Assembly: GCA_019119675.1 (NCBI GenBank)
Contig: DWWO01000150.1
Span: 1-41,520 of the forward strand
DNA length: 41,520 nt
From: Candidatus Mediterraneibacter faecipullorum
Lineage (GTDB): Bacteria; Bacillota; Clostridia; Lachnospirales; Lachnospiraceae
Direction of reading: 5' to 3'
Under the pieces are notes generated by a model. That model made no database searches. It saw only the letters and a list, made by a program, of their open reading frames with translations, and was not told the DNA's origin. A program made the translations under genes and the position numbers. Positions 1 to 41,520 of the stretch are shown in pieces. The first letter of the stretch is position 1, and the number at the start of each line of letters is the position of its first letter.

Positions 1-26
1 ATGTTGGGGGCAAAAGCCCCCAACAT
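1..26 (-). terminator. Hairpin at the window edge, probable terminator of the MATE gene
   Basis: A perfect 11-bp stem (ATGTTGGGGGC / GCCCCCAACAT) with a 4-nt loop lies 20 bases beyond the MATE stop codon. On the minus strand any U-tract would lie outside the window, so termination is inferred. A second hairpin (ACAGGCTGC / GCAGCCTGT, 39-62) overlaps the stop codon and is followed by TTTT on the plus strand, so the pair could act in both directions. Confidence 0.6.
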
Positions 27-46
27 CATGTTATACAGACAGGCTG

Positions 47-1498
47 CTATTTTGCAGCCTGTTTTAATAAGTGTTGTTCTGTTTCCATTTGTTTCATTTT
101 CTTTATTTCTCCTGCTATCAGGCAGATCGTTACAATGAATGCAATACCGTCCGCTGCCGGTCCTGCAAACAGAATGCCGTCAAGACCGAAGAATAAGGGC
201 AGGATGAGCACAAGCGGAATGAGGAAAATGACCTGTCGTGTCATGGAGAGCAGGAGTCCTTTTACCGGCTTTCCGATTGCAGCGAAGAAGTTGGAGGAGA
301 TAAGCTGTACTCCGTTAAATATGACCATAAAAAGGAAGATCCTCATAAATCTTACCGAAAACTCAAAGTACGCCGCATCACCCGTACCGAACAGCGAAAT
401 GATCTGATACGGGAAGAACTGGAAGAGGATGAATCCGGCCGCGGAGATGCACAGGTTTGCCGTGATGGCAAGTTTATATGTCTTCCGGACTCTGTCGTAC
501 TGCCGGGCACCGTAATTGAACCCGATGATCGGCTGGGAGCCCTGCGAGATTCCGATGATGAATGCGAGCAGGATGGCATTTGTCTTCATTACAATACCGC
601 ATGCGGCGAGAGGAATTTCTTTTCCGTATATTGACATTGCACCGTAGTAGGTAAGTGAGTTATTCAACACGATCTGCACAAATGTTATTGCTACCTGATT
701 CAGGCTGTTGCTCATTCCCAGGGACGCAGTCTGGATACATTCACTTACCGAAAGTCCGAGATCCTTTCTCGTCAACCGGATATTCTTAAATTTTCTTATG
801 TACAGCACTGCAAATATAAATGAGCAGAACTGACCGATAATGGTCGCCCATGCCGCTCCGGCAACTCCCAGATGAAAAATAAAAATGAATACCGGATCTA
901 GGATCGTATTGATAATGGCGCCGATCAACATGCATACCATGGAGTATTTCGGACTGCCGTCCGCACGCGCCAGATTGCTCATACCGTTGGTGACGATGAG
1001 GAAAGGCATGCCGAGGGCCACGATGCGTGAGTAGGTTTCCGCATAGGGAATGACGTCCGGCGTGGCGCCGAAAGCAGTCAGCAGAGGACGCATGAAAATC
1101 TCGACGAGCAGCGCATAGATAACGCCGAATACTACCATCATGCAGATCCCGTTTCCTACAACCCGCTGTGCTATATCTTTTTCGCCTGCTCCCAGATGAA
1201 GGGAGAATCTTGAGGCACTGCCGATCCCGATCAGGAGCGCGATGGCAAGACAGATCGTTGTAAGAGGATAGGATACATTTGTAGCGGCGTTTCCGAGATA
1301 GCCGACGCCCTGACCGATAAAAATCTGGTCTACGATATTATATAAGGAACTGACCAGCATGGCGATGATGCTGGGGATGGCAAAACTCCTCAGAAGAGAT
1401 GGAATGCTTTTATATCCGAGCGGATTATCGGCTGTATTCTGTTTTACATCTGCATCCTGGTTTCTCAGTGCATTTGGATTCTTTGGTGTATTTGTCAA
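47..1498 (-). CDS. MATE family multidrug/cation antiporter
   Basis: This is a polytopic inner-membrane exporter of the MATE family, which moves drugs or metabolites out in exchange for Na+ or H+. The protein is almost entirely hydrophobic segments, with the family's paired six-helix halves: an early motif around YNIVDQIFIGQGVG, the loop GSASRFSLHLGAGEKD, and the second-half motif GISQGSQPIIGFNYGA. From the TTG proposed here it is 483 aa, normal for the family. The reading frame is open for 70 more codons upstream, but that stretch is not MATE-like, is AT-rich and lies upstream of a TATAAT (1536-1541). I therefore prefer TTG at 1498 (AAGAAAGAAG 8 nt upstream) or GTG at 1507. The substrate cannot be told from sequence. 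The gene is divergent from the HTH-Uma2 gene. Confidence 0.9.
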   Translation of the reverse strand: MTNTPKNPNALRNQDADVKQNTADNPLGYKSIPSLLRSFAIPSIIAMLVSSLYNIVDQIFIGQGVGYLGNAATNVSYPLTTICLAIALLIGIGSASRFSLHLGAGEKDIAQRVVGNGICMMVVFGVIYALLVEIFMRPLLTAFGATPDVIPYAETYSRIVALGMPFLIVTNGMSNLARADGSPKYSMVCMLIGAIINTILDPVFIFIFHLGVAGAAWATIIGQFCSFIFAVLYIRKFKNIRLTRKDLGLSVSECIQTASLGMSNSLNQVAITFVQIVLNNSLTYYGAMSIYGKEIPLAACGIVMKTNAILLAFIIGISQGSQPIIGFNYGARQYDRVRKTYKLAITANLCISAAGFILFQFFPYQIISLFGTGDAAYFEFSVRFMRIFLFMVIFNGVQLISSNFFAAIGKPVKGLLLSMTRQVIFLIPLVLILPLFFGLDGILFAGPAADGIAFIVTICLIAGEIKKMKQMETEQHLLKQAAK

Positions 1499-1535
1499 AT
1501 CGTTCACTTCTTTCTTAATGAAATTTCGCTCATGT

Positions 1536-1541
1536 ATTATA
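1536..1541 (-). promoter_or_regulatory. Probable -10 box for the MATE gene
   Basis: TATAAT on the minus strand, about 30 nt before the preferred start codons. No good -35 is seen at 17 nt; an upstream TGGTATAAA is an alternative extended -10. Its position argues that the longest open frame (to 1708) is not the true start. Confidence 0.4.
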
Positions 1542-1619
1542 ACGCAGATGTCAGATTTATACCAGTATTTTGCAGTGACGTTTTTGAGACTTTGAGAATA
1601 CAACTCTGATTTCTGTTGA

Positions 1620-1707
1620 ATATCCATAAATGGATATGATTGATAAATAATTACAAAATATGGAAATATATTGTTGTGAATATCCACGAAATAGCATATA
1701 ATATCCA
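1620..1707 (+). promoter_or_regulatory. Promoter of the HTH-Uma2 gene with repeated ATATCCA sites
   Basis: TTGTGA (1674-1679), a 17-nt spacer and a perfect TATAAT (1697-1702) form a sigma-A promoter. The heptamer ATATCCA occurs at 1620, 1680 (in the spacer) and 1701 (overlapping the -10 end). The first copy is half of a palindrome, ATATCCAT-AA-ATGGATAT (1620-1637). The layout suggests a repressor operator. The HTH protein encoded downstream is the obvious candidate, which would mean autoregulation, but that is inference. Confidence 0.55.
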
Positions 1708-1782
1708 AAAATGACTGAGCTGGTATGGAATTGGGAAGTATGAAACTGATATGAGTGCAGAATAGAAAGGAGAGCGGTAAAT

Positions 1783-2571
1783 ATGGATATATCTGATCTG
1801 AAAAAGCTGAAAAAAGAAGCGGGACTCACAAACGCGGAGATAGCAGAACTTTCCGGGATTCCGGTAAGTACGGTCAACAAGATCTTCTCAGGTGCAACGA
1901 AGAATCCCCGCTATGCGACCCTGCTTGCGATCGAGCAGGTGCTTACGACAAAGGAAAAGATTCCGTTTACTTATGACAAACTGAAAGAAGAACCGTCTAT
2001 TGTCAGGGATGCGTCAGCGCCCTATATGTATTCAGCCAGAGAGTATGACGGAGAGGATATTGAAAAGCTGTCGGAATGGTCGCGGGCAGAACTGATCAAC
2101 GGAAAATTGTATATGCTCTCTGCACCGAACAGGCTGCACCAGTATTTTGTAGCGGAGCTTCTCTTTGAAATTAAGAGTTATATCCGAAAGAATAATGGAA
2201 AATGTGATGTCTATGCGTCACCCTTTGATGTCCGCCTCTTCGGGGATGACTCGACCATTATGCAGCCTGACATTCTGGTCGTATGTAATAAAGATATCCT
2301 GACGGATAAGGGATGTTCAGGCGCCCCGGACTGGGTGATCGAGATCGTTTCAAAGAGCAATTCATCCCATGATTATGTCCGGAAGCTGATCCAGTATCAG
2401 AAAGCATGTGTGAGGGAGTGCTGGATCGTAGATCCGTTCCAGGAGCTGATCTCCGTATTCAATTTTGAAGATGCAAAGAAAAGCGGGGAGTACAACTACG
2501 GGGAGCCGGTGCCATCTGGTGTTTTAGAGGGACTTGAGATTCGGTTCGGGGAGGTGGTGGAAGGGTACTGA
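1783..2571 (+). CDS. HTH (XRE) - Uma2/DUF820 PD-(D/E)XK nuclease-like protein
   Basis: A two-domain protein of 262 aa. Residues ~1-55 are a Cro/CI-type helix-turn-helix (AGLTNAEIAELSGIPVSTVNKI). Residues ~80-260 match the Uma2 (DUF820) fold, a PD-(D/E)XK endonuclease-like domain: the core acidic residues are in QPDILVV and PDWVIEIVSKSN, followed by the KLIQYQKACVRECWIVDP segment. Uma2 proteins are abundant and of unsettled role; nuclease activity is inferred from fold only. The start has a good GAAAGGAGAG site 7 nt upstream. The N-terminal DNA-binding domain could target its own promoter. It sits next to a BRO-type gene, which suggests an accessory patch. No antitoxin partner is apparent. Confidence 0.8.
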   Translation: MDISDLKKLKKEAGLTNAEIAELSGIPVSTVNKIFSGATKNPRYATLLAIEQVLTTKEKIPFTYDKLKEEPSIVRDASAPYMYSAREYDGEDIEKLSEWSRAELINGKLYMLSAPNRLHQYFVAELLFEIKSYIRKNNGKCDVYASPFDVRLFGDDSTIMQPDILVVCNKDILTDKGCSGAPDWVIEIVSKSNSSHDYVRKLIQYQKACVRECWIVDPFQELISVFNFEDAKKSGEYNYGEPVPSGVLEGLEIRFGEVVEGY

Positions 2572-2663
2572 ACATAGCCGGTTGAATCATTATGAGAACA
2601 GGAAAAACAGCAAAAGTGGTGTACAGGAACAGGTGTCAGACTCAGAGAACAGGAGGATAAGAC

Positions 2664-3212
2664 ATGGGAAACAAAGATACGATGCAGTTTTTTGAGAACA
2701 AAAAGATACGAAGCGTCTGGGATGCGGAAAAAGAGGAATGGTTCTTTTCCATAGTGGATGTAGTGGCTGTTTTGACGGAAAGCAGAGATCCGACTGCATA
2801 TTGGAGAAAATTAAAACAAAGATTGAAAGATGAAGGCAACCAAACCGTGACAAATTGTCACGCTTTGAAAATGATAGCAAAAGACGGAAAAAAACGTCAG
2901 ACAGATGTTGCAGACACGGAGCAGGTTCTCAGAATCATCCAGTCTATCCCTTCACCCAAAGCAGAACCCTTTAAACTCTGGCTTGCAGAAGTCGGAAAAG
3001 AAAGGATTGAGGAAACGATCGACCCGGAATTAACGATTGACAGAGCGCTGGAAACTTATCTGAATTACCATTTCAGTGAAGAAATCGGGGAGGAAGATAT
3101 CGCGTTCAGCTATAAGATCCTGGAAGGCCCGGCAACCTCGCAGAATGCCGTTAAGCTGCTGGAGTTTGCCGGATTCCCGGAAGAGATCATAGAAGCGGCG
3201 CAGGAGGTGTGA
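2664..3212 (+). CDS. Chimeric gene: BRO N-terminal (antirepressor) domain fused to a MutS-family C-terminus
   Basis: 182 aa with an AGGAGG site 7 nt before ATG. Residues ~7-130 are a BRO-N domain (IRSVWDAEKEEWFFSIVDVV, the TAYWRKLKQRLKDEG segment, DTEQVLRIIQSIPSPKAEPF, KLWLAEVGKERIEE), as in phage antirepressor-like proteins. In usual homologues the PELTIDRALE segment continues into a longer C-terminal region. Here the frame switches near residue 131-133 (nt ~3055-3062) to YHFSEEIGEEDIAFSY and EGPATSQNAVKLLEFAGF, which is the characteristic extreme C-terminus of MutS-family ATPases, after the Walker and signature motifs. None of the MutS ATPase core is in this window. The likely origin is a deletion or insertion that joined an accessory BRO gene to the tail of a resident mutS-like gene. 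Whether the fusion is functional is unknown. Confidence 0.75.
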   Translation: MGNKDTMQFFENKKIRSVWDAEKEEWFFSIVDVVAVLTESRDPTAYWRKLKQRLKDEGNQTVTNCHALKMIAKDGKKRQTDVADTEQVLRIIQSIPSPKAEPFKLWLAEVGKERIEETIDPELTIDRALETYLNYHFSEEIGEEDIAFSYKILEGPATSQNAVKLLEFAGFPEEIIEAAQEV

Positions 3213-3252
3213 GTCATTTGTTACTCTGGAAATTTTGCGGGTTTAGCGGTAT

Positions 3253-3813
3253 CTACATATCTTTCAGGATATTCCTCACAACCTGATCCTGTATCCCGTC
3301 TACTTTCTCGTTCTCTACCCGGTAATCTGCATACCGTGCGCACATATAAAGATAGTCGGACAGGCGGTTGATATACTGGATCGCCTTGGCGTCCGCGCCG
3401 TAATTCTGTTCCACCTTGCGGAAACGTCTTTCGGCACGCCGAGTCACGGATCTCGCTACGTCTAGTCTTGCGGAAAGTTCGCATCCGCCGTACAGCACAA
3501 AGTCCTTGATGCGCGGGAATGAATTCTCGATCCGGTCGATCTCTTCTTCCAGTGCTTTCGTCTCATCAGTGGAGAAACGGTAGTCCATATTCCTCGGATC
3601 AGCTACCCCTGCCATAATCTGCATCAGATTTCTCTGTATATGGGCAAGGCTTTCCTTCAGGGAAGAATCCGCAAGCACCTTTGCCAGCCCGATGAAGCTG
3701 TTCAGTTCATCAATTGTTCCCGCGAGTTCGATCCGGTCGTCAGACTTCGAAACACTGATGCCGTTCATCAGGGAAGTAGTGCCCCGGTCTCCGTTTCTGG
3801 TATAGATATTCAT
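3253..3813 (-). CDS. pduO: PduO-type ATP:cob(I)alamin adenosyltransferase
   Basis: Transfers adenosyl from ATP to cob(I)alamin, giving the adenosylcobalamin used by the dehydratase encoded upstream. The 186-aa protein is the single-domain PduO form: N-terminal TRNGDRGTTSL (ATP loop), GTIDELNSFIGLAK, the helix ARSVTRRAERRFRKVE (family pattern R-x-x-x-R-R-A-E-R) and NRLSDYLYMCARY near residue 150-165. It lacks the extra heme-binding domain found in Salmonella PduO. Its ATG overlaps the pduH stop by four bases, so it is translationally coupled and is the last gene of the operon. It runs convergently toward the BRO-MutS chimera with 40 nt between and no clear terminator. Confidence 0.93.
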   Translation of the reverse strand: MNIYTRNGDRGTTSLMNGISVSKSDDRIELAGTIDELNSFIGLAKVLADSSLKESLAHIQRNLMQIMAGVADPRNMDYRFSTDETKALEEEIDRIENSFPRIKDFVLYGGCELSARLDVARSVTRRAERRFRKVEQNYGADAKAIQYINRLSDYLYMCARYADYRVENEKVDGIQDQVVRNILKDM

Positions 3814-4154
3814 AACCTGTATTCCTCCTTAAACGGCAGCTTCTTGATCGCCCGCGCGCTGTTCGCTCCGATATTGCGGCACTGCGCGCGGTTTGGCGTA
3901 AGATAGCTCTCAATATTGCGGCCTTTCTCCAGTCCTCTCATTTTCAGGCATACGGCCGTGCCGAAGATGCCGACCCCGGAACCGAGCATGGAATCGCGCG
4001 CCGCCTTGTACGCCAGCCTTTCCATACATTCATCCGGCATTTCCGTGGTGTCATAGAAGACGCCTTCTTCTTCAATCCCGGCGCAGACTTCTTTTAAAAC
4101 AGCAGGATCAGCTTCATGGGTGTAAATAAATATAGAAGGTCTTTTAATAATCAA
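3810..4154 (-). CDS. pduH: Diol dehydratase reactivase small subunit
   Basis: A 114-aa PduH/DdrB-type subunit. With PduG it forms the reactivating factor that exchanges damaged cobalamin for intact adenosylcobalamin in the dehydratase, using ATP. The sequence shows the family features: PSIFIYTHEADPAVLKEVCAGIEEEGV near the N-terminus (a dehydratase beta-subunit-like swivelling fold), AARDSMLGSGVGIFG in the middle, and LTPNRAQCRNIGANSARAIKKLPF at the end. It starts two bases after the pduG stop and overlaps pduO by four bases. Length matches the family. Confidence 0.92.
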   Translation of the reverse strand: MIIKRPSIFIYTHEADPAVLKEVCAGIEEEGVFYDTTEMPDECMERLAYKAARDSMLGSGVGIFGTAVCLKMRGLEKGRNIESYLTPNRAQCRNIGANSARAIKKLPFKEEYRL

Positions 4155-4156
4155 GT

Positions 4157-5974
4157 TCAGCCCTCCATTTCTCCGATATAGGAGAGTACCAGTCCGGTGG
4201 CAACGGCGTTTCGCGGACCTTCGGTGCCGCGGATATTTCCGCGCCCACAGACGATGCGGTAATCGGTAAATGCCTCCATAAGCATCTCCGGTATCTCGAA
4301 ATCCTCTGCCGATCCTCCTACGAGGACAACAGTAGATATGTTTCTTAAATTGTGATCAGGAGCCACTTTTCTAAGCGCGCGGAAAGCGTTTGTCACGAAG
4401 ACTTTGCGCTTTGCTTCACGGCGCACCTGAACGATCTTCTCCATCGGGATTTCTTCTTCAATGCGGACAAGGCCGTTTTCTGTGAGAAGGACAACACGTC
4501 CGAAAAATCTCGGATCAATGGACTCATCTACGAAAGTCATCTGACCGTTCTCCATACGCATATGGAAGAGACTTTCCACTTTCGCAAGCGGATACTTCTT
4601 GATCTCTTCTGCGATGTGGCGGTCGCTTAAGCCCAGCTCGGTCTGGATCAGCATGGATACCAGTTCGCCCGCACCTGCCTGATGGGTCAGGTTAACGTGT
4701 CCGCTCTCGTCTATGATCGCAGCGTCGGTGGAACCGCCGCCCATATCAAGGATTGCGAGAGGGAGTTTTGTACCCGGTGTAGTCAGCGCCCCCAGACTTG
4801 CCATAACCGCTTCAACGCCTGCAACTTTCACATCTGTTCCCAGATCTGTCGTAAGGTGTGCGGCAATCTCCTGCATGGGGAGCTTCTGGGTCTTTACCAT
4901 GGCCGCGATGCCGACAGCTTTTTCAAGACAGGTTTCTCCTGCCAGCGCACCTGAGATCAGGACAGGAGCAAGAGTATCAACAGCAAGGATATCGGTAATG
5001 CGGATATCTGCTTCTGCGCTCTTATCAAGTTCGCTCATTCCTGTCCGGATGCGGGAGAGCATATTTCCGACGTTGGTATCCGGCTGACCGCTGATGTCGC
5101 GGATATCGCCGGCGTCTTCTGCGGCTGCCATGATCTTATCGGCGCCTTCGTCCAGACTGATCGTGACATTTTTATCACCGTAGAAATATATTTCTCCTGC
5201 CGGAAGCACGTTTTCGTGGATATTTCCGCCCGGCGTCTTCAGGACAACGGCGCTCCGCTTGCCGATCAGGCTCTTTGCGATCGGCGTGATAGTCCTGGTC
5301 TCTTCTGCGGTCAGACCGAGAAGAGTGGCAATTCCGTACGGATTTGAGAGCATGCGGATCGTCTGCCCCGGAAGTGCTACCTCGATAGCAGCAGGGACAC
5401 CGTCCGGAAGCCGGTCGATCCGTCGTACCTCGTCAATGATCGGAATCTGCTTATGGATACGGTTCTCTACAAGTACTGCTTCATCAGCCTGAAGGATGAT
5501 ACCGACGATGTCGACCTCCTCGTGCTGATTGACGACAGCGGCAACTTCCTCATAGCTGTGCTCTGAAGATGAGGCCAGAATATAGGCAGTGCCCGGAACG
5601 GCCCGTGATATATTTTCAATCAGCAGGATCTCGCCGACAGCTTGCCCGGCTCCCGCGGGAGTGGACGGGTTATGACCGATCATGGAAGAATCCGTGATCA
5701 CGGTCTCGGTCAGCGTTTCCATAGCAGTATCTCCGATGACCGGGGCGGCTTCGTTCAGCCGTACAAGATCGATATCGGAGGTTTCGCGCCCGATCCGGCT
5801 CATAGCCAGTTTGAGCGCGTTCTTTACGGAATAGACATTCTCGATGGTTCCTTTTGTACCTGTGGTCGGACAGGAAGCGCTGGTAAAAAATGTAACATTT
5901 CCTCTGTCGGTCACTTCCCCTACACAGACTTCAGTTGTGGAATTTCCTATATCAACTCCAGCGATATAACTCAA
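4157..5974 (-). CDS. pduG: Diol dehydratase reactivase large subunit (ATPase)
   Basis: 605 aa, the normal size of DdrA/PduG. It begins with the actin/Hsp70-like phosphate loop IAGVDIGNSTTEVCVG and has the second ATPase motif AILDMGGGSTDAAIIDE near residue 410, plus VLVGGSAEDFEIPEM toward the C-terminus. With PduH it releases inactivated cobalamin from the dehydratase. The ATG overlaps the pduE stop (ATGA), a sign of coupled translation in the operon. The sequence does not separate diol from glycerol dehydratase reactivases, but the neighbouring PduD favours propanediol. Confidence 0.95.
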   Translation of the reverse strand: MSYIAGVDIGNSTTEVCVGEVTDRGNVTFFTSASCPTTGTKGTIENVYSVKNALKLAMSRIGRETSDIDLVRLNEAAPVIGDTAMETLTETVITDSSMIGHNPSTPAGAGQAVGEILLIENISRAVPGTAYILASSSEHSYEEVAAVVNQHEEVDIVGIILQADEAVLVENRIHKQIPIIDEVRRIDRLPDGVPAAIEVALPGQTIRMLSNPYGIATLLGLTAEETRTITPIAKSLIGKRSAVVLKTPGGNIHENVLPAGEIYFYGDKNVTISLDEGADKIMAAAEDAGDIRDISGQPDTNVGNMLSRIRTGMSELDKSAEADIRITDILAVDTLAPVLISGALAGETCLEKAVGIAAMVKTQKLPMQEIAAHLTTDLGTDVKVAGVEAVMASLGALTTPGTKLPLAILDMGGGSTDAAIIDESGHVNLTHQAGAGELVSMLIQTELGLSDRHIAEEIKKYPLAKVESLFHMRMENGQMTFVDESIDPRFFGRVVLLTENGLVRIEEEIPMEKIVQVRREAKRKVFVTNAFRALRKVAPDHNLRNISTVVLVGGSAEDFEIPEMLMEAFTDYRIVCGRGNIRGTEGPRNAVATGLVLSYIGEMEG

Positions 5975-6363
5975 CGTAATATTCCTCTCTTTTCATACAC
6001 TTCTGCGGCTTCCATAACAAGACGCGCACAGTTCTTTGCATTGTATTTCTCAAGGAGCTCCTGCGCCATCATGACCAGTTCCAGTTTGGTGGAGCGGTTC
6101 GGACGCAGCTTGTCATACATTTTCAGGATCACGTCATCCGGCACATCTACCAGCTCGGCAGCACGCTCAAAATTTTTCTCCATAGGAGTGTTGCCGGCGT
6201 CCATAGCTACCTGTCCCTGTGCTCTTAACATTTCTTTGGAAATTTTGATGTCATCAGAAGAAATGTGCCCTTTCGTCACTTCGTCCAGTGTGATGTCGGT
6301 GAATTTTTTGCCGGTTTTGGATGTAATATTGTCTTTTTCATGTTCTGCAAAGGGATATCTCAT
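5971..6363 (-). CDS. pduE: Propanediol/glycerol dehydratase small subunit
   Basis: 130-aa gamma subunit of the (alpha-beta-gamma)2 adenosylcobalamin-dependent dehydratase. It carries family segments TGKKFTDITLDEVTKG, ISKEMLRAQGQVAMDAGN and ELVDVPDDVILKMYDKLRP. It is shorter than Salmonella PduE, lacking the N-terminal extension, and is closer to glycerol-dehydratase small subunits in length. It begins at the base next to the pduD stop and overlaps pduG by four bases. Confidence 0.93.
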   Translation of the reverse strand: MRYPFAEHEKDNITSKTGKKFTDITLDEVTKGHISSDDIKISKEMLRAQGQVAMDAGNTPMEKNFERAAELVDVPDDVILKMYDKLRPNRSTKLELVMMAQELLEKYNAKNCARLVMEAAEVYEKRGILR

Positions 6364-7059
6364 CTATCTTTCCTCCCATTCAACAGCTCCGACTTCGGGA
6401 TCAAGCTGTTCTGTTTCTGCGATGTGCATGATCGCCGCTTTCACCTGGTAGCGGGGTCTGGACATCGGGTCGTTTGTACAGGGAACAGGAGTGACCTGTT
6501 CTCCTTTTACATATTTTGCTGCATTCTGTCCGATCTGGCGGTAAGTCTCCAGCGTCATAAGCGGCGCCTGCGGGAACAGCTCCAGATTGGAGAGCGGGAA
6601 AAGGTCTTTCTGATGAATAACGGTTGTCCCTTTGGACTGGATGCCGATACCGATACCGGAACCGGACAGCTTGGCTGCTTCCAATGCCATGAAGCATACA
6701 TCTGATGTATCGAGGATCTTTACGACTCTCGGAATCATTCCCTCTTCCTCGATACCTGCCTTTACATTACGGAGCACATCGTCCAGCGGGATGCCACAGA
6801 TGGTTTTTTTGATCTCTTTCTGGAATGCGGCACCTACCCCGATGACAACCTCTTTCGGATCTGTCCCTTTTTTGGCGCGGGGATAAGAAGCATAAGAAGT
6901 CTTTTCCTCATTGATGCGTTCTCTTCCTGCCAGGGAAAGTGACTTCCCGGAGGAAGGAGCTGTTATATGATCTCCTGTCGAAGAGGAGACGCCGGACTGT
7001 GACATCTGGCTTAATACTGCGTTAGTGATCTGTTTTACCAATTCTTCGCTGATCTGCAT
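6364..7059 (-). CDS. pduD: Propanediol dehydratase medium subunit with probable encapsulation peptide
   Basis: 231-aa beta subunit. The catalytic-core part is plain from residue ~65 ([74 protein letters not shown]). The first ~20 residues ([19 protein letters not shown]) form an amphipathic helix followed by a Ser/Thr/Gly-rich linker. This closely resembles the Salmonella PduD signal that sends the dehydratase into the propanediol microcompartment. ATG 7059 is chosen because AGGAGG lies just upstream; the frame extends further but runs back into pduC. No shell gene is in the window, so the microcompartment is inferred. Confidence 0.94.
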
Positions 7060-7078
7060 GATTTTGTCTCCTCCTTTC

Positions 7079-8743
7079 CTATATATCGTACGGGTTGATA
7101 ATGTGCGGGATTTGTTTGATCTCTTCCCAGCGGTCCCCATCTACGCGGTATCCTGTTCCCGGTCCCATATAATCGTTCGGAGTGTTGACTCCGGAAAGTA
7201 CATGGAAATCTTTGTCAAGGATCGCTGCGGTCTGCATATAATCGCCAGCAACGCGCTGCTTCAGCATGTTCAGGACACTTGACGCAACATCTTCAAATCC
7301 GGTTTCTGCCAGAGCTTTTACTACATCAACGCCTGTGATGCCGCGTTTCAATACCCCTTCAGCGGCTGCCAGATCGGCAGTGATATCGCGGGGCAGTGTG
7401 TCTTTGCTTCCGTGTGCATAAGTAACTGCTTCTACCTGCTCGTCAGATACAGGTGAGAGGTTCAGTGTGCGGAATACGGCCTGTACTGCACGCGCAGCCT
7501 TATTTCGTACATGGATAACCTGTTCTTCGGTGACAGGTCTGAGACCTCCGTCTACCTGCATATCTCTCTGCAGTACGTTGTAGTCGTCGAAGTCTTCTGC
7601 GTCAAAGTTTGAACCTGCAAACATATTGTCGTAATTCGGCTCTGCTGCATATCCTGAGAAGATGAAATCTGTTCCGGGAAGAAATTCCAGCATTGTCCTG
7701 GCAGTACGTCTCATATCCGAGTTGGAGAAGCTCTGGTCATTGGAAGAAGCACATTCCAGACCAAGGAGAGCTGCCACCAGGTTCTCTGAGAGGACTTCGC
7801 GGATACCTGCCGGCACGGAGCCGGTCACACCGATACAGCTTACGGACCCGTTCTGTGTCCCCTGGCTTCCGGCACCTTTTGTCACGTACAGGCAGCGGCA
7901 CTCCAGGTAGAGCAGGGATTTCTTCTCACTGCTTCCCATAAGAGCTTCGGAGCCTGAACCTGAGCTGAAGCGCACTTTCAGTCCGCGGGATGCATATGCG
8001 GAGTTCAAAAATGCTTTGGAATACGGAGTATCGTCTCCGTCGATAAATACTTTTTCCGTACCATATACAGAAAGTGTTTCAGCATAGGTGGTAAGGCCGC
8101 GGATGCCGAGCTCCAGCTCGGTTGCCTCTTCTGCCGAACACTGTGTAAGTACGCCCGGACGCCCCACCTGGGAGCCGATCAGAAGGGCCATAGCGCTTAA
8201 AGGTGCATAACGGGCCACGCCCATTGTCGTCTCTTCCTCAGAAAAACCTCTCAATGCACCTTCAGCGGCATCAGCGGCGATCTGTACCGGGTCGTCTTTC
8301 AGATTTGTGATATGCGCCTGATTGCCGGGAACTCTTCTCGCACGGATCTTCTGCATGCCCATCATGAGTTCCACAACATTTAAGTGGTTCATGACTTCGG
8401 CCATCTTCGCCGGTGTAATGCCTGAGATGAGTTCCAGGATCTCTTTCCGTGATACGTGAATATCCACGATCATCCGTGCGATCTCAAGAGAAGACACGGA
8501 CATGGAATTTTCTGCCCGGTCGATATTGATGGCATAATCTGCAATGAACTGGTCAATGAAGTCAAAGTCTTCACGGCTCTTGCCGTCCAGCTCCACGATC
8601 TTCCCATCCTCAACTCTGACAGAAGGAGTCGGATCATAGGGACTCTTCATTGCTATGAATCCCATTTCCGGCCACTCATTGATGTAGCCGTCCAGATTGA
8701 CCGGACGGGCATCCAGTGCTTCAATTCGTTTTGAACGTTTCAT
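7079..8743 (-). CDS. pduC: Propanediol dehydratase large (catalytic) subunit
   Basis: 554-aa alpha subunit, full length. It folds as the TIM barrel that binds the diol and adenosylcobalamin, and converts 1,2-propanediol to propionaldehyde (or glycerol to 3-hydroxypropionaldehyde). Family segments in order: [19 protein letters not shown] at the start, [97 protein letters not shown]. First gene of the operon; the ATG is preceded by AAGGAGAG. Transcription probably starts near 8863, giving a long structured leader. The sequence alone does not settle whether glycerol or propanediol is preferred. Confidence 0.96.
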
Positions 8744-8863
8744 ATTGTTTTCTCTCCTTGCGGTTTGGCCTGCACATGTATTTAGAAATACGTGTGCATG
8801 ATACCCTATATGTTGGTATTTTCGCAGGCCCGCATGCTAAATGTGCATAAGCGGGCATTTCTA
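8744..8863 (-). promoter_or_regulatory. Structured 5' leader of the pdu operon
   Basis: About 120 nt lie between the inferred start of transcription and pduC. In transcript order there is a strong hairpin (GCCCGC/GCGGGC, extended by AUGC/GCAU; 8856-8828). Next is GGCCUGC (8830-8824), able to pair with GCAGGCC (8773-8767) and enclose two further hairpins: AUACC/GGUAU (8819-8801) and a near-perfect 28-nt inverted repeat (8798-8771). The first hairpin and the enclosing helix share bases 8828-8830, so they compete. No cobalamin riboswitch box was recognised. The inverted repeat could equally be a DNA operator. Confidence 0.5.
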
Positions 8864-8869
8864 ATATTG

Positions 8870-8898
8870 ATTATACTATAATCACAGGCAAATAGCAA
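8870..8898 (-). promoter_or_regulatory. Sigma-A promoter of the pdu operon
   Basis: On the minus strand TTGCTA (8898-8893), a 17-nt spacer and a perfect TATAAT (8875-8870) lie upstream of pduC. Transcription would start near 8863. Confidence 0.75.
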
Positions 8899-8923
8899 CA
8901 GAATAATCTTGAAATACGGCAAA

Positions 8924-8963
8924 AAACCACAGCAGATAAAAACGAAAACCACATAAAACCACA
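8924..8963 (-). promoter_or_regulatory. Three TGTGGTTT repeats upstream of the pdu promoter
   Basis: The octamer TGTGGTTT (AAACCACA on plus) occurs at 8924, 8946 and 8956, spaced 22 and 10 bp, close to whole helical turns. All three lie upstream of the -35, where an activator would bind. The regulator is not identified. Confidence 0.4.
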
Positions 8964-9059
8964 TAAAAACAGACACTGCATATGGGACGCAAGGCAGACT
9001 ATGCGGGATACCCGGGCTGTTTTGGCGGAAAAAGATACATTGAAAATGAAATGAGGATA

Positions 9060-9087
9060 TTGATTAAATCAGGAAATATAGTAAAAT
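9060..9087 (+). promoter_or_regulatory. Possible promoter of the M20 amidohydrolase gene
   Basis: TTGATT (9060-9065), 16-nt spacer, TAAAAT (9082-9087). It is the best sigma-A-like match in the divergent region; moderate quality. The rest of 8964-9159 holds no gene. Confidence 0.4.
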
Positions 9088-9159
9088 TGCATATTAGCGG
9101 ACGATATAAATGACTTTGCAGCCTTTTGTCTGCAGATTTCTTTAAGGATGGGTGTAATT

Positions 9160-10470
9160 ATGAGACAAGAGATTATTCAAAAGATGAAGGAGACCGCAGA
9201 TTATATTTTTCGTCATCCGGAGCTTTCATTAAAAGAATATCAGTCCTCCCGCGCCTTGGCGGCGTTCCTCGCGGATGAAGGTTTTAAGATCAGCTGGGGA
9301 CTGGCGGGTTTTGAGACTGCATTTGTTGCGGAGTGGCGCAGCAGCCAGAACGGGGACAGGACGTCTGATACTTTAGGAACAGCAGGGAAGCCGGTCATAG
9401 GGTTCCTGGCAGAATACGATGCGCTGCCCGGGCTTGGTCAGGAGTGTGTGCCGGAGCAGAAGCAGAATGGAGAACCGGGTCACGGATGCGGACATAACCT
9501 GCTCGGCACGGCCTGCGCGGGAGCTGCATGTGAATTAAAGGAAAGGATGCAGGCAGAGAACCTGCAGGGTACGATCCGCGTATACGGCTGTCCGGCGGAG
9601 GAGATCGTGGTCGGGAAGATCAGGATGAATGAACAGGGAATCTTTGATGATCTGTCTGTGGCTGTTACGTGGCATCCGTTTGACCGGAATCGCGTGAGTT
9701 ATGATATCTGGCAGGCACAGGATATCAAGAACTACAGATTTTATGGTACATCCGCGCACGCATCTAAGCATCCCGAGATGGGGAGAAGCGCGCTGGATGC
9801 GGCAGAGCTGATGAACGTGGGAGTGAATTATCTGCGGGAACATGTGACGGACGATGTGCGGATGCACTACACTTACACGAATACAGACGGTCCGGCAAAT
9901 ATTGTGCCGGCTTATGTGTCGACCAATTATTTTATCCGCTCCAATAAGTGGGAACGGACAGTAGACGCCTCTGAGCGGGTGGATAACTGTGCCAGAGGGG
10001 CGGCGCTCATGACCGGAACAAAGGTTGAGATCGAGCGGGTGACATGTAATAAGGAAATGAAAGTGAACAGGACTCTGGCGGAGATTTTTTACGAAGAGAT
10101 GACAAAGATCCCGGCGCCGTCTTATACAGAAGAAGAGCTGAAGTTTGCCAAAGAGATATCCGAAGCAGCAGGCTTTGATAACAGGGGAACATATTTTTCG
10201 GGGCTGGAGCCTCTTGAAGATGAACCGGTACCGCTTTCCATCGGGACTGATGTGTCGGATGTGAGCCACACGGTTCCTACGATCATGCTGAGCGCGGCTG
10301 CCATGTGCAAGGGGACACCGCTGCACCACTGGGCAGCGACGGCACAGGCCGGTATGAGTATCGGTCAGAAAGGCATGAACTATGCGGCCGGGTGTATGGC
10401 TGCGGGAGCATACCGTCTGGCAAAGGAACCGGGGCTGATCCGGAAGGCTTGGCAGGAGATGGATCGATAA
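9160..10470 (+). CDS. M20 family amidohydrolase, AbgB-like
   Basis: 436 aa, cytoplasmic di-zinc amidohydrolase. Motifs in order: GFLAEYDALPGLGQE, GEPGHGCGHNLLGTACAGA (metal ligands H and D/C), GCPAEEIVVGKI with the catalytic glutamates, VTWHPFDRN, then a dimerisation/lid domain and a late GTDVSDVSHTVP metal-binding segment. This arrangement is typical of p-aminobenzoyl-glutamate hydrolase subunit B and related aminoacyl-amide hydrolases; the true substrate is uncertain. ATG 9160 is preferred over ATG 9148 because AAGGATG sits at a proper distance from 9160 and touches 9148. A MATE exporter follows 47 bp downstream on the same strand. Confidence 0.88.
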   Translation: MRQEIIQKMKETADYIFRHPELSLKEYQSSRALAAFLADEGFKISWGLAGFETAFVAEWRSSQNGDRTSDTLGTAGKPVIGFLAEYDALPGLGQECVPEQKQNGEPGHGCGHNLLGTACAGAACELKERMQAENLQGTIRVYGCPAEEIVVGKIRMNEQGIFDDLSVAVTWHPFDRNRVSYDIWQAQDIKNYRFYGTSAHASKHPEMGRSALDAAELMNVGVNYLREHVTDDVRMHYTYTNTDGPANIVPAYVSTNYFIRSNKWERTVDASERVDNCARGAALMTGTKVEIERVTCNKEMKVNRTLAEIFYEEMTKIPAPSYTEEELKFAKEISEAAGFDNRGTYFSGLEPLEDEPVPLSIGTDVSDVSHTVPTIMLSAAAMCKGTPLHHWAATAQAGMSIGQKGMNYAAGCMAAGAYRLAKEPGLIRKAWQEMDR

Positions 10471-10472
10471 GG

Positions 10473-10493
10473 ATATCATACTGAAAATGATAT
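10473..10493 (+). promoter_or_regulatory. Inverted repeat before the second MATE gene
   Basis: ATATCAT and ATGATAT, 7-bp arms with a 7-nt gap, sit just after the M20 stop codon and 25 bp before the MATE start. It could be an operator or a small hairpin. Confidence 0.3.
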
Positions 10494-10517
10494 TGTACTG
10501 AAAGCGATGGTATTGAG

Positions 10518-11903
10518 ATGAAAGAAAACGAAAAGATACAACTCTTTGAAAAAGCGCCGATACCCGGGGCAGTGGCAAAGCTTGCTGTTCCTATGATCTT
10601 CAGCTCCCTTGTCATGGTGCTTTACAATATGGCTGATACCTATTTTGTGGGGATGATGAATGATCCTGTGGAAAATGCGGCGGTATCCCTGGCTGCGCCG
10701 GTGCTGCTGGCGTTTAATGCCGTGAATAATCTGTTCGGTGTGGGAACATCCAGCATGATGAGCCGGGCGCTGGGAAGAAAAGATTATGAAACGGTATCGG
10801 AAAGCTCGGCTTTCGGATTTTACTGTTCCCTCATATGCGGCGTACTTTTCGGGCTTCTCTGCGGTCTTCTGCACAGCCCGCTCCTGATGCTTATCGGGGC
10901 AGATGCGACTACCCGGGCAGCCACGCAGGGATATATGTTCTGGACTGTTTATCTGGGAGCTGCGCCGGCCATCCTCAATGTAGTTATGGCATATCTGGTG
11001 CGGTCAGAGGGAGCGGCCCTTCATGCCAGTATCGGAACGATGAGCGGATGCCTGCTCAATATTATTTTAGACCCGATTTTCATACTTCCGTGGGGACTGA
11101 ACATGGGAGCGGCAGGTGCGGGGCTTGCCACGTTTCTCTCTAACTGCGTGGCATGTTTGTATTTCTTTGTGCTTCTCTATGTGAAACGGGGAAATACATT
11201 TGTCTGCATTGATCCGAGAAAATTCCGTCTGAAAAAGCGGATCATCATAGAAGTGTGCGGTGTCGGCATTCCGGCTTCGATCCAGAATCTTCTGAATGTG
11301 ACGGGAATGACGATCCTGAACAACTTTACTTCTGCATACGGAGCTGATGCCGTGGCGGCCATGGGGATCACGTACAAGATCTATATGGTGCCCATGCAGG
11401 TGGCACTTGGATTCTCTCAGGGAATCATGCCGCTTGTCAGTTACACATTTGCAGCCGGAAATATAAAGAGGATGAAAGATACGATCCTTTTTGCGTTAAA
11501 GCTCATATTGCCGGTGCTGGCGGTGGTGACCGTTGGATATTATGCTGGAGCAGATGTTCTGATCAGTCTGTTTATGAAAAATGAGACGATCATAGCATAT
11601 GGATCTGCATTCCTGAGGGGGTTCTGCCTGGGTATCGTATTCTTAAGTATCGACTTTCTGGCGGTTGGTGTATTTCAGGCATTGGGACTGGGCAGGTATG
11701 CGCTTGTGTTTGCTATTATGAGAAAGGTTGTACTGGAGATCCCGGCGCTGATCATACTGAACCGGCTGTTCCCGCTGTATGGCCTTTCCTACGCGCAGTT
11801 TACAGCGGAACTGATCCTGGGTATCAGTGCAGTTGTGATGCTGCGGCATATTTTCAAAAAGTATGGGAAGAAACAGCCTGTTGCAGCACAGCCGTCAGAT
11901 TGA
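10518..11903 (+). CDS. MATE family efflux transporter (MepA-like)
   Basis: 461 aa, about twelve membrane segments. Family marks: LYNMADTYFVGMMND in helix 1-2, GVGTSSMMSRALGRKDYE, and the second-half copy GFSQGIMPLVSYTFAAGN. It resembles the MepA/NorM group of cation-coupled multidrug exporters and is distinct from the MATE protein at the left end. The ribosome site is weak (GATGG, 6 nt before ATG). Same direction as the M20 gene, and Maf follows after 48 bp, so co-transcription is likely. Substrate not deducible. Confidence 0.93.
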   Translation: MKENEKIQLFEKAPIPGAVAKLAVPMIFSSLVMVLYNMADTYFVGMMNDPVENAAVSLAAPVLLAFNAVNNLFGVGTSSMMSRALGRKDYETVSESSAFGFYCSLICGVLFGLLCGLLHSPLLMLIGADATTRAATQGYMFWTVYLGAAPAILNVVMAYLVRSEGAALHASIGTMSGCLLNIILDPIFILPWGLNMGAAGAGLATFLSNCVACLYFFVLLYVKRGNTFVCIDPRKFRLKKRIIIEVCGVGIPASIQNLLNVTGMTILNNFTSAYGADAVAAMGITYKIYMVPMQVALGFSQGIMPLVSYTFAAGNIKRMKDTILFALKLILPVLAVVTVGYYAGADVLISLFMKNETIIAYGSAFLRGFCLGIVFLSIDFLAVGVFQALGLGRYALVFAIMRKVVLEIPALIILNRLFPLYGLSYAQFTAELILGISAVVMLRHIFKKYGKKQPVAAQPSD

Positions 11904-11951
11904 GATAAAAAACAGCGGTGAAACGCTGCAGAAAAAGGAGAGCAAATAAAT

Positions 11952-12557
11952 ATGAAGAAACGTATCATTCTCGGCTCGGCTTCTCCGCGAAGGAGAGAAC
12001 TTCTCTCACAGATCGGCGTGGAGTTTGAGGTCAGAGTCAGTGATAAAGAAGAGATATATAAGAGCAGTATACCTGAAGAAATCGTAAAAGAACTTTCGCT
12101 CATGAAAGCAGAGAATGTTGCCTCAGATCTTCTGGAGAATATTGCGGACGGCAGTATAAAAGACACTGTTGTAATCGGAGCAGATACGATAGTTGTGCTG
12201 GACGATGAAATACTGGGGAAACCGTCGGATGAAGAAGATGCTGTCTGTATGCTCACACGTCTGCAGGGGCGGGAACACTGGGTGTATACCGGCGTGGCTG
12301 TTCTTGATTTCGGGCCGGACGGCGAGAAAACTGTGATCAATTATCCGGTGGGAACGAAAGTGTATGTCAATGCCATGACGGAAGATGAGATACGCGCCTA
12401 TGTGGCGACGAAAGACCCGCTGGACAAGGCAGGCGCTTATGGCATACAGGGAAGGTTTGCCGCGTATATCGACCGGATTGACGGAGATTATTATAATGTG
12501 GTAGGGCTGCCGGTGTCGCGGGTGTACCGGACGCTCAGGGAGTGTGGGGGACAATAA
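11952..12557 (+). CDS. maf: Maf family nucleoside triphosphate pyrophosphatase
   Basis: 201 aa, full length. The N-terminal ILGSASPRRRELLSQIG is the nucleotide-binding signature of Maf. VIGADTIVVLDDEILGKP supplies the catalytic acidic residues, and DKAGAYGIQGRFAAYIDRIDGDYYNVVGLP is the conserved C-terminal block. Maf proteins hydrolyse dTTP/UTP or modified nucleotides to monophosphates and affect septation. A good AAAAGGAGAG site precedes ATG. The gene ends just before a strong hairpin. Confidence 0.95.
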   Translation: MKKRIILGSASPRRRELLSQIGVEFEVRVSDKEEIYKSSIPEEIVKELSLMKAENVASDLLENIADGSIKDTVVIGADTIVVLDDEILGKPSDEEDAVCMLTRLQGREHWVYTGVAVLDFGPDGEKTVINYPVGTKVYVNAMTEDEIRAYVATKDPLDKAGAYGIQGRFAAYIDRIDGDYYNVVGLPVSRVYRTLRECGGQ

Positions 12558-12599
12558 CAGATAATCGAATTGATAGAAAGCATTTTATGAAAAGCATAG

Positions 12600-12630
12600 A
12601 GGCGCAGTCCATACGCGGGCTGCGCCTTTG
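12600..12630. terminator. Hairpin between convergent maf and Rpn-family genes
   Basis: A 10-bp stem (GGCGCAGTCC / GGGCTGCGCC) with a 6-nt loop, followed on plus by CTTTGG. The poor U-tract is a caution, but position after maf and facing the end of the minus-strand gene fits a bidirectional terminator. Confidence 0.6.
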
Positions 12631-12646
12631 GTATCTCTCGAAAAAA

Positions 12647-13573
12647 TTAGATGCCATATTTTTTATACATTTCTTCCCGGTATTCCGGGTCAGATGCAAT
12701 TTTAATGATCAGATCGTCTTTCTTTTCTTTGCTGAGGAGAAGGATCAGCCTGCTGTAGCGTTCAGAAGCTTCCTTTTGACCGATGCGTTCACCTTCTTTA
12801 CGCCCGATACGCTCGCCTTCTTTCACCGCGTCATCCCATATCATTTGTCCGAGTTTTGTCATTGCAATCGCCTCCTTTACAACTGTCAAATCTTCATTAT
12901 TTAAGAATTTTACTGCGAAAGCGTACAGAATGGCTTCCATTTTTTGAACTTCTCTTCTGCTGAATGAGCTTTCCGCTTTTTTCAATATATGGATACCGTC
13001 CATAATACGGTTTTTCTGTTCCGGCTTCTCTGCCATGAGCGGTGAGAGCAGCAAAGGTATAATGTCTTCCCGTTGCAACCCGGTTGATGTTTTTTGCTCG
13101 AGCTGCGAGAGGATCTTACCTGGATCATTATCCTTCAGTCGGATAACTCTTACCCGGTATGTATTGATGCCTTCGGATATGCTGCTGCGAATTTTCTTAA
13201 CTTTGGAAGAGCATATAACGTAAGTGATTACCGGCGCATTTATCCGTCTTGCTGTAGATGCCTCGTATTCACGAAAACGTTTCATATCATCGACGGTAAG
13301 AGAATCGCTTTCAAACTCAAAATGATACCAATTCCCGTTCTCCATTTCGTAGAGAAAATCCTCATACATATGTCGGGTTTCCAGTTCCACGATTTCGGTC
13401 GGGGCCGACCGGACAGCTTTTTCTTGGATTCCGAGCCAGTGGATCAGTTCATCGCCGAAATAGTCTATGGCTGATTTAAGTGCTAGATCTTCCAGATGGC
13501 TGAGATCGCTGTTCGTTTTGTAATTGTCCTGCAATAAAACCTCCGTTTCCAGCGACACAGGAACTGTCTCCAT
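12647..13573 (-). CDS. Rpn-family (PD-(D/E)XK nuclease/transposase-like) protein
   Basis: 308 aa. Residues ~20-160 hold a YhgA/Rpn-like PD-(D/E)XK domain: LALKSAIDYFGDELIHWL, the EIVELETRHMYEDFLYEME segment, WYHFEFESD as the likely E-x-E/K catalytic strand, then SLTVDDMKRFREYEA and APVITYVICSS. The C-terminus has a charged helix with short GERIG repeats (EGERIGRKEGERIGQKEA). Rpn proteins promote RecA-independent recombination and often act as defence-linked nucleases; activity here is inferred from family. No good ribosome site is seen: a TATAAT lies only 2 nt before ATG 13573, so the transcript may be nearly leaderless or the start may be further in. Confidence 0.75.
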   Translation of the reverse strand: METVPVSLETEVLLQDNYKTNSDLSHLEDLALKSAIDYFGDELIHWLGIQEKAVRSAPTEIVELETRHMYEDFLYEMENGNWYHFEFESDSLTVDDMKRFREYEASTARRINAPVITYVICSSKVKKIRSSISEGINTYRVRVIRLKDNDPGKILSQLEQKTSTGLQREDIIPLLLSPLMAEKPEQKNRIMDGIHILKKAESSFSRREVQKMEAILYAFAVKFLNNEDLTVVKEAIAMTKLGQMIWDDAVKEGERIGRKEGERIGQKEASERYSRLILLLSKEKKDDLIIKIASDPEYREEMYKKYGI

Positions 13574-13914
13574 ACTATTATAATATCATAACAGACAGCA
13601 GATTGCTTTGTTTTTGTAAAAATAACTGATTAATTAGTTGCGATGGATATCTGTCCGAGACGGACGCAGATATTCGAATTGGTATTGGATGACTAACATC
13701 CAGAAAAGCGAAATGGATAAGAATCACTTCGAATATATAATATGGGCGGCAGTATCTGTGCGAAACTGCGGTCTGTGATAAATACAGTATCACAACCAAA
13801 GAAGAACTGCAATGTGGAAATGCAGGTAATTTTATTTTCGGCATTTTTGACAAAGAGAAAACAATTCGTTAGAATGATGGCTGTATAGAGGAGGCAGTAT
13901 AGAAAGTGTGCTGT
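13574..13914. other. Intergenic stretch with short coding-like fragments
   Basis: About 340 bp without an intact gene. Two short plus-strand frames look protein-like: one reading WISVRDGRRYSNWYWM onward to a TGA near 13780, the other reading KEELQCGNAGNFIFGIF to TAG at 13870. They are in different frames and neither has a start site. They may be decayed remains of one gene, but I do not recognise the family. A ribosome-site-like GAGGAGG at 13889 leads to no open frame. Confidence 0.35.
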
Positions 13915-14487
13915 TCACACCATCTCCCACAGCACCTGCCCTTTATCACGCAGCCATTTTCGTGCAGCCCGGTAATCCGGCAGCACAGATTCCACGATGG
14001 CATAAAATGCCTTTGAGTGGTTCATCTCCCTGCGGTGGGCGAGCTCGTGCACAACGACATAGTCCAGTACTTCCTCCGGGGCGAGGATAAGCCGCCAGTT
14101 GAAATTTAAGTTGCCCTTACTGCTGCAGCTTCCCCAGCGGGTCTTCTGCTCACGGATGGAGATGCGGCCGTAAGAGACGCCCATAATGCGGGCATAATAT
14201 TCTGTCTTGCGGGTGAAGATATCCCTTGCAATTTCAATGTAGTGGCTGCGGTCTTTTGCAGAGAGCGGCGGATGCGCGGAAGCGGCGGTTTCTTTCTGTT
14301 CCTCCAGTTCTTTCGCGCGGGCAAGGTGTTTCAGCACCCAGTTTTCATTATTGGAGACAAAGTTATCGATATAGGAATGGGAGCAGCGTCTGGGAGAGCG
14401 CACGAGGACACGGCCGTCGCGGGTCACCTGAATAGCAATTGTCTTCCGACTGCTGTATATGATTTCGTAATCAAATGGATGGTTCAT
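13915..14487 (-). CDS. YgjP/DUF45-type zinc metallopeptidase
   Basis: 190 aa, M48-related SprT-like family. The catalytic helix VVVHELAHRREMNHS (HExxH plus downstream His) is near residue 145-155. It is preceded by the hallmark TRWGSCSSKGNLNFNWRLILAP. The N-terminal half (YEIIYSSRKTIAIQVTRDGRVLVRSPRR) is the family's usual beta-rich segment. Cytoplasmic; the substrate is not known for this family, although it is often found near restriction or defence genes. The ATG has TGAGGT about 7 nt upstream. Orientation is opposite to the downstream two-component system. Confidence 0.9.
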   Translation of the reverse strand: MNHPFDYEIIYSSRKTIAIQVTRDGRVLVRSPRRCSHSYIDNFVSNNENWVLKHLARAKELEEQKETAASAHPPLSAKDRSHYIEIARDIFTRKTEYYARIMGVSYGRISIREQKTRWGSCSSKGNLNFNWRLILAPEEVLDYVVVHELAHRREMNHSKAFYAIVESVLPDYRAARKWLRDKGQVLWEMV

Positions 14488-14500
14488 GATAGTACCTCAT

Positions 14501-14521
14501 ATAGTGTATAGTGTATAGTGT
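14501..14521. repeat. Tandem 7-bp repeat (ATAGTGT x3)
   Basis: Three perfect copies of ATAGTGT in tandem between the divergent metallopeptidase and response-regulator genes, just upstream of the metallopeptidase ribosome site. Likely slippage-prone; could tune spacing in the promoter region. Confidence 0.7.
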
Positions 14522-14601
14522 AGCAGGTAGTGCAGGTCTTCCGCAAGTGTCAGAAAAACTGGATTGCCCGAAGACAGGATTGGGATAAAGAAGGAGTAAA
14601 A

Positions 14602-15306
14602 ATGGAACGAATACTTATCATAGAAGATGATGATATCCTGGCGCAGGGAGTGAAGTTCAATCTGGAGCTGGCAGGATTCTTTGCGGATACAGCATCTGAC
14701 TTGAAAGAGGCAAAGAGAAAGCTGGACGATGTGCAGGAGACAGGGACGGGATACGGAACGGAATGGCAGCTTTTGATCCTTGATGTGAATCTCCCTGATG
14801 GGGATGGATTTGTTTTTGCAGACAGCTTAAGAAAAGAGTATGACATCCCGGTGATCTTTCTGACGGCGAGGGATCTGGATGAAGATATGATGCGGGGCTT
14901 TGAGACTGGAGCAGATGATTATATCACAAAGCCGTTTAATGTACAGATACTGGTCCAGCGGGTGCGTGCTGTGCTGAATCGATATCGTGCGGGAAATGAG
15001 AAGAAAGAGCGGATCAAAGCAGGAAATCTTGAGATAGACTTTCAGTCCTGGCAGGTGTGGAAAAATGGTGATGAACTTACACTTACTCCCACCGAGTTTA
15101 AGCTTTTGAAGAAATTCTGTGATAATCCGGGGATTGTCCTGACACGGGCAGTCCTGTTGGAAGCATTGTGGGATAAGGAAGAAAATTATGTGGATGAACA
15201 TACACTTACTATATTCATTAGCAGGCTGCGTTCAAAGATCGCTGACAGGGATCACGCATATATACGGACGATCTACGGAACCGGATATCAGTGGACAGGA
15301 GAATAA
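14602..15306 (+). CDS. OmpR/PhoB family response regulator
   Basis: 234 aa. Receiver domain residues 1-125: acidic pocket IEDDD near the start, phospho-acceptor D61 in LILDVNLPDGDG, conserved T in VIFLTARD and K in DDYITKPF. Winged-helix DNA-binding domain from ~140 (LTPTEFKLLKKF, VDEHTLTIFISRLRSKI, YIRTIYGTGYQW). ATG 14602 is chosen because AAGGAG lies 6 nt upstream, although the frame is open 24 codons further. It is followed after 2 bp by the sensor kinase and probably controls the ABC genes downstream. Confidence 0.95.
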   Translation: MERILIIEDDDILAQGVKFNLELAGFFADTASDLKEAKRKLDDVQETGTGYGTEWQLLILDVNLPDGDGFVFADSLRKEYDIPVIFLTARDLDEDMMRGFETGADDYITKPFNVQILVQRVRAVLNRYRAGNEKKERIKAGNLEIDFQSWQVWKNGDELTLTPTEFKLLKKFCDNPGIVLTRAVLLEALWDKEENYVDEHTLTIFISRLRSKIADRDHAYIRTIYGTGYQWTGE

Positions 15307-15308
15307 GG

Positions 15309-16274
15309 ATGGATCAGAGGACAATACTTTTTATTACAGTGCCAGTCATTTTATTTTTCGTGTTTCTGGGCACGGCGTCAGCGGGAATCTGGCTGCATAT
15401 GCGAAGAAAGTATATTTCTTTTGCTGAAGAGACATGCAGGAGCATCGACGCTGTCCTTAATGGCAGGTCTGCGGAAGAGCTTGACATGGACGAGGATACA
15501 TTGCTGTCAAAAGTGCAGATGAAGCTAAAGAGGTTAGAGGAGGTCACTGCTGCTGCGGCCCGGAAAAGTGAAGCGAGAGAACAGGAGGTGCAGGGGATCA
15601 TCTCGGATCTTTCCCATCAGCTTAAGACGCCGGTTGCAAATATCATGATGTATTGTGATACTGCCATGAATCCTGCGATTACGGAAGAAGAGCGTGCAAA
15701 GTGTATGGCGGTGCTGAAAGATCAGGTGGGAAAGCTTGATTTTCTGGTACAGGCAATGATACGCATGTCCAGGCTGGAGCAGAATATCATTTCCCTTCAT
15801 CCGGATGCAGTTTCTCTCCGGCACCTGCTGGACAGAGCATTCCAAAGTATCCGGGGCAAAGCAGTGGAAAAAAATATTTCGCTGGAAATACTCTGTGAGG
15901 AGGACATGATTCTCTTGTGCGATGAAAAGTGGACGGCGGAGGCTCTTTTTAATGTGTTGGACAATGCAGTAAAATATTCCCCTTCCGGCAGCAGGGTTAC
16001 GGTGCATCCCGAGCGGCTTGAAATATATACAAAGATTGAGATAAGAGATGAGGGGACAGGTATCTCGCCGGAACATGCAGCGGATGTTTGTAAGCGTTTT
16101 TTTCGGGAGAAAAAAGCTGCGAAGACAGAGGGTGTCGGTATCGGGCTCTATCTGACCCGCGAGATACTGGAAAAGGAAAACGGTTATCTGAAGATCAGCC
16201 CCGGAGAAAAGAGGGGTACGACTGTAAGTGTCTATCTCCTGAATGCAGGGGAATTTATGAATACTTCAAAATAG
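15309..16274 (+). CDS. Sensor histidine kinase with minimal membrane region
   Basis: 321 aa. One clear hydrophobic stretch (residues ~6-29) and no sizeable extracellular domain. The dimerisation helix carries H103 in SDLSHQLKTPVANIM, followed by N-box FNVLDNAVKYSP, G1 IRDEGTGIS and G2 GVGIGLYLTREIL. Kinases of this build, next to FtsX-type ABC transporters, usually receive their signal through the transporter. ATG 15309 is preferred over GTG 15291, since AGGAG lies within the response-regulator end. Part of a four-gene set with the regulator, ATPase and permease. Confidence 0.94.
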   Translation: MDQRTILFITVPVILFFVFLGTASAGIWLHMRRKYISFAEETCRSIDAVLNGRSAEELDMDEDTLLSKVQMKLKRLEEVTAAAARKSEAREQEVQGIISDLSHQLKTPVANIMMYCDTAMNPAITEEERAKCMAVLKDQVGKLDFLVQAMIRMSRLEQNIISLHPDAVSLRHLLDRAFQSIRGKAVEKNISLEILCEEDMILLCDEKWTAEALFNVLDNAVKYSPSGSRVTVHPERLEIYTKIEIRDEGTGISPEHAADVCKRFFREKKAAKTEGVGIGLYLTREILEKENGYLKISPGEKRGTTVSVYLLNAGEFMNTSK

Positions 16275-16355
16275 CTTTCCCTTTCCGAGACTTTTTTGAA
16301 ACATTTCCCTGTTATTCTTCTGTCATCAGCTATAGAACAGTGGGAAAGGGGAAAG
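16275..16355 (+). promoter_or_regulatory. Leader hairpin able to hide the ribosome site of the ABC ATPase gene
   Basis: CTTTCCCTTTCC (16275-16286) is complementary, with one bulged G, to GGGAAAGGGGAAAG (16342-16355), which includes the only ribosome-binding site of the ATPase gene (ATG 16360). The two arms are about 55 nt apart. Pairing would block initiation, so it may be a translational switch between sensor and transporter genes. Confidence 0.45.
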
Positions 16356-16359
16356 AAAA

Positions 16360-17040
16360 ATGAGCATTCTGGTTACAGAAAACCTGAAAAAATACTATGG
16401 AAAAGAACCGAATATCGTGCGCGCACTGGACGGAGTGTCGCTGTCTGTCGAGGAGGGAGAGTTTGCAGCTGTCGTAGGAACAAGCGGAAGCGGAAAGTCT
16501 ACCCTCCTTAATATGATGGGCGGGCTCGATGTGCCGACAGAAGGTGAAGTGATCATAGCGGGAAAGAAGCTTTCAGGACTGAATGACGAGCGTCTGACAA
16601 TATTCAGGAGACGGCGGATCGGTTTTGTGTTTCAAAATTATAATTTAGTGCCGATCTTAAATGTGTACGAGAATATCATCCTGCCGGTATCTCTTGACGG
16701 ACAACGGCCGGATGAAGGCTATATCAGGCGGGTGATCCGGCTTTTGGGAATTCAGGATAAACTTACGGATATGCCGAACAATCTGTCCGGAGGCCAGCAG
16801 CAGAGGGTGGCGATCGCGAGGGCACTGGCCGCGCAGCCGGCTATATTATTGTGTGACGAACCGACCGGGAATCTGGATTCAAAGACCAGTCAGGATGTGA
16901 TCGGGCTGATCCGGATGTCCAGCAGGCAGTTTAATCAGACGGTTATTATGATCACTCATAACGAGGAGATTGCCCAGACAGCGGACCGTATCATACGGAT
17001 TGAAGACGGGAAGATCACGGAAAGCAGGTGGGGCGCATGA
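16360..17040 (+). CDS. ABC transporter ATP-binding protein (MacB/BceA-like)
   Basis: 226 aa with all motifs: Walker A GTSGSGKST, Q-loop VFQNYNLVP, signature LSGGQQQRVAIARAL, Walker B ILLCDEPTGNLD, H-loop ITHNEE. It belongs to the LolD/MacB/BceA subfamily that pairs with FtsX-type permeases. These act as mechanotransmitters or remove peptides from the cell envelope rather than importing. Its stop overlaps the permease start (ATGA). With the two-component system upstream it resembles Bce-type antimicrobial-peptide response modules. Confidence 0.95.
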   Translation: MSILVTENLKKYYGKEPNIVRALDGVSLSVEEGEFAAVVGTSGSGKSTLLNMMGGLDVPTEGEVIIAGKKLSGLNDERLTIFRRRRIGFVFQNYNLVPILNVYENIILPVSLDGQRPDEGYIRRVIRLLGIQDKLTDMPNNLSGGQQQRVAIARALAAQPAILLCDEPTGNLDSKTSQDVIGLIRMSSRQFNQTVIMITHNEEIAQTADRIIRIEDGKITESRWGA

Positions 17041-19499
17041 GGCGGCAGAGAAGAATATCAGCAAACAATAATTCTGGATATATCCGCAGTCTTGCGTGGA
17101 AAAGCGTGAAGAGCAGCCGCCTGAGGAATGTATTTGTTATCCTGACGATCGTGTTATCGGTCAGTCTTTTGATGGTGATGGCACTGTTTTACGCCGGACT
17201 CAATACGGCGGCAAAGCGGCAGGTGAAGAACATGCAGCATGTCATCTATTACGGGCTGAGCGAGGGGCAATTATCCGACTTGGCTGCAGAGGATGAACCG
17301 GCCAGTTATGTGTTGGGAATGAAGCAAGGACAGGGAGTGGAGGTTGAAGGAATTATGATATCTCCTGTGGCATATACCAGTGAGCCGTTGAAAGATGAGA
17401 ACGCAAATCTGGAGACGGTTGCGCTGACAAAAGGCAGGATGCCGGAAACAGAAGAGGAAATCCTGCTTCCGGATGCATACTGCGCGCTGGAGGGGATCAC
17501 GCAGGAGCCGGGCGAACAGGTTTCTTTTACCTGGCTGGACGGTACAAGGGAGGAGTATACGATCTCCGGCATCTTCCATGCAGAGGATAATATGTCGGTT
17601 TACAACGTTGTATTTTCTGAGGCGTATGCCGTGAATGGAAGTCAGCTGAAAGACGTTCTGTGGCAGGGGATTGTCTGTCTGAAAGGTGCGGAAGAGATGA
17701 CTCAGACGGAGTTTGAGGACGCGGCATACTCTCTCGGAAATGATTTAGGAGTAGAAAGACGAAATGTCAACGTAAATAACTTCTTTCTGGATACGTTACC
17801 GGGCGGAGAACAGCAGGCGCAGGAGACGGCTGCGATCGCAGGAGCATGTATCGGGATTCTTCTTGTGAGCGTACTGGTCATATATAGTGTGTTTTACCTG
17901 TCTGTAGTAGGACGCATCCGCCAGTTTGGACAGCTCCGTACCATTGGAATGACAAAAAGGCAGATACGCAGGATGGTGCGTATGGAAGGACTTATGTTAA
18001 GTGCAGCAGGAATTCCGGCGGGGCTGGCTGTCGGAGGTATCGTGAGTTATTTCATACGTCCGTCCGGATGGAGCTGGCTGAATATGCTTCTTATTTCTGT
18101 ATGTGTCGCTGCGGCGGATGTGGTTACTGTTTTATGTTCTATCCGGAGACCGGCAAAGATAGCAGCTTCCATATCTCCGGTCGAGGCGGCAAAGTACGCA
18201 GGATATGAAGCAGGAGATAAAGGAGGCGGACAGAAGAAAAGTGGAAAACTGGCGCGGAAGATCACGCCGGGAAGTCTTGCCCTTATGAGCAGTTTCCGGA
18301 ATAAGAAAAAGACAGCCCTTACCCTTGTGTCCCTTGGGATTGGCGGCGTGTTGTATATGCTGGCTGCCTTTTGGGTGAGTTCTACGGATGAAGAAAGCTA
18401 TGCAAGGCAGGGTGAATTTGCGTATGGTGAGTTTGTCATCGATTACTCCTATAATCTTGTAGAAACGGCGGAGCACGGAGAGATGGAACTGCGGACAGAA
18501 CATCCGATGGACAGGACACTGACCGGGATAATTGAAGGTATCGACGGTGTGGAGCAGGTGATTCCCGTAGAAAGCCTTCCGGTTTCCTGGGAAACGCATG
18601 ATGATGATGGAAATGTACGTATAGGAACGCTCAGTGAAGAACGTGCAGAGGATCTCCGGGATATTGTACGGGAGGGGAATCTGTCTTATGGAGATATGGT
18701 AGAAAATGACAGTATTATAACGACAGACGGCGGCGTATGGGAAGAAGTGTATGGCTGGAAACTGGAAGTCGGGGACGAAGTAGTATTCACCTGGTATGAC
18801 GGGCAGCAGGAACGAGAGAAGTCTTGTACCGTGTGCGGGATTATTGACGCAGATGATTTCTCCCGGCTGTCGGACGGACAGCCGGGAGACTATACTCTGT
18901 CATTTCTGCTCCCGGACGTGGTACTGCAGGAGATGGCAGGCAGTGCGGGGCTGACAGGTTCTCTCGTGGTCAAGACGGATATGGAGAAGGATGAGCAGAT
19001 TGAGGACAGTCTGAACAGGCTTCTGGATAAGCATCCATATTATTCCCTGAATACGCTGCAGGATAATATACTTGAAACAGAATCTATGTTTACGCTGCTT
19101 TTCTCGGTTATGATCGGGCTCAGCCTGTTTATTATCGCGTTTGCTCTCATTAATCTGTTCAACACACTTATCACAAATATCCTGACACGCGGGCGTGAGT
19201 TTGCCATGCTCCAGTCTGTCGGTATGACAAGGAAGCAGCTTGCCAAAATGCTCCGTGTGGAAGGACTGACGCTCTCGGCAGGCAATCTTCTGATAACGCT
19301 TGTGCTTGGTACTGCAGCGGGATATGTGATGATCTGGCTGCTGAGGTATTTCGGCGCAGACTATATGCATTTCGTATTCCCTGCGTGGTTCTTCCTCGGA
19401 TATGCAGTTTTTATCGTACTTGTACCGGTGCTGATCACGGAATATATGGTAAGGCGTTTCCAGAAACAGACACTTGTGGAACGGCTGAGAGAAGAATGA
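17037..19499 (+). CDS. FtsX-type ABC transporter permease
   Basis: 820 aa. N-terminal helix around residues 20-45 (FVILTIVLSVSLLMVMALFYAGL), a large extracytoplasmic domain, three helices around 275-370 with the FtsX signature FGQLRTIGMTKRQIRRMVRMEG, then a second copy: helix near 430, a second extracytoplasmic domain (~450-660), and three final helices with FAMLQSVGMTRKQLAKMLRVEG. It is therefore an internally duplicated MacB-like permease with eight helices rather than a ten-helix BceB. ATG 17037 is taken because it overlaps the ATPase stop. The gene ends 9 bp from the oppositely oriented deacetylase gene with no terminator between. Confidence 0.92.
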   Translation: MRRQRRISANNNSGYIRSLAWKSVKSSRLRNVFVILTIVLSVSLLMVMALFYAGLNTAAKRQVKNMQHVIYYGLSEGQLSDLAAEDEPASYVLGMKQGQGVEVEGIMISPVAYTSEPLKDENANLETVALTKGRMPETEEEILLPDAYCALEGITQEPGEQVSFTWLDGTREEYTISGIFHAEDNMSVYNVVFSEAYAVNGSQLKDVLWQGIVCLKGAEEMTQTEFEDAAYSLGNDLGVERRNVNVNNFFLDTLPGGEQQAQETAAIAGACIGILLVSVLVIYSVFYLSVVGRIRQFGQLRTIGMTKRQIRRMVRMEGLMLSAAGIPAGLAVGGIVSYFIRPSGWSWLNMLLISVCVAAADVVTVLCSIRRPAKIAASISPVEAAKYAGYEAGDKGGGQKKSGKLARKITPGSLALMSSFRNKKKTALTLVSLGIGGVLYMLAAFWVSSTDEESYARQGEFAYGEFVIDYSYNLVETAEHGEMELRTEHPMDRTLTGIIEGIDGVEQVIPVESLPVSWETHDDDGNVRIGTLSEERAEDLRDIVREGNLSYGDMVENDSIITTDGGVWEEVYGWKLEVGDEVVFTWYDGQQEREKSCTVCGIIDADDFSRLSDGQPGDYTLSFLLPDVVLQEMAGSAGLTGSLVVKTDMEKDEQIEDSLNRLLDKHPYYSLNTLQDNILETESMFTLLFSVMIGLSLFIIAFALINLFNTLITNILTRGREFAMLQSVGMTRKQLAKMLRVEGLTLSAGNLLITLVLGTAAGYVMIWLLRYFGADYMHFVFPAWFFLGYAVFIVLVPVLITEYMVRRFQKQTLVERLREE

Positions 19500-19508
19500 C
19501 AGCGCATC

Positions 19509-20942
19509 TCAGTTATTTACCGAATGATGCGCCGGATATGAATCCACAGTCAGCGCCTCGAACGCATATCCCTGACTCCGGTAATGCTTGATAATATCCG
19601 GCAGTGCCTCCACAGTCGTCCCTTTTGCATCGGTATCGTGCATCAGGATATTGATGTGCCGGGCGCTGCTGGAGGTGGCATTTTCGACAAGTGTTTTGAC
19701 GGGGACGTTGTTCCCGCTGGCATCCGTTGAATCACAGTTCCAGTCAAAGTACTGATATCCCTTTTCCTGAACAGCTTTTGTCAGTTTTGTCATAAGGCCG
19801 GGGCAGTACTGTTTGCTTACGGTATTGCTCGACCCGCCGGGGAAACGGATCAGTTTTGATTCGACTCCGGTGGCTTCTTTTACCATGTCGGAGATCTTCT
19901 GCAGATCTTTGAAATATGCTTCTTCGGAAGCGTATACTTCTGCATAGTTATGCGTATATGTGTGCAGCGCCACGACACTGCCCTGGTCGACAATGCGTTT
20001 GAGCACATCGTTATGTTTCTGGTTGTTCCCCGTTACGAAAAAAGTAGCTTTTGCGTTGTACTCGTTCAGAATTTCAAGTATTTTGTCCGTGTGTGCGGAC
20101 GGACCGTCGTCAAATGTAAGATAGACGACTTTGCGGTCGTAGTCCCGGTCTTTCTTGACAGTGATCTGGCGGACCGTGGTGCCCTCATTTCCTGAACGGT
20201 CTTTGGTCGTATATATGACCTCATAGGTGCCGGGGGTGGCAAAATCTACCTGCTCGGAATTGACGGAGAACTTCGGGTCCGGATCCATATCATCGGTTAC
20301 TGTGACACCCTCGGAGAAGTCTATCGTTCTTCCCTGCAGCACTTCCACATTGTCTGCGCCCTGCACTACGGGCGGTGTGCTGTCTTTTTTTCGTGTCAGT
20401 GTTGCTGTTTCCACTGTCTCGTTGCCGGAAGTGTCTGTTGCAGCAATCTGTATGTCATAGGTTCCTTCTTTGTCCCATGCCTGCGGGTCCTTAAATCGTA
20501 CTGATGTTTCTGTGAAGTCGCTGACTTCCTGTACAAATTTTTCCGGTGTGATCTCTTCTGCGAGGTCTGTTGTATAGGATTGTACCTTCAGTCTGGGAGG
20601 CGTTGTATCTTCTACTTTGACAGTGGCCTTATACTCGTGTCCGCGGCAGGTGTAAGTGACCGGATACTCACCGATCTTTTCGACATCTGCCTTTGTCTGG
20701 ATGTTGACATCCTTTTTACCGGCAAAATAAAGATCCTTTACATTTTCCCACGGATCAAACGGTGTCATCAGCTCATGCCTGATGACAGTGTCTTTTAATC
20801 TGACCGGGTGTGTGTACAGGTATGTGAAAATCCCTGATGCTGCCAGAATCGGGATGATCAGCAGGATAGCCGCGATCCGAAGCAGCCGCGTATGCCGGTG
20901 TCGTCTTTTTCTTGAAGATTGTCTTTTGTTTCTCTTGGTCAT
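19509..20942 (-). CDS. Membrane-anchored polysaccharide deacetylase with Ig-like domains
   Basis: 477 aa. Basic N-terminus then one membrane helix (residues ~22-45), so anchored with the rest outside. Residues ~60-180 and ~190-265 are bacterial Ig/HYR-like domains (DTTPPRLKVQ..., DSTPPVVQGADNVEVLQG..., PGTYEVIYTTKDRSGNEG). The NodB domain follows: YLTFDDGPS (metal Asp), VALHTYTHNYAEV (His pair), IRFPGGSSN, YQYFDWNCDS, NILMHDT. It removes acetyl groups from N-acetylated sugars, probably peptidoglycan, which lowers lysozyme sensitivity in relatives. GAGGGG precedes ATG. Confidence 0.93.
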   Translation of the reverse strand: MTKRNKRQSSRKRRHRHTRLLRIAAILLIIPILAASGIFTYLYTHPVRLKDTVIRHELMTPFDPWENVKDLYFAGKKDVNIQTKADVEKIGEYPVTYTCRGHEYKATVKVEDTTPPRLKVQSYTTDLAEEITPEKFVQEVSDFTETSVRFKDPQAWDKEGTYDIQIAATDTSGNETVETATLTRKKDSTPPVVQGADNVEVLQGRTIDFSEGVTVTDDMDPDPKFSVNSEQVDFATPGTYEVIYTTKDRSGNEGTTVRQITVKKDRDYDRKVVYLTFDDGPSAHTDKILEILNEYNAKATFFVTGNNQKHNDVLKRIVDQGSVVALHTYTHNYAEVYASEEAYFKDLQKISDMVKEATGVESKLIRFPGGSSNTVSKQYCPGLMTKLTKAVQEKGYQYFDWNCDSTDASGNNVPVKTLVENATSSSARHINILMHDTDAKGTTVEALPDIIKHYRSQGYAFEALTVDSYPAHHSVNN

Positions 20943-20991
20943 ATTCCCCTCTTATGTATAATGATTTTTTTAATCTGTCTGTTGCTGCTTC

Positions 20992-21020
20992 ACTATACAA
21001 GGTATGGACCGCAGATGCAA
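20992..21020 (-). promoter_or_regulatory. Promoter of the polysaccharide deacetylase gene
   Basis: On minus: TTGCAT (21020-21015), 17-nt spacer, TATAGT (20997-20992). About 50 nt upstream of the ATG. Confidence 0.65.
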
Positions 21021-21065
21021 GAGAGTTACACAAAACCTAAATAAAATTACATAAATTTTTAAGAA

Positions 21066-21094
21066 TTGACCATTTTTGCAGGGATGGTTATACT
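21066..21094 (+). promoter_or_regulatory. Promoter of the DUF2238-like membrane protein gene
   Basis: TTGACC (21066-21071), 17-nt spacer, TATACT (21089-21094), about 40 nt before ATG 21133. Close to consensus; divergent from the deacetylase promoter. Confidence 0.7.
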
Positions 21095-21132
21095 ATACAC
21101 AATACGTTTTGACAGAGGAAAAGGTCGTTTAT

Positions 21133-22101
21133 ATGAACAGAAAGAATAACAAATCCGAAGATATAAGAGAGGATAAGAAAGAGAACCGGAAAAGCAGCAG
21201 GCATAAGGGCGGCCGCATGCGCAATTTGAGCGAAGCGCTCTACATGGAACTTCGCGAGCATAAGAGTTCTTTTATTGTGTATTTTACACTCCGTATTCTT
21301 GTGATCGTGATGCTGATCCTCCAGCTTTTGAACCGGAATTATGAAAATGTGTTTTTATGCGCGCTGACGCTGCTGTTACTGATCATGCCAAGCCTGGTGC
21401 AGGTCACATTTAAAGTGGAACTGCCGACGACGTTGGAGATTTTTATACTGGTCTTTATTTTTGCAGCTGAGATCCTGGGCGAGATCAGTGAGTTTTATCT
21501 AGTATTTCCTTTTTGGGATACGGTGCTCCACACGATCAACGGGTTTCTTGCAGCAGCCATCGGTTTCTCTATGGTGGATCTTTTGAACCGGAGTGAGAAG
21601 ATCATGTTTAGCCTGTCGCCGCTGTTTATGGCTATTGTTGCATTCTGTTTCTCCATGACGATCGGTGTCATCTGGGAATTCTTTGAGTTTGGTATGGATA
21701 TGCTGCTGGGATACGATATGCAGAAAGATACGGTCATTCATACGATCCGGTCCGTAACACTGGACCCGGCGGGGCGCAATGTGCCCTATATGATCAGCAA
21801 TATCACGGAGGCTGCGGTGAACGGACGGGACCTGGGGGTAGGGGGCTATCTGGATATCGGTCTGATCGATACGATGCAGGATCTGATCGTCAATTTTATC
21901 GGAGCATTTGTATTTTCCGTGATCGGATTTTTGTATGTCAAGAACAGGGGGAGAGGAAAAATCGCAGGAAGTTTTATCCCCCGAAGAAAGGCAAAGGACA
22001 GAGACTTCCTTAAGATCGTGAAAGAAATGAATGATTCAGCGGCTCAGCCGGAATATCAGTTTCCAGACGAGAAAGAGGATGAAAGCGCCAAAGATCGTTG
22101 A
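21133..22101 (+). CDS. DUF2238/YjdF-like integral membrane protein
   Basis: 322 aa. A charged N-terminal tail (~45 residues, Lys/Arg/Glu rich) precedes about seven membrane helices. Family marks are FPFWDTVLHTINGFLAAAIGF, CFSMTIGVIWEFFEFGMDML and IDTMQDLIVNFIGAF, rich in acidic and His residues at membrane edges. A charged cytoplasmic tail ends the protein. Function of the family is not known. ATG 21133 fits the AGAGGAAAAGG site; the longer frame to 21076 overlaps the promoter. The 3' end overlaps the convergent neighbour by 66 bp. Confidence 0.8.
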   Translation: MNRKNNKSEDIREDKKENRKSSRHKGGRMRNLSEALYMELREHKSSFIVYFTLRILVIVMLILQLLNRNYENVFLCALTLLLLIMPSLVQVTFKVELPTTLEIFILVFIFAAEILGEISEFYLVFPFWDTVLHTINGFLAAAIGFSMVDLLNRSEKIMFSLSPLFMAIVAFCFSMTIGVIWEFFEFGMDMLLGYDMQKDTVIHTIRSVTLDPAGRNVPYMISNITEAAVNGRDLGVGGYLDIGLIDTMQDLIVNFIGAFVFSVIGFLYVKNRGRGKIAGSFIPRRKAKDRDFLKIVKEMNDSAAQPEYQFPDEKEDESAKDR

Positions 22102-22752
22102 GGCGATGTAGAGCAAAATGACGCCTGTATTCCCCAGAAGGGGAAGAAGATCGCGGAATACGACCTGCTGCATCTGATAATCCGGATTTATATAGAACAT
22201 ATTGATCGTGCCGAATCTGTCAAGGGAAAGATTTAGGAGTTCGGCAGCCAGGCAGCAGGCGAGATACAGGAGTGAACTGTATATAAAAGGACGCAGTGGG
22301 AACGCAGTCTTAAGGGAGCGGGAAAACAGCGTCTTTTTTTCGTTTGAGCGGAGCAGACGGATGTATGTGATCCCTGATGTGATCCCTAATATAATAAGAA
22401 GAATATGCCACAGATAAGAGTGGACGGTAAGTGCCTTTAATGGATAATGCAGGCCGGAGGTGTCTGCAAAAACGGCAATCCCGCCGAGCAGACAGTAGCA
22501 CATCAGAAACATAAGAAGCGCCCTGCGCACATTACCGCGGCGCAGCCATGGATAGGCGAGCAGGACATACATGGGGATGCTGCAGAGCTGAAAGGGAAAA
22601 TACCACCAGTTGTAGCTTCCGCCTCCCATGACAAAGGTGAGTGTGAACTGCTTCCATACCTCGCTGCATAGCATGAGAATACCGCAGACAAAGAAAATAA
22701 TGTCAGATATGTTTGAAAAGTAAACAGAAATCAAAGTTTTTCTATTCTTCAT
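22036..22752 (-). CDS. YwaF/TMEM164-like integral membrane protein
   Basis: 238 aa with about seven membrane helices. The segment YNWWYFPFQLCSIPMYVLLAYPWL near residue 48-72 and HSYLWHILLIILGI near 130 are typical of the YwaF (TIGR02206/TMEM164-like) family. Relatives include putative acyltransferases, but the activity here is unknown. Good ribosome site AGAGGTGAC before ATG. The gene overlaps the end of the plus-strand membrane protein gene by 66 bp, tail to tail, so the transcripts are complementary there. Confidence 0.75.
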   Translation of the reverse strand: MKNRKTLISVYFSNISDIIFFVCGILMLCSEVWKQFTLTFVMGGGSYNWWYFPFQLCSIPMYVLLAYPWLRRGNVRRALLMFLMCYCLLGGIAVFADTSGLHYPLKALTVHSYLWHILLIILGITSGITYIRLLRSNEKKTLFSRSLKTAFPLRPFIYSSLLYLACCLAAELLNLSLDRFGTINMFYINPDYQMQQVVFRDLLPLLGNTGVILLYIASTIFGAFILFLVWKLIFRLSR

Positions 22753-22769
22753 TTATGTCACCTCTCCGA

Positions 22770-22817
22770 ATTGCGCTTTGCGTGCCTGTTTGGATCACGC
22801 TTTGCGCAATCATTATA
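22770..22817 (-). promoter_or_regulatory. -10 box and leader hairpin of the YwaF-like gene
   Basis: TATAAT (22817-22812) lies directly before a hairpin with stems ATTGCGC/GCGCAAT and GCGTG/CACGC separated by a 3x3 internal loop (22770-22810). No good -35 is visible. The rest of 22818-23085 is AT-rich with no gene seen. Confidence 0.45.
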
Positions 22818-23085
22818 CCCCAATCCCCAAAATGTTTATACCGGTTTGACAGCTTTTACATGCAAAATGATGAAAAAGCGGAACTGAATTGTGAGAAACA
22901 TACAAATAACAACTGTTTTTTATATAAAATTATACAAATTTATATGGCGCTATGCGGCTGGCCCTTTTTTTCTGAAAAATGGGATGAAAAAGTAATAAAA
23001 CTGAACGGTTCTTATATTGTGAAAAAGTACAATTTGAAATAAAAAACGGGAACTGCCAACGAGAAAAAGTTAATGTGTGAAAATG

Positions 23086-23159
23086 TTGACAAATTCTGAG
23101 GCGGGGCGTAATATTTAGACAGCTTTTCGGAATACTTATTTATTAATAAGAAGAAAAGC
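23086..23159 (+). promoter_or_regulatory. Promoter and 5' stem-loop of the ATP synthase operon
   Basis: Perfect TTGACA (23086-23091), 17-nt spacer, TAATAT (23109-23114). At the inferred start of transcription a hairpin begins: GCTTTTC (23122-23128) with GAAAAGC (23153-23159), capped by CTTATT/AATAAG. Such a 5'-terminal stem often stabilises a long mRNA. Further on there is a T8 run (23212-23220) before the reading frame. Confidence 0.75.
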
Positions 23160-23283
23160 GGGCTGAATTGAAAAGTGAAAAAGGTTTTAGGGGGTTCAAA
23201 AGGGAACGGCTCTTTTTTTTATGCCTAAAATCCGGGGCTTTTCCGGTTCAGTCAATAAAATGGTGAAAAAAGGAGGGAGCAAT

Positions 23284-23967
23284 ACGGGAAATCTGACAGA
23301 AACACTGATGGAAGAACTGAACTGCGAGACAGTATTCACGCTTCCGGTCGTGGGAGGTATCTCTGAATCTGTGGTGGTTACGTGGATCATCATGGCGGTT
23401 CTTGTTCTGCTGTCCATTATCCTGACGAGAAATCTCAGCGTGGATAATCCCGGCAAAGTCCAGCTTGCGCTGGAAGCGGGAATAGGCTGGGCACAGGACT
23501 TTTTTGAAGGGATCATCGGAAAAGAAAGCCGAAGATACATCCCTTATCTGATCACGGTACTTCTCTATCTGGCTGCAGCGAACACGCTCGCGCCGCTGTG
23601 CGGTTTTAAGCCGCCGACAAAAGATCTGAACGTGACGGCAGCTCTGGCGATCATGAGCATGTGCCTGATCGAATTTTCGGGAATCAGGAAGAACGGAGTG
23701 GTTCACTGGGTAAAACATTTCGCTCAGCCGGTTCCGGTGGTAGCACCGATTACAGTACTGGAGATTGTGATCCGGCCGCTGTCGCTCTGTATGCGACTCT
23801 TCGGAAACATGCTGGCCGGGTTTGTGGTGCTGGAACTGCTGAAATTTTTCGTGCCGCTGATCATACCGATTCCGGTGAGTTTTTATTTTGATATCTTCGA
23901 CGGTCTGCTTCAGGCATATGTATTCGTATTTCTGACAGCACTGTTCATGACCGAGGAGATGGAGTGA
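23284..23967 (+). CDS. atpB: ATP synthase Fo subunit a; start codon appears to be ACG
   Basis: Subunit a forms the proton half-channels against the c ring. It has about six helices, with the essential arginine in RPLSLCMRLFGNMLAG and the late GLLQAYVFVFLTALFM helix. The start is odd. The only strong Shine-Dalgarno (AAAGGAGGG, 23268-23277) is followed at ideal distance by an in-frame ACG at 23284. In-frame ATGs lie at 23221 and 23260 (no ribosome site; the SD would be inside the coding region) and at 23308 (SD 31 nt away). The ACG product would be 227 aa, a sensible length. No atpI is found upstream. Confidence 0.88.
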   Translation, partial: TGNLTETLMEELNCETVFTLPVVGGISESVVVTWIIMAVLVLLSIILTRNLSVDNPGKVQLALEAGIGWAQDFFEGIIGKESRRYIPYLITVLLYLAAANTLAPLCGFKPPTKDLNVTAALAIMSMCLIEFSGIRKNGVVHWVKHFAQPVPVVAPITVLEIVIRPLSLCMRLFGNMLAGFVVLELLKFFVPLIIPIPVSFYFDIFDGLLQAYVFVFLTALFMTEEME

Positions 23968-23982
23968 CCCGCAGACGGCGGG
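23968..23982 (+). promoter_or_regulatory. Intercistronic hairpin between atpB and atpE
   Basis: CCCGC/GCGGG with a 5-nt loop starts at the base after the atpB stop; the 90-bp gap also has ACCCGGGT. Long gaps with hairpins before atpE are usual and help high c-subunit yield. Confidence 0.4.
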
Positions 23983-24060
23983 GGAAGGCTGTACCCGGGT
24001 AAAAAGGGGAAGGCCTCAGCAATTCATAAAATACAAAATAGAAAAAAGGAGAATATTATT

Positions 24061-24282
24061 ATGGAAACAATTATTGCTATCGGAGCAGCTATTGCAGTAT
24101 TAACAGGTATTGGAGCAGGTGTAGGTATCGGTATCGCGACAGGTAAAGCAGCTGAAGCAATTGCAAGACAGCCTGAGGCAGAGGGCAAGATCAGCAAAAA
24201 CCTGATCCTTGGATGTGCACTTGCAGAGGCAACAGCTATCTATGGCTTTATTATCGGACTTCTGATTATCATTCTTCTGTAA
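24061..24282 (+). CDS. atpE: ATP synthase Fo subunit c
   Basis: 73-aa hairpin of two membrane helices joined by the polar loop [10 protein letters not shown]. The ion-carrying carboxylate is E56 in [10 protein letters not shown]. In sodium-dependent relatives the ring also has a Gln in helix 1 and Ser/Thr right after the Glu. Here these positions are Ile (GVGIGIATG) and Ala, so the sodium site is absent and proton coupling is inferred. A strong AAAAAGGAGAA site precedes ATG, in keeping with the high copy number of c. Confidence 0.96.
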
Positions 24283-24330
24283 GAATATGGCAGAACTTAG
24301 AGACGATAACATGAAAGGTGGGTTTAAAAG

Positions 24331-24831
24331 GTGATTTCAATAAACTTGAACCTTGTCTGGACCATAATCAACCTTGTTGTTCTTTATCTTCTGCTGAGAC
24401 ATTTCCTCATCGGTCCTGTAATGAATATTATGGAACAGAGAAAACAGATGATAGATGACGGATTTAAGAATGCAGAGGCGGCACAGGCGGATGCCAACAG
24501 GCTGAAACAGGAGTATGAGACGGCTTTAAGCGGAGCAAAACAGGAATCTGTACAGCTCATAGAGGATGCGAGAAAGAGCGCAAAGGCAGAATATGACCGC
24601 ATCGTAAGTGAAGCGGGAGAAAGAGCAGACACTATGATCGAATCCGCAAAGGAAAATGTGCGCATCGAGCGTGAGCAGACGATGAAAGAACTGAAGTCAC
24701 AGATTGCAGGGCTCGCGGCTGCGTCAGCGGCGAAGATCATCAGCGGCAAAGCAGATGATAAGGAGAGCCGGGACCTGTACGATCAGTTCCTGAAAGAAGC
24801 AGGTGAGGGCGATGGCAATGCAGACAAATAA
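24331..24831 (+). CDS. atpF: ATP synthase Fo subunit b
   Basis: 166 aa with a single N-terminal helix (NLVWTIINLVVLYLLLRHFL) and a long charged coiled coil that forms the peripheral stalk, with the typical RKQMIDDGFKNAEAAQADANRLKQEYE pattern. GTG start. A seven-codon frame (ATG 24311) ends in TGA overlapping this GTG, so initiation may be coupled to it. The end overlaps atpH by 14 bp. Confidence 0.95.
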   Translation: MISINLNLVWTIINLVVLYLLLRHFLIGPVMNIMEQRKQMIDDGFKNAEAAQADANRLKQEYETALSGAKQESVQLIEDARKSAKAEYDRIVSEAGERADTMIESAKENVRIEREQTMKELKSQIAGLAAASAAKIISGKADDKESRDLYDQFLKEAGEGDGNADK

Positions 24832-25348
24832 TGAAATACGCTGTTCTTCTACTGCGGTCTCATACGGGAAAGTTCTTTTTGAACTGAATATTCCCCGGGA
24901 GAGTGTAAGAAAGACACGCGAGATATTAGAGGCTGTTCCGCAGCTCTCTGATCTGCTCATGAATCCTACGGTCGCCCTGAAGAAGAAACTTGCGGTCATT
25001 GACAGAGTGTTTCCGGAAGATATGAGGAACTTTCTGAAGACGGCATGCAGGTATCGCAGGGTGGAGCTTATGGACGAGATTTTTGCCGCATATGACAGAT
25101 GCCGGGATGAGCAAAATAAAGTTCTCAAGGCTGTGCTGACATGTACTGCCCCGCCGGATGAAGAACAGAAAAAGGGAATGGAAAGCTTCCTGTGCAGAAA
25201 GTACGGCGCAGAGGAGGCACAGATTGAAGTGCGTTATGACGCGGATCTGCTGGGCGGATTTATTCTCCGCGCGGGCAGTGATGAGTATGACTGGAGTATG
25301 AAAGGACGTCTGGACAGACTTACGCAGACGCTGGGCGGACGCCGGTAA
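24818..25348 (+). CDS. atpH: ATP synthase F1 subunit delta
   Basis: 176-177 aa OSCP-type subunit linking the peripheral stalk to F1. Typical features: YGKVLFELNIP near the start, ILEAVPQLSDLLMNPTVALKKKLAVIDRVFP, and the C-terminal VRYDADLLGGFILRAGSDEYDWSMKGRLDRL. ATG 24818 is preferred to ATG 24812 or GTG 24803 because AGGTGAGG (24801-24808) is then at a normal distance. Confidence 0.93.
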   Translation: MQTNNEIRCSSTAVSYGKVLFELNIPRESVRKTREILEAVPQLSDLLMNPTVALKKKLAVIDRVFPEDMRNFLKTACRYRRVELMDEIFAAYDRCRDEQNKVLKAVLTCTAPPDEEQKKGMESFLCRKYGAEEAQIEVRYDADLLGGFILRAGSDEYDWSMKGRLDRLTQTLGGRR

Positions 25349-25398
25349 CGGGACTGCATCAGAAGTCTTACTCTTAATATAACCTGGAGGTGAACAAG

Positions 25399-26910
25399 GT
25401 GAGTTCAATCAACTCAGATGAGATTATCTCTATTCTCCGAGAAGAGATAGAGAATTTTGATACAATGAGCAAAGACAGTGAAGTCGGAACTGTTGTCTCG
25501 GTAGGCGACGGGATTGCCACGATCTATGGAATCGACCACGCCATGTACGGAGAGATCATCACATTCGAGACCGGGCTTAAGGGAATGGTCCAGGATATCC
25601 GCAAAGATGAGATCGGATGTATCCTTTTCGGAAGTGATACGGAGATCCGTGAGGGCACGAAAGTGTCCCGTACAGGAAAAAAAGCCGGTGTACCTGTCGG
25701 TGAAGCATATATAGGAAGAGTTGTCAATGCGCTTGGTGAGGCAATTGACGGCAGAGGAGAAATAAAAGCAGATGACTATCGCCCGATCGAGCAGGAGGCT
25801 CCGGGGATCATTGACAGAAAGTCTGTCAGCGTTCCGATGGAGACCGGTATCCTGTCTATCGATGCAATGTTCCCGATCGGCCGCGGACAGCGAGAGCTGA
25901 TCATCGGAGACCGTCAGACAGGAAAGACGTCTATTGCAATGGACACGATCCTGAATCAGAAAGGAAAAGATGTGATCTGCGTCTATGTTGCGATCGGACA
26001 GAAAGCGTCTACGGTGGCAAAGGTAGTAAATACACTGAAGACACACGGTGCCATGGATTATACGATCGTGGTATCATCCACGGCGAGCGACTGCGCACCG
26101 CTGCAGTATATTGCTCCTTATGCAGGAACATCGATGGCAGAGTATTTCATGTATCAGGGAAAAGATGTCCTGATCGTATATGACGATCTGTCTAAACATG
26201 CGGTTGCATACCGTGCACTGTCACTCCTTCTAGGACGTTCTCCGGGACGAGAGGCTTATCCGGGAGACGTCTTCTATCTGCACTCAAGGCTGCTGGAGCG
26301 TTCCAGCCGTCTGAGCGATGAAAAGGGCGGCGGTTCTATTACGGCGCTGCCGATCATCGAAACACAGGCGGGAGATGTATCCGCTTATATCCCGACCAAC
26401 GTGATTTCTATCACCGATGGTCAGATATTCCTGGAGAGTGGTCTTTTTGCATCAGGTATGAGACCGGCGGTCAATGTAGGTCTTTCCGTATCCCGTGTGG
26501 GCGGTGCAGCTCAGACGAAAGCGATGAAGAAAGCATCGGGAAGTATCCGTATCGATCTGGCACAGTACAGAGAGATGGAAGTGTTTACACAGTTCAGTTC
26601 TGACCTGGATCCGGCAACGAAAGAGCAGCTTGAATACGGAAGCGGTCTGATGGAGCTGTTAAAGCAGCCCCTCTATCATCCGCTGTCCCTGCATGAGAAG
26701 GTCATTACTCTCTGTGCGGCGACACATAAAATACTCCTTGGAATCAATAAAAAGCAGATCAAGCAGTTCCAGTCAGATATGCTCACTTATTTTGAGACTG
26801 CACATCCTGAGATCGGACAGGAGATCGAGGATAAGAAAGTGCTGTCTGACGAACTGATCGAAAAGATCGTGGAGACTGCGAAGGAATATAAAGCAACAGT
26901 TCAGCCATAG
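25399..26910 (+). CDS. atpA: ATP synthase F1 subunit alpha
   Basis: 503 aa, non-catalytic nucleotide-binding subunit. Walker A is GDRQTGKTS (~residue 170), with [36 protein letters not shown] and the signature [20 protein letters not shown] 25399 is chosen since TGGAGG ends 8 nt before it; the GTG at 25390 overlaps that site. The last codons and stop lie inside the left arm of an inverted repeat shared with a dispersed element (see 26899-26954). Confidence 0.96.
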
Positions 26911-26954
26911 GGACTGCATGACAGTGCGGCTTTGCGAATAGCGCGGGCTGAACG
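26899..26954 (+). repeat. Partial copy of the dispersed repeat between atpA and atpG
   Basis: GTTCAGCC (26899-26906, within the atpA end) and GGCTGAAC (26946-26953) form 8-bp inverted arms. Between them is GTGCGGCTTTGCGAATAGC, nearly the right half of the structured elements at 29828-30154 and of the copy at 35195. Confidence 0.7.
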
Positions 26955-26981
26955 GAGATTTTAAGAAGAGCAGGTGATAAC

Positions 26982-27866
26982 ATGCCAAATATCAGAGAGA
27001 TACAGAGTCGTATCAATAGTGTCAAAGACACGATGAAGATCACGAATGCGATGTATATGATCTCTTCCTCCAAGCTGACGCAGGCTAAGAAAAAGCTTCA
27101 GGATACAGAGCCTTACTTTTATGCCCTGCAGGGTGAGATTTCACGAATCCTGCGTCATCTTCCCGAACTGGAGCATAAGTATTTTGACCGGCGGGAGAAG
27201 GTGCCGAAGGATCAGCGGAAGATTGCCTCTATCGTAGTCACGGCAGATAAAGGCCTTGCCGGTGCGTATAACCATAATATCGAAAAACTGGAAGAGGAGA
27301 TCCTGGCAAAACCGGGTATCCATAAGCTGTTCGTTGTGGGAGAGCTGGGGCGTCATTACTTTGCAAAACGAGGACAGGAGATTGATACCCACTTTAAATA
27401 CACGGTACAGAAACCGACTATGCACCGCGCAAGAGACATCTCGGGCGTGCTGATCGAGCAGTTTGAGCAGGGAGAACTGGATGAAATCTATATTGTGTAC
27501 ACAAGAATGGAGAATTCCGTCCAGTCAGAGGCAGAAGTGATGAGACTTCTTCCTTTGGAAAGAAGCTCATTTAATGAGATGAAGATGCCGCTCAATGTGC
27601 ATCGTGAGTCAATAGAACTGTACCCGTCAGCTGAAGCGGTACTTGACAGTATCGTGCCGAATTATGTGACCGGCATGATATATGGATGTCTTGTACAGGC
27701 ATATGCGAGCGAACATAATGCCCGTATGATGGCGATGAAATCGGCCACAGACAGTGCGAAAGATCTGATCCATGACTTGTCGATCGCATACAACAGGGCA
27801 CGCCAGGCGGCGATCACGCAGGAGATCACAGAAGTCTGCGCAGGTGCAAGGGCACAGCAGAAGTAG
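26982..27866 (+). CDS. atpG: ATP synthase F1 subunit gamma
   Basis: 294 aa, the central rotor shaft. N-terminal helix NIREIQSRINSVKDTMKITNAMYMISSSKL and C-terminal helix segment YASEHNARMMAMKSATDSAKDLIHDLSIAYNRARQAAITQEI are the two halves of the coiled coil; VTADKGLAGAYN marks the globular part. AGCAGGTGA precedes ATG. Separated from atpA by 71 bp containing the repeat. Confidence 0.96.
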   Translation: MPNIREIQSRINSVKDTMKITNAMYMISSSKLTQAKKKLQDTEPYFYALQGEISRILRHLPELEHKYFDRREKVPKDQRKIASIVVTADKGLAGAYNHNIEKLEEEILAKPGIHKLFVVGELGRHYFAKRGQEIDTHFKYTVQKPTMHRARDISGVLIEQFEQGELDEIYIVYTRMENSVQSEAEVMRLLPLERSSFNEMKMPLNVHRESIELYPSAEAVLDSIVPNYVTGMIYGCLVQAYASEHNARMMAMKSATDSAKDLIHDLSIAYNRARQAAITQEITEVCAGARAQQK

Positions 27867-29297
<1,431 letters not shown>

Positions 29298-29328
29298 GAG
29301 TGCATAATAGAACAGGAGTGTATGCGTA

Positions 29329-29748
29329 ATGGATACATTTGGTCTGAAAATCATAGCAAGTGACAAGGTCTTTTATGAGGGCCGCTGTAGAAAACTCATC
29401 ATCCCTGCTCCTGACGGAGAGAAAGGGATCCTGCCAAATCATGAAAATATGGTCATAGCCATTGCTGTAGGTACGGCCAAAGTCCAGCTGGCAGGAGAAG
29501 AAGAGTGGAGAGAACTTGCGGTAGGGACAGGATTTGCTGAGATCGTGAACAACCGTGTCACGCTTCTGGTAGACACTGCCGAGCGCCCGGAGGATATCGA
29601 TGTCCGCCGCGCACAGGAACAGCAGGAGCGTGCAGAAGAGCAGATGCGGCAGAAACAGAGCACGCAGGAATACTACCACACCCAGGCATCCCTCGCCAGG
29701 GCAATGACCCGATTAAGAGTAGCCCAGGATAAGAAGTGGAATATATAA
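29329..29748 (+). CDS. atpC: ATP synthase F1 subunit epsilon
   Basis: 139 aa. N-terminal beta sandwich (FGLKIIASDKVFYEGRCRKLIIPAPDGEKGILPNHENM) and C-terminal two-helix region (VRRAQEQQERAEEQMRQ..., LARAMTRLRVAQDKKW), which can brake ATP hydrolysis. Last gene of the operon; the terminator starts 12 bp later. Confidence 0.95.
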   Translation: MDTFGLKIIASDKVFYEGRCRKLIIPAPDGEKGILPNHENMVIAIAVGTAKVQLAGEEEWRELAVGTGFAEIVNNRVTLLVDTAERPEDIDVRRAQEQQERAEEQMRQKQSTQEYYHTQASLARAMTRLRVAQDKKWNI

Positions 29749-29759
29749 TAACAGTTCAG

Positions 29760-29822
29760 CCATGAAAAAGGACAGGAGAGAAAACCGTGCTTGTACGGTT
29801 TTTCGCCTGTCCTTTTTCATGG
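29760..29822 (+). terminator. Nested terminator of the atp operon
   Basis: An outer 17-bp perfect stem (CCATGAAAAAGGACAGG and its complement, 29760-29776 / 29806-29822) encloses an inner hairpin AAAACCGT/ACGGTTTT followed by TTTC. The inner hairpin is an ordinary terminator; the outer arms make it unusually stable and usable in both directions. Confidence 0.8.
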
Positions 29823-29827
29823 AGTGA

Positions 29828-29896
29828 GCGCCAGAGTATGAGCAAAGAAGCGGCGGCAGCCGCAGTAAGCACGAAGTGCGACTTTGCGAATGGCGC
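29828..29896 (+). repeat. Structured repeat element, intact copy
   Basis: 69 bp able to fold as a three-way junction. GCGCCA (29828) pairs with TGGCGC (29891), GCAAAG (29842) with CTTTGC (29882), enclosing hairpins GCGGC/GCCGC (29850-29863) and GCAC-GAA-GTGC (29869-29879). The copy at 29924-30154 keeps the fold, with CTTTGC changed to TTTTGC, which still pairs through G-U. It may be a mobile palindromic element or a structured RNA; no protein gene is credible here. Confidence 0.7.
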
Positions 29897-29923
29897 GGCT
29901 GAGTTGTTGTGGACGGAGCCGGA

Positions 29924-30154
29924 GCGCCAGAATATGAGCAAAGAAGCAGCGGCAGCCGCAGTAAGCACGATAGTGTACTGTATCATCCACATTTCGCATA
30001 ATGACTTGCCTGAATTCCCATCTGCTACGTTGTCGTCAATCGACGATGCCACCGCATCGCCTCATTCCTCCGCCTTGCAGAATGAAAATTCATTCTACGT
30101 CATTTTGCTGAAAGTGGATGGTATAGTACACTAGTGCGATTTTGCGAATGGCGC
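29924..30154 (+). repeat. Structured repeat element, copy split by an insertion
   Basis: Left part 29924-29970 and right part 30133-30154 match the intact copy with few changes; removing 29971-30132 restores its spacing exactly. The break lies in the 3-nt loop of the GCAC/GTGC hairpin. Confidence 0.7.
29971..30132. mobile_element. 162-bp palindromic (MITE-like) element
   Basis: Ends are inverted repeats of 34 bp with 28 identical positions (29972-30005 and 30099-30132; outer ends AGTGTACT/AGTACACT). The interior has small hairpins (TCGTC-AATC-GACGA; GAATG...CATTC). It has no coding capacity and interrupts the second structured repeat. No target duplication is evident. Non-autonomous mobility is inferred from the clean insertion. 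Confidence 0.65.
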
Positions 30155-30183
30155 TATATTTTTGCTAAGAAATAATCCGGCCG

Positions 30184-30212
30184 TTGACACGTCAGTGTCC
30201 GGATGTTATATT
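30184..30212 (+). promoter_or_regulatory. Promoter of the pit operon
   Basis: Perfect TTGACA (30184-30189), 17-nt spacer, TATATT (30207-30212). Confidence 0.75.
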
Positions 30213-30218
30213 TAAGTT

Positions 30219-30303
30219 AATTTTGCGTAAAATATCCGGCGAAAAAATGCCGGTATTTTTATGCAAAATTCGGAATGCGGAAGTGTATTCCAATTATTCC
30301 GAA
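30219..30303 (+). promoter_or_regulatory. Structured leader of the phosphate transporter gene
   Basis: First hairpin: a 14-bp stem starting AATTTTGCGTAAAA, a 3x3 internal loop and a 5-bp CCGGC/GCCGG top with an 8-nt loop (30219-30270). Second: TTCGGAAT/ATTCCGAA (30269-30303), sharing two bases with the first. Neither has a terminator U-tract. Confidence 0.5.
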
Positions 30304-30343
30304 AAAACTTAATATAGCAATTTACAGCAAAGAGGGAAAAAAT

Positions 30344-31396
30344 ATGGATGTTTCTTTTGCAGGTTTCTGTCAGCAGGTCTTTTCCAATCCTGTTCTGATG
30401 GTAACGGTAGTGCTCACTTTGGGCGTGATATTTGTAAACGGTTGGACCGATGCGCCGAACGCGATCGCCACATGTATCGCCACAAGATGTCTGAAAGTAA
30501 GGACCGCGATCCTGATGAGTGCTGTGTTTAATTTCTTGGGAGTGCTCGTTATGACGCACATTAACAGCGCCGTGGCATCGACGATCAGTAACATGGTCGA
30601 CTTTGGCGGGCAGACAGAGGAAGCGCTTATTGCATTGTGCGCGGCGCTGTTTTCAATCGTTGTCTACAGTGTGGCCGCTTCTGTGTTCGGCATACCGACG
30701 AGTGAGAGCCACAGTCTGATCGCAGGACTTACAGGAGCAGCGATCGCTATACACAACGGCGTCGGAGGTGTCAATTTTAACGAGTGGGTGAAAGTCCTCT
30801 ATGGGCTTGTGCTCAGTCTTGCACTCGGTTTTTTTATGGGCTGGGTGATCTGCAAGATCATCACTATAATCTGCGCGTCCATGGACCGGCGCAGGACAAA
30901 TGGATTCTTTACTGTGGCGCAGATCTTCGGAGCTGCTTTCATGAGCTTTATGCATGGCGCACAGGACGGGCAGAAATTTATCGGCGTACTGTTCTTAGGC
31001 GTTGCGTTCTGCAACGGGCAGAGCAGCGTCGAGGGGATGATCATCCCGGTATGGCTCATGCTGCTGTGCAGTACGGTCATGGGCGTAGGGACGAGCGTCG
31101 GTGGAGAGAAGATCATCAAATCTGTAGGAATGGATATGGTAAAGCTGGAAAAGTTCCAGGGATTTTCCGCGGACCTGGCGGGAGCGGTGTGTCTGCTCCT
31201 CTCCAGCGTATTCGGTATTCCGGTATCGACGACACATACAAAAACAAGCGCGATCATGGGAGTCGGCGCGGTGAAGAGACTGTCAGCGATCAATTTTGGC
31301 GTTGTAAAGGATATGATGCTGACATGGATCTTTACATTTCCGGGCTGCGGACTGATCAGCTTCATTGTTGCAAAGATATTTATTATGGTATTTTAG
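30344..31396 (+). CDS. pit: Low-affinity inorganic phosphate transporter (PiT family)
   Basis: 350 aa, about ten helices, with the two inverted family signatures: FVNGWTDAPNAIATCIATR near the start and the second-half GIPVSTTHTKTSAIMGVGAVKRLS, plus GIPTSESHSLIAGLTGAAIA. PiT proteins carry metal-phosphate with protons or sodium. ATG 30344 has AGAGGG 8 nt upstream; the longer frame to 30275 overlaps the leader hairpins. Twelve bp separate it from the DUF47 gene, a usual pairing. Confidence 0.95.
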   Translation: MDVSFAGFCQQVFSNPVLMVTVVLTLGVIFVNGWTDAPNAIATCIATRCLKVRTAILMSAVFNFLGVLVMTHINSAVASTISNMVDFGGQTEEALIALCAALFSIVVYSVAASVFGIPTSESHSLIAGLTGAAIAIHNGVGGVNFNEWVKVLYGLVLSLALGFFMGWVICKIITIICASMDRRRTNGFFTVAQIFGAAFMSFMHGAQDGQKFIGVLFLGVAFCNGQSSVEGMIIPVWLMLLCSTVMGVGTSVGGEKIIKSVGMDMVKLEKFQGFSADLAGAVCLLLSSVFGIPVSTTHTKTSAIMGVGAVKRLSAINFGVVKDMMLTWIFTFPGCGLISFIVAKIFIMVF

Positions 31397-31408
31397 GAGG
31401 AAAGAACA

Positions 31409-32032
31409 GTGGCAAAGAAACAGGATTCATTTTATTTTGATAACTTTGTGGCGTGCGCAGAGGATTCCTGCCGGGCAGCACAGATGCTGAAGAAAGCGCT
31501 TGAAAACTTCAGGCCGGAAACGCTGAAAGATCAGCTGGACAGCATCCATGAAGTAGAGCACAGCGCAGATGCAAAGAAACATGAGATGCTCGATCATCTG
31601 GCAAAAGAGTTCCTTCCGCCGATAGAGCGTGAAGATATCGTTTCTCTGAGTCAGAACATCGACAATATGACAGACAAAATAGAGGATGTCATGCTGAGGG
31701 TATATATGAACAACGTACAGGACATCGAACCGAATGCCCTGAAGATGACGGATGTTGTGATCGAGTGCTGCGACGCGGTGCGGGATCTTCTTGTTGAGTT
31801 TAAGAATTTTAAACGTTCTAAGACTCTCAAGCAGCTGATCATCCGTATCAATGATCTGGAAGAAGAATCGGACAAGCTCTTCATGCAGAGCATCAGAGGC
31901 CTCTACACAGAGTCGGAAGATCCGATCCGCATCATTGCCTGGAGAGATATCTATATTTATCTGGAGAGATGCGCAGACGCATGTGAGCATGTGGCGGATG
32001 TGGTTGAGAGTGTGATCATGAAAAACTCATAA
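31409..32032 (+). CDS. DUF47/PhoU-like Pit accessory protein
   Basis: 207 aa, all-helical PhoU-like protein of the DUF47 (YkaA) family, rich in charged heptads: HEVEHSADAKKHEMLDHLAKEFLPPIEREDI, LSQNIDNMTDKIEDVM, INDLEEESDKLF. Usually encoded next to pit and thought to control transport or bind metal. GTG start with AGGAGG 8 nt upstream. A strong hairpin follows. Confidence 0.92.
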   Translation: MAKKQDSFYFDNFVACAEDSCRAAQMLKKALENFRPETLKDQLDSIHEVEHSADAKKHEMLDHLAKEFLPPIEREDIVSLSQNIDNMTDKIEDVMLRVYMNNVQDIEPNALKMTDVVIECCDAVRDLLVEFKNFKRSKTLKQLIIRINDLEEESDKLFMQSIRGLYTESEDPIRIIAWRDIYIYLERCADACEHVADVVESVIMKNS

Positions 32033-32036
32033 TAAG

Positions 32037-32082
32037 AAGAAGGACCGGCGGCGGAGAGCACGACCGGTTCTTCTTAGTTTTA
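32037..32082 (+). terminator. Terminator of the pit-DUF47 operon
   Basis: AAGAAGGACCGG pairs with CCGGTTCTTCTT (one G-U), loop 15 nt, followed by AGTTTTAT. Confidence 0.75.
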
Positions 32083-32084
32083 TC

Positions 32085-32113
32085 TTGCATTTTCAGATGG
32101 CGTATACTACAAT
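32085..32113 (+). promoter_or_regulatory. Promoter of the GGDEF-EAL gene
   Basis: TTGCAT (32085-32090), 17-nt spacer, TACAAT (32108-32113), 42 nt before ATG. Confidence 0.55.
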
Positions 32114-32154
32114 AAAAATGCTTACTTGAAGTGAAAGACAGGGGAGATTAAGAT

Positions 32155-33774
32155 ATGAGTGAAAGCTACAGACCGCGTTCTACTGCAGAGATCATGAATG
32201 ATGTTTTGAGCACCGTGCGTGATTATTATGACTCAGAGTACGCTTATTATATTGAAAAAGAGCAGGGTGACATCGAAGTGATCTATGAGTGGTGTGCCGA
32301 AAATGTGGAGTGGCAGAGAGACCGCCTGAAACTGCTTCCTGAGGAAGAACAGCCGAAGTGGATGAAGACAGAGATCACAGATACGACTTCGGACTGCTAT
32401 AGTGTATTCCGCCAGATCACGGAGGACACGACTGCTATCCTGGCAGTTGCGGGAGTCCACAGAGGAGGCTGCACGCTTGATCTTATGAGGGCACTTCTCC
32501 CGTATATCCCTCAGGCGATCGCGCTGCAGAAAATGCAGAAGCAGCAGGAATATCTCAGCTATCATGATGATCTGACCGGGCTTTTGAACAGAAACAGTCT
32601 GGTGGATTATCTGGATAATGTAAAGAGCAGTGAGCTGAAATCCCTGGGCGCGCTTTCTATCGATATCAACGGACTGAAGAACTTCAATAAAGAGTTCGGC
32701 AGGGACTATGGAGATGAAGTGATCACCCGCATAGGTGAAGTGCTCCAGGAGTATTTCCACAGTGGCGAGGTTTACCGTCTTACAGGCGATCAGTATCTCG
32801 TACTGGTTGAAAATACAACGTATGAAAACTTTACAAAGCAGATATATGCTGCCCACACCAAACTTGACAATATCAGTCTCGGGCTTGTATCGATGGGCTA
32901 TGCCTGGGAGAAAGTGGATATTGATGTGGAGAAGCTGGTAAATAACGCGGAAGTCATGATGCGCGAGGAGAAGAAGAAATATTATAAGAACCTCAAAAAA
33001 GGACATCATGAACCGATCATCAAGCAGGATCTTCTGGATGACCTGGAGCATAAGAATTTTATCGTCTGTCTTGTTCCGAAGATAGATACAGCCACCGGCC
33101 GGGTTGCGGAGGCCGAGGCGGTGGTCAGATATCACCATAAAGATCTGGGGATCATGGATCCGGGCAGATATATCAATCTGCTGGAAGAAACAAAGCTATC
33201 CCATTATCTTGATCTGTATGTTTTTGAAGAAGTATGTAAAACTCTTCACAGATGGGAACTGGCGGGGATTCCGCTCATACCGATCGCGGTGAATTTTGCC
33301 GGTGCCACGTTGAAGCAGGAGAGCATCGCGGAGAAGATGCTTCATCTGATCGAAAAATATCATGTCAGATGTGAGTATCTTGCGGTGGAAGTTTCGGAAT
33401 CAGGCAACGATATGAACCAGGAGATGCTGGCGGAGACCAGCGGCAAGATCCGCAAGGCAAATGTGCGTGTGATCCTGGATCATTTTGGGGCAAAAGATTC
33501 AAGTTTCTCTATACTGTCGCTGATGGAATTTGACGGCCTGAAGCTTGATAAAAGCCTGATCACAAATATCGTCGGAAATGCACGCAGCCGTATTGTTGCA
33601 CAGGCAGTAATAGATATCTGCCGGCAGCTTGGCGCGTTTGTCCAGGCGTCCGGTGTGGAGACGCAGGATCAGTTAAATGTATTAAAAGAACTCGGATGTG
33701 ATTATGCACAGGGAACGCTGTTTAATAAGCCGATCACGATCGAGACATTTGAAGTCAGATATATGAAGGAATAG
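32155..33774 (+). CDS. Degenerate GGDEF-EAL protein (likely inactive c-di-GMP domain protein)
   Basis: 539 aa, soluble. Residues ~1-125: a GAF-like sensor region; ~130-290: GGDEF domain (YHDDLTGLLNRNSL, LSIDINGLKNFN); ~300-535: EAL domain. The GGDEF active site reads LTGDQY instead of GGDEF/GGEEF, so cyclase activity is unlikely. In the EAL part the motif is EAVVRY, the DDFG metal site is DHFG (second Asp lost), and the EGVE segment reads SGVE (catalytic Glu lost), although KLDKS and QGTLFNKP remain. Phosphodiesterase activity is therefore also doubtful; a binding or scaffold role is more likely. Followed by a phosphopantetheinyl transferase gene after 3 bp. Confidence 0.85.
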   Translation: MSESYRPRSTAEIMNDVLSTVRDYYDSEYAYYIEKEQGDIEVIYEWCAENVEWQRDRLKLLPEEEQPKWMKTEITDTTSDCYSVFRQITEDTTAILAVAGVHRGGCTLDLMRALLPYIPQAIALQKMQKQQEYLSYHDDLTGLLNRNSLVDYLDNVKSSELKSLGALSIDINGLKNFNKEFGRDYGDEVITRIGEVLQEYFHSGEVYRLTGDQYLVLVENTTYENFTKQIYAAHTKLDNISLGLVSMGYAWEKVDIDVEKLVNNAEVMMREEKKKYYKNLKKGHHEPIIKQDLLDDLEHKNFIVCLVPKIDTATGRVAEAEAVVRYHHKDLGIMDPGRYINLLEETKLSHYLDLYVFEEVCKTLHRWELAGIPLIPIAVNFAGATLKQESIAEKMLHLIEKYHVRCEYLAVEVSESGNDMNQEMLAETSGKIRKANVRVILDHFGAKDSSFSILSLMEFDGLKLDKSLITNIVGNARSRIVAQAVIDICRQLGAFVQASGVETQDQLNVLKELGCDYAQGTLFNKPITIETFEVRYMKE

Positions 33775-33777
33775 AAA

Positions 33778-34404
33778 ATGGTAAAAGCATGGATCGCGGA
33801 TGTCACACCGCTTTTGGATAAGGAGTGTTACGACAGTTATTACAGACAGGTTCCTGACTTCCGGAAGAAAAAGGCGGATGCGCTCCGGCTGGATAAGATG
33901 AGGGCACAGAGTGTCGGCGTATGGGCACTGTGGCAGAAGATACGTACAACATACGATCTTCCGGAGGAGTCAATAATTAACTTTTCACATTCCGGGACGT
34001 GTGTCATGTGCGCGGTATGCATGGATGGCAGGGAAGCCCGTGTGGGCTGTGATGTAGAAAAGACAGGGCAGCTCAGAATGAATATCGCAATGCGTTATTT
34101 CTGCAAGGAAGAATATGAATTGATCAAAGAGGCGGGATCGGACGAAGAAAAGACGGATCTTTTCTTCCGCTACTGGGTGTTGAAAGAGAGCTTTATGAAA
34201 GCGACGGGAAAGGGAATGGCTCTTCCTGTAAATTCTTTCTGTATCCGTATGGACGACCCGCCGGTTCTCGTGCGGCAGCCGGCAGAGTTCCCGGAATCTT
34301 ACTATTATCGCGAATACCGTGTCGGAGGATTCCCCTATAAGATGGCGGTGTGTTCTACGGACGCGGATATCGATACGGAATTACATACAGAGTTGACATT
34401 ATGA
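33778..34404 (+). CDS. 4'-phosphopantetheinyl transferase (Sfp type)
   Basis: 208 aa. Moves phosphopantetheine from CoA to a carrier-protein serine. Motifs VGCDVEK (metal Asp) and FRYWVLKESFMKATGKGM (W-K-E-x-x-x-K) are clear. The size points to the Sfp group, serving secondary-metabolite or alternative acyl carriers, although it could be the cell's general enzyme; no NRPS/PKS is in the window. The stop overlaps the next ATG, so coupled translation with the carboxypeptidase is likely. Confidence 0.92.
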   Translation: MVKAWIADVTPLLDKECYDSYYRQVPDFRKKKADALRLDKMRAQSVGVWALWQKIRTTYDLPEESIINFSHSGTCVMCAVCMDGREARVGCDVEKTGQLRMNIAMRYFCKEEYELIKEAGSDEEKTDLFFRYWVLKESFMKATGKGMALPVNSFCIRMDDPPVLVRQPAEFPESYYYREYRVGGFPYKMAVCSTDADIDTELHTELTL

Positions 34405-35195
34405 TAAAACTTGATTTTGATATACATAAGATAAAAAATTTTGGTATGGGGGCGGTCCTGGGGCTGGCAGCAGGCGTTCTGGCAGTTTCTCTGGGCGCAT
34501 ATCATATTATTTCTGAAAATAATACGAAAGCAGCGGCAAAAGAGGCAGAGCTGACCGCAGAAAATGAAGAGCTGAGGGATCAGATCAAGAAGGAGAACGC
34601 CGTAGAGGCGAATACAGAGACACTTGCGGAAGACGAGGACGGATGGCAGCTCATCCTTGTGAACGGGGATCATCCTCTGGATGCATCCTATGTACCGGAA
34701 AAACTGACAGAAATCTCTCCGGGATATCAGGTGGATGACCGGATTGTTTCGGATCTTCAGCAGATGCTGGATGACGGGGCGGCGCAGGGACTGAGCATGT
34801 ATGTGACATCGGCTTACCGATCTTATGACCAGCAGATCGAGACATTTAATGCATCGATGCAGAACAGGCTGGATCAGAACATGACACCGTTGGAAGCGTA
34901 TCAGGAGACAAGCACTTCCGTTGCGCTCCCGGGAACGAGCGAGCATGCCACCGGACTTGCCGTTGACATCATTTCTACATCGTATGGAGAACTGGATGAC
35001 AGGCAGGGAGATACGGCGGAGCAGAAGTGGCTGATGGAACATTGCTGGGAATACGGATTTATCCTGCGGTATCCGCCGGAGAAGTCAGATATAACCGGTA
35101 TTATCTATGAACCTTGGCATTACCGCTATGTCGGAAAGGAAGCGGCCAAGGAGATCACGGAACAGGGAATTACGCTGGAAGAATATCTCAGGTAA
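34401..35195 (+). CDS. VanY-type D-Ala-D-Ala carboxypeptidase
   Basis: 264 aa. N-terminal membrane anchor (residues ~13-35, MGAVLGLAAGVLAVSLGAYH), short coiled coil (AAAKEAELTAENEELRDQIKKE), then a peptidase M15B domain: VTSAYRSYDQQ, the zinc motif SEHATGLAVD and EPWHYRYVG. It trims the terminal D-Ala of peptidoglycan stems outside the membrane. ATG 34401 overlaps the upstream stop (ATGA). No van resistance genes are nearby, so this is probably housekeeping wall modification. Confidence 0.93.
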   Translation: MIKLDFDIHKIKNFGMGAVLGLAAGVLAVSLGAYHIISENNTKAAAKEAELTAENEELRDQIKKENAVEANTETLAEDEDGWQLILVNGDHPLDASYVPEKLTEISPGYQVDDRIVSDLQQMLDDGAAQGLSMYVTSAYRSYDQQIETFNASMQNRLDQNMTPLEAYQETSTSVALPGTSEHATGLAVDIISTSYGELDDRQGDTAEQKWLMEHCWEYGFILRYPPEKSDITGIIYEPWHYRYVGKEAAKEITEQGITLEEYLR

Positions 35196-35230
35196 CAGTG
35201 CGGCTTTGCGAATGGCGCGGGCTGAACCGG
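35195..35230 (+). repeat. Partial copy of the dispersed repeat after the carboxypeptidase gene
   Basis: ACAGTGCGGCTTTGCGAAT followed by GGCGCGGGCTGAAC, almost identical to the copy at 26921-26954 and to the right half of 29828-29896. It begins at the last base of the carboxypeptidase stop codon. Confidence 0.7.
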
Positions 35231-35280
35231 TTTCAGATAGCAACATTGGGGAATATAAGCAATACATAAGGAGGAGAACC

Positions 35281-36279
35281 ATGGAAGATTTAACATTTGG
35301 TGAACAGGTCAAGATCATTCTGGGGAGAAAAGGAATGACGATCAAGCAGCTTGCAGAGCTGATCGAAGTCCGGACAGGCAAAAAGATGTCAAGACAGAAT
35401 CTGACACAGCGCCTTGGCAGGGACAATTTTCAGGAGCAGGATATGCGCATGATCGCGGCAATCCTTGAGTGCCCGTTCCATTTGAGTATTATGTCGGAAG
35501 CGCCGGTACAGCCGCGCAGCACGGCGGCTTTGGAGAAAGCTGCGATCGCCCGGACAGAAGCAGTGGAAAAAAGACAGGCAGAAGAAATGCGTACAGAAGA
35601 AATACAGGCGGCGGAGCCTGAGGTAGAGGATATAGTGGAACCAGTGGCTGCACCGTCCGAAATGAAAACTTCTGAAGTGCAGGCAGCTTCGGATGAGCGT
35701 GACATGACGATTGGTGAACTCTATGAGATACATGAAGAACTGTCAGAACTGGAGGAAAACGCAAAGGCCGGAGAACCGGTAGAAGAAATCAAGAAAGAGC
35801 TGGAAAAACCGAAAAAATCTCTTTTCCATACAGGCGGGATTTTCCTCCGCAGAAAACAGCGCGATGCAGATGCGGCGGATACTGCTGAAGAAATAAAGGC
35901 AGCAGATGCGGCGCATGAGGAAACAAACGGAGAGAATACAGGCTGGCCGGTGAACGCAGAGCAGACGGAGCGGGAAAAAATGCAGACGGAAGAAGAGCAG
36001 TCTTCGTCTGCGGCAGAGGAGAAAGATGATTTTGAACCTGTTATTTCCCACGATGATGTGGAGGAAGACAGGGAAGTCGGTGAGGTAAACCCGTATACAG
36101 GAAGAGAATATCAGTCGAACAGCGTGCGCATGCACCCTACAAGGATTGGTTATGTGCAGGTTTATGACCGTACGATCCATAAATGGACAGATATGACGGA
36201 GTGGGCGTTCCTCGGTCTTCAGGAACGCAAGAAGGCTCTGCTCGGTAAGGCGTATGAGCCGCCGATCTATCTTGACTGA
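35281..36279 (+). CDS. HTH-like protein with long acidic linker, function unknown
   Basis: 332 aa. Residues 1-70 look like a helix-turn-helix (FGEQVKIILGRKGMTIKQLAELI, SRQNLTQRLGRDNF, MRMIAAILECPF). Residues ~75-285 are Glu/Ala/Lys-rich and low complexity, probably disordered. The last ~60 residues (NPYTGREYQSNSVRMHPTRIGYVQVYDR, HKWTDMTEWAFLGLQERKK) are conserved-looking and basic. I do not recognise a named family. AGGAGG precedes ATG 35281; the open frame upstream runs through the repeat and is not used. Confidence 0.75.
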   Translation: MEDLTFGEQVKIILGRKGMTIKQLAELIEVRTGKKMSRQNLTQRLGRDNFQEQDMRMIAAILECPFHLSIMSEAPVQPRSTAALEKAAIARTEAVEKRQAEEMRTEEIQAAEPEVEDIVEPVAAPSEMKTSEVQAASDERDMTIGELYEIHEELSELEENAKAGEPVEEIKKELEKPKKSLFHTGGIFLRRKQRDADAADTAEEIKAADAAHEETNGENTGWPVNAEQTEREKMQTEEEQSSSAAEEKDDFEPVISHDDVEEDREVGEVNPYTGREYQSNSVRMHPTRIGYVQVYDRTIHKWTDMTEWAFLGLQERKKALLGKAYEPPIYLD

Positions 36280-36348
36280 TCAGGCCTGCTTTACGACAGG
36301 GCAGACAGAGGCCGGGAACTGATGCACAGATGAAAGGGGAAACGCACA

Positions 36349-37755
36349 ATGGAATGGAGAATGCTGCTGTCCCCGATGCGGGAACGGGGAAGTTCGGGAA
36401 GGTCAAAGTCGGCGGATCTGAGAAGCGAATTTGAGAAGGATTACCACAGGATCATTGGCAGCGCGTCATTCCGGCGTCTACAGGATAAGACACAGGTATT
36501 TCCTCTGGATAAGAGCGATTTTATACGAACGAGGCTGACACATTCCCTTGAAGTCTCCTCTCTGGGGAAATCCCTCGGACAGAATATCGGAGAAAATATT
36601 CTGAAATTCCGCAGAAATTCAGGGTTTACTCCGCAGATGAAAGAGGATATTTCCCATATCCTTGAGTGTGCGGGGCTGATCCATGATATAGGAAATCCGC
36701 CCTTTGGGCATTTCGGAGAAGTGGCGATCCGTGAGTGGTTTGCCGGAAATCTGCCTAAGCTGTCTTTTTGTGGACAGCCTGTAGAAGATATACTGAGCGA
36801 GCAGATGAAGCAGGACTTCTATCACTTCGAGGGAAATGCGCAGGCGCTTCGGCTCGTGACCAGACTGCATTATCTGGTGGATGAGCATGGCATGAATCTG
36901 ACCTATGCTCTGCTGAATACCATTATCAAATATCCGGTTCCGTCTACCGGTATCCGGCCGGACAGCGGAAATATCAAGGACAAGAAGATGGGATATTATC
37001 TTGCGGATGAAGAAATATTCCGCAAAGTGACAGAGACGACAGGAGCGGGGAACAGCAGGCATCCGCTGACCTATATCCTTGAGGCGGCGGATGATCTTGC
37101 CTATAAGACCGCGGATATTGAAGATGCCTTTGTAAAAGGATTTATCACATATTATACTCTGGAACAGGAACTGGCACCTCTGGAGCGCGCCTGTCCGGAG
37201 TCACCTTTTAAACCTCTGGAAAAACTGCGGCAGCTCTATGACCGGGGGCAGAAGAAAGGGGTGAGCAATCCGGAATCCTATGCGGTAAAGAACTGGATCA
37301 TCAGCGCGCAGGGGTTCCTGATCAACTGTGCTACCTTTGGTTTTACATCCAATTATGACAGTATTATGGCGGGAACATTCAGGTATGATCTGTTTTATGG
37401 AACATTCGGGGAAAAGCTGATGGACCTGCTCGGAGATATGGCCTTCCGCCGTGTGTTTTCTTCCATGGAAATCTACAAGATGGAAGTGGCGGAATCCGCC
37501 ATACTGAATAACCTGATGGAAAAACTGGTCAGGGCAGTTCTGTATTACGATACGGACGTGGAACAGGATACGATCGATAAGCGTGTTGTTTCATTTATTT
37601 CGGATAATTATAAGAATGCATACAAGCTTCAGGCTAAGGGAAAGAGCGAAGCGGAGAAATTGTATCTCCGCCTGCTCCTTGTGACTGATTATGTGTGCGG
37701 TATGACAGACAGTTATGCAAAGCGTCTTTATCAGGAGATGAATGGAATTATTTAA
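36349..37755 (+). CDS. Deoxyguanosinetriphosphate triphosphohydrolase (dGTPase, HD domain)
   Basis: 468 aa. Releases triphosphate from dGTP or other dNTPs. HD-domain metal residues appear in TRLTHSLEVSSLG, CAGLIHDIGNPPFGHFGE and LEAADDLAYKTADIEDA; FRRLQDKTQVFPLDKSDF is the family's start. AAAGGGG lies upstream of ATG. Overlaps the convergent downstream gene by 8 bp. Confidence 0.94.
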   Translation: MEWRMLLSPMRERGSSGRSKSADLRSEFEKDYHRIIGSASFRRLQDKTQVFPLDKSDFIRTRLTHSLEVSSLGKSLGQNIGENILKFRRNSGFTPQMKEDISHILECAGLIHDIGNPPFGHFGEVAIREWFAGNLPKLSFCGQPVEDILSEQMKQDFYHFEGNAQALRLVTRLHYLVDEHGMNLTYALLNTIIKYPVPSTGIRPDSGNIKDKKMGYYLADEEIFRKVTETTGAGNSRHPLTYILEAADDLAYKTADIEDAFVKGFITYYTLEQELAPLERACPESPFKPLEKLRQLYDRGQKKGVSNPESYAVKNWIISAQGFLINCATFGFTSNYDSIMAGTFRYDLFYGTFGEKLMDLLGDMAFRRVFSSMEIYKMEVAESAILNNLMEKLVRAVLYYDTDVEQDTIDKRVVSFISDNYKNAYKLQAKGKSEAEKLYLRLLLVTDYVCGMTDSYAKRLYQEMNGII

Positions 37756-38818
37756 GCCGGATATCCGGAGCAGGGGATGCCTGTGAATTGCCGGAGGATG
37801 CCGGCGGGGTGCCGTCTGGACTGCAGGTTCCGACACAGCGGCACCAGTGTCCGAAGTCTGCCGTGTCATTTCGTTCCTCATCGGTCAGTTCCAATACTGA
37901 GACATATGCGCGCGTGAACCGCGGAAAGCCGAACAGATCGGCGGCGCGGGCCTCGCGCGTATCGTATATACCGGGGACTCCGAGCCATTTTCTGCCGCCC
38001 TCTTCGATGAGCGCGAGATGATTAAAATTATGATAACCGTGCAGCAGGAAGCTGTTGTTGGCAAGAGGCCAGAACTTCCGGGGCAGCAGGGTGAGATCCG
38101 AACGGCTGATCTTCTTTGCCTGAGGCAGATCTTTCGCCTCGGCGGATTCAAGCGCGGGCTCTTCCTGTGATGCAGGCATGGATTCTTCCTGTGGTACAGG
38201 CTCGAGGCTTTTCGGTGGCACAGATGCGGACTCCTCCTGTGATACAGGTGTGGACGCCGCTGTTGGTTCTGATTCAGCCTCTGAAAGGGGTGCCTGCAGT
38301 TCAGGGAGCTCACTCTGTAACTTTGACGGTTCGGGAGCGTTGTCCGGTGTATTCTTTGTAGGCTGCCGGTCAGCGTCAGGCTGCGATTCGGGCGAGGTTT
38401 CTTCTGGTGGCGTAGATTCTGCTTTCGGGGAGGGAAACTGTATCATATCCGGTTTTACATCAAAGAAGAACGACGACGCCATCCAGAAGAGGTCTCTGTT
38501 ATCTTCCGGCAGACGGAGGAAGAAACCGTCAATCTGCTGCAGGGAGCGCCGCTCGGGAAAATGTATTTCGGATACCGGGAGTCGGATCGAGATATTCCTA
38601 CCGCAGGAAGTAAGATCTGCAATCTGAGCGGAGTTCATCCGATTCTGCTCACAGAAGAAAGCATAGAGGCCAAGCGTGCTTCCCGCTCTCACCGGGACGC
38701 CTTTTGCCTGAATCTGGAGGATACATGACTGATAATGGCGGGTGACTTTGATAAAGCCGACATTCCGTCTGCGTTTACAGTTCTCGTATTCATATAAATA
38801 AAATGTACCGGGATTCAT
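37748..38818 (-). CDS. Lineage-specific protein with Pro/Glu-rich linker (possibly DUF6128)
   Basis: 356 aa, no signal peptide or membrane helix. N-terminal domain ~1-130 (FYLYEYENCKRRRNVGFIKV, GSTLGLYAFFCEQNRM, IDGFFLRLPEDNRDLFWMAS), then ~100 residues of Pro/Glu/Ser repeats (SQEESASVP, PQEESMPA, SQEEPALE) and a C-terminal domain ~230-330 (WPLANNSFLLHGYHNFNHLALIE, WLGVPGIYDTREA, LFGFPRFTRA). I associate the last domain with DUF6128 from memory; function unknown. Confidence 0.75.
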   Translation of the reverse strand: MNPGTFYLYEYENCKRRRNVGFIKVTRHYQSCILQIQAKGVPVRAGSTLGLYAFFCEQNRMNSAQIADLTSCGRNISIRLPVSEIHFPERRSLQQIDGFFLRLPEDNRDLFWMASSFFFDVKPDMIQFPSPKAESTPPEETSPESQPDADRQPTKNTPDNAPEPSKLQSELPELQAPLSEAESEPTAASTPVSQEESASVPPKSLEPVPQEESMPASQEEPALESAEAKDLPQAKKISRSDLTLLPRKFWPLANNSFLLHGYHNFNHLALIEEGGRKWLGVPGIYDTREARAADLFGFPRFTRAYVSVLELTDEERNDTADFGHWCRCVGTCSPDGTPPASSGNSQASPAPDIRLK

Positions 38819-38905
38819 AGAATAAAATAACCTCTGGTCTTGTCTCTTTTCATTCCAGTCTATTCATGCAGGAGGGGAAAAAGAACAGGGGCGGAAAGGA
38901 AAATT

Positions 38906-39454
38906 ATGTCTGAAGAAAGAAATGATGTTCGCGAAGAGCAGAAAAGGACAGATGAAAAATATATGAAGGAAGCGATCCGTCAGGCAAAGAAAGCCTATAA
39001 ACTCGATGAGACGCCGATCGGCTGCGTGATCGTACACGAAGGCAGGATCATAGGCAGGGGGTATAACCGCAGAAATACGGACAAGAGCCCGCTTGCCCAT
39101 GCGGAGATCACCGCCATCAAGAAGGCAAGTAAAAAAATCGGCGACTGGAGACTTGAAGAGTGTACGCTCTATGTGACACTGGAGCCGTGTCAGATGTGCG
39201 CCGGAGCGATCATACAGTCTCGTGTAACACGGGTCGTAGTAGGATGCATGAATCCGAAAGCCGGGTGTGCCGGATCAGTCCTGAACCTGCTGGACGTGAA
39301 AGCGTTCAATCATCAGGCGGAGCTTACCACCGGAGTGCTCGAAGAAGAGTGCAGCGCGATGATGACAGGGTTCTTCCGGGAGCTTCGGGAACGGAAGAAG
39401 ATGCAGAAGAAGGCTGCTGTGCCGGAGCGTCCGGACGGCTGCACAATGATATGA
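38906..39454 (+). CDS. tadA: tRNA adenosine(34) deaminase
   Basis: 182 aa. Converts the wobble A34 of tRNA-Arg(ACG) to inosine. Zinc site: HAEITAIKKA (His and catalytic Glu) and PCQMCAGAI (two Cys); the FFRELRERKK C-terminal helix is typical. ATG 38906 fits AAAGGAAAA; the frame open to 38840 lacks a site. A guanine deaminase is less likely from the motif set. Confidence 0.93.
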   Translation: MSEERNDVREEQKRTDEKYMKEAIRQAKKAYKLDETPIGCVIVHEGRIIGRGYNRRNTDKSPLAHAEITAIKKASKKIGDWRLEECTLYVTLEPCQMCAGAIIQSRVTRVVVGCMNPKAGCAGSVLNLLDVKAFNHQAELTTGVLEEECSAMMTGFFRELRERKKMQKKAAVPERPDGCTMI

Positions 39455-39470
39455 CAGACAGTAAAATAAA

Positions 39471-39494
39471 AGCCCCTCCAAATCAGGAGAGGCT
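39471..39494. terminator. Bidirectional terminator between tadA and the DUF2798 gene
   Basis: AGCCCCTCC / GGAGAGGCT, 6-nt loop. On minus it is followed by TTTTATTTTA; on plus by ATTTG. It overlaps the last codons of the DUF2798 gene. Confidence 0.7.
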
Positions 39495-39977
39495 ATTTGA
39501 TACTTCAGGAGCTTTTGCTTTTTCACGGAATATCTGTCTGAACAGAAAACGTACAAACGGTCCTGCATAGAAGATCTGCCAGAAGAATGCCGCCGGAAAG
39601 TTCAGGGCGACAGTCTGCAGCCAGACTGCGACAAACTCACTTCCCGCATCTTTGAACAGTATGGTTGCCGCCAGACTCATAAGAGGGCACATCCATGCGA
39701 CAGATACTGCAGAGATGACAAGAACAAGATGGAATGGGTTCTCTTTTTCCGGATTTACGATACGAAATGCCGTTCTCTTTGCGATATGTCCTACAAAAAA
39801 GAAATCAAGTACAAAAGCGACCGGCGCCATGATCACAAGTTCATGAAATGCTGACAGAAATACTGTGCTGCTCATCCCGCCCATATTCAAAGCGATGTTA
39901 TAGCAGATCATTGCATAGACCATGACAAATACCATCAGAATGGTGAAAATTACTTCCTGAAATTTAGTTTTGGGCAT
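39483..39977 (-). CDS. DUF2798 family membrane protein
   Basis: 164 aa with four membrane helices, rich in Phe and Met, matching the DUF2798 two-repeat pattern (VIFTILMVFVMVYAMICYN... and LVLVISAVSVAWMCPLMS...). Function unknown. AGGAGG 6 nt before ATG. Upstream there is an inverted repeat AATGATAA (39992) / TTATCATT (40023) that may bind a regulator. Confidence 0.8.
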   Translation of the reverse strand: MPKTKFQEVIFTILMVFVMVYAMICYNIALNMGGMSSTVFLSAFHELVIMAPVAFVLDFFFVGHIAKRTAFRIVNPEKENPFHLVLVISAVSVAWMCPLMSLAATILFKDAGSEFVAVWLQTVALNFPAAFFWQIFYAGPFVRFLFRQIFREKAKAPEVSNSLS

Positions 39978-39991
39978 AAAAAATCCTCCTT

Positions 39992-40030
39992 AATGATAAT
40001 AAACAGAGAAATGTGTTGTTCGTTATCATT
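39992..40030 (-). promoter_or_regulatory. Inverted repeat upstream of the DUF2798 gene
   Basis: AATGATAA and TTATCATT, perfect 8-bp arms 31 bp apart (about three turns). The half-site looks like a Fur-box half, but the arrangement is not canonical. Confidence 0.3.
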
Positions 40031-40079
40031 CAGGAGAATGTGCGTTTCCAATAAGACCAAAAATCCGTTATTCTTTTTT

Positions 40080-40341
40080 ACGTGCATTGCGCTTCGAACA
40101 TGATCCACAGGCGTTACCCCGGCAGTTAACTCAGCCCAGGCACCCTCACGGCACCCGGGAGCTCCTGCTTAGTGCTGCTCCGTTCCCGACCTGACACGGT
40201 TCACAGGTTCCCGTCGCGTGAGACCCAAACATCAACATCACTTACCGGGGGCAGCCCTGCAGACTGCCGCCCTCTGCGCAATATCACCCCTGCTATAGCG
40301 GATTGCAGGTACAAGGTACCGCTAACACCCCGGCTGCACGA
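40080..40341 (-). ncRNA. ffs: Signal recognition particle RNA, long Gram-positive form
   Basis: About 262 nt, minus strand. The domain IV core is clear: GAACCGTGTCAGGTC, GGAACGGAGCAGCACTAAGC. The Alu-type 5' part (GGGGTGTTAGCGG, ACCTGCAATCCGC) and TGTTTGGGTC also match Bacillus/Clostridium SRP RNA. The ends pair (CGTGCA near 40338-40333 with TGCACG at 40086-40081). It binds Ffh to target membrane proteins. Confidence 0.95.
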
Positions 40342-40347
40342 GCTTTA

Positions 40348-40376
40348 ATTTTACATGATTTTTTTATGATTGTCAA
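40348..40376 (-). promoter_or_regulatory. Promoter of SRP RNA
   Basis: On minus: perfect TTGACA (40376-40371), 17-nt spacer, TAAAAT (40353-40348), start near 40341. Confidence 0.8.
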
Positions 40377-40378
40377 TA

Positions 40379-40426
40379 GCTGGTGAAAATGAGTTGTTTC
40401 TTGCTGGTGAAAATGAGTTGTTTCTT
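40379..40426. repeat. Perfect 24-bp tandem duplication before the SRP promoter
   Basis: The unit GCTGGTGAAAATGAGTTG plus TTTCTT occurs twice, head to tail (40379-40402, 40403-40426), two bases from the SRP -35 box. Immediately right, on minus, a short frame reads ELPESLTAEDMAICLP and stops near 40447, perhaps the tail of a lost gene. Tandem end repeats of this sort occur in IS21-like elements, but no transposase is present. Confidence 0.6.
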
Positions 40427-40550
40427 GAAACATAACCGAGAATATGTTAGACTTCTTTTATCTTAATCGGCAGGCATATCGCCATATCTTCAGCCGTCAG
40501 AGATTCTGGTAGTTCTTTGCCTCAGCAATTCCGAGGCGAAAATCAACCGC

Positions 40551-40579
40551 TTGTAACTTACAGTGACATCCGATATAAT
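40551..40579 (+). promoter_or_regulatory. Promoter of the second Rpn-family gene
   Basis: TTGTAA (40551-40556), 17-nt spacer, perfect TATAAT (40574-40579), 18 bp before ATG. Confidence 0.65.
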
Positions 40580-40597
40580 GAAGAAAGGAAAAAGCCT

Positions 40598-41520
40598 ATG
40601 AAAAATGAACTGGCTGGAGATATTGCTCTGGCAAAAGGAAAGAGTCAGTATGATACATACTGCAAACGGATTCTGGCAAATAAAATCATTCTTGCCTGGA
40701 TACTGAAATATGTGGCAGAAGAATTTGCTGATATGGATATCAGCAAGATCAAAGAGTGTATTGGTACAGATGTACAGATATCAGAAGTAAATGTTCTGCC
40801 AGGAAGAACGAATATGCCGGAAACTGAACGGATTATGGGAGAATCAGCAGAAGACGCAGTGCCTGGTGAGGGCGAATTGTACTATGATATCAGATTTTCC
40901 GTATATTATGCCCGCCAGAAACAAAGGATCAAGCTGATCATTAATGTGGAAGCGCAGAAAGAGTTTTATCCGGGGTATTCTATTATAACACGAGGAATAT
41001 TTTACGGGGCACGGATGCTTTCCGCACAGAAGGGGGTTGAATTTACCGGGAGAGATTATGATAATATCCGTAAAGTGTACAGCATATGGATCTGCATGAA
41101 CGCACCGGATTATATTGGAAATGCTATTTCGTTTTTTCATATTCAAAAAGAAGACACTATCCCGGGAATTCCAGATAAAAAAGAAACTTACGACAAGCTG
41201 ACAGTTGCCACGATCTGCTTAAATCCCAGATCCGAAAAAGGCAACCGTTTGACAAAGATGCTTGGCATACTTTTATCTCCGAGACTTGATTCCGGGGAAA
41301 AGATACACCAATTGGAATACGAATTTGACATACCGATGGAAAATGATATGGGAGAGGAGTTGAACCAAATGTGTAATCTGAGTGATTATGTAGTTGAAAT
41401 CGGACTTAAAGAGGGAAGGGAACAAGGAATAAAAGAGGGAATAAAAGAGGGAATAAAAGAGGGAATAGAACAGGGAATACAACAGGGAATACAACAAGGA
41501 ATACAACAGGGAATACAACA
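40598..41520 (+). CDS. Rpn-family PD-(D/E)XK nuclease/transposase-like protein, cut by the window end
   Basis: 307 codons are visible; the stop lies beyond the window. Read directly from the plus strand with ATG after GAAAGGAAAAA. Core motifs: N-terminal KGKSQYDTYCKRILANK, acidic strand ELYYDIRFSVYYA, and catalytic-type LIINVEAQKEFYPGY (E-x-Q-K) near residue 110-120, then SIITRGIFYGARML and VYSIWICMNAP. This is the family annotated as PD-(D/E)XK nuclease-family transposase or Rpn. After residue ~270 it enters tandem tetrapeptides (KEGI, then QQGI). The homologous domain also occurs in the gene at 12647-13573. Confidence 0.85.
   Translation, partial: MKNELAGDIALAKGKSQYDTYCKRILANKIILAWILKYVAEEFADMDISKIKECIGTDVQISEVNVLPGRTNMPETERIMGESAEDAVPGEGELYYDIRFSVYYARQKQRIKLIINVEAQKEFYPGYSIITRGIFYGARMLSAQKGVEFTGRDYDNIRKVYSIWICMNAPDYIGNAISFFHIQKEDTIPGIPDKKETYDKLTVATICLNPRSEKGNRLTKMLGILLSPRLDSGEKIHQLEYEFDIPMENDMGEELNQMCNLSDYVVEIGLKEGREQGIKEGIKEGIKEGIEQGIQQGIQQGIQQGIQ
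41408..41520 (+). repeat. 12-bp tandem array coding for KEGI/QQGI repeats
   Basis: In-frame 12-bp units (AAAGAGGGAATA, then CAACAGGGAATA) repeat at least eight times and continue past the window edge. Length change by slippage would keep the frame. Confidence 0.85.

Follow-up and report, generated by a model that had tools for sequence, protein, structure and literature searches.

Bacterial MITEs are usually regarded as insertion sequences in decay, with an interior that can drift freely. Elements of the REP / IS200-IS605 type are defined as having neither inverted-repeat ends nor a target duplication. The nearest published mechanistic parallel that we found for the element reported here appears to be RUP with IS630-Spn1. 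RUP is described (PMC2229807) as a 107-bp element with TA at its ends and in its target, and it is proposed there to be moved by IS630-Spn1 into TA. As far as that account goes, both are short MITEs with TA ends and a TA target, and in both the terminal repeats resemble the ends of an IS630-family element. Our insert, compared with RUP by description, differs in its length of 159 bp and in its structured core common to two phyla. ERIC (IRU) of enterobacteria, given as a 127-bp element with TA ends and a target duplication (PMC2229807, PMC2759123), belongs to another host group and was likewise compared by description.

The Correia (NEMIS) elements of Neisseria are given as about 105-155 bp long with TA ends, and stem-loops in their transcripts are proposed as RNase III targets (PMC2229807). 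The short words CAAGGCG and CAACGC are common to them and our core. In 13 viral contigs, which we take to be Correia-bearing through a Correia string that they hold, the core models R1 and R2 reached 2.9 bits in place at best and a core-word motif with closing stem gave 0 hits. Membership in Correia / NEMIS is rejected, since neither the models nor the motif find Correia in these contigs.

The surrounding repeat is a described one. Clostridiales-1 RNA (RF01699), which in the account of Weinberg et al. 2010 (PMC2864571) is probably RNA and probably not cis-regulatory, is the outer element at our locus; the insert is a different thing. For the core-bearing superfamily, no description was recognised in the literature searched, and a search with the core words gave unrelated subjects, judged by titles and abstract starts. 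This MITE superfamily of two phyla is apparently undescribed.

The insertion between atpC and the permease gene

The window is the whole stretch of DNA analysed, 41,520 nucleotides of contig DWWO01000150.1 from Candidatus Mediterraneibacter faecipullorum. It contains an atp operon with atpC as its last gene and, downstream, a phosphate permease gene that is matched in 46 of 58 genomes of the genus (E 1e-100). The following features are distinguished here:

29329..29748, plus strand: ORF behind the other atp genes, which we take to be atpC (ATP synthase epsilon subunit)
29746..29909, plus strand: outer element, first complete unit, matching Clostridiales-1 RNA (RF01699) by cmscan
29826..29897, plus strand: first inner unit of ~70 bp, intact, loop GCAC-GAA-GTGC, from sequence
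29922..29970, plus strand: second inner unit, left part, from sequence; uninterrupted in G037, G045, G057 and G020
29971..29972, no strand: target duplication TA, left copy, from empty alleles and the same 2-bp footprint at a second locus
29971..30004, plus strand: left terminal inverted repeat including TA; 28/34 against the right one, 20/26 against an IS630-type end in G018
29973..30131, minus strand (the probable RNA strand of the core): MITE of 159 bp without the flanking TAs, from sequence, orthologues and ends
30100..30133, minus strand: right terminal inverted repeat including TA; 28/34 against the left one
30132..30133, no strand: target duplication TA, right copy, on the same evidence as the left copy
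30134..30154, plus strand: second inner unit, right part, from sequence
30344..31396, plus strand: ORF, presumably a PiT-type phosphate permease gene

The outer element aligns with positions 1-166 of the 166 of RF01699 with 27.9 bits (E 5.3e-4), which is full length though below the Rfam gathering cut-off of 48 bits. Five matches in the own genome reach the model and three exceed the cut-off. A BLAST search of the region against the own genome gave 43 matches, of which about 40 are dispersed pieces of the outer element. Together with one further copy of the insert, these pieces indicate that the observation is not due to chance. Clostridiales-1 (window 29746-29909; L002-L004, L006-L020) behaves as a dispersed repeat whose ends are AACAGTTCAGCC / GGCTGAACTGTT; its inner units stand in tandem in L002/L003. 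Rfam lists it as an sRNA gene, despite the about 40 pieces in this genome.

An earlier, sequence-only reading had described two ~70-bp units 96 bp apart, the second of which is interrupted by 162 bp with inverted ends, the break lying in a 3-nt GAA loop without target duplication. The two units (starts 29826 and 29922), the interruption and the inverted ends are confirmed from the sequence, the identity of 28/34 coming from a by-eye comparison of the two 34-mers. The size and the absence of a duplication have to be corrected: the interruption 29971-30133 consists of TA, 159 bp and TA, with a net gain of 161 bp. The break does lie within the GCAC/GTGC loop, but with TA duplicated the restored loop has 4 nt (GATA) instead of the 3-nt GAA. 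Among 12 inner units of the own genome that follow a strict pattern, the loop has 4 nt in six, 3 nt in five and 6 nt in one, and TA is present in two. The 159 bp are non-coding and carry no transposase gene.

The own genome has two copies of the insert, that of the window and a second one on another contig (G000:C82:18805-18967, L005). At this second locus the empty allele of G024 reads GTGAGC-TG-GTGTGACA and the filled one GTGAGC-TA-[159]-TA-GTGTGACA. Thus two bases stand in the empty allele where the filled one has TA + 159 + TA, which means a 2-bp duplication.

Of the 46 genomes that have the permease gene, 30 were read at the orthologous locus. Two of them, the own genome (G000) and G027, have the insert there; the same insertion, truncated, lies beside atpC in G036, which was reached via separate matches. 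At this locus the second unit is uninterrupted in four relatives (G037, G045, G057 and G020), and in G020 and G057 its loop is GCAC-GTTA-GTGC, 4 nt long and TA-bearing. The left junctions of the filled sites read GCACGA-TA (G000), GCACGT-CA (G027) and GCACGT-TG (G036). Only G000 has kept TA at both junctions; those of G027 are CA and CG, and the one junction left in G036 is TG. These three junctions suggest that the loop TA was probably the target. With empty alleles here and at the second locus, and with further copies of both elements in the genome and its relatives, the proposed nesting stands; neither of the two outcomes named beforehand as speaking against it (other genomes in which the outer element always includes the segment, or no other copies of either element) occurred. 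As a whole, the earlier observation is partly confirmed and its interpretation partly supported.

In gene trees of the permease and atpC, which are weakly supported in part, the filled genomes G000, G027 and G036 do not form a clade, so that the history also requires loss, gene conversion or horizontal transfer. Between G000 and G027, the insert and the first unit are 95-97% alike, with 91% for atpC and 86-87% for the permease. This greater likeness of the insert stretch fits transfer or conversion of the stretch, or repeated loss. That this loop was hit independently in G027 and G036 is rejected, as all three filled sites lie directly behind atpC and the insert identity is 95% for G000/G027 and 94% over 118 bp for G000/G036. 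In G036 several kilobases (L092:6586-11432) lie between atpC and the permease gene, adjoining the truncated MITE; they include presumably ABC-transporter-like genes.

In our preferred reading, the second Clostridiales-1 inner unit, which stands between atpC and the permease gene, had a TA in its loop, and a non-autonomous, non-coding MITE of the IS630/Tc1 type (159 bp) inserted at that TA. An IS630-family transposase probably acted in trans by a cut-and-paste step. TA was duplicated on insertion, the duplication being exact in G000. Members of the superfamily keep a folded core, with differing terminal repeats. We consider it likely, taking both parts jointly, that this is an IS630/Tc1-type MITE at the loop TA and a member of a wide superfamily with a selected folded core, most likely RNA. 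As an insertion the event is of an ordinary kind; the element is unusual.

The core-bearing superfamily and its ends

The middle of the insert contains the core, whose parts are:

30014..30087, minus strand: conserved structured core of 74 nt, from the covariance model R1 and covariation
30028..30041, minus strand: internal-loop strand 2, conserved (GATTGACGACAACG), from core alignments
30042..30061, minus strand: variable hairpin P2, with 6/8 pairs changed on both sides, 8/8 in a wider set
30061..30077, minus strand: internal-loop strand 1, conserved (CAAGGCGGAGGAATGAG), from core alignments

Read on the minus strand, the core runs from a closing stem through CAAGGCGGAGGA.TGAG, P2 and GA.TGACGACAACGC.G to the other side of the closing stem. 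The window copy scores 90.1 bits with R1, whose training set A1 includes its near relative from G027. None of the covariance models of Rfam 15 gave anything over the cut-off on the core in the window stretch and six loci scanned. A global alignment of whole elements across subfamilies gave no result, the arms being too different: the middle is constant and the arms are of many unrelated types. In L104 (7178-7252 and 7898-7972, minus strand), the internal-loop strands are replaced by the perfectly complementary GGATTTTC and GAAAATCC.

A BLAST search with the insert over 99 genomes, the own one included, gave matches in 14, some of them partial, and its middle 62-64 bp are found at 81-84% in nine Streptomyces plasmid records. 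Scanning genome contigs with patterns gave at least 119 core stretches in Lachnospiraceae, other Clostridia, Streptomyces and one Anaerovibrio MAG; 80 of these loci were displayed as sequence, and their conservation is inflated by the exact patterns used to find them. In total, 138 distinct core-bearing stretches were obtained from 213 loci. Within the window's phylum, R1 detected the core in 18 of 398 genomes, the own one included (13 of 267 genera); in Actinomycetota it did so in 13 of 296 genomes, the chosen Streptomyces atratus included. Five of the latter hits are strong and eight weak; among the weak ones L347 looks coding and is counted as a false positive, that of G661 was unread, and six have a diverged core (CAAGGCG..GAGGA and GACGA.CAACG in L343-L345). 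Ten named genomes chosen as carriers have from 1 copy (Roseburia inulinivorans, Faecalimonas umbilicata) to 42 copies (Streptomyces atratus). No phage record matched the insert, and two core patterns gave 0 hits each in viral contigs. The superfamily explains a group of palindromic repeats present in genomes of Lachnospiraceae and Streptomyces, and with R1 a covariance model is now available for finding its members.

In the window copy the core lies inside a TA-ended palindrome. Such a palindrome (inverted repeats with TA ends, at least 13 of 18 bases matching) is found around 24 of 33 distinct model hits, with nine failing, and around 0 of 33 controls; the 33 hits were 35 before merging and come from 27 of 30 phylum-scan loci and five Streptomyces loci. 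In the Actinomycetota sample, one locus was read in 11 of the 12 genomes besides G500 (G661 being the unread one), and three loci passed (L341, L343, L345). L339, L340, L342, L344, L346, L348 and L349 failed though they are palindromic-looking relatives, and so did L347. With eight of 11 failing, a TA target is unsupported for the commonest Streptomyces type, which has TTAGACC/CTAAGACC ends.

Recognised ends were set for 77 of the 138 stretches; the other 61, many of them Streptomyces elements with the TTAGACC-type ends, had no end pair that passed the cut-offs and were left out. In these 77, C precedes TA in 51 and G follows it in 54, which gives CTAG as the usual target; these counts are low estimates, since some of the 77 have an end placed inside the repeat (L095, L128). 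The length including both TAs is 163 bp in 36 and 156-164 bp in 62 of them.

The sequence-only reading had also asked for an autonomous transposase that shares the ends. PF13358 (DDE_3, IS630) is found in six of the 58 genomes of the genus, five of them over the cut-off. In G018, the PF13358 elements have ends like TAGTGTACTGTATTGTTGACATTTAA, spaced by 1280-1281 bp at four of the five loci examined and by 717 bp at the fifth. This IS630-type end equals the left end of the insert in 20 of 26 bases, a score that is reached by 22 of the 149,249 TA-starting 26-mers in the loci examined, redundant copies included. Element ends in G028 (TAGTATAATCCAC) and G021 (TAGTACATCGTT) resemble those of other MITE subfamilies. 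Such transposases with related ends were therefore found in the genus but not in the own genome, where PF13358 is absent (95% complete), so that its own insert copies may be fossils. PF13340 (IS5 N-terminal domain) was found in 0 of the 58 genomes. A degenerate 21-base end pattern with three mismatches matched 58 of 58, and the reversed control was of the same order in many, among the matches listed. The insert thus has inverted repeats, a 2-bp TA duplication, ends shared with the IS630 family and several copies without a transposase gene. Its likeness in ends to IS630-type elements of the genus suggests that TA insertion of the IS630/Tc1 type can explain the insertion.

In one Streptomyces subfamily the ends may point to a different family. 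In three of six plasmid regions, its end TAGGGCCTGTCCGGCGGATC, exact or nearly so, is 37 bp away from where an IS5-annotated transposase gene starts. A second matching end is found 1.4-1.8 kb off, beyond another gene, and in these three regions no good end was found directly behind the transposase gene. Because of the distant second end, we hold with moderate confidence that one core may stand on the ends of both the IS630 and IS5 families. The core could then be a trans-acting small RNA, or a host-factor site, of a mobile system that uses several transposase families, a reading compatible with the preferred one. One core with IS630-like ends in Lachnospiraceae and an end close to the IS5-annotated gene in Streptomyces would fit it, but the remoteness of the second Streptomyces end and the lack of a good one just behind the gene speak against it, and we regard it as possible but doubtful. 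Only tentatively can a new class of non-autonomous transposons be suggested, in which a portable RNA module, carried on IS630/IS5 ends from gut Clostridia to Streptomyces, would promote its own spread or survival.

Two further arrangements were noted in these loci. In L181 (454-887), an element of ~430 bp has MITE-like ends and a run of similar short tandem units in place of the core, and adjoins a core MITE. In L119 (7299-7650, Streptomyces atratus), an element with ends CTAGGGCCTGTCCGGCGGATC contains a core MITE whose own ends are TTAAGACCGACCGGC, a second case of an element within an element.

Probable selection on the folded core

Covariation was examined in alignment A1 (34 of 41 diverse cores) and in the wider alignments A2 and A3, which were fitted to the structure of the model. 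In A1, 89.5% of the pair cells are paired, and RNAalifold recovers P2 unaided. Cells with changes on both sides of a pair number 54 in the 34 sequences, compared with 15.6 in shuffles and 15 or fewer in slid controls. In the wider sets they number 130 (48.3 shuffled) and, with the six diverged Actinomycetota cores included, 161 (54.1 shuffled); in this last set all eight P2 pairs show changes. Further pair types number 30, 38 and 43, against 21.7, 30.7 and 34.2 in shuffles, and none of 500 shuffles was as high in any set. The number of pairs with both-side changes has a weak excess or none, being equalled by 31, 267 and 41 of 500 shuffles, respectively.

G.T and A.C mismatches were also counted in core and arms. 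On the minus strand, G.T outnumbers A.C in the core by 52 to 11 and by 35 to 8. In the arms of 118 of the 138 stretches (13 were too short and seven near-duplicates were dropped), the counts are 469 to 232, with 12 clusters in favour, 2 against and 5 ties; the two largest clusters supply most of the arm excess, and the third in size has no excess. The preponderance of G.T over A.C suggests that a single folded strand, most likely RNA, is under selection. Folded single-stranded DNA may give a G.T bias too.

The orientation towards neighbouring genes shows no bias, with 23 sense and 25 antisense among the tandem cases. A fixed role in the mRNA of the neighbours is unlikely when no orientation is preferred, and cis-regulation with fixed orientation is rejected on these counts. 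We infer that the core would serve the element itself, for example in its expression, stability or mobility, and not the regulation of neighbouring genes.

These results bear on a simpler view, in which the element is an ordinary MITE and its core only old transposon DNA, kept by common descent without RNA function. The direct evidence for mobility is all compatible with any MITE, the neighbouring genes show the same absence of bias, and the count of pairs changed on both sides does not clearly exceed that of shuffles. However, the compensatory-change cells and the further pair types exceed all shuffles and slid controls, the G.T excess is on one strand, and the core is kept where the terminal repeats are wholly different. 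This view is thus unlikely, and we prefer a selected folded core. In the core-bearing MITEs the inside is the most conserved part, with compensatory folding, and is common to differently ended elements of two phyla. Whether MITEs carry working RNAs becomes a directly testable question.

Choice of the insertion site

As the break falls in a hairpin loop, the sequence-only reading had considered single-strand hairpin targeting as in REP/IS200-like systems, in which folding of the outer element would have directed the insert to the loop. A preference of this kind was looked for at 75 insertion sites. The complementarity of the flanks was as high in 92 of 1000 shuffles, and stems of at least four pairs occur at seven of the 75 sites, with 4.7 expected (p 0.17); at least two of these seven probably have misplaced ends. 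The mean stem length is slightly above shuffles (p 0.039). There is not clearly a hairpin preference at these sites; a weak one is possible. For our insert, the TA duplication and true inverted repeats depart from the REP / IS200-IS605 definition, and the CTAG-like target and IS630-type ends also argue against hairpin targeting, which we consider very unlikely. The loop would have been hit because TA lies there, not because it is a hairpin.

A longer outer element that always includes the segment is practically out of the question: the same composite does stand at the locus in three genomes, but this reading is refuted by four genomes whose second unit at this locus is uninterrupted, by 18 other displayed outer-element copies of the own genome that lack the segment, and by core-bearing elements elsewhere in many genomes.

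To be noted, the second copy of the insert in the own genome (G000:C82:18805-18967) also borders on a Clostridiales-1-like hairpin stretch, judging by eye from several orthologous loci.
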